NCBI GenBank assembly: GCA_947630485.1
Contig: CANRHU010000026.1
Coordinates: 1-42,928 of the forward strand
Source: an uncultured Lachnospiraceae bacterium
GTDB lineage: Bacteria > Bacillota > Clostridia > Lachnospirales > Lachnospiraceae
Direction: 5' to 3'
DNA length: 42,928 nucleotides
This document shows, piece after piece, positions 1 to 42,928 of the stretch. A program made the translations under genes and the position numbers. Each line of letters opens with the position of its first letter. Position 1 is the first letter of the stretch. The notes beneath the pieces are model-generated. The model was not told the origin of the DNA and ran no database searches. It saw nothing but the letters and a program-made list of their open reading frames with translations.

Positions 1-1053
1 GTTAATACTTCAAAACCCTTCAATCTTCTGCGATCCTGCTGCCCGGATCTAGTTTACGATCATCTGGATGTCGTGGTAATGAGAAACAACGGGAAGTCTG
101 AGGACAGCTGCCCCGACACGGAAACTGATTTACAGGAAAGGTGCGACCCAGGCATCGTCGTAGTCCCGAAATCGTTACCGGGCAATAGCAAAAAGATAAC
201 AATACCGATGCAGGTTTCAGAAAGGCCGGACGACACGCTGCCCTCTCCGATCACACCTTTTGATTCCTGTGTGATGGATGCCGTTTATAGCTTGTTCCGC
301 GCTGGGCACCGTGATTTCACACCGGAAATGATCCTAAATATTATGGATGGCTATTCCGGCGTTAATGTTTCTCGGCAGCGGCTGCGCAAAGTCATAGCGA
401 GCATCAATCGAATGTCAGTAATCCAAATCAAGCTCAACTGTTATAACGAATTTTCTGTACGCGGGATCAAAGGTAGAAATAAGTTCGATTCGACCTTGTT
501 AAAAGTTAATAAGCATATGTCCCGGGCAGGGGACCCCGCCACAGTGCGTGCCTATACGCTGCTTGAGAAGCCTGTAATGTATGCGTATGCGGAGAAGGTG
601 AAGCAAATCGACAGATACCCGGTATCTTTTTTAGCAGACAAGCCATCGGCAGTAACCATCGGAACAGAGAAGCCAGGGGCAAACCAAAAAAGTGAACCTC
701 GTACCCGGCGCAGCCTGGTCGATGAAGACACGGTGTTACGACAATGCATAATGCGCAGGATCCTGGCTATGAAAAACATGAACAACCACTACGATTCAGT
801 CAAGATCGCGTACGACTACCGGAAAGGCACTCTCCATAAGGGCCTGTTTTCTGAGATCGGTGTTGATCTGGATCAGTATTCAAACCCGCGCAAAAAGCGG
901 GCACAGCTTCATCATAAGGTCATGAAGTTTCTGGATGGTCTGGTTGAACAGGGTTTTATCGTAGGTTATGGCCCTTATTGGCACAAGAATACTGCGCCGC
1001 AAAAAGAACCGATTGCAGGCGTTAAGATTTTTTTGAATGAGGAGGAGGACTGA
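1..1053 (+). CDS. Possible winged-helix replication initiator-like protein, perhaps 5'-partial
   Basis: I do not recognise the family with certainty. The reading frame is open from base 1, so the gene may begin outside the window. Inside it, GTG at 73 and ATG at 79 are possible starts, but neither has a clear ribosome site. Counting from the GTG the protein has 326 residues. The part around residues 80-140 (DAVYSLFRAG, then VSRQRLRKVIASINRM) looks like a winged-helix DNA-binding domain of the sort found in plasmid or phage replication initiators. The middle is basic and low in hydrophobic residues, and a second helical segment lies near residues 215-300. The stop is 3 nt before the next ATG, and the ribosome site of the DnaB-like gene lies inside this gene's last codons, so the two are co-translated. 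The pairing suggests an initiator plus helicase (or loader) module of a mobile element. The function is inference. Confidence 0.45.
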   Translation, partial: VNTSKPFNLLRSCCPDLVYDHLDVVVMRNNGKSEDSCPDTETDLQERCDPGIVVVPKSLPGNSKKITIPMQVSERPDDTLPSPITPFDSCVMDAVYSLFRAGHRDFTPEMILNIMDGYSGVNVSRQRLRKVIASINRMSVIQIKLNCYNEFSVRGIKGRNKFDSTLLKVNKHMSRAGDPATVRAYTLLEKPVMYAYAEKVKQIDRYPVSFLADKPSAVTIGTEKPGANQKSEPRTRRSLVDEDTVLRQCIMRRILAMKNMNNHYDSVKIAYDYRKGTLHKGLFSEIGVDLDQYSNPRKKRAQLHHKVMKFLDGLVEQGFIVGYGPYWHKNTAPQKEPIAGVKIFLNEEED

Positions 1054-1056
1054 GTT

Positions 1057-2121
1057 ATGCCACAGCAAGAGCGCGTACATTTTGACCTGGCATCGATTCA
1101 GAGTGCGAGTCGTGCAACGATATTGAGTAAAATTTTTGAACCGGGTAACGAACTGCGAATGGAATACATTCCGACTGGGTTTCCCCGGCTGGACGGCGCA
1201 CTGGGCGGAGGCCTCACGCCGGGCCTTACCTGCCTGGGCGCGGTGTCCGGTGTCGGTAAGACGACCCTCGCCATGCAGATTGCAGCACAGATCGCCGGGA
1301 GCAACCGGCCCGTTATTGTGTTCTCGCTGGAAATGTCCAGAAACTCGCTGGCCGTGAAGGAGTTAAGCCGTCAGACATATCTGATGACGGCAGACCGTCC
1401 CAGCCTGGCGAAGGATTACAATTTCCTGACGTCCGCGGCGATGGATCATTTGTTGCCCGAGGAGCGCGCGGTTATCGAAGCCGCCAACGACAAGGCTATT
1501 GAGCAGGGCATCTACGTCGTAGACACGGATATCATGCACAGCAAGGGGATCACAGCTAACGACATAGACAACTTTATCGACGATTACCTTACGGTGTGCC
1601 GTCCGGACAAGACGCCTGTCGTCATCGTCGATTACCTGCAGATCATGCCCTCCCCGAATGACACCTTGCAGGAGAGGCAGGCTATCGATAAGAATGTCGG
1701 TGCCCTCCGACTCACCGCGAACAACTATCACGTACCTGTCATCATGATCTCAGCCCTGAACAGGGAGAGCTACGCTGATCCCGTATCGTTAGCGTCATTT
1801 AAGGGCAGCGGCGGGATTGAATATCAATGCGATACGGTCCTGGCATTACAGATGTCTGGAATCGGCATTAAGAATTACAACGACCAAAAGGTCCGATGTG
1901 CCAACCCACGTGAGGTCGACTTGGTTGTCCTGAAACAGCGGAACGGCCCGGTCGGGATTACGATTCCCTTCCGGTATTACTGCCGTTATAGCCATTTCGA
2001 GGAAACAATAAAGCAGCCGCCGCAGGTAACCGAAACAGCCGTAAGGGAGCCACAGGGCATCACGGCGCCGCGGGCAAAACGCAGCGGCACAAAAGCGCCA
2101 AAGCGGAAAACCTTGGTGTAA
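1057..2121 (+). CDS. DnaB-like RecA-fold ATPase (helicase C-terminal domain)
   Basis: This 354-residue P-loop ATPase resembles the C-terminal motor of replicative DnaB helicase. Walker A is GAVSGVGKT at residues 61-69. FSLEMS follows near 89-94. Walker B PVVIVDYLQIM is at about 187-197, and PVIMISALNRESY near 227-239 matches DnaB motif H3. FKGSGGIEYQCDTVL near 248-262 fits motif H4. The N-terminal DnaG-interaction domain of full DnaB (about 450 residues) is missing, as in phage and plasmid DnaB-like proteins. The C-terminal tail is basic and low in complexity. The start at 1057 follows GGAGGAGGAC, which overlaps the end of the upstream gene. The likely role is helicase or loader in mobile-element replication. 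A RadA/KaiC-like ATPase is the main alternative. Confidence 0.75.
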   Translation: MPQQERVHFDLASIQSASRATILSKIFEPGNELRMEYIPTGFPRLDGALGGGLTPGLTCLGAVSGVGKTTLAMQIAAQIAGSNRPVIVFSLEMSRNSLAVKELSRQTYLMTADRPSLAKDYNFLTSAAMDHLLPEERAVIEAANDKAIEQGIYVVDTDIMHSKGITANDIDNFIDDYLTVCRPDKTPVVIVDYLQIMPSPNDTLQERQAIDKNVGALRLTANNYHVPVIMISALNRESYADPVSLASFKGSGGIEYQCDTVLALQMSGIGIKNYNDQKVRCANPREVDLVVLKQRNGPVGITIPFRYYCRYSHFEETIKQPPQVTETAVREPQGITAPRAKRSGTKAPKRKTLV

Positions 2122-2565
2122 TGCCCGGATGACGGCCCAACGGTAACAGGAAACCAACGCGCATGTACTGGCTTCTTCTTTTATTGCCCGATGCAGGCTG
2201 GCAACCTAATGCGTCACCATCGCTCTCCTGCCGCATATAAGTTAGTTTTGTGTTGCAAAGAAAATACCTCAACATATGCAGGAATCTCTTGAAGTTTATT
2301 CAGAGGATAAGAATCATTCTGGTCCGCCAGACAGAGAATATAGATGTGATGCTGTAATCGAAGGACTTCTGCGGGATTTAAACTCGTATTCTATCTAAAG
2401 GCCGGCCAATGGGTCATGATGACATGATTGACGTTAACGTCCGCGGAAAGTCTTGCAGGCCGCAAAATTCTGGACTTTTTCTTTGATTAATGGTATAACC
2501 AAGTACCAGGGATAGATATTGTTGCCCATTGACATCGTTTGTAAGTATAAGATGAGGTATGTAAT
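2122..2565. other. 444-bp intergenic region, no gene seen
   Basis: No convincing ORF, RNA gene or strong promoter is seen. The stretch is more AT-rich towards its right end, where the leader of the 2'-phosphotransferase gene lies (GATGAGGT at about 2550-2557 in front of a TTG start). Confidence 0.4.
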
Positions 2566-3129
2566 TTGCAATACGTCAAACTAAGCAAGTATATAAGTTA
2601 TGTCCTGCGTCACAATCCTGAGGCCGCAGGCATTACCCTGGATGAGCATGGCTGGGCCGTCGTGGATGATCTGATCGATGGAGTATCGAAAACCCAACCC
2701 ATCACCAGGGATGTGCTGGAGGAAATCGTGCGCACGGACGCAAAGCAGAGATATTCCATCAGCAGCGATGGAACACGCATCCGGGCAAATCACGGGCACA
2801 GTGTGAAAGTGGATCCGGAGCCGGAGGAAATGGAACCGCCGGAGTTCCTTTATCATGGTACGGCGGAAAAAAGCATCGGGAGCATCCTTGAAAAAGGGAT
2901 CCTGCCGATGGAGCGAATATATGTCCATATTTCGGAGGATGTCGGAACGGCGGTGGAGGTAGGCCGCCGCCACGGCAAACCAGTGGTGTTCAGGATCAAA
3001 AGCGGGGAGATTCACAGGGATGGGTACCCGTTCTTCCGCTCCGTCAACGGCCTATGGCTTGCCGGAGAAGTACCGCCGCGCTACTTGGAGCTGCTGAACG
3101 ATCCGCACACCGAGTCTAAGGAGAAATAA
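2566..3129 (+). CDS. kptA: RNA 2'-phosphotransferase, KptA/Tpt1 family
   Basis: This is a 187-residue protein with the full Tpt1/KptA pattern: LSKYISYVLRHNPEAAG at the N terminus, the winged segment HGWAVVDDLI, RYSISSDGTRIRANHGH near residues 63-79, YHGT, VHIS, and the end segment GLWLAGEVPPRYLE. Members of this family transfer an internal RNA 2'-phosphate to NAD+, releasing nicotinamide and ADP-ribose 1'',2''-cyclic phosphate. The conserved Arg and His of the LRHNP and RANHGH motifs are present. The start is TTG, chosen because the homology begins at once and GATGAGGT lies just upstream. The next gene starts 5 nt after the stop, with its ribosome site inside this gene's last codons. Bacterial substrates of KptA are generally unknown, and so the physiological role is open. 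Confidence 0.9.
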   Translation: MQYVKLSKYISYVLRHNPEAAGITLDEHGWAVVDDLIDGVSKTQPITRDVLEEIVRTDAKQRYSISSDGTRIRANHGHSVKVDPEPEEMEPPEFLYHGTAEKSIGSILEKGILPMERIYVHISEDVGTAVEVGRRHGKPVVFRIKSGEIHRDGYPFFRSVNGLWLAGEVPPRYLELLNDPHTESKEK

Positions 3130-3134
3130 AGAAA

Positions 3135-3893
3135 ATGATCTATATAACCGGCGACTGCCATGCAGACTTCAGAAGGTTTGAGAAGCGGCGCTTTCGGGAA
3201 CAGGAAGGAATGACAAAGGACGACTATGTCCTTATCTGCGGCGATTTCGGCGGTGTGTGGTACGGCGATGACGGGGAACGGAAACGGCTGCGGGAACTGA
3301 GCAACCGCAGTTTTACGACTCTGTTTGTCGATGGGAACCACGAAAATTTCGATCTTTTGTACAAATATCCGGTAGTGGATTTTCACGGCGGAAAAGCGCA
3401 CCGGATCATGCCGCACATCTACCACCTCATGCGCGGGGAAGTTTTTGAGCTGGAGGGTATGTCTTTCTTCGCTTTCGGCGGGGCTTCATCACGCGACATC
3501 CAGGACGGGATTCTGGACCGCGCCGCCTTCGTAAGTGACGAAGCATTTCGCCGCGAGTGTCACGCTATGAACCGCGCCGGCAAGCTGTACCGCGTAATCC
3601 ACGAATCATGGTGGCCCGAGGAACTGCCAAGTGCCTCGGAAATGGAGAACGGCATCAGGAACCTGGAAAAGCACGGCGGCAAGGTAGACTATGTCATCAC
3701 CCACTGCCTGCCCACCAGTATCCAGGCAAGATTTAGCGAAGGGCTTTACAAACCAAACATGTTGACGGACTACCTCGACCTGATCGAGCGTTCTGCAGAA
3801 TACAAAAGATGGTACTGCGGTCATTACCATATCAACGAACGGATACTCGATAAGGTTGAAATCCTGTACGAGGGCATTGCGAAGATCCACTGA
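3135..3893 (+). CDS. Calcineurin-like metallophosphoesterase
   Basis: This 252-residue protein has the metallophosphoesterase metal motifs in order: GDCHADFRRF near residues 6-15 (GDxH), ICGDFGGVW near 34-42 (GDxG), VDGNHENFDLL near 67-77 (GNHE), YVITHCLP near residue 190, and WYCGHYHIN near 232-240 (GHxH). It should be a cytosolic two-metal phosphoesterase, with unknown substrate. Translation is coupled to kptA: AAGGAG lies in the last kptA codons and the gap is 5 nt. The pairing suggests a role in RNA-end or nucleotide 2'-phosphate metabolism, which is inference. A bidirectional terminator follows at 3951-4000. Confidence 0.88.
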   Translation: MIYITGDCHADFRRFEKRRFREQEGMTKDDYVLICGDFGGVWYGDDGERKRLRELSNRSFTTLFVDGNHENFDLLYKYPVVDFHGGKAHRIMPHIYHLMRGEVFELEGMSFFAFGGASSRDIQDGILDRAAFVSDEAFRRECHAMNRAGKLYRVIHESWWPEELPSASEMENGIRNLEKHGGKVDYVITHCLPTSIQARFSEGLYKPNMLTDYLDLIERSAEYKRWYCGHYHINERILDKVEILYEGIAKIH

Positions 3894-3902
3894 TTTTCAT
3901 TC

Positions 3903-3950
3903 AAATACAACAAACGCGTCACTGGCGCGTTTGTTGCATACTGACGTAAC
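3903..3950 (+). repeat. Hairpin repeat, copy 1
   Basis: AAATAC (3903-3908) is followed by a perfect 10-bp stem, AACAAACGCG (3909-3918) and CGCGTTTGTT (3926-3935), around loop TCACTGG. GCATACTGACGTAAC (3936-3950) follows. The architecture matches the copies at 4997, 6777, 6816, 13495, 13534, 25975 and 33989, but the stem bases differ. The repeat lies between the metallophosphoesterase stop and the terminator. Confidence 0.8.
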
Positions 3951-4000
3951 AAAAAAGAGTACCAGCCGTTCCTGACGGATAAGCTGATACTCTTATTTTT
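3951..4000. terminator. Bidirectional intrinsic terminator
   Basis: The 12-bp stem AAGAGTACCAGC (3955-3966) pairs with GCTGATACTCTT (3983-3994), with one wobble pair and a nested CCGT/ACGG stem in the loop. It is flanked by an A-run on the left and a T-rich run on the right. It can end the metallophosphoesterase transcript on plus and the PIN toxin transcript on minus. A near-identical hairpin is at 4934-4981. Confidence 0.75.
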
Positions 4001-4080
4001 ACATCCGTTCCTGCATCGATTGGGGGCAAATTGAGATCATTTGGATCAGTCGTCCCCCGAAAAAAGCGCAAATACCCTAG
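4001..4080. repeat. Left copy of an ~80-bp direct repeat flanking the PIN module
   Basis: The first 23 bases (ACATCCGTTCCTGCATCGAT, then TGG) recur exactly at 5126-5148. The alignment continues less perfectly to a shared CCCGAAAAA and AAATAC near 4058-4077 and 5186-5201. The PIN toxin-antitoxin pair lies between the copies. This could be a segmental duplication or the flanks of an insertion. Confidence 0.6.
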
Positions 4081-4151
4081 CCCATGTATTTCTACGTTTC
4101 TGCCGCTATCCGTACCGCTGTCTGGTACAAAAATGGTACAGATCCGCCGGA

Positions 4152-4568
4152 TCAGAGCATCTCACAAAATTCATCCGGATCTACACAAGGTATACTGCCG
4201 CCAACAAAATCATTGCGATTCCTTGTCACAATATAATCCGCCCGGAAGGACACCGCACACTGCATCTGCAAACAGTCCTCAAAATCAGAGAAATTGTCGT
4301 CTGCTAACGCATCCAGTATTTTTGCCTTATCGATCCCCTCTACCTCAAACAGTTCACACAGATTCCGCAAAATACTCTTTCGCTCATCCACACTGTACGC
4401 TTTCCTCAATATGAAAAAAATATTAGATACAGAATGTGCCGCAATACAGCCTGTTACCCTATTTTGTTTGCATGCGACCAGGATTCTTCTGGCTGCTGAA
4501 TCAAAAGGACTCCGGCACAGTATATAATCAAGAAGAATGTTAGTATCAACTAATATCCGCATTCCCAT
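4152..4568 (-). CDS. PIN-domain ribonuclease toxin (VapC-like)
   Basis: This is a 138-residue PIN-domain protein. MRILVDTNILLDYI at the N terminus holds the first acidic residue, FSDFEDCLQ near residues 93-101 holds the central acidic residues, and YIVTRNRNDF near 111-120 holds the last conserved Asp of the Mg2+-dependent RNase site. The length is typical of VapC-like toxins. The start overlaps the end of the upstream small gene by about 23 nt, a normal antitoxin-toxin arrangement. GAGAGGAAA precedes ATG 4568; ATG 4562 is an alternative. It probably cleaves RNA when released from its antitoxin. The target is not predictable from the sequence. Confidence 0.82.
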   Translation of the reverse strand: MGMRILVDTNILLDYILCRSPFDSAARRILVACKQNRVTGCIAAHSVSNIFFILRKAYSVDERKSILRNLCELFEVEGIDKAKILDALADDNFSDFEDCLQMQCAVSFRADYIVTRNRNDFVGGSIPCVDPDEFCEML

Positions 4569-4788
4569 ACTTTTCCTCTCTGTAATTTTTTAGCTCCCTG
4601 TCATAATCTAACTCAGGAACGCTTTTCCTGAGATGTTCCAGTTCCTCAAATGCATGTTCTTTTGCAGTCAGTCGCTCTGTCCCATAAAGTCCATCTATCC
4701 CCTGCATGATCTGTATCATAAAATATAACTTGTCTTCCGGTATCCTTTCCAGTAGAGCCATAGCATCCTTTCTAAGCACAGTCATCAT
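4546..4788 (-). CDS. Putative antitoxin partner of the PIN toxin
   Basis: This 80-residue small acidic protein lies directly upstream of the PIN gene and overlaps it. The N-terminal half, LLERIPEDKLYFMIQIMQGI, is a short helical motif common to antitoxins paired with PIN proteins, and the charged C-terminal half is the likely toxin-wrapping tail. No classical AbrB, RHH or Phd signature is evident, so the DNA-binding mode is unclear. The assignment rests mainly on size, overlap and context. GGGAG lies upstream of the tandem ATG codons at 4788/4785. Confidence 0.65.
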   Translation of the reverse strand: MMTVLRKDAMALLERIPEDKLYFMIQIMQGIDGLYGTERLTAKEHAFEELEHLRKSVPELDYDRELKNYREEKYGNADIS

Positions 4789-4933
4789 TTATCACTCCCG
4801 TCACTCATATTATCATAAACAAGCCGTCAGTTGTCCGAATCAATGGACTTCCCGCTTCCATCCGCTAATGCCTTTATATTTATTATATCCGATGAATCTC
4901 CGTCCTTCAATCACTTTCTGTTGGCAAATTCAC

Positions 4934-4981
4934 AAAAAGAGTACCAGCCGCTCCTGATGGATAAGCTGATACTCTTTTTTT
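4934..4981. terminator. Bidirectional intrinsic terminator
   Basis: AAGAGTACCAGC (4937-4948) pairs with GCTGATACTCTT (4965-4976), followed by a T-run to 4981 on plus and by TTTTT on minus. It probably ends the lysS transcript on minus. It duplicates the hairpin at 3951-4000. Confidence 0.7.
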
Positions 4982-5029
4982 GTTACGTCAGTATGCGAAC
5001 AAAGCGCCAGCGACGCTTTGTTCGTATTG
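4982..5029 (-). repeat. Hairpin repeat, copy 2 (inverted)
   Basis: Read on minus: AATAC, then the perfect 10-bp stem GAACAAAGCG/CGCTTTGTTC (4997-5006 with 5014-5023), loop TCGCTGG, then GCATACTGACGTAAC (4982-4996). The downstream tail is identical to copy 1, but the stem differs and the orientation is opposite. Confidence 0.8.
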
Positions 5030-5125
5030 CGCACTTTTTAAATACGGCCCCGACGTCCTCAAAGTACACACCACGTGTACTTATAGGTCATTTTTATGCA
5101 CTTTCAGCCATATGCACATTTTCGA

Positions 5126-5205
5126 ACATCCGTTCCTGCATCGATTGGCGTCAAATTGGCGTCATTGGCGTCATCCGACACCCGAAAAACCGCGTAAATA
5201 CGTCA
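5126..5205. repeat. Right copy of the ~80-bp direct repeat
   Basis: This is the counterpart of 4001-4080, with 23 identical leading bases. It ends just after the lysS stop codon. Internally it holds three tandem ATTGGCGTC units, which in the left copy have diverged. Confidence 0.6.
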
Positions 5206-5209
5206 TTCT

Positions 5210-6703
5210 TTACGATAAAGTCTTCATTGTCGGGAACAGCAAAACATCCCGGATCGCCGGTGAATCCGTCAGAAGCATCACCAGGCGGTCGATGCCGTAG
5301 CCGATTCCTCCGGTCGGCGGCATACCGATCTCCAGGGCGTTTAAGAAGTCCTCGTCGGTATGGTTGGCTTCCTCGTCCCCGGCCGCGAACGCCGCCTCCT
5401 GGGCCGCGAAGCGGGCCCGCTGGTCGATCGGGTCGTTCAGCTCTGAGTAGGCGTTGCACATCTCGCGGGCGTAGATGAAGAGCTCAAAGCGCTCCACCAG
5501 CTCCGGCTTGTCTGGCTTGCGCTTGGTCAGAGGGCTGACCTCCACCGGATGATCCATGATAAAGGTCGGCTGAATCAGATGCTCCTCCACAAACTCCTCG
5601 AAGAAAAGGTTGATGATGTCGCCGCGGACGTGGCGTGCCTCGTAGTGGACGCCCTTCTCATCCGCCAGCTTCCTCGCTTCCTCCGTGGTTTTAATCTCCT
5701 CGAAATCGATGCCGGTATATTTCTTAATGGCGTCGATCATGGTCAGGCGTTCGAAAGGCTTTCCGAGATCGATTTCCACGCCGGAATAAGTGATCATGGT
5801 CGTGCCGCAGACCTCCTGGGCCACATGGCGGAACATGTTCTCCGTCAGGTCCATCATGCCGTGGTAGTCCGTATACGCCTGATAGAGTTCCATCAGCGTA
5901 AATTCCGGATTATGCCTCGTGTCCAGGCCCTCATTGCGGAAGACGCGGCCAATCTCATAGACACGCTCCATACCGCCTACGATCAGACGCTTTAAGTACA
6001 GCTCCAGGGAAATACGCAGCTTTACATCCTCATCCAGGGCGTTATAATGGGTCTCAAAGGGCCGCGCCGCCGCGCCGCCTGCGTTGGAAACCAGCATCGG
6101 CGTCTCCACCTCCAAAAAGCCCTGTCCGTCCAGATAGCGGCGGATGCTGCTGATGATCTTCGAGCGCATGACGAACGTCTTCTTCACGTCCTCATTCATG
6201 ATCAGATCCACATACCGCTGACGGTAACGCATATCCGTGTTGGTCAGGCCATGGTACTTCTCAGGCAGAATCTGCAGACTCTTGCTCAAAAGCGTCAGGG
6301 AAGAAGCGTGGATCGAAATCTCGCCGGTTTTCGTGGTAAAGACCGTACCGCGGATCCCGATAATATCGCCGATATCCATTTTTTTGAAATCTTTATAGGA
6401 GTCCTCCCCGATGCTGTCGCGGGCCACATAGCACTGGATATCGCCCTTTAAATCCTGAAGGTTGCAGAAGGAGGCCTTGCCCATGATACGCCGGGACATC
6501 ATGCGCCCCGCGACGGAAACTTCCCTGCCCTCCCACTCTTCATAATTATCTTTAATGTCTGCGCTATGGACGGTCACATCGTACTTTGTGATTTGAAACG
6601 GATCCCGGCCCGCCGCCTGAAGCTCCGCAAGCTTATCCCTGCGCACCTTAAGAAGCTGGCTGACATCCTGGCTGCTGTTCTGTCCTGCTGTGAATTCTGG
6701 CAT
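5210..6703 (-). CDS. lysS: Lysyl-tRNA synthetase, class II
   Basis: This 497-residue enzyme charges tRNA-Lys with lysine using ATP in the cytosol. It has an N-terminal OB-fold anticodon-binding domain (about residues 55-145, with [18 protein letters not shown]) and a class II catalytic core. Motif 1 is [10 protein letters not shown] near 195-204, motif 2 is [18 protein letters not shown] near 252-269, and motif 3 is [14 protein letters not shown] near 465-478. The start at 6703 is chosen because AAGGAGAG lies 8-10 nt upstream of MPEFTAGQ. The in-frame ATG at 6721 lies upstream of that ribosome site. greA is 159 bp upstream, with tandem hairpin repeats between the two genes. Confidence 0.97.
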
Positions 6704-6770
6704 ATCGGTTCTCTCCTTCATTTTCTATCCCATAACGGCCAGCCCCGTCACCGGGCCGGCCGCCTGTTTT

Positions 6771-6849
6771 CCATTCAGAAAAGGTGCCCATGGCACACTT
6801 TCTGTATTTCCATGCGAAGAAAGCGCGAGTGACGCTTTCTTCGTATTTG
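6771..6849 (-). repeat. Tandem hairpin repeats, copies 3 and 4
   Basis: Read on minus: AAATAC, a perfect 10-bp stem GAAGAAAGCG/CGCTTTCTTC (6816-6842) with loop TCACTCG, the 12-nt linker GCATGGAAATAC (6804-6815), then a second, imperfect hairpin (6777-6803) and a degenerate linker GAATGGAAAAC. The period is 39 nt. A further GC-rich hairpin of the same 27-nt size lies at about 6736-6762. Confidence 0.8.
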
Positions 6850-6862
6850 ATACTTTGCCGGT

Positions 6863-7342
6863 TCAGACCCTTTGGATCTCCAGCACTTTATATTGAATGA
6901 CGCCGACCTGCGTCTCCACATCGACGACGTCTCCGACCTTCTTCCCGATCAGGGCCTTGCCCACCGGGGACTCATTGGAGATCTTGTTCTGGAGACTGTT
7001 GGCTTCCGTGGAGCCCACCAGGCGGAATTCCATCTCCTCGTCGAAGTCGATCTCATAGACTTTCACTTTGCAGCCGACACTGATCTTCTCCAGATCGACC
7101 TCATCCTCCACGACGACTTCCGCGTTCTTCAGAAGCTTCTCCAATTCCTCGATCCGAAGCTCGATATCCCTCTGCTCATCCTTCGCCGCGTCGTACTCGG
7201 CATTCTCTGAGAGATCCCCCTGCTCTCTGGCTTCCTTGATCTTCTCGGCCACTTCTTTTCTTCGGAACACTTTCAAATTCTGAAGCTCATCTTCATACTG
7301 CTTCAGCCCCGCATACGTTAAAATGTTCTTCTTCTCCGCCAT
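6863..7342 (-). CDS. greA: Transcription elongation factor GreA
   Basis: This 159-residue protein has the normal GreA length. It rescues backtracked RNA polymerase by stimulating cleavage of the 3' end of the transcript through the secondary channel. The N-terminal coiled-coil carries the tip motif EQGDLSENAEYDAAKDEQ (about residues 40-57), whose acidic residues help hold Mg2+ in the polymerase active site. The C-terminal FKBP-like domain contains SPVGKALIGKKVGDVVDV near 124-141. A consensus promoter lies at 7411-7439. GreA next to lysS is a common arrangement in Clostridia. Confidence 0.96.
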   Translation of the reverse strand: MAEKKNILTYAGLKQYEDELQNLKVFRRKEVAEKIKEAREQGDLSENAEYDAAKDEQRDIELRIEELEKLLKNAEVVVEDEVDLEKISVGCKVKVYEIDFDEEMEFRLVGSTEANSLQNKISNESPVGKALIGKKVGDVVDVETQVGVIQYKVLEIQRV

Positions 7343-7410
7343 AACTTCAGTTACCTTCCTTACAATTTAGTTCTTCGCAAAAAGCCCTTCCACTCTCTGC
7401 ATTACGCTGT

Positions 7411-7439
7411 ATTATATCCCAAGTGGTACATATTGTCAA
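7411..7439 (-). promoter_or_regulatory. Sigma-A promoter of greA
   Basis: On minus, TTGACA (7434-7439), a 17-bp spacer and TATAAT (7411-7416): a full consensus in both hexamers. It drives greA, and probably lysS by read-through. Confidence 0.9.
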
Positions 7440-7446
7440 GAAGCGA

Positions 7447-8505
7447 TTATGATATAAAACAGGCGGCAAAACCGCTGATCAGCCGCCTTAATTCTTCGTA
7501 AGTTTCCGCCTGATTCACAGCGTTCCTGAGCTGGGAGGAATGGGGAAGACCGGCCGTATACCAGACCACATGCTTGCGCATTTCACAGACGCCGAGCTTT
7601 TCCCCAAGGTCTTCGATAAGAAGCCGGGCATGACGCAGAAGCATCTCGCAGATCTCCTCCGGCGCCGGCCGGCTTCTCTCCTCTCCGGTCTCCAGATAAT
7701 AAAGAATCTCCCGGAAAATCCAGGGATTCCCTCTTGCGCCGCGGGCGATCATCAGGCCGTCGCAGCCGGTCTGGTTAAGCATGGCGGCCGCATCACGGGC
7801 CGTAAAAAGATCGCCGTTGCCGATGACGGGAATCCGGACCGCCTCCTTCACCCGCCGTATCACGTCCCAGTCTGCCTGTCCGCTGTAAAACTGCTGCCGG
7901 GTTCTTCCATGGACGGCCACCGCGGACACGCCGCACGCCTCCGCCATCTTGGCAAATTCCACGGCATCCCCCTGATTATCGTCGAACGCCTTGCGGAATT
8001 TCACGGTTACCGGCTTTTTTACGCTTCGCACGAGAGCCTTCAGAATCCTTTCCGCCTGCCGGGGATCCTTCATCAGGGCGGAGCCCTCGCCGTTATTCAC
8101 GATTTTCGGCACAGGACAGCCCATATTGATATCAATCCAGGCGTACGGTCCTTCCTCCGCCCGGGCTGCCATCGCGCTTATAATCTCCGGCTCCGAGCCG
8201 AACAGCTGCAGGGCCACCGGCCCCTCCCCTTCATCCGCCCGCATCAGTCCAAAGGTTTTATCCGCCCCGCGAAAAGCCCAGCCCGGCTTCGGCGGCGCGC
8301 CGGCCGATTCACGGAGGAAACCGTCCAGCGCGTCCGTATGATAAAACAGGGCCTTGGCACTGACCATCTCCGTATACGCCGCCCCGCAGCCCTGCTCCTC
8401 ACAAAGTCTGCGGAACACCAGATCCGTCACCCCTGCCATAGGCCCTAATATCAGACAATTTTTCAGCTTGACATTACCGATTTTCAGTTCCCTGTTCTGC
8501 TCCAT
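7447..8505 (-). CDS. dusB: tRNA-dihydrouridine synthase, DusB type
   Basis: This is a flavin-dependent TIM-barrel enzyme that reduces uridines in the tRNA D-loop. It has 352 residues from ATG 8505. LGPMAGVTDLVFRRLC lies near the N terminus. INMGCPVPKI carries the catalytic Cys. AVHGRTRQQFYSG and GNGDLFT are the FMN- and phosphate-binding segments. The start was placed at MEQNRELKIGN because GGACGG lies 6 nt upstream; a TTG at 8523 is possible. The insert around SAGAPPKPGWAFRGAD is longer than in most DusB. It lies downstream of the DUF6145-like gene. Confidence 0.93.
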   Translation of the reverse strand: MEQNRELKIGNVKLKNCLILGPMAGVTDLVFRRLCEEQGCGAAYTEMVSAKALFYHTDALDGFLRESAGAPPKPGWAFRGADKTFGLMRADEGEGPVALQLFGSEPEIISAMAARAEEGPYAWIDINMGCPVPKIVNNGEGSALMKDPRQAERILKALVRSVKKPVTVKFRKAFDDNQGDAVEFAKMAEACGVSAVAVHGRTRQQFYSGQADWDVIRRVKEAVRIPVIGNGDLFTARDAAAMLNQTGCDGLMIARGARGNPWIFREILYYLETGEERSRPAPEEICEMLLRHARLLIEDLGEKLGVCEMRKHVVWYTAGLPHSSQLRNAVNQAETYEELRRLISGFAACFIS

Positions 8506-8561
8506 ACTGTACCGTCCGAACAATCGAAAATTCTCAAGTTGCCGACACTGAAAACGTGCCG

Positions 8562-8894
8562 CTAACTGTCCGGCTTCGGCTGTGAAAGGAAAAACACGCG
8601 GTAGTACAGTTCCAACGACTCCAGAAGCTCTCTCTTTTCCTTCTGGTACTGCCAGATCTTGAGACCGCTTCCAATCTCGTCGAAGTCGAAATCGTCATCA
8701 GCCGCCGTCACCTGAAACTGCAGATTCCCCTCCTCATCGTACATAAGCGTCAGCACTCCTCCGACGTCCTCCGTAAACAGGACGCACAGAATCTGGAGTT
8801 CATCCTTCACAGCCTGCGGAAGGGAATCAAACTGCCGGTTAAAATAGTATTTCTGCTCATAGGCGCTGGCGCCGCACAGTACCACGTTCGCCAT
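8562..8894 (-). CDS. DUF6145-like small protein
   Basis: This is a 110-residue acidic protein with no signal or membrane segment. It resembles a Lachnospiraceae family that I remember as DUF6145 (MANVVLCGASAYEQKYYFN start, FTEDVGGVLTLMYDEEGN, EKRELLESLELYYRVFFL). No function is known. It starts 3 nt after the pfkA stop, so it is co-transcribed with pfkA. The family name is from memory; the gene itself is well supported by context and coding character. Confidence 0.75.
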   Translation of the reverse strand: MANVVLCGASAYEQKYYFNRQFDSLPQAVKDELQILCVLFTEDVGGVLTLMYDEEGNLQFQVTAADDDFDFDEIGSGLKIWQYQKEKRELLESLELYYRVFFLSQPKPDS

Positions 8895-8897
8895 AAT

Positions 8898-9872
8898 CTA
8901 TCGGGTCAGCAGCCTGCTGATCTCATACTGATCCTCCGGCAGATCCTTCTGCATCGCCAGGGCTTCCTGAATATCGAAATCCGTGTACTCGCCGTTCTTG
9001 TACGCAATGACGCGGTTGCTGACGCCGTTCGCCAAAAGCTCCACGGCCTTGGCGCCCATAATCGAGGCATAAACCCTGTCCTTACAGGTGGGACGGCCGC
9101 CGCGCTGCATGTAGCCCAGGATCGTGGCCCTCGCCTCAATTCCGGTGGCTGCCTCAATCCGGCGCGCCATGGAGGTGGAGTGGCCGATTCCCTCGGCGTT
9201 GATGATAATGTGATGCTTTTTGCCGATCTTGCGGTTCTCAATAATATGGTTAATCAGCACCTGTTCATTTCCGTCGTATTTCTCCGGAAGCAGGATATCT
9301 TCGGCGCCGTTGGCGATACCGCACCAGAGGGCGATATAGCCGGCATGACGGCCCATTACCTCGATGATACTGCAACGCTCATGGGAAGTGGACGTATCGC
9401 GGACCTTGTCGATCGCCTCCATGGCCGTATTTACAGCCGTGTCAAAGCCGATCGTATAGTCTGTGCAGGCGATATCCAGATCGATGGTGCCGGGCACGCC
9501 GATCGTATTGATGCCGAGCGCGGAAAGCTTCCCCGCTCCGCGGTAGGAGCCGTCGCCTCCGATGACGACAATACCGTCGATCCCGTGCTTTTTACAGATC
9601 TCCGCGCCCTTGCGCTGCCCTTCGGGAGTCATAAACTCCATACAGCGGGCCGTATAAAGAATCGTTCCGCCCTTATTGATAATCTCGGAAACCGAGGTTG
9701 TCTTCATATCGACGATCTCTTCCGCCAAAAGTCCGGCATATCCCCTCATAATGCCTTTCACCTTCAGGCCTCTGTTGATGCCTGTACGCACGACCGCACG
9801 GATTGCCGCATTCATACCGGGAGCGTCGCCTCCGCTTGTCAGGACGCCGATCGTCTTTACCGTTTTTGCCAT
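8898..9872 (-). CDS. pfkA: ATP-type 6-phosphofructokinase
   Basis: This 324-residue glycolytic enzyme phosphorylates fructose 6-phosphate to fructose 1,6-bisphosphate. LTSGGDAPGMNAAIR at residues 11-25 and GGDGSYRGA at 105-113 form the nucleotide site; Gly108 of GGDG points to ATP rather than pyrophosphate use. The catalytic loop reads GTIDLDIACTDYT (128-140): Asp131 and Asp133 are kept, but the Asn of the usual TIDND is Leu132. MGRHAGYIAL (173-182) and the C-terminal substrate motif QRGGRPTCKDRV are normal. AGGAGG lies 8 nt before the ATG. dnaE ends 65 nt upstream, so the order is dnaE-pfkA. Confidence 0.95.
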   Translation of the reverse strand: MAKTVKTIGVLTSGGDAPGMNAAIRAVVRTGINRGLKVKGIMRGYAGLLAEEIVDMKTTSVSEIINKGGTILYTARCMEFMTPEGQRKGAEICKKHGIDGIVVIGGDGSYRGAGKLSALGINTIGVPGTIDLDIACTDYTIGFDTAVNTAMEAIDKVRDTSTSHERCSIIEVMGRHAGYIALWCGIANGAEDILLPEKYDGNEQVLINHIIENRKIGKKHHIIINAEGIGHSTSMARRIEAATGIEARATILGYMQRGGRPTCKDRVYASIMGAKAVELLANGVSNRVIAYKNGEYTDFDIQEALAMQKDLPEDQYEISRLLTR

Positions 9873-9937
9873 ATGCTTAACCTCCTGTTATCCAACTGCG
9901 ATGCTATGGATTGTACGCATCTGTATACACAGCTATT

Positions 9938-12900
9938 CTAATTCATTTTACCGAGACTTTCAATATTTTTTTGCACGACTTTGACATTATTTTCACCCAA
10001 TAATTGGTAAAGATGCGAAAGAAGTCCGCTGTCGCAGGATACGCTCCGGTTCGGCGGCAGCACCTTCCGCGCCCGCTCCTTCGCCAGATAAATCGTCACG
10101 CCGTCGCGGCCGTCCGAATCCTTGAGGCAATCCATGACAGCCCCGATCTGCGCGTCATAAGCCTCCTTGTCCGCAAACTGCAGCCACAGCTGCTTCGGGA
10201 GACTGTCGAAGGGAATCACGCGCTCGCAGATCAGCTTTCCCACAGGATCGTCGCCGATGGAGGTGCGCCCCTGGATGAACACCTTAGCGTCCTCCTCCAA
10301 AACGTCCCTGTACTTCTCATAATCCCTTGGAAATACCAAAACCTCCACGCTGCCGACCAGGTCCTCCACCGTCACGTAAGCCATCATCTGACCGGTCTTT
10401 GTAGCCTTTACAGACTTATTCGTGATCATTCCGCCGATGGTGGCCTTCACGCCGTCCGCGACGGCCGCCTTCTCCGTCTCCTCATCCACCATGAAATCCG
10501 TGGTCACGGCGGTCACATTGGCGCGCCAGAGCTTCTCATAGGCCTCCAGGGGATGACCGCTGATATAAATACCGAGCATCTCCTTCTCAAACGCCAGAAG
10601 CTCTTCTTTCGTATACTCCGGGACGTCGGGGAAGGTCACCTGGAAATTCCTCCTGTCGTCCTCCGCCGCGAAATCGAACAGGGATATCTGGCCTTCCATG
10701 GCGTTTTTCTTCTCCTTATTCTTCTGTTCCAGCATATCCGGCGCCACCATGCATTTCTGCTGGCGGTTTCCGGGCAGGGAATCCAGCGCTCCCGCCTTGA
10801 TAAAGCTCTCCAGGGTCCGGCGGTTGACCTCCTTATTGCTCATCCGCTCCACAAATTCATCCATCGTGCGGAACGGGCCGTTTGCCTCGCGCTCGGCCAC
10901 GATCGTGTCCACGACCGCCCGGCCGATGCTTTTGATGGCGGAAAGTCCATAGCGGATCGCCCCGCCTGACACGGTGAAGCCGCTCTCCCCCTCGTTGATA
11001 TCCGGCGGAAGTATCGGAATGCCCATCTGGCGGCAGGTCAGAATGTACTCGGAAATCTTGTTCGTATTCTCCATGACGGACGTCATCAGCGCCGCGAAGA
11101 ACTCCTTCGGATAATAGCATTTCAGCCATGCCGTCTGGAACGCGACCACCGCGTAGCAGACCGCGTGGGACTTATTGAACGCGTAGCTCGCAAAGCTTGT
11201 CATCTCGTCAAAAATCGTGTTGGCCGTCTTCTCGTCGATCCCGTTCCTAACGCAGCCGCGGACGCCCTCCTCATCATTGCCGTAGACAAAATTCTGCCGC
11301 TCCTTCGCCATGACGGACGCTTTCTTTTTCGACATGGCGCGCCGCACCAGGTCGCTTCTTCCCATGGTGTATCCCGCCAGATCGCGGACAATCTGCATGA
11401 CCTGCTCCTGATAGACGATGCAGCCGTAGGTAGCGCTTAAGATCGGCTCCAGCTGGGGACAATCATATGTCACGGAGCTTTTCTCATTTTTCCCTTTCAG
11501 GTACTTCGGAATAAATTCCATGGGACCCGGACGGTACAGCGCGATGCCTGCGATGATATCCTCCAGCGTCTCCGGCTTGAGCTCCTTCATGAAGCTCTTC
11601 ATCCCGCTGCTCTCAAGCTGGAAAATGCCGTCGTCACGGCCGCTCCCGATCAGCTCCATGACGGCCGGGTCGTTATAATCCATCGTGTTAAAGTCCGGCT
11701 TTACGCCATAATTTTTCTCAATCTGCAAAACGGCGTCCTGAATGACCGTAAGCGTCCTCAGCCCGAGGAAATCCATTTTCAGAAGCCCCAGCTCCTCCAG
11801 CGTCGTCATCGTAAACTGGGTGGTCAGGGAACCGTCCGCCGCCCTTGAGAGAGGCACATAGTTGTCCACCGACGTCCGGCTGATCACAACGCCGGCCGCG
11901 TGCATGGAGGCGTGCCGCGGCAGCCCCTCCAGCCGCATGGACATATCGATCAAATATTTGACCTGCTCGTCTTCGTTATAGGCATTGCGCAGGTCCGGGC
12001 TGGCCTTTAACGCCTTCTCAAGCGTGATTCCCAGATCCCTAGGAATCATCTTGGCGACGGCGTCGCATTTATTATACGGAATATCCAGGGCGCGCCCCAC
12101 GTCCCGGATGACGCCGCGGGCCGCGAGCGTACCGAAGGTAATGATCTGCACCACCTGATCCTTGCCGTACTTGCGGACCACATAATCGATGACCTCCTGC
12201 CGGCGCTCGAAGCAGAAATCGATGTCGATATCCGGCATGGTGACGCGCTCCGGATTCAGGAACCGCTCAAACAGAAGGTTATAGCGGATCGGGTCGATAT
12301 CCGTGATCTCCAGGCAGTACGAGGTGATGGAACCGGCCGCGGAACCGCGGCCGGGCCCGACGCTGATTCCGCTCGATTTGGCGAAATGGATGAAATCCCA
12401 CACGATCAGGAAATAATCCACGTATCCCATGCTCTGAATCACGCCAAGCTCATAGTCCAGGCGTTTCCGCAGGGAGCCGTCCGGATCTGACGGATAACGC
12501 TTTGCCAATCCCTCGTCGCAGAGATGATTCAGATAGGTCCAGGAGTCATAACCGTCCGGCACATCGAATTTGGGGAGCTTCGTTACGCCGAACTCAATCT
12601 CCACATTGCAGCGCTTCGCAATCTCATACGTATTGTCCAGCGCCTCCTGCGCATAGGGGAAAAGCCTTCGCATCTCCTCCTCCGACTTGCAGTAATACTG
12701 GCCGCCCTCGTAGCGCATCCGGTTCTCGTCCGTGACCTTCTTGTTCGTCTGAATGCACAGAAGGATATCGTGGGCCGCCGCGTCCTCGGCGTTGATGTAA
12801 TGAATGTCGTTGGTGGCCACCAGCGGGACGCCGATCTCGCGGCTCAGTTTCATAAGCGCCTGATTCACCGTCTTCTGCGCCGGAATGCCGTGATCCTGCA

Positions 12901-13423
12901 GCTCCAGAAAATAATTGCCGCTCCCAAAGATGTCCAGATAGCGCAGGGCCGCCTCCTTTCCCTGCTGATAGAGCCCCCGCTCCAAATAGCGCTGCACCTC
13001 GCCGGCCAGGCAGGCGCTGAGGCAGATGATTCCCTGATGGTACCGGCGCAGGATCTCATAGTCCACGCGCGGCCGGTAATAGAAACCGTCCACGAAGCCC
13101 TTGGAGACAATTTTCATCAGATTCTGATAGCCTTCATTGTTCTCGGCCAGAAGAACCAGATGATAATATCGGTCCTCGCCCCGCACGTTCTCCCTGTCGA
13201 ACCGGGAGCCGGGCGCCACGTAGACCTCGCATCCCAGAATCGGTTTGATGCCGGCCGCCCTGGCCGCCTTATAGAAATCAATGACGCCGTACATCACGCC
13301 GTGATCCGTGATCGCCATGCTGTCCATGCCAAGCTCTTTCGCCCTTGCCACCAGCTCCCCGATCTTGCACGAGCCGTCCAGAAGACTGTACTCCGTATGA
13401 ACGTGAAGATGTGTAAATGCCAT
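9938..13423 (-). CDS. dnaE: DNA polymerase III alpha subunit (DnaE)
   Basis: This is a replicative polymerase subunit of 1161 residues. The N-terminal PHP domain starts THLHVHTEYSLLDGSCK. The palm carries PDIDIDFCF near residue 398, holding catalytic aspartates, with GPGRGSAAGS just before it. The C-terminal part has tandem helix-hairpin-helix sequence and an OB fold (IGGMITNKSVKATKTGQMMA, near residue 1000). It is the DnaE1/DnaE3 type, not PolC. The start is placed at 13423 (MAFTHLHVH) because GGAGGTGG lies just upstream. The frame stays open 21 codons further, into the hairpin repeat array, but that stretch is not conserved sequence. pfkA follows 65 nt after the stop. Confidence 0.96.
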   Translation of the reverse strand: MAFTHLHVHTEYSLLDGSCKIGELVARAKELGMDSMAITDHGVMYGVIDFYKAARAAGIKPILGCEVYVAPGSRFDRENVRGEDRYYHLVLLAENNEGYQNLMKIVSKGFVDGFYYRPRVDYEILRRYHQGIICLSACLAGEVQRYLERGLYQQGKEAALRYLDIFGSGNYFLELQDHGIPAQKTVNQALMKLSREIGVPLVATNDIHYINAEDAAAHDILLCIQTNKKVTDENRMRYEGGQYYCKSEEEMRRLFPYAQEALDNTYEIAKRCNVEIEFGVTKLPKFDVPDGYDSWTYLNHLCDEGLAKRYPSDPDGSLRKRLDYELGVIQSMGYVDYFLIVWDFIHFAKSSGISVGPGRGSAAGSITSYCLEITDIDPIRYNLLFERFLNPERVTMPDIDIDFCFERRQEVIDYVVRKYGKDQVVQIITFGTLAARGVIRDVGRALDIPYNKCDAVAKMIPRDLGITLEKALKASPDLRNAYNEDEQVKYLIDMSMRLEGLPRHASMHAAGVVISRTSVDNYVPLSRAADGSLTTQFTMTTLEELGLLKMDFLGLRTLTVIQDAVLQIEKNYGVKPDFNTMDYNDPAVMELIGSGRDDGIFQLESSGMKSFMKELKPETLEDIIAGIALYRPGPMEFIPKYLKGKNEKSSVTYDCPQLEPILSATYGCIVYQEQVMQIVRDLAGYTMGRSDLVRRAMSKKKASVMAKERQNFVYGNDEEGVRGCVRNGIDEKTANTIFDEMTSFASYAFNKSHAVCYAVVAFQTAWLKCYYPKEFFAALMTSVMENTNKISEYILTCRQMGIPILPPDINEGESGFTVSGGAIRYGLSAIKSIGRAVVDTIVAEREANGPFRTMDEFVERMSNKEVNRRTLESFIKAGALDSLPGNRQQKCMVAPDMLEQKNKEKKNAMEGQISLFDFAAEDDRRNFQVTFPDVPEYTKEELLAFEKEMLGIYISGHPLEAYEKLWRANVTAVTTDFMVDEETEKAAVADGVKATIGGMITNKSVKATKTGQMMAYVTVEDLVGSVEVLVFPRDYEKYRDVLEEDAKVFIQGRTSIGDDPVGKLICERVIPFDSLPKQLWLQFADKEAYDAQIGAVMDCLKDSDGRDGVTIYLAKERARKVLPPNRSVSCDSGLLSHLYQLLGENNVKVVQKNIESLGKMN

Positions 13424-13482
13424 GCGTACCACCTCCGATTTTCGATGCGGGAAGCGCGCCCCCCGTTTCCCGCACATTCTCT

Positions 13483-13572
13483 GCATGGAAATACAGAAAG
13501 CATGTCACCGGCATACTTTCTGCATGGAAATACGAAGAAAGCGTCACCGGCGTTTTCTTCGCATGGAAATAC
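13483..13572 (+). repeat. Tandem hairpin repeats, copies 5 and 6
   Basis: This is the clearest array. GCATGGAAATAC (13483-13494), a 27-nt hairpin (13495-13521, loop TCACCGG), GCATGGAAATAC (13522-13533), a 27-nt hairpin (13534-13560, loop TCACCGG), then GCATGGAAATAC (13561-13572). The period is exactly 39 nt. Stems AGAAAGCATG/CATACTTTCT and GAAGAAAGCG/CGTTTTCTTC differ in sequence but both pair, using G-U wobbles. It lies between the Crh-like gene's terminator and the dnaE start. Confidence 0.88.
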
Positions 13573-13616
13573 AAAAAACTTGCAGTCCGGGCGTCTTCCA
13601 AACCCCAGACTGCAAG
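13573..13616 (-). terminator. Intrinsic terminator after the Crh-like gene
   Basis: On minus, CTTGCAGTC (13616-13608) pairs with GACTGCAAG (13587-13579) and is followed by TTTTTT (13578-13573). It ends the hprK-murB-rapZ-whiA-Crh transcript before dnaE. Confidence 0.82.
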
Positions 13617-13689
13617 ATTCTGTCCTCGATTCCGCCTGCGGCAAAACCCATGCATCCTGCCGTGATTTTGATCGGCGGCAATCTGTATA

Positions 13690-13944
13690 TCAGCCCTCCG
13701 TCAGATACTTCTCAATGCCGGCAATCGCCATCTCCTCGTCGGAGCCGTCCGCCGTCACTAAAATCTTTACGCCGGGCAAAAGTCCCAGGGTCATCATTCC
13801 CATGATGCTCTTGGCGTTCACCCTTTTGGAATCGCTTTCCACATAGATGCTGCTGTCATACTGGCTGGCCACCTGCACTAACATCGCCACCGGACGTGCC
13901 TCCAAGCCTGGATCCAACTCAATTGTAATCGATTTTTTCTGCAT
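13690..13944 (-). CDS. Crh-like HPr-family protein (His15 replaced by Glu)
   Basis: This is an 84-residue HPr fold protein. The active-site motif reads PGLEARPVA: position 15, the PEP-dependent phosphorylation His of true HPr, is Glu (codon GAG). The regulatory serine is kept at position 46 in NAKSIMGMM. This is the Crh pattern (Bacillus Crh has Gln15 and Ser46), and the location next to whiA matches B. subtilis crh. The likely role is as an HprK-phosphorylated corepressor partner in catabolite control, not sugar phosphotransfer. hprK is four genes upstream in the same cluster. GAGGAGGAAAG precedes the ATG. An HPr with an unusual His substitute is the same statement chemically; the functional role is inference. 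Confidence 0.9.
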   Translation of the reverse strand: MQKKSITIELDPGLEARPVAMLVQVASQYDSSIYVESDSKRVNAKSIMGMMTLGLLPGVKILVTADGSDEEMAIAGIEKYLTEG

Positions 13945-13957
13945 AACTCTTTCCTCC

Positions 13958-14941
13958 TCATTCCTCCGTCCGGCCCGAAGACCGTCCGAATCCGCGTTCC
14001 TCCCGCAAATCTTCCGCTAGGTTACTAAGCTTTCTCAGCCTGTGGTTCACCCCCGATTTGCCCACCGGCGGATGCAGGAACTCGCCAAGTTCCTTCAGTG
14101 TAGCCTCTGGTTTCTCCAACCGCAGTCTGGCTGTCTCAGCCAGGCCGTCAGGCAGACCGTCAAACCCCACGGTATCCCTGATAAAAATGATATCATCGAT
14201 CTGCTTCACTGCCGCAGATACGGTCTTTTGGATATTCGCAGTCTCGCAGTTGACCTTCCGGTTGACGCTGCCGCGCATCTCCCGCACGATCCGGATATTC
14301 TCAAATTCCATCAGGGCCTGGGGGGCCTCCATTACGTTCAGAAGATCCACGATCTGGTCGCTCTCTTTGACATAGACCACGAAGTATTTTTTGCGCGCCA
14401 CAATCCTGGCATCGATCCCGAATGCGGCAATCACATCACGAATCTGAACGGCCTTCTCCTCCGTCAGACAGGCGATCTCAAAGTGATAGAACCGCTCCGG
14501 GTCGCTGACAGAACCCGCTGCCAGAAAGGCGCCGCGCAGAAAAGCGCGTTTACAGCAGCCGCGCTGGATGACGAGATTTCTCACCACCGGGAGATCCTCC
14601 CCAATCCGCCCGTCCATATCCGTCAGCTTCGCCGCCGCGAGAACCTTCCTCGCGTCCTTATCCTGCGAAACAGTGACCATATATGACCGGTTTCGGCGCA
14701 GACTGGTATTTTGCCTGACCACGATATCTGTCTTTATATTAAATGTTTTTTTTAATAATGTAAAGTACTTTCTTGCAACTGCTGCGTTTTCCGTAGCAAG
14801 CAGGATGCGGAAACATTCATTTTCATCCGTCTGAACCTTCCCGCAGAGACTCAGAATCGAGGCAATCTCAGCGATCTGGCAATGTCTGGCCGGGCTGAGC
14901 TGCCGCGAAAGTTCCTCTTTCACGCTGGATGAGAAGGACAT
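13958..14941 (-). CDS. whiA: Sporulation/cell-division regulator WhiA
   Basis: This is a 327-residue DNA-binding protein with a degenerate LAGLIDADG homing-endonuclease fold (about residues 15-215, with GCCKRAFLRGAFLAAGSVSD near the middle) and a C-terminal helix-turn-helix (ATLKELGEFLHPPVGKSGVN near residues 280-300). WhiA influences cell division and chromosome segregation in Gram-positives. The start at 14941 (MSFSSSVKEELSR) is used because GAGGTG lies upstream; an upstream ATG at 14977 would overlap rapZ. It is 10 nt after rapZ and 13 nt before the Crh-like gene. yvcK, which lies between rapZ and whiA in Bacillus, is absent here. Confidence 0.95.
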   Translation of the reverse strand: MSFSSSVKEELSRQLSPARHCQIAEIASILSLCGKVQTDENECFRILLATENAAVARKYFTLLKKTFNIKTDIVVRQNTSLRRNRSYMVTVSQDKDARKVLAAAKLTDMDGRIGEDLPVVRNLVIQRGCCKRAFLRGAFLAAGSVSDPERFYHFEIACLTEEKAVQIRDVIAAFGIDARIVARKKYFVVYVKESDQIVDLLNVMEAPQALMEFENIRIVREMRGSVNRKVNCETANIQKTVSAAVKQIDDIIFIRDTVGFDGLPDGLAETARLRLEKPEATLKELGEFLHPPVGKSGVNHRLRKLSNLAEDLREERGFGRSSGRTEE

Positions 14942-14951
14942 AACGGACACC

Positions 14952-15845
14952 TCACTGACCGGATACCGGCACTTCAATCCGCCTGCCGATATCCTTATCC
15001 CGGTGCTCCAGCTTCAGTCCCATGGGCCGCAGCGCGCGCATATGACGGTAAAGCGCCTCCGCGATCGTCACGGACCGGTGCCTGCCGCCGGTACAGCCGA
15101 TGGCGATAACCAGCTGATTCTTTCCCTCCTGTACATAATTGGGAATCAGGAAATCGATCATATCATACAGCTTCTCCAGAAAGCACATCGCCGTCCCTCC
15201 CTGCATGACATAATCCCGCACAGCCTCCTCCTCGCCGGTCATCTGCTTTAACTGCTCCACATAAAAGGGATTCGGCAGGAAGCGGACGTCGAAAACCAGG
15301 TCCGCGTCTGACGGGATTCCGTACTTGAAGCCGAAAGAGAGCACGGTGACAAACAGATTGTCAAAGCTGCGGTTCTCCAGAAACAGCTTCTCCAGCTCAT
15401 GGCGCAGATCCTTTGTAAGAAGCTTGCTGGTGTCAAAGATATAGTCCGCCTCCTCCTTTAAAAACGCCAGCTTTTCCCGCTCTTTCACGATGCCGTGGTC
15501 GATACGCCCCGTCCCCGCAAGCGGATGGCTGCGCCGCGTCTCCTTATACCGCTTGATCAGCACCTCGTCGCTGCAGTCAAGAAAAAGGACGCTGCAGGAG
15601 ACATGCTCCTTCCGCCAGCCGCTCAAAATGCCGTCAAACTGCGGCAGCTCCTGACCGCTGCGGATATCGATGCCCAGGGCCACTCGCTCCGACACCCGCT
15701 CCGGATTCGACGCAAGCAGGGAGACAAACTGACTCATCAGCGGAATCGGCAGGTTATCCACACAGTAAAACCCCATATCCTCCAACATTTTCAGCGCCGC
15801 CGTCTTACCGGCGCCCGACATTCCGGTCACTACCACCAGTTCCAT
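14952..15845 (-). CDS. rapZ: RapZ/YvcJ family nucleotide-binding protein
   Basis: This is a 297-residue P-loop protein with Walker A GMSGAGKT at residues 8-15, CVDNLPIPLM near 27-36, and the C-terminal signature GCTGGRHRSVTIAE near 250-263. In Enterobacteria RapZ is an RNase adaptor controlling glmS through small RNAs. In Bacillus, YvcJ is an NTPase linked to competence, and which role applies here is unknown. The cluster order hprK-murB-rapZ-whiA-Crh is kept, with a gap of 23 nt to murB. Confidence 0.94.
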   Translation of the reverse strand: MELVVVTGMSGAGKTAALKMLEDMGFYCVDNLPIPLMSQFVSLLASNPERVSERVALGIDIRSGQELPQFDGILSGWRKEHVSCSVLFLDCSDEVLIKRYKETRRSHPLAGTGRIDHGIVKEREKLAFLKEEADYIFDTSKLLTKDLRHELEKLFLENRSFDNLFVTVLSFGFKYGIPSDADLVFDVRFLPNPFYVEQLKQMTGEEEAVRDYVMQGGTAMCFLEKLYDMIDFLIPNYVQEGKNQLVIAIGCTGGRHRSVTIAEALYRHMRALRPMGLKLEHRDKDIGRRIEVPVSGQ

Positions 15846-15868
15846 TACCGCATCACCTCAGCTTCCGT

Positions 15869-16780
15869 TTATTCTTCCCCACCCATATACTTAACTTCCC
15901 GCTCCAGACGCACGCCGAACTTCTCATAGACGATGCGGATCACATCGTCACAGAGCGCCAGCACGTCCGCCGCCGTAGCGCCGCCGCGGTTGATCACAAA
16001 TCCGCAGTGCTTCTCCGACACCTGCGCGCCGCCTACCCGATACCCGCGAAGCCCCGCGTCGTCGATCAGCTTCCCCGCAAAATATCCGGCCGGCCGCTTA
16101 AACATACTGCCCGCGCTGGGATACTCAAGCGGCTGCTTCGTCCTTCTCTGAACCGCCAGCTCATCCATCCGCACCTGAATCTCCTCCGGATTTCCGGGGC
16201 GCAGCAAAAGCTCCGCCTCGGTCACAATATATCCTTTCTCCGGAATGCAGCTGCTTCGATAGCCAAGCCGCAGCTGCTCCGCGCACAGCGTCTGCTCGGT
16301 CCCGTCCGCGGAAAGGACGCGCGCGCTTTTAAGCACATCCTTCATCTCCCCGCCGTAGGCCCCGGCGTTCATCACCAGGGCGCCTCCCAGCGTTCCGGGA
16401 ATCCCCGCCGCAAACTCCAGCCCCGTAAGGGACGCCAGCTGCGCCTGACGCGCCAGCTTCGCGAGGGAAACGCCGGCCATGGCCCTGACCCGCACGCCGT
16501 CGATCTCGACCTGATCCATATTCTCTGTGGAGAGAACGACGCCGCGTATCCCCCCATCGTCAACCAGCAGATTGCTGCCTTTTCCCAACACCCGGCAGGG
16601 CTGACCGTACTTCCCGCACAGCTCCGCCGCAAGCCTCAGCTGCCGGCTGTCTGCCGGCGCGGCGTAGACCTCTGCCGGACCCCCGATACGGAAGGTGGTA
16701 TGAGCCGCCATGCTTTCCCCGGTCTTAACCGCGCAATCCCCCAGAAGGGAGCGCAGACTCTGTACAAACGCGTCGTTCAT
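15869..16780 (-). CDS. murB: UDP-N-acetylenolpyruvoylglucosamine reductase
   Basis: This 303-residue FAD enzyme uses NADPH to reduce UDP-GlcNAc-enolpyruvate to UDP-MurNAc for peptidoglycan. Visible signatures are HTTFRIGGPAEVY (residues 27-39), GSNLLVDDGGIRG near 63-75, AGIPGTLGGALVMNAGAYGG near 125-144 (FAD binding), YRSSCIP, and SAGSMFKRPAGYFAGKLID, with the catalytic Ser in GSMF. The C terminus LEREVKYMG supplies the conserved Glu. The length and missing insert fit type II MurB. It lies 19 nt after hprK. Confidence 0.96.
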   Translation of the reverse strand: MNDAFVQSLRSLLGDCAVKTGESMAAHTTFRIGGPAEVYAAPADSRQLRLAAELCGKYGQPCRVLGKGSNLLVDDGGIRGVVLSTENMDQVEIDGVRVRAMAGVSLAKLARQAQLASLTGLEFAAGIPGTLGGALVMNAGAYGGEMKDVLKSARVLSADGTEQTLCAEQLRLGYRSSCIPEKGYIVTEAELLLRPGNPEEIQVRMDELAVQRRTKQPLEYPSAGSMFKRPAGYFAGKLIDDAGLRGYRVGGAQVSEKHCGFVINRGGATAADVLALCDDVIRIVYEKFGVRLEREVKYMGGEE

Positions 16781-16799
16781 ACAGCAAATCGCCGCCTCT

Positions 16800-17726
16800 C
16801 TATTTTGATTTCGCCAGATTCGCCTGCGCGCGGTTCAAAAGCTCCCTCGCCGCGTTGTAGCCCATCATTTTCTGTCTGTGATTGACGGCCGCCGTCTCAA
16901 TGATCAGGGCCAGATTCCGTCCCGGCCGCAGAGGGATCGAATAACAGACAAGCTTGTTGCCCAGAATTTCCGTATAGCGGTCTTCCAGTCCCATGCGGTC
17001 GTACTCCGCGTCCCTGTCCCACTCTTCCAGCTTTACCACCATATCGATGGCCTGTGTGTCGATCACGCTCTCCACGCCGAACAGGCTCTTCACATCGATG
17101 ATCCCGATCCCGCGCAGTTCGATAAAATGTTTGGTAATATCCGGCGCCGTACCAAAAAGCGTATCGTCGCTGACCTTGTGGATCTCCACCGCGTCGTCCG
17201 TCACCAGCCGGTGACCGCGCTTAATCAGCTCCAGCGCCGCCTCGCTTTTGCCGATGCCGCTCTCTCCCATCATCAGCACGCCGACCCCGAAGACGTCCAC
17301 AAGCACGCCGTGAATCGTGATGCAGGGCGCCAGCTTTACGTTAAGCCAGCGGATGATCTCCGCCATCTGGGCCGATGTGGTCTTGGAGGACACCAGGCAG
17401 GGCACGCCGTAATAATTGCACAGATCGAGCATATCCTCATCCGGCATAATATTACGGCAGTAAACCATACAGGGAATCTGCTGGGAGAGCAGCCTGTCGT
17501 AGGTACTCCGCCTCTTGGACGGATCCATCTGATTAATATATTCATGTTCTACGTTCCCGATGATCTGAACGCGCTCGTTGTCGAAATGGTCAAAAAAACC
17601 TGCCAGCTGCAGGGCCGGACGGTTCACATCCGGATGCGTCAGAATCACTTTCTCCACATCGATCTCCGGGGTTACATTGCGAAGCCCCATCTTATTGATC
17701 AGTTCCTGAATCGTCACACCGTACAT
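16800..17726 (-). CDS. hprK: HPr kinase/phosphorylase
   Basis: This 308-residue bifunctional enzyme phosphorylates and dephosphorylates Ser46 of HPr and Crh as the sensor of carbon catabolite control. The N-terminal domain covers residues 1-125. Walker A GESGIGKS lies at 154-161, followed by HRLVTDDAVEI, and the signature RGIGIIDVKSLFG lies near 202-215. AAAGGAG precedes the ATG. Its own promoter is at 17778-17806. The substrate-like Crh protein is encoded at the end of the same cluster. Confidence 0.96.
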   Translation of the reverse strand: MYGVTIQELINKMGLRNVTPEIDVEKVILTHPDVNRPALQLAGFFDHFDNERVQIIGNVEHEYINQMDPSKRRSTYDRLLSQQIPCMVYCRNIMPDEDMLDLCNYYGVPCLVSSKTTSAQMAEIIRWLNVKLAPCITIHGVLVDVFGVGVLMMGESGIGKSEAALELIKRGHRLVTDDAVEIHKVSDDTLFGTAPDITKHFIELRGIGIIDVKSLFGVESVIDTQAIDMVVKLEEWDRDAEYDRMGLEDRYTEILGNKLVCYSIPLRPGRNLALIIETAAVNHRQKMMGYNAARELLNRAQANLAKSK

Positions 17727-17744
17727 ATCGGTTCTCCTTTAAAC

Positions 17745-17773
17745 GGGCGGCCGTCTGTCCCATCCCGGCCGCC
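17745..17773 (-). promoter_or_regulatory. Leader hairpin in front of hprK
   Basis: GGCGGCC pairs with GGCCGCC across a 14-nt loop, between the hprK promoter and its ribosome site. It has no T-run, so its function is uncertain. Confidence 0.4.
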
Positions 17774-17777
17774 TATT

Positions 17778-17806
17778 ATCATAACATACTTTTCTTTGCT
17801 TGTCAT
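17778..17806 (-). promoter_or_regulatory. Sigma-A promoter of the hprK cluster
   Basis: On minus, ATGACA (17801-17806), a 17-bp spacer and TATGAT (17778-17783); each hexamer matches consensus at 5 of 6. Confidence 0.65.
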
Positions 17807-17854
17807 CCGGAAACTCTCCGGCCTGCCAGCCCCGGCCCGGAGCCCGGCCGCGGC

Positions 17855-17938
17855 GGAGTTTATACAATAAAGTTTACACACCGGAATTTACGCACCGAAA
17901 TTTACGTAACGCAGTTTACGCGGTGGAATTTACGAGTG
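17855..17938 (-). repeat. 14-nt tandem repeat x6 starting on the uvrC stop codon
   Basis: Six units have TTTA at 17859, 17873, 17887, 17901, 17915 and 17929, an exact 14-nt period. On minus the unit is close to CGTAAATTCCGGTG. The first unit on minus contains the uvrC TAA stop, and the rest extend downstream of it. Confidence 0.88.
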
Positions 17939-19792
17939 GAAAAACTGATACACGCTCTCCGCCGATTTCCGGTTCATCTCCGGAAGCTTTAACAGTTCTT
18001 CCACGCCCGCCGCCTTCACCGCCTCGATCGATTTGAACTCCCGCATCAGTGCCTTGCGCCTGGCCGGTCCGATATCCGGGATATCGTCCAGGATGGAACG
18101 CACCTGGTCCTTCCCGCGCAGACTCCGGTGATACTCGATCGCAAACCGATGCGCCTCGTCCTGAATTCTGGTAATCAGCCGGAACGCCTCCGAGTGGGTA
18201 TCGATCGGCACCTCCACATTTTCATAGTAGAGGCCTCTCGTTCTGTGCCTGTCGTCCTTCACCATGCCGCAGACCGGGATCTCAAGCCCCAGCTCGCGCA
18301 GCACCTCCAGCGCGATATTGACCTGTCCCCGGCCGCCGTCCATCATCAAAAGATCCGGAAAACGGGTAAAACTGCCGAACGCAGCATCCTCCCCCTGCTC
18401 CTTTAAATCCTTTGTTTCCTGCATCCCGTGGCGGAAACGGCGGAACAGCACCTCCCGCATCGACGCGTAATCGTTGGGCCCTTTGACGGACCGGATGCGG
18501 AACTTCCGGTAATCGCTGCGCTTGGGCCTGCCGTCCTCATAGACGATCATGGAACCCACCGACTCCATGCCGCTTGTATTGGAAATATCATAGGCCTCCA
18601 CCCGCCGGACGCCGTCCAGGCCGATCAGCTGCCCGATCTGATTCATGGCGCCGATGGTCCGAAGCTCTTCCCGCTTGATCTTCTCCTTGTCCTGGGAGAG
18701 CACCAGCGCGGCGTTCCTCTCCGCCAGCTCCACCAGACGCTCCTTCTGGCCCTTCTGCGGCACGATGATGCGCACCTTTTGGCCGCGCCTCGTCTCCAGC
18801 CATCTGCCGATCACTTCCATATCCTCCAGCTCTGTCTGCACCCAAAGCTGTCTGGGCACAAAGGGCGTCCCGGAATAAAACTGCTTCACGAAGCTGGTCA
18901 GAATCTGCCGCGTATCCTCCTCGGCCCCGATATTCACATGAAAATGATCCCGGCCGATCAGCTTTCCCTCGCGCACAAAAAACACCTGCACCACCGCGTC
19001 CGTATCGTCCTTCGCCAGGGCGATGATATCCCGGTCGTCGGTGTCGTTGCCGTTTGTGATCTTCTGTTTCTGCGCGACCTTTTTGACGCTTGCAAGAAGT
19101 TCCCGGTACTCGATCGCCTTTTCAAAATCCATCCGGTCCGAGGCCTCCTGCATCTTTCCTTTCAGCATATTCAAAATGCCGTCGTAATGGCCGTTCAGAA
19201 ACTCCTGCACCTGCGCGATGGATTTCGCGTATTCTTCTTTGCTGATATATCCCTGGCACGGCGCGTCGCACTGATGGATGTGATAGTTCAGGCAGGGCCG
19301 CTCCTTCGCCGTGTCCCTGGGCAGGTTCCGGCTGCAGGTGCGAATCCGATAAAGCTTGTGAATCAGCTCCAGGGTATCCTTGACCGCGCCCGCGCTGGTA
19401 TACGGCCCGAAATATCTGCTTTTATCCTTTTTCACCGTCCGGGAAATCATGACGCGCGGAAACTCCTCCGCCAGCGTTATCTTGATGTAAGGATACGTCT
19501 TATCATCCTTCAGCATCGTGTTGTAGCGGGGCCGGTGCTCCTTGATCAGGTTGCACTCCAGTACCAGGGCCTCCAGCTCCGAGTCGGTGATAATATATTC
19601 AAACCAGGCAATCCTGGATACCATCTGTTCGATTTTGGCCGTCTTATTGCGGCTGCTCTGAAAATACTGGCGCACCCGGTTCTTCAGACTGATGGCCTTT
19701 CCCACATAGATAATCCGGTCGCGGCTGTCATGCATGATGTAGACGCCCGGCTGAGCCGGCAGTTTCTTAAGTTCTTCCTCGATATCAAACAC
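17930..19792 (-). CDS. uvrC: Excinuclease ABC subunit C
   Basis: This 620-residue dual-incision nuclease works in UvrABC nucleotide-excision repair. The GIY-YIG domain (residues 11-95) has [10 protein letters not shown] and [18 protein letters not shown] for the 3' incision. A UVR motif lies near residues 205-240. The RNase H-like 5' nuclease domain has [10 protein letters not shown] and [18 protein letters not shown], and tandem helix-hairpin-helix motifs ([14 protein letters not shown]) end the protein. The start is GTG at 19792, after GAGGGAGGG. The stop codon forms part of the 14-nt tandem array. Confidence 0.96.
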
Positions 19793-19840
19793 GGGAATCC
19801 CTCCCTCTCGCGCCGTCTTGATTTTCTTTCATCATAATAC

Positions 19841-19872
19841 AAAATGACGGTTCGCGCAAGCACGAACCGTCA
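19841..19872 (-). terminator. Intrinsic terminator upstream of uvrC
   Basis: A perfect 10-bp stem TGACGGTTCG/CGAACCGTCA (19845-19854 with 19863-19872) is followed on minus by TTTTG. It ends the transcript of the DUF1653 gene. Confidence 0.8.
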
Positions 19873-19925
19873 CGGATAAGTAAGCTCTTCCGCCGGCAAA
19901 ACATCGCCGCGGTGAAACCAGGCAG

Positions 19926-20495
19926 CTAACGCAGCCGCGTCCCGCTGTATTTCTGCTGCATTTTCAGGTACGCCTCGATGGAATCCGCCTGCTCCCTGAC
20001 AGTGCCGCCCTTCGCCGGAAGGTCCAGCGCGTCATAGAGAACATCCAGATCCTTCTGGGTGACGGTTTTGCGCAGAACGGCAAAGACCGCCAGCTTCCCG
20101 CCGAAATCTTCCTCCTCAAGAAACGGAACCACGAGCGGGTTCAGGGAATCCGCCTCCCCGCCGTCCCGGAAAGAGGGCTGGGCCGATGCTGCGCCGTCCC
20201 GGGGAGAAGCCTGGGCCGGCGCAGCCTCCCCGACACCCGACTTTGGCGCGGAAATATCCTCCCGGGGCAGGGCCGGCACAAAGCAGTACGCCTGCTCCGC
20301 CGCCGAAGATCCTTCAGAACCCTCCCGGCCGAGAAAACAATCTGCCGGCATGGCATACACCCTGAAATCACCGTGCAGCGCCTGATACACCACCAGCTTC
20401 TCGCCGGTCTGCGCATGCTCCGCCACCGTGAGAATCTGATAAAGCCCTCCGTTCAAACGCCTGTAGAAATCTCCCGGCCGCAGAACCCGTTCCAT
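19926..20495 (-). CDS. DUF1653-domain protein
   Basis: This is a 189-residue cytosolic protein. Residues 5-60 match DUF1653 (PGDFYRRLNGGLYQILTVAE, then GEKLVVYQALHGDFRVYAMP). A Pro/Ala/Ser-rich linker covers about 65-115. The C-terminal 70 residues (FLEEEDFGGKLAVFAVLRKT onward) form a separate helical segment ending YLKMQQKYSGTRLR. DUF1653 proteins have no established function. AAGGGAGC precedes the ATG. It lies downstream of the DUF4015 lipoprotein, separated by the 17-nt tandem repeat. Confidence 0.8.
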   Translation of the reverse strand: MERVLRPGDFYRRLNGGLYQILTVAEHAQTGEKLVVYQALHGDFRVYAMPADCFLGREGSEGSSAAEQAYCFVPALPREDISAPKSGVGEAAPAQASPRDGAASAQPSFRDGGEADSLNPLVVPFLEEEDFGGKLAVFAVLRKTVTQKDLDVLYDALDLPAKGGTVREQADSIEAYLKMQQKYSGTRLR

Positions 20496-20516
20496 AAACC
20501 TGCTCCCTTTCTCTCC

Positions 20517-20606
20517 TTACTGTGGTGCTTTCCCTACTGAGATTCCTTCTTTACTGAGATTCTTCCTTACTGTGATGCTTTCCTTACTGTGATTCTTTCC
20601 TTACTG
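20517..20606 (-). repeat. 17-nt tandem repeat x6 starting on a stop codon
   Basis: TTACTG (or CTACTG) starts at 20517, 20534, 20551, 20567, 20584 and 20601, spacing 17, 17, 16, 17, 17. On minus the unit is close to CAGTAAGGAAAGCATCA. The TAA of the copy at 20601 is the stop codon of the DUF4015 gene. Each unit also carries an AAGGAAAG string that resembles a ribosome site. Confidence 0.88.
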
Positions 20607-21956
20607 TGACGCTGCGGACGCGGTCTCTCCCTCCGCGGAGGTTTCCTCCGGCAGCGTCTCCTCGGGCGCCGGCTGCGTCTGATTCCGGGCTGCCGCCCGG
20701 CTCTCGATCTCCCGCATCTCGGCCTCCGCTTCCGCGGGCGTCCGAAGCCCGTCCCAGTGATACCGGCACGCGGCGCTCCACAGCATCCACTCGTCATACC
20801 CCGCGTCGTAGACCGCCTGGATCTGGGCGCGGATCTGCTCCGGACCGTAATCGATGTAGTTCGCCAGATACGAGGCCGTGAAATCCTGCAGCCACGGCCG
20901 CACGACCGCCTGGTGCTCGCCGTTTCTCGTGTAGCCGCTCAAATCCGCTTTGGAACCCTGCAGAGCCGCCAAAATCGTATCATACGGCTGGGTATCCGGA
21001 TGCTCGATGCCGAAATTGCCGTCCGCATAGTGGGACGGATAGATCATCGGACAGATATAGTCCAGACTGGCCGCCATGTCCCCATAGGACTGGCCCACGT
21101 TGTCCGAATCGATCCCGCCGCCGATGATAGCCCCAAACACATCGGCCGCCATAAAGACTCCCTCGGCGAGACATTTCTCATAGACATAGTTTACGAATTC
21201 GGTGATGATCTCCGTCTTGGAAAGGCCGCCGGTATCCGCCTCGTCGTAGACGACCTGATTGATCCCACGCTCCGTGGAAAAACGGATGTAGTCGAACTGA
21301 ACCTCGTCGAACCCCGCCTTGTGGGCCTCCACGGCCACCTCCACCAGATAATCCCAGACCTCCCGCTTATAAGGGTTGACCCAGGCCAGATTATTGTTGT
21401 CCCGATAGAGGGAACCGTCCGCCAGATGAAGTCCCCACTCCGGCCGCTGTTCCGGCAGGTAAGGGTCTCGGAACGCCACGATTCTGGCGATCGTATAAAT
21501 ATTGCGCTCCTTTAACTTTGCCATTACGGTATCAATGTTCATCAGCTTCTGTACCGAACCCACCTCGTTCACGATCGGCGAATCCATGGCGAAAGTGACC
21601 CTCCCATCGTCATTCTTCACGTCGATGACGACGGCATTGATCTCGGTCTCATCGATGTGCGAGAGGATTTCGTCAAATCTGCTCTGGGTGCCCGCGACGT
21701 AGGCGGTCAGATAGACGCCCTTCACCTTCTTCGGCGTCCGCTCCGGCAGAGGAGGCTCCGTCTCCTCCTGCGTAGTCAGTTCCACGATCGTCGTCTCCTC
21801 CTGTGCGGCCGCTTCCTCCGTCCCGTCCGCCGCTTCCGAAGACTCACGGCTTACGATCACAGGCGCCGGGGTCGTCGCTTCAATCCGCTCATACCTTCTG
21901 CACCCGCAGAGAACAAACAGACACAGGCACAGAAGACATATTTCCAATTTCTTCAT
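20601..21956 (-). CDS. DUF4015 putative glycoside hydrolase lipoprotein
   Basis: This 451-residue secreted lipoprotein has a signal peptide MKKLEICLLCLCLFVLCGC, with lipobox LCGC and Cys19 as the anchor. A Thr/Glu-rich linker (about 25-75) is followed by a TIM-barrel domain with VKGVYLTAYVAGTQSRFDEI, NAVVIDVKNDDGRVTF, ARIVAFRDPYLPEQRPEW, WVNPYKREVWDYLVEVAVEA and FDEVQFDYIRFS. This order is typical of DUF4015, an uncharacterised family predicted to be glycoside hydrolases on the cell surface. The C-terminal tail after residue 410 is Ala/Glu-rich. The substrate is unknown. The stop codon is inside the 17-nt tandem array. Confidence 0.88.
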   Translation of the reverse strand: MKKLEICLLCLCLFVLCGCRRYERIEATTPAPVIVSRESSEAADGTEEAAAQEETTIVELTTQEETEPPLPERTPKKVKGVYLTAYVAGTQSRFDEILSHIDETEINAVVIDVKNDDGRVTFAMDSPIVNEVGSVQKLMNIDTVMAKLKERNIYTIARIVAFRDPYLPEQRPEWGLHLADGSLYRDNNNLAWVNPYKREVWDYLVEVAVEAHKAGFDEVQFDYIRFSTERGINQVVYDEADTGGLSKTEIITEFVNYVYEKCLAEGVFMAADVFGAIIGGGIDSDNVGQSYGDMAASLDYICPMIYPSHYADGNFGIEHPDTQPYDTILAALQGSKADLSGYTRNGEHQAVVRPWLQDFTASYLANYIDYGPEQIRAQIQAVYDAGYDEWMLWSAACRYHWDGLRTPAEAEAEMREIESRAAARNQTQPAPEETLPEETSAEGETASAASQ

Positions 21957-22128
21957 AACTCATTCGTCCTTTGTGTACAGTGTACCTTTTCGATTGGTTT
22001 CTGTTAGTCAGTACATTGTAACACATTTTTCATAAATTGGAAATATATTTTTGCAGAATCTCCCCACAAAGTGGTCATTTTTACGTAAAAAATGAAAAAA
22101 ACAGCCCACCAGAGCACCCGGAATCGAC

Positions 22129-22785
22129 TCAATTTCCCATAATCGCCTTAATTTCGGCAGGAGCGTCCACGATATAGCGCGGGCGGTAAGCGGCAAGTTC
22201 GCTTCGGCCGCGGAAGCCCCAGGTGACTCCCACCGTGTCCATTCCGGCCGCGCTCCCGGTGCGCATATCCGTATTCGTATCCCCCAGATAGAGGCATTCC
22301 GCTGGCAGTACGCCAAGCGTCTTCGCCGCGTAAAGCGGTCCTGCCGGATCCGGCTTCCGCGGAATCCCCTCCCGCTCGCCGAGAATCAAATCAAAGTATC
22401 CGCTCCCGAAAACGGTCTCGATATTCTCCACGGCCCGATCCTGCCCCTTATTGCTGACGACGGCCAGCCAGATTTCCCGCTCCTTTAAAAAGGCGAGAAG
22501 CTCGCGGATCCCGTCGTAAGCGTCCACCCGGTAAAGACAGTTTGCCTGAAAAAAACGATTATAAACCGGATACGCCTCCTCCCATACCTGCGGATTTTCC
22601 TGCCCGCGGGCACAAAAGGCCCGGTTCACAAAATTCTTATATCCATCGCCGACGAAGCGCTTGGTTTCCTCCTCCGAAACGGCATCCAGGCCAAAACGCG
22701 CCAGCGTCAGATTCATGGTACGCGTCAGGGCGTAAACCGTATTCAGCAGCGTCCCGTCCAGATCAAATATACAGCATTTGTACAT
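22129..22785 (-). CDS. HAD-family phosphatase (phosphoglycolate phosphatase-like)
   Basis: This is a cytosolic HAD hydrolase of about 219 residues. Motif I is IFDLDGTLLNT (nucleophile Asp, then acid/base Asp), motif II is VVSNKG near residue 112, the motif III Lys lies in RKPDP, and motif IV is YLGDTNTDM near 165. The helical cap (VSEEETKRFVGDGYKNFV) is of the Gph/PhnX type. Phosphoglycolate phosphatase is the nearest named activity, but substrate cannot be assigned. GAGGTGG lies 5 nt before ATG 22785; ATG 22788 is the alternative. It diverges from nfo with a shared -35 element. Confidence 0.9.
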   Translation of the reverse strand: MYKCCIFDLDGTLLNTVYALTRTMNLTLARFGLDAVSEEETKRFVGDGYKNFVNRAFCARGQENPQVWEEAYPVYNRFFQANCLYRVDAYDGIRELLAFLKEREIWLAVVSNKGQDRAVENIETVFGSGYFDLILGEREGIPRKPDPAGPLYAAKTLGVLPAECLYLGDTNTDMRTGSAAGMDTVGVTWGFRGRSELAAYRPRYIVDAPAEIKAIMGN

Positions 22786-22821
22786 CATAACCACCTCATC
22801 CTGCCGGATTTATCTGCCACT

Positions 22822-22873
22822 ACTATAATGCGAAAAGAGACAGATTGCAAGGGGTTTCGGTTCATGCTATAAT
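22822..22873. promoter_or_regulatory. Divergent promoter pair sharing one palindromic -35 hexamer
   Basis: TTGCAA at 22845-22850 is its own reverse complement. On plus it is followed by a 17-bp spacer and TATAAT (22868-22873), driving nfo. On minus the same hexamer is followed by a 17-bp spacer and TATAGT (22822-22827), driving the HAD gene. Both layouts are optimal for sigma-A, so the two promoters would compete for one -35 site. Confidence 0.8.
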
Positions 22874-22959
22874 GGACGGGCGCAGACAGGCGCGCCTCTT
22901 TCAGGCCGGGAGCCCCCGGCCGCGGAAATCAGGAGAATACGTCAGGAGGAAACAGGCGA

Positions 22960-23850
22960 ATGTTTACAATCGGATGTCATCTGTCATCAGCAAAGGGATA
23001 CCTCTCCATGGGCCAAAGCGCGGTCTCCATCGGCGCAAACACATTTCAGTTTTTCACGCGCAATCCGCGGGGCGGCAATGCAAAGGCCATGGACAGCGCG
23101 GACGTCGCCGCCTATCTGGAATACGCGAAAGAACACGGCATCCGGCAAATCCTTGCCCATGCCCCCTACACGCTAAACGGCTGTTCCGCAGATGAGAAAG
23201 TGAGGGATTTTGCCCGCCGCACCATGACCGACGACCTTAAGCGGCTGGAAGCCACGCCCGGAAACTGCTATAACTTCCACCCCGGATGTCATGTGGGACA
23301 GGGCACGGAGACCGGCATCGCTCTCATCAGCGAAATGCTGAACGCAATCCTGACGCCCGCGCAGAACACCACGGTGCTTCTGGAAACCATGGCCGGCAAA
23401 GGGAGCGAGGTCGGTAAAACGTTCGAGGAACTGCGGGAAATTCTGGACCGCGTGTCATGTTCGGAAAAGGCGGGCGTATGCCTGGACACCTGCCACGTAT
23501 GGGACGGCGGTTATGATATCGCCGGTCATCTGGACGAGGTTTTAGACGAATTCGACCGTGTGATCGGCCTGGCGCGCTTAAAAGCCGTCCATCTGAACGA
23601 CAGTATGAACCCGCTCGGAGCGCACAAGGACCGGCACGCCAGGATCGGCGAGGGAAAGATCGGCCTGGAAGCGCTGACACGCGTCATCAACCATCCGGCG
23701 CTTAGGGAGCTCCCCTTCTATCTGGAGACGCCGAACGAGCTGGACGGATATGCGCGGGAAATCCGGCTCCTGCGCGGCCGATACAAGGCCCCGCATTCCG
23801 TCACGGCAGAAACTGCCGCCACAGCCAGTCCGCGCACCATTTCCACGTGA
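22960..23850 (+). CDS. nfo: Deoxyribonuclease IV (AP endonuclease)
   Basis: This 296-residue Zn-dependent endonuclease cleaves 5' of abasic sites in base-excision repair. The TIM barrel carries the metal ligands in order: [95 protein letters not shown], and FYLETPNE. The ribosome site CAGGAGG lies 9-10 nt before the ATG. It is one of the few plus-strand genes in the core block and converges with the carboxypeptidase gene, overlapping it tail to tail by 50 nt (23801-23850). Confidence 0.96.
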
Positions 23851-25102
23851 CCGCATCGACATCCCGCGCCGCATAGACGGGATAACAGCCTATCGTCCGG
23901 CCGTCCAGCACACAGAGCACCCGCCCCACCGCCGCACCCTGGCGGACCGGGGCTTTCAGGACGTCCGGCAGCTCGACGCGCCAGGAAACCTCCTCCCCCT
24001 CCCCCATCAGTACCGGAAGCGTCTTCTCCTCCTCCTTCAGATTCATCGTCAGATCAGCCGCGGCCTCCGCGGACAGACCGCCCTCTTCGGCAATCCCATT
24101 CTCCACCGGAAGCGTGGGCAGCTTCGGTTCCCGGAAAACATCCACCTTCCGATACCCGGCCAGCCCGTATTCAAACAATTTCCTGGCATCGCTCCATTTA
24201 TACGTCTTATGCGGCGGCCAGCCGCACCCGAGAAGCGCCAGCGTATAGCGGCGGCCCTCGTCCTCCAGCGCGCCCACATAGCAGTAACCCGCCCCGCCGG
24301 TAAAACCGGTTTTGCCGGACACGACGCCGTCCATCATCGTCAAAAGCGCGTTATGGTTGCTGCAGGAGTAGCCCTCTTTGCCCTCCAGATCCGTAAAGTA
24401 ATAATTCTGCGTCCCGGTAATCCTTACAAACTCCTCCCGCCTGGGCGATTTCCACACGCAGTACGCCATGATCGCCGCCAAATCCCTGGCGGTCGTACTG
24501 TGCTGCAGCTGGGCGCCGTCCTCTGTTTCCGAGGAGGCGTCCAGCCCGTTGGGCGTGACGAACCAGGTATCCGTACAGCCGAGCTCCTTTGCTTTCTGAT
24601 TCATCATTTCCGCAAAGTCCTCGACGCTCCCGCCCAGATGCTCCGCAATCATAACCGCCGTGTCATTGTGGGACTCCAGCATCAGGGAATACAAAAGATC
24701 CTCCAGCCGGAAGCTTCGGCCCGCAGGCGCGCCCAGATGGACCTTCGGCTGACCGGCCGCATAGGAAGAGACCGTAACCGTATCGTCCGGGCTTCCGTAT
24801 TCCAGCGCCAGGATACAGGTCATGATTTTCGTAGTACTGGCCATGGGCCGGGCGGTATCCGCATCCTTTCCATAGAGAACCCGGCCGGTATCCGCGTCCA
24901 TGAGAACGGCAGACTGGGCGTAAAGTCCCAGGTTGGTTTCCGTCCGGGTCTCCTTTCCGTCCGCAGTTACCAGGCCCTCCCCCGCGCATACACACCAAAG
25001 GACTGCCAGAAGCAGAATCGCCGCTCTGCCCTGCCAGTCCCCGCAATGCCTCCTGCGTTTTCTCCGCAGCCGAACTCTTTTTTCGATTTTTTCTTTCTCC
25101 AC
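23801..25102 (-). CDS. D-alanyl-D-alanine carboxypeptidase (DacF-like PBP)
   Basis: This 433-residue serine carboxypeptidase trims the terminal D-Ala of peptidoglycan peptides at the outer membrane face. A very basic N terminus ([12 protein letters not shown]) precedes a hydrophobic signal/anchor at about residues 27-45. Active-site motifs are ASTTKIM (Ser89, Lys92), SHN at 144-146 in place of the usual SxN with Gly or Ala, and KTG at 264-266. The C-terminal part is a PBP5_C-like beta domain. The start is GTG at 25102. Its 3' end overlaps the nfo 3' end. Confidence 0.93.
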
Positions 25103-25213
25103 TTCGTATTCCCCGCAGGACGTTTTATTTCATCCTATTCTCCGGTTTCAGAATATAGACGTCCACGTCCAAACTAGGACAATCCCCTGAATTTTATTTC
25201 TCATCTCCGCATC

Positions 25214-25876
25214 CTAGGCCAAGCCGTCGAAGGAACGTATATATTCAGGCAGCCCGCCGCCCTCCTCAAAGGATGAAATAACGAAATCCGCCTGACTTAC
25301 GTCCTGCTTCACAACGCTTCCGGTATAAGCCGCCACGCGGGCTCCGGCGCGCTTTCCGGCAAGAATTCCGTTTTCCGAATCCTCCACCACGATACATTCC
25401 TCCGGCTTCGCGTTCAGCCAGCGCATAGCCATGAGGTAGCACTCCGGGTCCGGTTTTTCCGTCGGATACATATCGCCGCAGAGAATGATATCGAATAGGT
25501 CCGCCATCCCCATACGGTTTAAGGCCGTCACGATCAGTTTCGTATAGGTCGAGGAAACGATTGCCGTCCGGATGCCCTGCCGCCGCAGTCCGGCAATCAG
25601 TTCCTTCACGCCGGCTGACGGGCTGAGCTCGCCGTTCTCGTAGGTATTGCCGATCTCCGCCCGCTTTCTCATTAACGCCTCGCGCGTCACCGGCTGCGGC
25701 GCCCGGGCCAGAAGCTTCTCCTCATACGCACGGCCCACGGTTCCAATCATCGCATGGATATCCTCATCCGTCAGCCGGACCCCGAAGCATTCCAGCGCCT
25801 TTTTGTAGTATTCAAAATTACTTATTTCCGTATCGGCAATCACGCCGTCGAAGTCGAACAGAACACATTTTATCAT
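25214..25876 (-). CDS. HAD-family hydrolase (beta-phosphoglucomutase-like)
   Basis: This is a 220-residue HAD protein: LFDFDGVIADTE at the N terminus (nucleophile and acid/base Asp), a helical cap, VSSTYT as motif II, EKPDPECYLMA with the motif III Lys, and VVEDSENGILAGKRAG as motif IV. The DFDGVIADTE form and EDSxNGxxAGxxAG are common to beta-phosphoglucomutase and sugar-phosphate phosphatases of subfamily IA. The start at 25876 is chosen by GGAGGAGAGG just upstream; an upstream ATG at 25963 has no such site. A promoter lies at 25943-25971. Confidence 0.9.
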   Translation of the reverse strand: MIKCVLFDFDGVIADTEISNFEYYKKALECFGVRLTDEDIHAMIGTVGRAYEEKLLARAPQPVTREALMRKRAEIGNTYENGELSPSAGVKELIAGLRRQGIRTAIVSSTYTKLIVTALNRMGMADLFDIILCGDMYPTEKPDPECYLMAMRWLNAKPEECIVVEDSENGILAGKRAGARVAAYTGSVVKQDVSQADFVISSFEEGGGLPEYIRSFDGLA

Positions 25877-25942
25877 GAATCCTCTCCTCCCGGCCTCCTC
25901 CGTCATCGTTTTCTCTTGGGACAGGCCGTCCAGCACGGCATG

Positions 25943-25971
25943 ATTATAACCGATTATCCCCAAAGAATCAA
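25943..25971 (-). promoter_or_regulatory. Sigma-A promoter of the second HAD gene
   Basis: On minus, TTGATT (25966-25971), a 17-bp spacer and TATAAT (25943-25948). A hairpin repeat copy lies immediately upstream of the -35. Confidence 0.75.
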
Positions 25972-25974
25972 GAC

Positions 25975-26016
25975 AAACAAAGCGTCACTGGCGCTTTGTT
26001 CGCATACTGACGTAAT
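25975..26016 (+). repeat. Hairpin repeat, copy 7
   Basis: ACAAAGCG pairs with CGCTTTGT within 25975-26001, loop TCACTGG (25985-25991), followed by GCATACTGACGTAAT (26002-26016). The tail matches copies 1 and 2. The left AAATAC is degenerate here. Confidence 0.8.
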
Positions 26017-26017
26017 A

Positions 26018-26071
26018 CAAAATGCCTGCCGTCTGGCGCAGCGGTTCCCACTGTGCCCATCCTAGCAGGCA
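26018..26071 (-). terminator. Two-stem intrinsic terminator after the histidine kinase remnant
   Basis: The outer stem TGCCTGC/GCAGGCA (26023-26029 with 26065-26071) encloses an inner GGCGCAG/CTGTGCC stem, followed on minus by TTTTG. Confidence 0.6.
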
Positions 26072-26128
26072 ATCCTTTCATGAGTCTTTCCGAAATCTAA
26101 CAGTTCTGCAAGAATCCGCTTTCTTTTA

Positions 26129-26869
26129 TCACACCGGCAGAAATACCCGGAACGCGCTCCCCTTGCCCGGTTCCGATTCCGCCTGGATATAGCCGCCCTG
26201 CCCCTCCACAATCTGCCGGGCCAGGTATAATCCGATGCCGACGCCGCTCTCCTGCCGGACATTCTGTCCCCGGTAGAAACGGCCGAATACCTTCGGCAGT
26301 TCCTCCTCCGCGATCCCCACGCCCTGATCGGCTATGCGGACACAGCGAAACATCTCATAAGAATCGATGCCGATGCTGACCGCCGTACTCTGTTCTTCCA
26401 GCTTAACTATCTCTACGTAGTCGCCGGTTTCCGCTCCGGCTGCCTCTTCCATCGGCAGAATCCAGATCTGTATCCCCTTCTCCTCCGCCCGCGCCGCGGC
26501 CTGTTCCGCCGCCGCCCGGACCAGTTCTTCCACATCGTTTATCTCCGGCGTCATCTAAAACGTCCCTGTCTCCAGCCGCGACGTCTTCACCAGAGACTGG
26601 ATCAGGAATTCCAGTTTCTCCGCCTGCGCGCGGATCTCCTCCGCCAGCTGACGGCTCTGCGCGTCCAGCTCCTGTTCCTCCAGAAGCTGGGTGTACAGAA
26701 GGATATTGGACAGCGGCGTCTTCGTCTGGTGGGAAATATCCGAGACCAGCTCCTTTATTTTCTCCCTCTCCCGCTCCATATTCTGCAGCGACAGCTTCGA
26801 CGCCGTCAGATACTGGAACCACCGGGACTCCAGCCGGGAAAGCCGTGATTCATCATAATCCGATTCCAT
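26129..26869 (-). pseudogene. Histidine kinase remnant, N-terminally truncated with in-frame TAG
   Basis: Two ORFs (26555-26869 and 26129-26554) are one reading frame, split by a single TAG at 26555-26557. The first part holds the dimerisation helix and H-box (VSDISHQTKTPLSNILLYTQ, His in SHQTKTP) and ends SRLETGTF. The second holds CA-domain motifs IADQGVGIAEEELPKVFGRF and SGVGIGLYLARQIVEGQGG. A CAG to TAG change would explain the stop. The membrane part expected before MESDYDESR is missing, and the sequence upstream does not look like a kinase N terminus. No response regulator is adjacent. A response regulator of the kind that usually pairs with this kinase type is at 35381-36061 on the same strand. 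Confidence 0.82.
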
Positions 26870-26945
26870 AAACGTCCCGTTGATCCCATGGGTGAATAGA
26901 TACGCCCTTTGTAATTGCCCGCAAAAATTATTTGCTCATCTTCAT

Positions 26946-27398
26946 TTAAAGTAAATCTCCTTCGGGCGTATAGCCGCCTGTGATTTCAATGACGTTTCCA
27001 TCAGGGTCGCGCAAGCAGAAAAACCAATAGGGGCGGCCCGCGTTTATATATCGTATTTCCGTCATATCAGACGCGATATGAAGCTCCCTGACGCGCTCAT
27101 ATTCCTTCCTCAAATCGGGCGTACCCAGATTGATAACTATTTTTCCGCTGTTTTGTTTTTCCGTTACCGCCACAAAGTCATCAAAGAGTGGGTTAAATTC
27201 TCCGGCATGCTCCACTTGGTCCGGATGTTCCGCATCAAATTTTCCATTGAGCAGACAGAGCCAAAGACTGCCGACATTGAAAATTGCAAAGCGCGTCTTG
27301 TTCTGCGCCGAAACATTCTTTTCCAAAAGCTGTTTATAAAAAGATACCGACTGATCAAAGTCGCGTACAACAAGGTAAATCGATCCGGTTTCAAGCAT
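26946..27398 (-). CDS. VOC-family (glyoxalase-like) protein
   Basis: This 150-residue protein has two vicinal-oxygen-chelate modules: IYLVVRDFDQSVSFYKQLLE at the N terminus and FFCLRDPDGNVIEITGGY at the C terminus, with Glu in VIEI as a likely metal ligand. The fold is shared by glyoxalases, dioxygenases and antibiotic-binding resistance proteins, and the substrate cannot be assigned. It lies in the accessory zone, just upstream of the decayed kinase. Confidence 0.85.
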   Translation of the reverse strand: MLETGSIYLVVRDFDQSVSFYKQLLEKNVSAQNKTRFAIFNVGSLWLCLLNGKFDAEHPDQVEHAGEFNPLFDDFVAVTEKQNSGKIVINLGTPDLRKEYERVRELHIASDMTEIRYINAGRPYWFFCLRDPDGNVIEITGGYTPEGDLL

Positions 27399-27454
27399 TT
27401 TTCGTTCCTCCAGACAAAAATAAATCTCAAAACTCCGAGTCCGTTTTTGAAAAA

Positions 27455-27601
27455 CTACTGCAAAGAACCGTCTGCCTTGTCCCTGAAAAGAAACTCCATC
27501 CTTTCCCTCAGCGCATCGCTAAACCCGGCGAGATCGGCAAGACTGATTACTTCTTCGCCTATAAGCTGAATAAGGTTGGCAATCATCATCGACCGCCTCA
27601 T
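27455..27601 (-). CDS. Small hypothetical protein (48 aa)
   Basis: This is a short ORF with protein-like composition: ANLIQLIGEEVISLADLAGF near residues 8-27 and ALRERMEFLFRDKADGSL at the end. It lies 42 nt downstream of the PhzF gene on the same strand. No strong ribosome site precedes ATG 27601, and the frame stays open for ten codons further upstream, so the start is uncertain. I do not recognise it. It could be the tail of a lost gene. Confidence 0.4.
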   Translation of the reverse strand: MRRSMMIANLIQLIGEEVISLADLAGFSDALRERMEFLFRDKADGSLQ

Positions 27602-27643
27602 GTCCAACCGTACACCAGACTTATTCCTCAGTCAAACGTCGAT

Positions 27644-28996
27644 TCACAGTTCCGCAACAATTTCGGAAACCGCTGCCAGAGCGGCTTCCCCGCTAATGAT
27701 AATCCGGTCATTTTCTTCCATTCTGCAATGCAGATACCCGCCGCGCTTCGACGCCTGGTAAGCATAAATTTCTTCTTTATTCAGCTGTTCTGCCCAGAAT
27801 GCGGCAATCTGGCAATGTGCTGAACCACAAACAGGATCTTCCGCAATGCTCAGTTTCGGGCAGAAGCTTCGGGACACACAGTCGGTTTCCGTTCCGCACG
27901 CCGTGGCATTCTGAATTCGTCCCTCAAGACCGGTCAAAAGCTGCTGATCCGGATTCATATTTCTTACGGTATCCTCAGAATCAAAAACGCAGATTAAATC
28001 AAGTCCGAGCACCGCTTTGACCGGACGCGCTCCAAATGCCTTTTCCATCGCGTCCGTAACCGGTATTTCCTTCAGCTCGTAAGTTGGAAAATCCATCTCA
28101 TACAGATTTCCCTCACGTCGGATCGTCAGTTCCCCACTGAGCGTGTTGAATTTTACTTCACCGCTGTCCGGCTCGTAGAAATTGAGGATCACAAACGATG
28201 ACGCAAGCGTCGCATGGCCGCACAGTTCAACTTCCGTTCCCGGTGTAAACCAGCGCAGATGATAGCCTTGTTCTTCCTTCACAATAAAAGCTGTCTCCGA
28301 CAGATTGTTTTCCATAGCCAGTTTCATCATAGATTCTTCGGTTGGCCAGCTTTCCATAACGCAGACCGCAGCCGGATTGCCCGCAAACGGTTTATTGGTA
28401 AACGCGTCCACGATATATTGTTTCATTATGTTTCCTCCGCAAATTTCCGTGTTTTCGCTCTCCGCAGTTTTCGACACGCTATGCTTCGCTAAATACAACA
28501 CAAGATCATCGTCATTGCAGCAATCCTGATACGGCTCACAGATCTGATCTTTATACCAGACGCCGCTCCCGTCCGGAATGTATCCCCGCTTGACATACAT
28601 TCTCTGGGCGCTTCCGTATCCGCTGTGCAGACCCACTCCAAGGTATACCACGTCCGAATAAGAAAATGCGATCCGTTCCGCAATGTCCATGAGCCTGCTG
28701 CCGATTCCTCTGCGCCTGTATTTCTCCAGAACGCCGAAGTCAACGATCTCCGCATAGCCCCGATTTGCATACGCGCCGCTCTTGGCATCGGGATAAACGT
28801 TAATATATCCGGCAATGCTGCCGTTCCATTCGGCAGCCAATGCGATCGCTTTGCCCTCGGCCTGGTGTCTCAGCCTCATTTCATATTTATCGATCGTCGC
28901 ATCCCAGCCCTGCGCGATTTCTTCATCGGTAATGATTTGGGCATCGCTCTGCTGCAGATCCCGAATTACAATTCCATTTTTATCATAATAGACCAT
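27644..28996 (-). CDS. GNAT acetyltransferase fused in frame to PhzF-like isomerase
   Basis: This is a 450-residue ORF. Residues 1-170 are a GNAT N-acetyltransferase (acetyl-CoA loop EKYRRRGIGSRLMDIAERIA near 91-110). Residues 191-450 are a PhzF-family isomerase/epimerase: MKQYIVDAFTNKPFAGNPAA, NNLSETAFIV with the catalytic Glu, FTPGTEVELCGHATLAS, and DPVCGSAHCQIAAFW. The linker (about 171-190) ends in CGGNI, the translation of a strong ribosome site (GCGGAGG) placed just before Met191 (ATG at 28424-28426). So PhzF probably also starts independently, and the ORF may be two genes joined by loss of a stop codon. Substrates are unknown. Confidence 0.85.
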   Translation of the reverse strand: MVYYDKNGIVIRDLQQSDAQIITDEEIAQGWDATIDKYEMRLRHQAEGKAIALAAEWNGSIAGYINVYPDAKSGAYANRGYAEIVDFGVLEKYRRRGIGSRLMDIAERIAFSYSDVVYLGVGLHSGYGSAQRMYVKRGYIPDGSGVWYKDQICEPYQDCCNDDDLVLYLAKHSVSKTAESENTEICGGNIMKQYIVDAFTNKPFAGNPAAVCVMESWPTEESMMKLAMENNLSETAFIVKEEQGYHLRWFTPGTEVELCGHATLASSFVILNFYEPDSGEVKFNTLSGELTIRREGNLYEMDFPTYELKEIPVTDAMEKAFGARPVKAVLGLDLICVFDSEDTVRNMNPDQQLLTGLEGRIQNATACGTETDCVSRSFCPKLSIAEDPVCGSAHCQIAAFWAEQLNKEEIYAYQASKRGGYLHCRMEENDRIIISGEAALAAVSEIVAEL

Positions 28997-29058
28997 GCCA
29001 GTATCTCCCGATTTTCCTCTCTTCTCCCCGAAAAACGAATTTAAAGAACCCTCTCATC

Positions 29059-30210
29059 TCAGCTGGCTTTTCGGCGCGGCAGCGCAGTTATGACCGCGAG
29101 AACGGCGGCAATCAAAGCGACCGCCACGAAACGATAAGAAGTCGCCTCGCTTCTGGTTACCACAGCGGTGACAGAGGTCAGAAGCGGCATGATGAAAACC
29201 CCAACATTGGAGCTGCTGAGAATCATAGCGCTCGAAAGCGTCTCATAACCCGGAAGTCTGGAAGCCGCCCCCATACAGCAGGGCATTACCATGCTGATAG
29301 ACGAACCCGCGATGAGGCATCCCGCCGAAAGTACAAAGACATTTCCCGCCGCGCTGATGAGAAGCGCACCGACAGCAAGCAGAATTCCGCCCAGCGGAAT
29401 GGTTTTCTCGCCAAGCTTTCCGGCTATCCTGCCATACAGGATACCGGCTATCGTACCTCCCAGCAAAAACAGGGTAGACATGACGCCGGACACCGCACTC
29501 CCGCCCAGCGCTCTCTCCTCTACCAGCATGGAGAGGTTTGCCGGACCGGAGCTGAACAGCATCAGAAATACAAACGCGATGAGCATCTCCGGAAGAATCA
29601 CGAGCCTGAACGGAGGCTGCCGGACTTCTCCGGCGTCTTTCGCGGAGACCGTCCGGGAGGGAACCCCTTTCAGCGTGAAAAGAATTCCCGGGATTCCCAG
29701 AAGATATACCAGGTATCCGAAATTCCAGCCCGCGGCGGCGAGAAAACCTCCCAGAAACGTCATAAGCATGCTTCCGACATTGGCCGCGCTGTTCTGCAGT
29801 CCCAAAAGAGTCTGCCGTTCCGCCCCGCTGAACAGTTCATTGATCAGTGAAGGGGCGATCGGAGCTGTCATTCCGATACCTATGCCCAGAAACGCGGCCC
29901 ACACAAATAAAATCTCAAGGCTTCCGTGGAAAAGACATGCCAGAACGCCGCCCGCCGACACAATGGACAGACCGGCCAGGGCAAGGATCTTCTTTGGCAG
30001 CCGGTTGGACAGCAGCGCGGCAAGCATGGTAAATATCACGCAGAAAATACTTGGAAATGTCATCAGAAACTGGATCGCGGAAGCCGACGCAGACGGAAAT
30101 TCTGCGGCGATTTGCGCAAGAATCGGCGCGATACCATTGGTTCCCATCTGAACAAACGACATGGTAAGAATCGCGCATTTCAATATCCCTGTATTCTTTC
30201 TGTCCGTCAT
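29059..30210 (-). CDS. MFS transporter
   Basis: This is a 383-residue integral membrane protein with about 12 hydrophobic segments in the 6+6 MFS pattern. TM1 is near ILTMSFVQMGTNGIAPILAQ, a motif A-like loop LLSNRLPKKILAL follows TM2, and IAGKLGEKTIPLGGI is the equivalent loop of the second half. The family resembles cyanate/drug transporters (CynX/NarK-like); substrate is unknown. GAGGAGGAGAAC lies 5-6 nt before the ATG. Two short ORFs lie in its leader (30329-30397 and about 30256-30309). Confidence 0.9.
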   Translation of the reverse strand: MTDRKNTGILKCAILTMSFVQMGTNGIAPILAQIAAEFPSASASAIQFLMTFPSIFCVIFTMLAALLSNRLPKKILALAGLSIVSAGGVLACLFHGSLEILFVWAAFLGIGIGMTAPIAPSLINELFSGAERQTLLGLQNSAANVGSMLMTFLGGFLAAAGWNFGYLVYLLGIPGILFTLKGVPSRTVSAKDAGEVRQPPFRLVILPEMLIAFVFLMLFSSGPANLSMLVEERALGGSAVSGVMSTLFLLGGTIAGILYGRIAGKLGEKTIPLGGILLAVGALLISAAGNVFVLSAGCLIAGSSISMVMPCCMGAASRLPGYETLSSAMILSSSNVGVFIMPLLTSVTAVVTRSEATSYRFVAVALIAAVLAVITALPRRKAS

Positions 30211-30530
30211 ATAGTTCTCCTCCTCGTACCAGATTTTATTTACCTATTTCTTCTTTTTCAGTTTCGGGTTGGCAGTTCCTCATAGAATAATTCATACGGA
30301 GCTGTCGGCATATCGCTGATTGCTGCTTTTATTGGTTTTTATTATGCCGTCGGCTTTTTATTATCAAATAGAATAATGGTGAATTTTCGAAGCCCATAAG
30401 ACGCCTCCTTATTCAAATCCCGTTTTTATGAGAATATTATACACTTTCCGTCAGAAAAAATATAGCGGGAATTGAAATTGTCTTTTTCACGGCCGGTCTC
30501 CTCAAACGCAGATCGGCCGTACGATAATCA
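30211..30530. other. 320-bp leader region of the MFS gene
   Basis: It contains a 22-codon ORF with a strong ribosome site (30329-30397), a second 17-codon ORF (about 30256-30309, MPTAPYELFYEELPTRN), a TATAAT-like -10 at about 30460 on minus, and a hairpin ACGGCCG/CGGCCGT (30489-30495 with 30514-30520) without a T-run. I see no other gene. Confidence 0.5.
30329..30397 (-). CDS. Possible leader peptide (22 aa) upstream of the MFS gene
   Basis: ATG at 30395-30397 is preceded 5 nt upstream by AAGGAGGC, as good a site as any in the window. The peptide is MGFENSPLFYLIIKSRRHNK plus two more residues, then TAA. Short leader ORFs with strong sites in front of efflux genes can act in translational attenuation, as known for macrolide-resistance genes. 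Here that is inference; a remnant of a lost gene start is equally possible. Confidence 0.45.
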   Translation of the reverse strand: MGFENSPLFYLIIKSRRHNKNQ

Positions 30531-31019
30531 TCATAAAATATCTGCTTTATCATTTTCCTCACCCTCCGGCGGTTCTTCTTCCATTCTGGACTGCTTTTTC
30601 TTAAACTGAAAGGCAAATAACTGCATTATGACAAAACAGACGACGAATGCCATGACCGCATATACGATTCCGGAAGCCGTGGATCCTAATATCTTGTCCG
30701 GGAATCGTCTGACTGTACGAACGAAGCCCAGCATTCCCATAGCAAACGCGGTTATCAGAGAATTGACGACGTTCGACGACACATCCGGTTTCATGCGGCG
30801 GTCCCATATTCCCTGCCTGATACATCCCACGGATAAATACAGGGAAAGCAGCACAAAAACGATCCATTCCCCCGCAAGATTCCTGAAATCAACGTCTAAA
30901 ATAAGCTGCACGATTATAGCTGCCAGCAGGCCCCAGAAAGCCAGCCAGCACCCATTGTGTTCGATCCGCAGCAATATCTGCTCCTGCCGTTCATCTAAAA
31001 TGTTCTTATTGTTTTTCAT
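30531..31019 (-). CDS. DUF6773-like four-TM membrane protein
   Basis: This protein of about 162 residues has an N-terminal cytosolic segment (NILDERQEQILLRIEHNG) and four hydrophobic segments (CWLAFWGLLAAIIVQLIL; WIVFVLLSLYLSVGCI; VNSLITAFAMGMLGFV; IVYAVMAFVVCFVIMQLFAF), ending in an acidic tail. The start at 31019 is chosen because GGAGGAGG lies 9 nt upstream, inside the end of the XRE gene, giving a 14-nt overlap. The pattern (XRE regulator followed by this membrane protein) is common in Lachnospiraceae. The family name is from memory and the function is unknown. Confidence 0.75.
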   Translation of the reverse strand: MKNNKNILDERQEQILLRIEHNGCWLAFWGLLAAIIVQLILDVDFRNLAGEWIVFVLLSLYLSVGCIRQGIWDRRMKPDVSSNVVNSLITAFAMGMLGFVRTVRRFPDKILGSTASGIVYAVMAFVVCFVIMQLFAFQFKKKQSRMEEEPPEGEENDKADIL

Positions 31020-31221
31020 TTTCTCCATCCTCCTCCCAGAATAAGTCATTTAACGTAGTGCCTAACGCCTTGCAGATCGCGATGCAGAGCTTAAGCGATG
31101 GATTATAATCTCCGGCTTCAATCAGCCCTATCGTCTGTCTGGTAACGCCTACTTTCTCCGCAAGCATTGTCTGCGACATTTCCAACTCGATACGTCTGAA
31201 TTTGAGTTTCAGATTTCTCAT
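31006..31221 (-). CDS. XRE-family HTH transcriptional regulator
   Basis: This is a 71-residue helix-turn-helix protein: FRRIELEMSQTMLAEKVGVT, then RQTIGLIEAGDYNPSLKLCI, which contains the recognition helix, and ALGTTLNDLFW at the end. The family (often YozG/ImmR-like minimal XRE) usually regulates the overlapping membrane-protein gene. The start at 31221 (MRNLKLKFR) is set by AGGAGGTGGG just upstream; the ORF runs 15 codons further, into the repeat-rich leader. Confidence 0.9.
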   Translation of the reverse strand: MRNLKLKFRRIELEMSQTMLAEKVGVTRQTIGLIEAGDYNPSLKLCIAICKALGTTLNDLFWEEDGENEKQ

Positions 31222-31269
31222 TTCCCACCTCCTGTTGGCAGGCGCGCTGCAGGCGGGCCTGCTCACGCG

Positions 31270-31365
31270 CTCTCGGCTCGCAATTTATCCTCTCGGCCTG
31301 CTGCGGCTCGGCTCGCTGTTTACCGCCATTTACCGCGTCGTCCTGCTATTTACCTGCTATTTATC
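31270..31365 (-). repeat. Short TAAA-core repeats in the XRE leader
   Basis: On minus, GATAAATAGCA, GGTAAATAGCA, GGTAAATGGC, GGTAAACAGC and GATAAATTGC, interspersed with GAGCCGAGAG-like strings. A matching set on plus is at 32203-32252, in front of the Bce-type response regulator. Confidence 0.65.
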
Positions 31366-31368
31366 ATA

Positions 31369-31397
31369 AAAATACCATACCCTAAAACTGATGTCAA
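31369..31397 (-). promoter_or_regulatory. Sigma-A promoter of the XRE operon
   Basis: On minus, TTGACA (31392-31397), a 17-bp spacer and TATTTT (31369-31374). The transcript would carry a leader of about 140 nt with the short repeats. Confidence 0.7.
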
Positions 31398-31525
31398 GTA
31401 TATATTGCATTTATTTTATATAAATTGCATTTCTGCGACGCGCACCGTTTCCTGGGTAATATGTTTTACATCATCACTTAGTAAAACCGCCGTACAGGAT
31501 TCCATTCCCATACGGCGGCATCTTA

Positions 31526-31804
31526 CTATCCGAACAGATCACTGTGTGTCCCGGTTCGGGCCAGCGTCAGCACCAGTACATCGTCCTCAACGCGGTAGAC
31601 CAGTAACCAATCCGGCTGGATATGGCATTCCCTGTGCCCTGCCCAATCGCCGCTCAGCTCATGGTCTTTGTTCTTCTCCGGCAGCGTTTCGCCGCGTGAC
31701 AATGCTCGGATAATATCATCCAGCAGCTCTATGTCTAGATGGCGTTTCATTGCCAGTTTATAATCCTTTTTGAATCTGGCAGTCCAGACGATATCGCGTT
31801 TCAT
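31526..31804 (-). CDS. YafQ-family toxin (RelE superfamily mRNA interferase)
   Basis: This 92-residue toxin cleaves mRNA in the ribosome in known homologues. The C-terminal half carries the YafQ signature: KDHELSGDWAGHRECHIQPD and WLLVYRVEDDVLVLTLARTG, ending THSDLFG, so His, His, Asp and the late His of the YafQ active site are all visible. The start at 31804 is MKRDIVW. The usual 4-nt overlap with the antitoxin has been pulled apart by a 25-nt tandem duplication. The pair is bordered by inverted short repeats. Confidence 0.9.
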   Translation of the reverse strand: MKRDIVWTARFKKDYKLAMKRHLDIELLDDIIRALSRGETLPEKNKDHELSGDWAGHRECHIQPDWLLVYRVEDDVLVLTLARTGTHSDLFG

Positions 31805-31850
31805 CGTTTCAGTTCCCGGAGCGTTTCATCGTTTCAGTTCCCGGAGCGCT
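31801..31850 (-). repeat. 25-nt tandem duplication over antitoxin stop/toxin start
   Basis: 31801-31825 and 31826-31850 are identical except for one base. The unit includes the end of the antitoxin gene and an ATGA start/stop overlap, so ATGA exists twice (31801-31804 and 31826-31829). Translation from the upstream ATG would stop after 6 codons. Confidence 0.88.
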
Positions 31851-32101
31851 TCTTCTACATCAGAGTAGTGTTTTACGCTTGGATCACGCGCAATCCGCTC
31901 TGCCTCTAACATAGCGGCAATCGTTTCTTTATTAGGCTGATCCAACCGCACATCAAACGGGAAGCCGCCTGCCCGTATGGACTGGCGCAGAAAGACATTG
32001 ATCGCGGTAGTAAGGGTGACCCCCAACTCATTGTAAAGACTCTCACACTGTTTCTTGATGTCGCTGTCCATGCGGACGCTGAAATTTGTTGTACCTGCCA
32101 T
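31826..32101 (-). CDS. RelB/DinJ-family antitoxin
   Basis: This is a 91-residue antitoxin with an N-terminal ribbon-helix-helix DNA-binding part (TNFSVRMDSDIKKQCESLYN, then ELGVTLTTAINVFLRQSIRA) and a C-terminal toxin-binding tail rich in charged residues (KHYSDVEEALRELKR). It should neutralise the YafQ toxin encoded downstream and repress the operon. The AT-rich stretch at about 32125-32160 with GCATATATTATATATC is the likely promoter/operator. Confidence 0.88.
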   Translation of the reverse strand: MAGTTNFSVRMDSDIKKQCESLYNELGVTLTTAINVFLRQSIRAGGFPFDVRLDQPNKETIAAMLEAERIARDPSVKHYSDVEEALRELKR

Positions 32102-32202
32102 GAAACAGAACCCCTTTCTTTTTTCAGATGCATATATTATATATCATTTGCATTGCAAAATCAACTCATAAGACAGCAATTTCAGGAGCGGTTGCACCGA
32201 TT

Positions 32203-32252
32203 GGGTAAATAGCAGGTAAATAGCAAGCCGAGAGTCCGATTCGGGTAAATTG
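32203..32252 (+). repeat. Short TAAA-core repeats upstream of the response regulator
   Basis: GGTAAATAGCA twice in tandem (32204-32214, 32215-32225), AGCCGAGAG (32226-32234), and GGTAAATTGC (32243-32252). It is the same vocabulary as the XRE leader but in inverted orientation, so the two sets bracket the toxin-antitoxin pair. Confidence 0.65.
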
Positions 32253-32255
32253 CAG

Positions 32256-32284
32256 TTGCTTTTGTCCGCCGCGCCTTATATAAT
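32256..32284 (+). promoter_or_regulatory. Likely promoter of the Bce-type two-component operon
   Basis: TATAAT at 32279-32284, with a weak -35 TTGCTT at 32256-32261 and a 17-bp spacer. The transcript would start near 32291, which argues for ATG 32325 and not 32292 as the regulator start. Confidence 0.5.
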
Positions 32285-32324
32285 GATATAAATGGGGCAA
32301 TTCAGAAAGACGGGTGCAAACGCT

Positions 32325-32990
32325 ATGCGAAAAATCATGATCATTGAGGATGATCCCGTGATACGCACGGAATTAAAAAATATACTCTGCGGAAACGGCT
32401 ATGACGCGATCTCGGTATCGGATTTCTCCGAAACGATCAGCGAAGTCAAAAAGCAGGCCCCGCATCTCATCCTGCTGGATATTAATCTGCCCGGTACAGA
32501 CGGTTTTTCCCTGTGTTCCGAAATCCGCACGTTTTCCGATATCCCCATTGTTTTCGTGACAAGCCGCAATACGGACATGGACGAACTGAACAGTATTATG
32601 CTGGGCGGAGACGCCTATATAACGAAACCGTACAATACGCCCATTCTGTTAGCCAAAATTGCCTCGCTTCTGAAACGGGCCTATCCAACCGGCAATCAGG
32701 AAGTCCTGCCGTATCAGAATACATCTCTGCACCTGGAAAACAGCTGGCTCGAATTTAACGGGCAGCAGGTCGATCTCACTAAAAACGAGCTGAAGATCCT
32801 CTATTATCTCTATAAGAACGCGGGGAAAATCTGCCCGCGCAATGACCTGATCGATTTTCTTTGGGATAATCAGCTCTATGTAGACGATAACGCTTTGAGT
32901 GTAAATGTCAACCGGATCCGTGACAAGCTGGCCTCGATCGGCCTGCGCGATTTCATTAAGACAAGGCACCGGCAGGGGTACTTTATATGA
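32325..32990 (+). CDS. OmpR-family response regulator (BceR-like)
   Basis: This protein of 221 residues has a receiver domain (residues 1-115; MRKIMIIEDDPVIRTEL, phospho-acceptor Asp52 in LLDINLPG, Lys in YITKPYN) and a C-terminal winged helix (residues 130-221; LTKNELKILYYLYKNAGKIC, then DDNALSVNVNRIRDKL). The receiver has VFVTSRN where most OmpR members have VLTA, as usual for BceR-like regulators of peptide-antibiotic resistance. It overlaps the kinase gene by 4 nt. The associated transporter is largely deleted, so its target regulon is uncertain. An upstream in-frame ATG (32292) lies at the predicted transcription start. Confidence 0.88.
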   Translation: MRKIMIIEDDPVIRTELKNILCGNGYDAISVSDFSETISEVKKQAPHLILLDINLPGTDGFSLCSEIRTFSDIPIVFVTSRNTDMDELNSIMLGGDAYITKPYNTPILLAKIASLLKRAYPTGNQEVLPYQNTSLHLENSWLEFNGQQVDLTKNELKILYYLYKNAGKICPRNDLIDFLWDNQLYVDDNALSVNVNRIRDKLASIGLRDFIKTRHRQGYFI

Positions 32991-34438
32991 ACGGGAAATT
33001 ATACTGGAAACAGAAAATACCGCTCCTTATTCTGAACGGCGCCGGCATGGCGGCGCTGACCGCTTTTCTCTTATTGAATGGGATCAACCGCGACAGCCTG
33101 ATCCTGATTTTATCTGTCTGGGGAGTGGTTTTGGGCGGGTATCTGGCCGGGGCATATCTTCTCAGAAAATCGCGGACGGATAAACTTTTAAGTTTGGCCG
33201 AACAGCTTAAGGAACGCTATTTGCTCCCGGAAGTGATGGAGCCGCCCCGCCGGGCTGACGATCAGGTGTTTTACCGTCTTCTGAAGCTGTCGGGAAAATC
33301 CATGCTGGAGCAGGTCAGCGAGGCCAAACGTGAGCAGGCTGAATACAGGGAGTACATCGAGCAGTGGATCCATGAGATCAAAACGCCCATCACCGCCATG
33401 AAGCTGATCTGCGAAAACCACAAATCGGATGTTTCAAACGATCTGCTCGTGGAGCTTGAACAGATAAACCGCTATACCGAGCAGGCCCTGTTCTATGCCA
33501 GAAGCGAACACCCGGAGAAGGATTATCTCGTGCGGGAAATCCGCCTTTTCGATGTGGTCCATCAGGCAATCGCGGAGAACAGATATCTGCTCCGTCAGTG
33601 CAACGTGCAGATCGTCTTGACGGAAACGGACGACTGCGTATATTCCGATGAAAAATGGCTGTGCTTTATCCTGAACCAGCTCATTGTCAACGCGGTCAAA
33701 TACCGCGCGGAATCGCCGCGCATCCGCTTTTTTGCGAAGCAAAACGGAAACGAAGTGTCGCTGTGTATCGCGGACAATGGCATAGGAATTACTGACAGCG
33801 ACCTCCCCCGCATATTTGAAAAGGGCTTCACCGAGGAAAACGGGCGAAGCGCTTCACAGACCTCGACAGGGATCGGGCTTTATCTGTGCAAACGCCTGTG
33901 CGATAAGCTGGGAATCGGACTAACCGCGGTTTCAGATGAAGAAACCGTTTTCACACTTTCTTTCCATATCAACGATCTCATCCAATACAGAAAGCGTGCC
34001 ACTGACACCCTTTCTGCATGGAAATACAAAAAAGAAACCTTATTTTCTTTCTGTTCTTATCACGATTTTGTGCTTCGGGATTACCGGGGCGGTATTGGTT
34101 CAGTTTACCCGACAAAACGGCGTTTACGCCGGAAACATTCCGAAGGAAATCAGCAACCGTTTTCAGGCAGCGGCGATTACCGCCGCCATCATCGGCATAT
34201 TCTCCATGTATCATTCCATCGTATGGATATTAGCGATCATCCGGGGCCGGAAAAAATGGAAAAACCGCGGGATCAATTCTGTGCTGCTCGGCAACCTCTC
34301 TCAAAAGGTTTATTCTACCGCAAAAATACTTTCGATTTCTACTTTGGCAATCACGGTCTCGCTGGTGGCCTTTGTGATCATGCCAATATTGGCGGAGATT
34401 TCCCAGCGAAGCTTCTTTATATGGGAGCGGGATTTTAA
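32987..34438 (+). CDS. BceS-like histidine kinase with an aberrant C-terminal tail
   Basis: Residues 1-332 are a complete small-sensor kinase: two N-terminal membrane helices (about 10-31 and 38-58) with almost no extracellular loop, H-box IEQWIHEIKTPITAMKL (His129), N-box NQLIVNAVKYR, IADNGIGI and TSTGIGLYLCKRLCDKLG. Such kinases sense peptide antibiotics through their ABC transporter. The true sequence ends near FTLSFHINDLI (base 33983). From base 33984 a hairpin repeat is fused on, and the ORF then runs out of frame over permease DNA for about 150 further residues with no homology. Kinase activity may survive, but its normal stop is lost. Confidence 0.82.
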   Translation: MNGKLYWKQKIPLLILNGAGMAALTAFLLLNGINRDSLILILSVWGVVLGGYLAGAYLLRKSRTDKLLSLAEQLKERYLLPEVMEPPRRADDQVFYRLLKLSGKSMLEQVSEAKREQAEYREYIEQWIHEIKTPITAMKLICENHKSDVSNDLLVELEQINRYTEQALFYARSEHPEKDYLVREIRLFDVVHQAIAENRYLLRQCNVQIVLTETDDCVYSDEKWLCFILNQLIVNAVKYRAESPRIRFFAKQNGNEVSLCIADNGIGITDSDLPRIFEKGFTEENGRSASQTSTGIGLYLCKRLCDKLGIGLTAVSDEETVFTLSFHINDLIQYRKRATDTLSAWKYKKETLFSFCSYHDFVLRDYRGGIGSVYPTKRRLRRKHSEGNQQPFSGSGDYRRHHRHILHVSFHRMDISDHPGPEKMEKPRDQFCAARQPLSKGLFYRKNTFDFYFGNHGLAGGLCDHANIGGDFPAKLLYMGAGF

Positions 34439-35372
34439 TACAGCGGCCGAGAGAAAAAACTGGCGCGACCTGCCGAGACTGGCTGTAAGTATTTCCGATT
34501 ACAACCGTATGCGGGAAATGGCCGGGATGGAACCGATCCTTTTGGCCGACAATGAGTTTTTCGTTCATCTTGATTATGAAATGGATATGGAAACTTTCGG
34601 GGAAGCTTTAGGCAGCGGCAGCCGGGCCATTCGGTTAGATGACGGAACCATTCTCAATCTGTCAGAGCCGGCAGTTCATAACGAACCGCTGGGACAATAT
34701 CTGTTTCACTCTGACGACTCAATCCTCGTCTTCCCGGATTTTGTTTGTCAGAATCTTCATCTCGCCTGTACCTGCTATTATGCCAACACCAAAGAGGTCA
34801 TTCCATACGGTCTCTGCGGCACGATCAGCGATGAAATTTCGGCCGCCTTCCAGGACAGATATGAGTATTTGTTTGATCGGTATGAGACAAAATATCAATC
34901 GGATAAAAATTATCTGAGCTTCATCGGACCGATCCGTTTCCGAACCCAGGAGCAGAACGATGCGGCCCTGACCGCAACCAGTATGCGTCTTTTGGGAATT
35001 TACTCCGGTATCGTTTTCTTTATCATTTGCATGACTGTCCTGGCCCTGCATCTTACAACAGACACGATCAGCCAGCGCGCCCAATATCGCACTTTATTCC
35101 AGATCGGGACGGACCGGCAGGAAATAACAAAGATGGTAAGCAGGCAGAGCGCCATATACTTTTTCCTGCCCTGTGCCGCTGCCCTTTTTGTGGCGCTTTT
35201 GCTGATCGCTTCCTTTATGGTCCGGTATGGATATAAAGTATTTGCCTATATCGGCAGCGTCGGCTTCCGGTTCGGCGTATTGATCCCCTGTCTGCTGATC
35301 CTGGTTATCCTTGCCTGCTACTATGGCGCGGCGATTTATATAATTAAAAAGGATTTGGAGAATGCGTTCTGA
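33936..35372 (+). pseudogene. BceB-like ABC transporter permease, N-terminally deleted
   Basis: Homologous sequence starts at about base 34028, right after the hairpin repeat. It covers PYFLSVLITILCFGITGAVL, a second membrane helix, the linker KWKNRGINSVLLGNLSQKV, helix KILSISTLAITVSLVAFVIM, a large extracellular domain (about 200 residues, as in BceB), and the last three FtsX-type helices (GIYSGIVFFIICMTVLAL; AIYFFLPCAAALFVALLL; VLIPCLLILVILACYYGAAI). BceB proteins are about 650 residues; roughly the first 200, with four helices, are missing, as is the entire ATPase gene that should lie between kinase and permease. The ORF start at 33936 lies within kinase sequence. Confidence 0.82.
33984..34027 (+). 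repeat. Hairpin repeat, copy 8, on the kinase/permease deletion junction
   Basis: AATAC (33984-33988), a 10-bp stem AGAAAGCGTG/CACCCTTTCT with one mismatch (33989-33998 with 34006-34015), loop CCACTGA, then GCATGGAAATAC (34016-34027). Kinase homology stops directly before it and permease homology starts directly after it. Confidence 0.85.
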
Positions 35373-35385
35373 TTTCCCGATCAGA
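35368..35385. terminator. Small hairpin holding both convergent stop codons
   Basis: TCTGAT (35368-35373) pairs with ATCAGA (35380-35385). The permease TGA (35370-35372) and the response regulator TGA (35381-35383 on minus) each lie in one arm. It lacks T-runs, so terminator function is weakly supported. Confidence 0.35.
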
Positions 35386-36061
35386 CACACGGCCCCTTCG
35401 CGCTCCATACATACCCGATCCCGTATACCGTCCGGATCACGTCCGCCGCGTCCAGCTTCTTCCGAAGCCGGTTTACCGTCACCGACAGCGCGTTCTCATC
35501 CACGTATTCCGCCCCGTCCGTCCAGATCCGATCCACCAGGAAATCTCTGGTAAGCGTCTGCTCCTTATTCCGCACCAGCAGCCGCAGAAGCTTCTGCTCC
35601 GTCTTGCTTAATTCTACCGCCGCGCCCCGGTCCGTAAATTCCATCCGGTCAAAATCGAACCGATACCGGTCGTCTGCATACACATTCTCCGCCGCGCACG
35701 CCCGGCGCTTAAGCGCCTTGTCGATCCGCGCCCGCAGCACCATCAGGCTGAACGGCTTCGTGATGTAGTCGTCCGCCCCCAGCTCCAGCCCCATAACCTC
35801 GTCGGTCTCCAGGTCGTTGGCCGTCAGCACGATCACCGGCACATCCGAAGACTGCCGCAGCTTCTTCAAAAAGTCAAATCCATTCCCATCCGGAAGGTTG
35901 ATGTCTAAAATAATCAGATCCGCCTTCTTTGCAGGATCATATTCTTTAAGCGCAAAATACTGCCGGAATGTGTACTCCGCGTTCCTGAGCGCCAGCGCGA
36001 TTCCATTGTTCAGCGCCCCGTCGTCTTCTATAATCGTAATGTATTTCAAACTGTCCTCCAT
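35381..36061 (-). CDS. OmpR-family response regulator, kinase not adjacent
   Basis: This is a 226-residue regulator: receiver with IIEDDGALNNGIALALRNAE, phospho-acceptor Asp53 in ILDINLPDGNGF, VIVLTANDLETDEVMGLELG and DDYITKPFSLMVLRARI; winged helix with ELSKTEQKLLRLLVRNKEQT and DENALSVTVNRLRKKL. The C terminus reads GIGYVWSAKGPCV; relatives usually end soon after YxW, so the last residues may be altered. Regulators of this type are normally followed by a kinase with the SHQTKTPLSNILLYTQLL H-box, exactly the type found decayed at 26129-26869. What now follows is the convergent permease remnant. Confidence 0.9.
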   Translation of the reverse strand: MEDSLKYITIIEDDGALNNGIALALRNAEYTFRQYFALKEYDPAKKADLIILDINLPDGNGFDFLKKLRQSSDVPVIVLTANDLETDEVMGLELGADDYITKPFSLMVLRARIDKALKRRACAAENVYADDRYRFDFDRMEFTDRGAAVELSKTEQKLLRLLVRNKEQTLTRDFLVDRIWTDGAEYVDENALSVTVNRLRKKLDAADVIRTVYGIGYVWSAKGPCV

Positions 36062-36087
36062 CGCCTATTGTCCGTACAAAAGATTGG

Positions 36088-36302
36088 TCAGGTATCAATG
36101 CGCACCATGTCCGCAAGGGCCCGATTCCGATATACCAGATCCGGCCGTTGGGTAAACCCCATCTTCTCCCAGAAAGCGTTGCCATTTTCATTGCGGGCAA
36201 ACGCAGCTAAGCCGACTTTATGCCCCAATGATATCGCTCTGTTCCACCGCGACAAAACAGGTATCCGGATTCCGGGCGAGATATTCTGTAATGTCTTCTC
36301 TC
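36088..36302 (-). pseudogene. GNAT acetyltransferase debris in two frames
   Basis: On minus, one frame (36302 to about 36222) reads GEDITEYLARNPDTCFVAVE followed by QSDIIGA and a stop. A second frame (about 36222 to 36088) reads HKVGLAAFARNENGNAFWEK, then MGFTQRPDLVYRNRALADMV and RIDT. These are the middle and the C terminus of one GNAT family protein. The acetyl-CoA-binding segment between them is deleted with a frame change, and the N terminus is replaced by the kinase fragment upstream. Confidence 0.75.
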
Positions 36303-36563
36303 CCCGTACTCGCCCTTCACTGACGCCAGGACAAAATTTTCGTGCGTCTGAATCTCCTCCCAGATCAGCTCCTCCACCTCCCCCTTCGAGCGCGGAGAAG
36401 CAAACAGATAGAACGGATCTGTTTTCGGAAAATACAGATCCTCGATATCAATAGAATGAAACCCCAGCCTCTCAGAAAGAGCCCTGCCAAGCGTGCTCTT
36501 GCCGCTCCCGCAAACGGATATGGAAAGCGGCAGAATTTTTATATCACTTTCAGGCTGCGCCAT
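36207..36563 (-). pseudogene. P-loop kinase (shikimate kinase-like) N-terminal fragment
   Basis: This is a 118-codon ORF. Residues 1-88 are a P-loop kinase start: LPLSISVCGSGKSTLGRALS, FHSIDIEDLYFPKTDPFYLF, then ENFVLASVKGEYGE. The Walker A has Ser16 where the first Gly is usual. From about base 36302 on, the ORF reads GNAT debris out of frame (RHYRISRPES and so on), so the lid and C-terminal half of the kinase are lost. The start overlaps the MATE 3' end by 25 nt. Confidence 0.7.
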
Positions 36564-37921
36564 CTGCCGCCCCGATAGCGGAGCAGGTCAAGCACAGCTT
36601 TCACCGTCCAGTCGATTCCCATCGCCAGCGCGATCCCGACCACGCCCATGTGCAGCCACAGGGCCAGCAAGAAGGACAGCGCCGTCCGCAGCACCACCGT
36701 ACAGAAAATGGCGGAGTACATGGCAAATTTCACATCCCCCGCGGCCCGCAGTCCTGCCGCCAAGGGCATGGAGAAGGGCTGGACAATACCGGCAAAAAGA
36801 TTGTGGATCACAACGATGAAGAACACCAGCCGCTTCGTCTCGGCAGTAACATCGTAGAGAGGCAGGATGACAGGCAAAATGAGTATAACCGCCGCGTTCC
36901 ACAATACTGCCAGAAGAAGCGTAAGACGGGTGAGCTTGCGCATATAATAATCCGCCGCGTCGGCGTCCCCGGCGCCCATGCACTGTCCCACCACCGTGAT
37001 ATACACCGGTGAGAGCGCCACGCTCACCAAAGCGGCAAAGCTCCAGATCGTCTGCCCGATCCCGTTTGCGGCAATCTGCACCGTACCGAAGGTAGCAATC
37101 AGAGAGCCGAGCGCCACCTTCGCCAACTGGAACAATCCGTTCTCGATACCGCCCGGCACCGCGATTTTTAAGATACGCAGAGCCATCGTTTTGCGGAAGG
37201 TCACTGCTTCCTTCAAGCGCAGGCATACGTCGTTTTCCTCACGCAGACAAAGCGCCGCCATGACAAAAGCGGCAAAATACCAGGAGATCGTCGTCGGCCA
37301 CGCTACGCCCGCGGCTCCCGCATGGAGGATGAAAATCCCTGCTGCGTTTCCGGCCACGTTGAACAGATTCATGGCAACGGATACATACATCGTCGTCCGG
37401 GTCTTTCCCATGCTGCGGTAAAGCGCCGCTCCTGCATTATAGACGGCATTTGCCGGAAAAGACAGCGTCACGATGCGCAGATAAATCCGGCAGGCATCCA
37501 TAACCTCCGCTTCCACGCTGCCATACAGTCCCGAAAGGATCGCATTTCCAAGCAGAAGCATTCCAACCGTGAAGGCCATCGAAAGCACCGCGTTGATATG
37601 GAAAATCTGCGAGGCCGCGAGGTCGGCATTTTTCCGGTCTCCGCTGCCTAAATATTGCGAAACAACAACCGCACCGCCCGTGGCCGCTGCGCTAAACAGA
37701 TAGATAAAGATGGTGTAGATCATCGTGTCCAGCGACACGCCGGAGACAGTCGCCTCCCCGGCGTAGCTGACCATCAGGGTATCCGCAAGTCCCACCACCA
37801 CCTGCAGGAGCTGTTCGATCAGCAATGGAATAATCATAGCCCACAGGGAAGCGTTACTGAACGGGCGTATCCCTGCGCTAAACTGCTTTTTTGGTTCGAT
37901 TTGCCTTTCCAAGAAATTCAT
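36539..37921 (-). CDS. MATE-family efflux transporter
   Basis: This 460-residue membrane protein has about 12 hydrophobic segments in two MATE halves. The first has FSNASLWAMIIPLLIEQLLQ, VVVGLADTLMVSYAGEATVS and GGAVVVSQYLGSGDRKNADL. The second has VPGGIENGLFQLAKVALGSL, VALSPVYITVVGQCMGAGDA and PFSMPLAAGLRAAGDVKFAM. It exports drugs or toxic metabolites using an Na+ or H+ gradient; substrates are unknown. Its promoter carries two palindromic operators (37971-37983 and 38007-38019), but no TetR/MarR gene is nearby. Confidence 0.92.
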   Translation of the reverse strand: MNFLERQIEPKKQFSAGIRPFSNASLWAMIIPLLIEQLLQVVVGLADTLMVSYAGEATVSGVSLDTMIYTIFIYLFSAAATGGAVVVSQYLGSGDRKNADLAASQIFHINAVLSMAFTVGMLLLGNAILSGLYGSVEAEVMDACRIYLRIVTLSFPANAVYNAGAALYRSMGKTRTTMYVSVAMNLFNVAGNAAGIFILHAGAAGVAWPTTISWYFAAFVMAALCLREENDVCLRLKEAVTFRKTMALRILKIAVPGGIENGLFQLAKVALGSLIATFGTVQIAANGIGQTIWSFAALVSVALSPVYITVVGQCMGAGDADAADYYMRKLTRLTLLLAVLWNAAVILILPVILPLYDVTAETKRLVFFIVVIHNLFAGIVQPFSMPLAAGLRAAGDVKFAMYSAIFCTVVLRTALSFLLALWLHMGVVGIALAMGIDWTVKAVLDLLRYRGGRWRSLKVI

Positions 37922-37970
37922 TTCTATTTCATACCTTCCTGCTTTTTATCATCGATCGGCTCTAATATTT

Positions 37971-38020
37971 TGACATCGTGTCAGTACATTTACTATAGCA
38001 CTATTCTGACACAGCGTCAA
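37971..38020 (-). promoter_or_regulatory. MATE promoter with twin palindromic operators
   Basis: On minus, -35 TTGACG (38015-38020), a 17-bp spacer and -10 TATAGT (37992-37997). Two 13-bp palindromes lie on it: TGACGCTGTGTCA (38007-38019) over the -35, and TGACACGATGTCA (37971-37983) downstream of the -10. Their centres are 36 bp apart. The layout fits a TetR-like repressor blocking both -35 binding and escape; the repressor is not encoded in the window. Confidence 0.8.
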
Positions 38021-38027
38021 TATTTCG

Positions 38028-39833
38028 TCAAAAAAGAGCCCTCCGGATCTCAGCCAGGAACCGCTCCCCATACTTCTCGAATTTATGTTCCCCGACCCCG
38101 GACACCGTAAGCATCTCCGCCTTCGTTTTCGGCTTCACGATACACATGTGGGTCAGCGTCTTATCCGAGAACACAATGTACGGCGGCACCTTCTCCTCCT
38201 TCGCAATCTCCAGGCGCAGCCTGCGCAGCTTATCAAACAGCGGTTCCGCACCGTCTGAAGCGGCAGACGCGCGGTTCCGTTTGTATTCATATTCCTTCGC
38301 CCACTTCATCTTAACCGTCCGCGTTCCTTCCAGAATCTCCTCCGAGCGCGGCGTCAGCTTCACGATGGCATATTCGTCCGCTGTCACCGTCAGGTATTCC
38401 TGCATCTGCAAGTACTGGAGCACCTGACGAAGCCGATAAACCGGAATTTTACTGAGACTGCCGTAAAATGGATTCCGCTCCATCCGGTACTGCCGGATTT
38501 TGGCCGTACTTGCCCCATGAACCGTATCGATCACGACCGTCGTCCCGTAGCGCTGCCTGCTGGTTTTGACGCAGCCCAGAAGCTTTGCGGCTATCTCCGT
38601 CACATCCGCGGTCTCAAACTGCGTCAGGCAGTTTGAGCAGTTTCCGCAGTAATTGCCGCCGTATTCCCCAAAATACCGGAGAATATAATCCCTTAGACAC
38701 TCATTGGTAAAACAGTAAAACGTCATCTTCTTCAGACGCTCGCGGTCTCTTTCCTGCACCAGCGCGCGCGAAAACTCATCCAGCTCCTGATTGTCCCGGT
38801 TGTTTTCAATAAACAATCGATTCGTGATCACATCCTGGCCGCTGTAGTACAGAATACACTCCGCCGCCTCTCCGTCCCTTCCCGCGCGGCCGGCCTCCTG
38901 GTAATAGGACTCAATATTCTTCGGCATCCCGTAATGGAGCACGAAGCGCACATTGGATTTATCGATCCCCATACCAAAGGCGTTGGTGGCTACCATGACC
39001 GGGGCGCGGTCGTAGATGAAATCGTCCTGATTCTTCCGTCTCTCCTCGTCCATAAGCCCCGCGTGATACCGGGTCGCCGCGAATCCGTCGCGAATCAGAC
39101 GTCCGCTCACGTCATCGACCATCTTCCGGGTCAGGCAGTAAATGATCCCGCTCTCCCCCGGGTGATTTTTCAGATACGCCTTCACCGCCGCATAGCGGTC
39201 CCGCGGCGTCTCCACGCCAAAATACAGGTTCTTCCGGTCAAATCCCGTGGAAAGCACCAGCGGCTCCCTAAGCTTCAGCAGATCGATGATATCGTCCCTC
39301 ACCTGGGCCGTAGCCGTGGCCGTAAACGCGCTGACCACCGGACGCGCCGGAAGACGGTCGATAAACTCCGGAATCCGCAGATAACTGGGGCGGAAATCCT
39401 GTCCCCACTGGGACACGCAGTGGGCCTCGTCCACCGCCACCATCGCGATTTTTACGCCGCACGCAAAAGAGAGGAACTCTTCATTCAGGAGTCTTTCCGG
39501 CGCTATATAGATGATAGAATACCGGCCCTGCCCGGCCAGCTTCAGAGCCTTCTGATACTGGGCCGGCGAAAGAGAACTGTTGAGAAACGCGGCGTGAATG
39601 CCCGCCTGATTTAACGCTCCGACCTGATCCTTCATTAAGGAAATCAGCGGCGAGACCACCAGCGTGACCCCCTCAAGGAGCAGCGCCGGAAGCTGATAAC
39701 AGATGGATTTCCCGGCACCGGTCGGCATGATTCCCAGCACGTCCCGCCCCGATAAAATCCCGTCGATCAGCGTCTCCTGGCCTTCCCTAAACCCGTCATA
39801 GCCAAAATATTTCTTTAGGTATTCCTGCTTCAT
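38028..39833 (-). CDS. recQ: ATP-dependent DNA helicase RecQ
   Basis: This is a 601-residue SF2 helicase of recombination and fork repair. Motif 0 is YFGYDGFREGQ, Walker A is IMPTGAGKS, Walker B is VAVDEAHC with the RecQ aromatic loop SQWGQDFRPSY next to it, then FTATAT, ATNAFGMGIDKSNVRFV and QEAGRAGRDGE. The RecQ-Ct zinc module has YCGNCSNC, and the HRDC domain covers about the last 85 residues. The start at 39833 (MKQEYLKKYF) is set by GAGGAAAG; the ORF extends 53 codons upstream through a terminator and over fakA. Confidence 0.95.
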   Translation of the reverse strand: MKQEYLKKYFGYDGFREGQETLIDGILSGRDVLGIMPTGAGKSICYQLPALLLEGVTLVVSPLISLMKDQVGALNQAGIHAAFLNSSLSPAQYQKALKLAGQGRYSIIYIAPERLLNEEFLSFACGVKIAMVAVDEAHCVSQWGQDFRPSYLRIPEFIDRLPARPVVSAFTATATAQVRDDIIDLLKLREPLVLSTGFDRKNLYFGVETPRDRYAAVKAYLKNHPGESGIIYCLTRKMVDDVSGRLIRDGFAATRYHAGLMDEERRKNQDDFIYDRAPVMVATNAFGMGIDKSNVRFVLHYGMPKNIESYYQEAGRAGRDGEAAECILYYSGQDVITNRLFIENNRDNQELDEFSRALVQERDRERLKKMTFYCFTNECLRDYILRYFGEYGGNYCGNCSNCLTQFETADVTEIAAKLLGCVKTSRQRYGTTVVIDTVHGASTAKIRQYRMERNPFYGSLSKIPVYRLRQVLQYLQMQEYLTVTADEYAIVKLTPRSEEILEGTRTVKMKWAKEYEYKRNRASAASDGAEPLFDKLRRLRLEIAKEEKVPPYIVFSDKTLTHMCIVKPKTKAEMLTVSGVGEHKFEKYGERFLAEIRRALF

Positions 39834-39858
39834 AATCGTCTTTCCTCGATTTCCGTCC

Positions 39859-39884
39859 AAAAAGGGCGCCCGTTTCAGGCGCCC
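39859..39884 (-). terminator. Intrinsic terminator after the fakA-like gene
   Basis: GGGCGCC and GGCGCCC (39864-39870 with 39878-39884) around a 7-nt loop, followed on minus by TTTTT. Confidence 0.85.
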
Positions 39885-39919
39885 GTTCTGATCCCGCAAG
39901 CTGTCTCCGCGTCCGCCGC

Positions 39920-41650
39920 TTATTCGACGGAGATGATATAATAATAGATCGGCTGGCCGCCCGAATTCAGTTCCACCTCGCAGCCTGGGCAAAGCGCCCG
40001 GGCCTTCTCGCAGAACACATTGGCCTCGTCTTCGGTAATATCCTGGCCGTAATAGATGCTGACCAGCTCCGAGTCCTCATCCAACATATTGCGGAGCGCT
40101 TCCAGCGCCGTCGTCTCCACGGATTTGCCGACCGAAAGGATATGATGGTCGCCGAGGCCCATGATATCTCCCTCGTCAATCTCCTTGTCCTCGATGACCG
40201 TATGACGGACCGCGTAGGTGATCTCCGCCGTCTTGACGCGCTTCATCTCCTCAATCATATTGGTCTCGTTCTCTTCCGGCGGCAGATCCGGTACAAAGTT
40301 AATAATCGCGGAAATGCCCTGCGGCACGGTCTTGGACGGAATCACAATGATCTTCTTATCCTTCACAAGATAGGCCGCCTGCTGCGCCGCCAGAATAATA
40401 TTGCCGTTATTGGGCAGGATGTAAATGGTATCCGCATTCACCTGATCGATAGCGTTAAGCATATCCTCGGTGCTCGGGTTCATGGTCTGTCCGCCCTCAA
40501 TCAGATAATCGGCGCCGATGCCTTCAAAAATCTCCGCGAAGCCGTCGCCCACGGATACGGCGATGAAGCCGTAATCCTTGCGGGGCTCCTCCTCTGCCTG
40601 TCCCTGTGCAGCCGCTTCCGCCGCATTCTGCGCCGCCCCCACTGTCTGGGCCCGCGCCGCCTCTTCTGCTTTCTGCTGCGCCGCCAGCTTCTCCGCGTCC
40701 TTGATCAGGCGCTCATGATGCTCCTCGCGCATATTGTCAATCTTGATCTTAGACAGAGAGCCGTAGGTCAGGGCCTTCTGGATCGCAAGTCCCGGATCAT
40801 TGGTATGGACGTGGACCTTCACCACCTCATCGTCGGAGACCAGGACAATGGAATCGCCCAGGGACTCCAGATACGCCTTGAATTCTGCCTCGCTGCCGTC
40901 ATCGTATTCCTTCTCCAGATTCACGATGAACTCCGTGCAGTAGCCGAATTTGATATTCGCCGTCTCAAGATTGGCCGTATCCACATGGCCGCTGCCGGAG
41001 GCCGCCGCCGTCTCGTCGGTAAATTCAATCCCTCTGCCCAGGAGCCCGTCGAGCGCGCCCTTCATGACCTGCATCAGACCCTGGCCGCCGGAATCCACCA
41101 CCCCGGCCTGCTTTAGGATCGGCAAAAGCTCCGGCGTCCGGCTTAAAACGAGGTCTCCCTCTTCAATGACGGCCTTCGTAAATTCAATAATATCATCCGT
41201 CTTCGCGGCCATCTCCACGGCCTTATCCGCCATACCGCGGGCTACGGTCAGAATCGTGCCCTCCTTCGGCTTCATGACCGCCTTATAGGCCGTCTCCTTG
41301 CCCCGCACGAAAGCGCTTGCAAGCGTCGCCGTCGTAATCACATCCAGCGTCTTGATCTCCTTTGTAAAGCCGCGGAACAGCTGGGACAGAATCACGCCGG
41401 AGTTGCCTCTGGCGCCTCTCAGAGATCCGGAGGAAATGGCCTTCGCCAGCGACTCCATGGTGGGCTCTTCCATCGCCGCCACCTCCCGGGCCGCCGACAT
41501 GATCGTCATGGTCATATTCGTGCCGGTATCCCCGTCCGGAACCGGGAAGACATTCAATTCATTGATCCATTCTTTCTTCGACTCTAACTCCTTCGCCCCC
41601 GCAAGGAACGCCTTCTGCAGGGCCTTTGCATCCATCGTATTCATAACCAC
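39920..41650 (-). CDS. fakA: DAK2/DhaL-domain protein, fatty-acid kinase FakA-like (YloV)
   Basis: This is a 576-residue protein. The N-terminal DhaL-type kinase domain (about 1-210) has NVFPVPDGDTGTNMTMT with the Asp cluster that binds Mg-ATP, SLRGARGNSGVILSQLFRGF, and GVVDSGGQGLMQVMKG. A middle domain and a C-terminal DegV-like region (from about 360; IFEGIGADYLIEGGQTMNPS) follow, with a low-complexity Ala/Gln/Glu linker near 320-350. FakA homologues phosphorylate fatty acids bound to FakB proteins. The GTG at 41650 lies 9 nt after AGGAGG; ATG 41644 is the alternative. It lies 14 nt after the asp23-like gene, the usual yloU-yloV pair. Confidence 0.9.
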   Translation of the reverse strand: MVMNTMDAKALQKAFLAGAKELESKKEWINELNVFPVPDGDTGTNMTMTIMSAAREVAAMEEPTMESLAKAISSGSLRGARGNSGVILSQLFRGFTKEIKTLDVITTATLASAFVRGKETAYKAVMKPKEGTILTVARGMADKAVEMAAKTDDIIEFTKAVIEEGDLVLSRTPELLPILKQAGVVDSGGQGLMQVMKGALDGLLGRGIEFTDETAAASGSGHVDTANLETANIKFGYCTEFIVNLEKEYDDGSEAEFKAYLESLGDSIVLVSDDEVVKVHVHTNDPGLAIQKALTYGSLSKIKIDNMREEHHERLIKDAEKLAAQQKAEEAARAQTVGAAQNAAEAAAQGQAEEEPRKDYGFIAVSVGDGFAEIFEGIGADYLIEGGQTMNPSTEDMLNAIDQVNADTIYILPNNGNIILAAQQAAYLVKDKKIIVIPSKTVPQGISAIINFVPDLPPEENETNMIEEMKRVKTAEITYAVRHTVIEDKEIDEGDIMGLGDHHILSVGKSVETTALEALRNMLDEDSELVSIYYGQDITEDEANVFCEKARALCPGCEVELNSGGQPIYYYIISVE

Positions 41651-41664
41651 GGGCTGCTTCCTCC

Positions 41665-42021
41665 TTAATCGATCACTCTGACGCCTTCGACATAGATATT
41701 GATCTTATCCACTTCCATGCCGGTCAGTTCTTCTACTTTATATTTGACGTTCTCGATCAGATTGTCCGCAACCGCGGAAATGCTGACGCCATAAGACACA
41801 ATCACATGGAAATCCAGCGTAATATGGTTATCTTCAATCCTCAGTGTAATGCCGTGCGTCAGGCTGTCGCGCTTCAAGAGTTTCACCAGGCCGTCCTTCA
41901 TGCTGATGGCGGCCATACCCACGATTCCGAAGCATTCCACCGCCGTCAGGCCGGCGTACTTGGCAATCACTTCGGGATTGATCCGGATCTCGCCCAGCTT
42001 GTTGTTGATTCGTCCCTTCAT
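41665..42021 (-). CDS. Asp23/Gls24 family protein (YloU-like)
   Basis: This is a 118-residue cytosolic Asp23-family protein: GEIRINPEVIAKYAGLTAVE, CFGIVGMAAISMKDGLVKLL, LDFHVIVSYGVSISAVADNL, then YKVEELTGMEVDKINIYVEG. Family members are linked to envelope stress, and YloU regularly precedes the fakA-like gene. It diverges from rpmB, and its promoter lies at 42134-42162. Function in this organism is unknown. Confidence 0.93.
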   Translation of the reverse strand: MKGRINNKLGEIRINPEVIAKYAGLTAVECFGIVGMAAISMKDGLVKLLKRDSLTHGITLRIEDNHITLDFHVIVSYGVSISAVADNLIENVKYKVEELTGMEVDKINIYVEGVRVID

Positions 42022-42133
42022 TCCGAAACCTCCCTTACCGATTATCTTCTTAATGAAAGTATCTCCACATATCCTTAAACTTACACTTTACCGCATTTAC
42101 CAGATGCCAGATTATGGAATTGCACACAAAGTA

Positions 42134-42162
42134 AGTATAGCATATTATCGCTAGCGTGTCTA
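42134..42162 (-). promoter_or_regulatory. Sigma-A promoter of the asp23-like/fakA operon
   Basis: On minus, TAGACA (42157-42162), a 17-bp spacer and TATACT (42134-42139); each hexamer matches consensus at 5 of 6. Confidence 0.75.
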
Positions 42163-42278
42163 TTGCCAGTTATTCACAAAAATGTCGAATCCGGCAGGGG
42201 GTCAGATTCGTTCCCGATACGGGCGTCTCACTTTCCGCGGACTCCCGCAAAGTTTTTTCATTTCTGCGAAAATTTTGC

Positions 42279-42307
42279 TTGCAAATTCTCCCGCGATCTG
42301 GTAAGAT
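42279..42307 (+). promoter_or_regulatory. Sigma-A promoter of rpmB
   Basis: TTGCAA (42279-42284), a 17-bp spacer and TAAGAT (42302-42307); each hexamer matches consensus at 4 of 6. Confidence 0.6.
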
Positions 42308-42362
42308 ACAATATGTTGTGGAGTCGTTAGTGGGCTCTAGTCGGTTATAAGGAGGTGCAATC

Positions 42363-42548
42363 ATGGCAAAATGTGCAATCTGTGAGAGAGCTGTACACTT
42401 CGGAAACGCGGTAAGCCATTCACATAGAAGATCCAACAAGATGTGGAAAGCTAATGTGAAGTCCGTTCGAGTGAAAGTCAACGGAGGAACCAAGAAGATG
42501 TACGTATGTACCTCTTGCCTGCGTTCCGGATTAGTCGAGAGAGCCTAA
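42363..42548 (+). CDS. rpmB: 50S ribosomal protein L28
   Basis: This is a 61-residue basic ribosomal protein with two Cys pairs, CAIC near residues 4-7 and CTSC near 49-52, so it is the zinc-binding (C+) form of L28. HSHRRSNKMWKANVKSVRVK is the conserved core. AAGGAGG lies 8 nt before the ATG. A terminator follows at 42565-42593. Divergence from asp23-like/fakA is the standard Firmicutes arrangement. Confidence 0.97.
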   Translation: MAKCAICERAVHFGNAVSHSHRRSNKMWKANVKSVRVKVNGGTKKMYVCTSCLRSGLVERA

Positions 42549-42564
42549 TCGAATAAGGATCATA

Positions 42565-42593
42565 AAACTCCGGAGGGAAGTCCGGAGTTTTTT
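42565..42593 (+). terminator. Intrinsic terminator of rpmB
   Basis: A perfect 10-bp stem AAACTCCGGA/TCCGGAGTTT (42565-42574 with 42581-42590) with T-run to 42593. Confidence 0.9.
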
Positions 42594-42620
42594 ATGTCTC
42601 AATATATGTCTCAATATATG
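42593..42620. repeat. 12-nt tandem repeat after the rpmB terminator
   Basis: TATGTCTCAATA occurs twice (42593-42604, 42605-42616), followed by a partial TATG. Confidence 0.75.
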
Positions 42621-42648
42621 AATTTTTCCGCAAAAACCGACCGCGCGG

Positions 42649-42928
42649 TTACCAGATAAACAGTTCCTTCCCCGCGGGATCCCAGTTGCAGAACTTCGCG
42701 CCGCAGGGCCTGAGGATCCGAATGGCTGCTTTCGTGTAAAGTCCCTTTTCGTACTCTCCCACCTGGTCTGCCAGCGTTAAAAGCCCGGCGGCGGTGATCA
42801 TCCAGCCGCTGACCTCATGCCCCGCCCAGAGGCCGTTGTTCCACGCCCGGATGTAATTTCCCGCCGGATTGAACCGCCCGGCCAGGATATTGGCGGCGTG
42901 AAGACCGGTCCTGCGGGACTCGGGACTG
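42649..42928 (-). pseudogene. Glycoside hydrolase family 88-like fragment, truncated at window edge
   Basis: The minus frame, open from the window edge to TAA at 42649-42651, reads HAANILAGRFNPAGNYIRAW, then NNGLWAGHEVSGWMI, then ITAAGLLTLADQVGEYEKGL and YTKAAIRILRPCGAKFCNWD. The first part matches the N-terminal third of GH88 unsaturated glucuronyl hydrolases, and the second matches their C-terminal third. The central catalytic barrel between GWMI and AAGLL is missing, and the end after CNWD is short. It is probably a pseudogene with an internal deletion. The missing part could not be checked beyond the edge. Confidence 0.5.

Follow-up and report, generated by a model that had tools for sequence, protein, structure and literature searches.

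Among the described systems that come closest to the repeat reported here are the REPs, palindromic repeats of the GTAG and CGTC types (PMC3733652, PMC2817692), for which TnpA-REP/RAYT transposases have been described (PMC8266576). A second group for comparison are the PATEs (palindrome-associated transposable elements), described in Haloquadratum, with one PATE-like sequence in Halanaerobium. A 52-bp form of them is possibly mobilised, and they serve as targets of other mobile elements (PMC3119063, PMC7290912); for hairpin recognition a conserved loop motif has been proposed (PMC7290912).

Our analysis concerns a window of 42,928 nt, i.e. one contig (CANRHU010000026.1) out of the 118 that make up a draft genome of 3.26 Mb from an uncultured Lachnospiraceae bacterium. 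A first-pass annotation of this stretch, made from the letters alone, had pointed out a dispersed hairpin repeat with fixed loop and flanks and changing stems. No paper describing this repeat was found in literature searches on repeats of this type. No Rfam family reached its gathering score anywhere in the window, and there was for one 201-base stretch with a perfect unit a sub-threshold match alone (E 0.24), outside the hairpin. The evidence presented below makes it rather likely that these are REP/PATE-like miniature hairpin elements without genes, which are moved in trans, inserted beside terminators and stacked into arrays; as judged from sequence comparison, their mobile, non-autonomous nature is well supported.

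Hairpin units of the window

Eight hairpins had been claimed for the window and all of them are there (units 3903+, 4993-, 6773-, 6812-, 13489+, 13528+, 25969+ and 33983+), and in each of them the arms pair at 9 or 10 of 10 positions if G-T is allowed. The units and the hairpins adjoining them are as follows.

3903..3949, plus strand: single unit with AACAAACGCG stem, 10/10 pairs, ends with ACTGACGTAA
3957..3992: terminator-like hairpin touching the right end of unit 3903
4939..4974: terminator-like hairpin touching unit 4993
4983..5029, minus strand: unit 4993, single, with GAACAAAGCG stem, ends with ACTGACGTAA
6773..6809, minus strand: unit 2 of a two-unit array, AGAAAGTGTG stem, loop decayed, 9/10 pairs
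6812..6848, minus strand: unit 1 of the same two-unit array, GAAGAAAGCG stem, 10/10 pairs
13489..13525, plus strand: unit 1 of the reported array, AGAAAGCATG stem, 9/10 pairs
13528..13564, plus strand: unit 2 of the reported array, GAAGAAAGCG stem, 10/10 pairs; the array has a 39-nt period
13565..13572, plus strand: GGAAATAC, right end of the reported array
13579..13616: terminator-like hairpin CTTGCAGTC...GACTGCAAG touching the reported array
25969..26015, plus strand: single unit with AAACAAAGCG stem, 9/10 pairs, ends with ACTGACGTAA
26023..26071: terminator-like hairpin TGCCTGC...GCAGGCA touching unit 25969
33983..34019, plus strand: single unit with AGAAAGCGTG stem, 9/10 pairs, followed by GGAAATAC

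The reported array and its hairpin lie between an HPr-like gene (13690-13944, minus strand) and the gene for DNA polymerase III alpha (9938-13486, minus strand). The hairpins at 3957-3992 and 4939-4974 are nearly identical, stand 1 kb apart and have the same plus-strand orientation; their units are on opposite sides, a plus-strand unit to the left of the former and a minus-strand unit to the right of the latter.

Each unit reads [N]AATAC, an arm, TCACYGG (or CCACTGG), the other arm and GCAT. Its right end is of one of two types, GGAAA and ACTGACGTAA, and the next unit can follow either of them, so that arrays have periods of 39 and 44 nt. The 39-nt tandem arrays proposed by the annotation are hence real and have 44-nt counterparts. 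Both sequences that it saw after GCAT exist as well, with the correction that ACTGACGTAA is not solely terminal, since ACTGACGTAATAC also serves as spacer in arrays of the 44-nt period. The basic element can be written as TAC, a 10-bp stem with loop TCACYGG, and GCATACTGACGTAA, about 44 nt in all; an alternative form has the GCATGGAAA end and the 39-nt period. Directly left of the first unit's TAC stands AA (88% and 94% of 136 first units, all loci), with no strong conservation farther left, and AA is the element's own right end. Within arrays the units stand head to tail. The element ends share just the 3-nt complement TAC/GTA and otherwise no inverted repeats, and the element is without coding capacity.

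Pairing and turnover of the units

Further copies, on which the annotation had made its proposal depend, are plentiful in the source genome. A strict pattern of left foot, arm length and loop matches 68 times (43 and 25 per strand) against 1 match for the same pattern reversed, and a longer pattern with up to 3 mismatches matches 209 times against 1 for the control. Sixty stretches were fetched around copies among the matches listed, which do not amount to a whole-genome sample, and units were selected in them by scoring feet and loop alone, so that pairing was not selected for. This yielded 130 units, 117 of them distinct, as compared to 1 in mononucleotide-shuffled sequence. The GCAT foot (ATGC on the other strand) is present in 112-115 of 117 units per base, a value inflated by the fact that selection was partly on the foot.

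That the arms vary between copies and pair all the same holds far beyond the window. The 130 units have 57 distinct arms at the 5' side and 66 at the 3' side, and the 117 distinct units have on average 8.71 of 10 pairs, compared to 7.41 when 3' arms are shuffled among units (the highest of 1000 shuffles gave 7.68). Pairing thus persists in the additional copies, with 87.1% of cells paired versus 74.2% after shuffling, and the covariation score is 0.498 versus 0.275; neither observed value was reached by any of 500 shuffles. Two-sided changes occur at all 10 stem pairs, which is matched by 13 of 500 shuffles, and sliding the partner by 1-3 columns lets pairing fall to 39-55%. Covariation of the stems around a fixed loop and fixed flanks is confirmed by these comparisons.

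The arrays themselves are not stable. A difference of one 39-nt unit at AAATACG (AATACG repeats) separates L067 from L018, with both flanks aligned; it could be a gain or a loss. Three further loci are homologous sites with flank identities of 85-92%: L134 holds two units, with arms AAGCAAAGCA/CGCCTTGCTT and then AAAAACGCG/CGCGTTTTTT; L011 holds one unit, composed of a 5' arm of the first type (AAGCAAGGCG, which pairs with CGCCTTGCTT throughout) and a 3' arm of the second type; and L104 holds a single unit which is entirely of the second type. Two deletions between different direct repeats would explain L011 and L104. Arrays are thereby shown to contract in two registers and to leave hybrid stems behind. 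Eight pairs or fewer are found in 42 of the 130 units, and in 20 of these 42 each arm fully pairs with an arm elsewhere (G-T allowed); mispaired stems are therefore often recombination products.

Selection for an RNA on one strand should make G-U more frequent than A-C, which is its form on the other strand. Among the stem mismatches we counted 73 G-T plus T-G and 78 A-C plus C-A (p 0.74). In the small sample of trusted orthologous pairs (L182/L183, L011/L104, L131/L111 and L087/L116) a pair was lost, or kept via one side, or an arm was swapped, with no clear compensation. Two two-sided changes that preserve pairing were seen in L095/L078, whose arrays differ, and are read as unit turnover. 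Excluded from this comparison were the L203 set, which was false (coding sequence present in many genomes), L087 versus L024 (coding) and a second, misaligned L095/L078 unit. Since orthologous stems decay and neither strand is preferred, the covariation is most likely the outcome of selection during movement and not at the resting site.

Distribution and insertion sites

A covariance model search of 61 relatives, including 26 genomes of the genus, found units in 16, namely in 15 of the 26 genus genomes and in G060. Under strict filters, copy numbers are at least 62-138 in ten of the genus genomes and at least 1-9 in five. A FastTree phylogeny of three stretches homologous to positions 5250-6600, 8950-9872 and 9990-13400 of the window, with the root placed at the midpoint, separates the 15 unit-bearing genomes from the 11 without detected units with a support of 1.000. 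The 15 carriers form one clade, and the unit has one origin within the genus. G060, which lies outside the genus, was discarded as a carrier, having three weak matches and, at the one locus fetched, a different hairpin. A survey of the family covered 397 genomes (two with matches from this genus) with 17 candidates scored per genome; outside the genus the sole match at E 1e-6 was G079, with one copy. At L250 (~1501-1537) this genome of another genus holds a good unit, AAAAAATGTG TCACTGG CACATTTTTT, and the copy is plausible. An exact 27-base search of named genomes returned 46 stretches, 46/46 from uncultured Lachnospiraceae, and 46/46 isolate names start with Lapin (by name, rabbit gut). A virus link was dropped: one IMG/VR pattern match fell inside a phage reading frame and showed no pairing, hence chance.

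For the position relative to genes, 93 elements were considered, with genes called by a simple hexamer script whose gene ends are approximate. Twelve elements lay inside gene calls and 2 had no neighbour, leaving 79, and in 62 of these the right-hand gene faces the element (43 antisense to both neighbours, 19 convergent); 13 elements are in sense orientation and 4 divergent. The split between antisense and sense, 43:13, has a p of 7e-5. The right 75 nt fold more stably than shuffled sequence, with a mean z of -2.89 and z < -2 in 58/93, as compared to a mean z of -0.41 and 8/93 for left flanks; gene 3' flanks free of elements are intermediate (mean z -0.94, z < -2 in 27/119). In the folds listed, right flanks often open with an A-rich tract that is followed by a GC-rich hairpin, and on the opposite strand the right flank is often a terminator whose T-tract touches the element. 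The annotation had regarded the orientation of the repeat as inconsistent with respect to genes, which is wrong because this terminator-related polarity exists. The fixed polarity is a majority rule, as 35 of 93 right flanks fail z -2. A replication-strand bias was also considered and set aside: GC skew tracks gene direction (r 0.84) too closely to separate transcription from replication, and in a less confounded subset the signal is weak, with 26/35 elements on the negative-skew strand (p 0.006).

Filled and empty sites were read from synteny across the genus, and presence at homologous sites, a check proposed by the annotation, does differ between lineages. The reported site is readable in 12 other clade genomes (G011 and G017 left out). 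Its hairpin CTTGCAGT...ACTGCAAG is accompanied by two units in G000 and by one decayed unit each in G003 and G014, and it is free of units in G001, G008, G012, G018 and G021; G007, G019, G020, G023 and G025 have other hairpins at this site and no unit by the criterion used. Of the genomes with the hairpin next to 4993, G000 and G008 carry a unit there and G001, G003 and G021 do not; the right boundary is GTAA|CAAAA and the left side is unalignable. The terminator-like hairpin therefore most simply came first, since it occurs without the element, and the comparison would most simply be explained by a lineage-specific gain of the unit beside a pre-existing hairpin.

Further sites in L055 show the same variability. 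At 13534 the unit is absent in 12 of 13 other genomes, 9 of which keep RTAAAT at the left junction; in the own genome a 44-nt segment lies between direct repeats AATACAAAAAA, and divergence of the right flanks precludes their alignment. At 15061 a unit is present in 4 of 13 other genomes, with differing stems, and at 2504, occupied by a perfect unit in the own genome, in 0 of 7. The sites homologous to the latter in L244 (G019) and L233 (G014) carry what appear to be strongly decayed unit relics, GCGTCACTTGGTGCC and TTCACTGACGCTC. The sole site at which both sides of a whole element could be read is a conserved gene 3' end, which is empty and AAGCAATTCAGAAGGGG-like in L216, L219 and L224 and filled in L222 (AAGCAATT-44 nt-CAGAAGGGG), with no duplication beyond 1 ambiguous base; the copies compared are gene ends with homology but without proof of orthology, and their junction deviates from the consensus by ~1 nt.

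This empty site was supplied by a candidate for a longer parent element, an 86-nt sequence that stands left of two G017 copies and recurs in 10/26 genomes. It proved to be a gene 3' end with its terminator, mostly unit-free, and hence not a parent element. The C-terminus that it encodes may be that of pyruvate phosphate dikinase. The gene 3' end and terminator are found several times on one contig in the same orientation with other genes between (L212-L229; G017:C15, G011:C74, G001:C132 and others), an arrangement that resembles a genomic-island attachment site.

Probable mode of movement and related systems

As the annotation had advised, we looked for a transposase of the REP type or a reverse transcriptase whose ends match the unit, and found neither. 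The own genome has one Y1_Tnp (IS200-like) fragment with a unit found on one side; this remnant lies at L039 ~2274-2470 on the minus strand. Y1_Tnp (PF01797) is present in 10/26 genus genomes and was not detected in 6 of the 10 unit-rich drafts (G001, G003, G008, G012, G018 and G023, 80-94% complete); on these grounds a resident Y1 transposase was rejected as mover. Reverse transcriptase was rejected likewise, since RVT_1 (PF00078), present in 20/26 genus genomes, was not detected in the rich drafts G003 and G007. Nine genes in the fetched DNA of the own genome have units at most 250 nt away at either end, and 0/9 are transposases (by Pfam: DHDPS, peptidase C1-like, ATPase_2/DUF234, glycosyl hydrolase 3, HSP90, PALP, acetyltransferase, choline-binding repeats and class II (D, K, N) tRNA synthetase).

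The rich genomes have 9 Y1_Tnp matches, and a unit is found in the fetched surroundings of 4, one of which is the own-genome remnant. Immediately 3' of GTATT, which is the AATAC unit end in reverse complement, an IS200-like left end is found in three loci, L113 (~4885, minus), L140 (~1296, minus) and L143 (~1297, plus), so that a Y1-type element uses the same junctions as the unit. The end in L113 was recognised by motif, with no transposase gene seen there; in L140 ACGTCAGTAAGC follows on the right, and the IS hence sits within a unit junction. Another IS200-like copy, in L142 (~1296, plus), lies behind a terminator T-run. Unit junctions or terminators may be the targets of these IS copies, and the IS either uses the unit as target or shares its insertion rule. 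By reading, the IS200-like hairpins are unlike the unit's hairpin, and at its right end the IS has no GTATT.

For mobile elements of the kind we favour, a transposase supplied in trans would recognise the folded hairpin on single-stranded DNA through the fixed loop and feet, leaving the stem sequence free, and movement would resemble the handling of IS200/IS605 and REP elements by HUH Y1 enzymes. Movement probably takes place as single-stranded DNA; for a mechanism that acts on a single-strand hairpin we see the chances as even. Each insertion would recreate the AA target at the element's own right end, so that later insertions could stack. Stem variants would remain paired because unpaired copies do not move, and copies would drift once inserted. 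A preference for terminators might arise from recognition of their hairpin or AT tract by the enzyme, or from the harmlessness of insertions there. A more far-reaching version, which we consider doubtful, has a hairpin read by its shape, not its stem sequence, and inserted beside terminators by an undescribed system, with stacking on its own target and with stems renewed by intrastrand (templated) repair; templated repair of the folded strand would explain the many different matched arms around one fixed loop.

The covariation could also be caused by RNA selection, if the unit were a structured RNA in 3' or 5' untranslated regions, e.g. an mRNA stabiliser, an attenuator or a protein-binding site. 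Strong covariation, the fixed loop and feet and the position near gene ends would fit such a role, as would the pairing-preserving changes in L095/L078, and REPs are thought to act as RNA in many cases (PMC3733652). However, the mismatches favour neither strand, the unit comes after the terminator-like hairpin as seen from the facing gene and is antisense to both neighbours in 43 of 79 elements, trusted orthologous stems decay and sites differ between lineages, which together make an RNA function improbable. Mobile DNA fits better because orthologous stems mostly decay and G-T equals A-C. The annotation's "mobile or RNA-structured repeat" is thus upheld in its first half, a non-autonomous mobile repeat being indicated by dispersal, filled and empty sites and lack of coding capacity, and is not borne out in its second, given mismatches without strand bias and orthologous stems that decay or swap arms. 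That old tandem repeats are kept by slippage and gene conversion alone, with no transposition, is hardly credible: array contraction and arm swapping are indeed seen, but slippage can neither bring the same 44 nt to scores of unrelated hairpins nor make lineage-specific single insertions.

As to the mover, an IS200-type Y1 transposase of the genus acting on the unit in trans is unlikely in our view. The left ends 3' of GTATT in L113, L140 and L143, the units near 4 of 9 Y1_Tnp matches and the L142 copy behind a T-run speak for it, whereas the lack of detected PF01797 in six rich drafts and the dissimilar hairpins and right end speak against it, and an IS that uses unit junctions as targets explains these data equally. 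Very improbable is a retro-mechanism akin to that of group IIC introns, in which an RNA copy would be reverse-transcribed into the T-tract behind terminators. Bacterial-C group II introns do insert immediately behind Rho-independent terminators (PMC8919778), but RVT_1 went undetected in the rich genomes G003 and G007, and the window, without an Rfam match at the gathering threshold, shows no known intron RNA.

The mobile, gene-less hairpins that we favour would be an additional family of the REP/PATE kind, found in gut Lachnospiraceae and following two unusual rules, namely insertion against terminators in one orientation and growth of arrays via a recreated target. They further suggest that strong base-pair covariation is possible in a mobile DNA hairpin without RNA function, which is a trap for structured-RNA searches. 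A clade with 1 to at least 138 copies per genome may serve as a natural system for finding the mover.

REPs resemble the unit in being small single hairpins with a conserved unpaired foot, usually in more than 100 copies per genome, and in lying mostly downstream of genes, between convergent or same-direction genes; for CGTC REPs a dedicated transposase is likewise not known (PMC3733652). They differ in that their tag is GTAG or CGTC, whereas the foot of the unit is ATGC (reverse strand), and in that the CGTC REP stem has 8-9 bp and the loop 4-5 nt, compared to 10 bp and 7 nt in the unit. REP dimers are mostly head-to-head, in contrast to the head-to-tail units with their free stem sequence, and REPs moved by RAYTs flank a Y1 transposase gene, whereas no unit-flanked RAYT was found here. 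Membership in the CGTC REPs was attractive, as ACTGACGTAA holds the reverse complement of CGTC; in the unit CGTC occurs only farther out, within this end type, and membership was rejected on structure. A MITE of a DDE transposon was rejected as well, as the ends are not inverted repeats beyond TAC/GTA and there is no duplication at the one two-sided site.

Group IIC introns share the niche directly behind Rho-independent terminators; they are retroelements with an intron-encoded reverse transcriptase, unlike a unit of 44 nt with the enzyme undetected in two rich genomes. BOX elements of Streptococcus pneumoniae are similarly dispersed and modular with a variable number of internal units, have array lengths that vary between strains and are enriched between convergent genes. 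They differ by boxA/boxC ends with terminal inverted repeats and by target duplications (PMC3049150); judged by structure, the unit ends have neither long terminal modules nor terminal inverted repeats. PATEs, like the unit, are palindromic, without terminal inverted repeats and too short for a transposase (PMC3119063, PMC7290912), and show no target duplication, as is the case at the one two-sided site of the unit, a second site being consistent but blurred. PATE palindromes resemble those of resident IS605-type elements, whereas no such IS was found in the incomplete drafts here. IS200/IS605 elements insert on the 3' side of a short fixed target and leave no duplication; the AA left of the unit and the absence of duplication at one site may be compatible with this mode.
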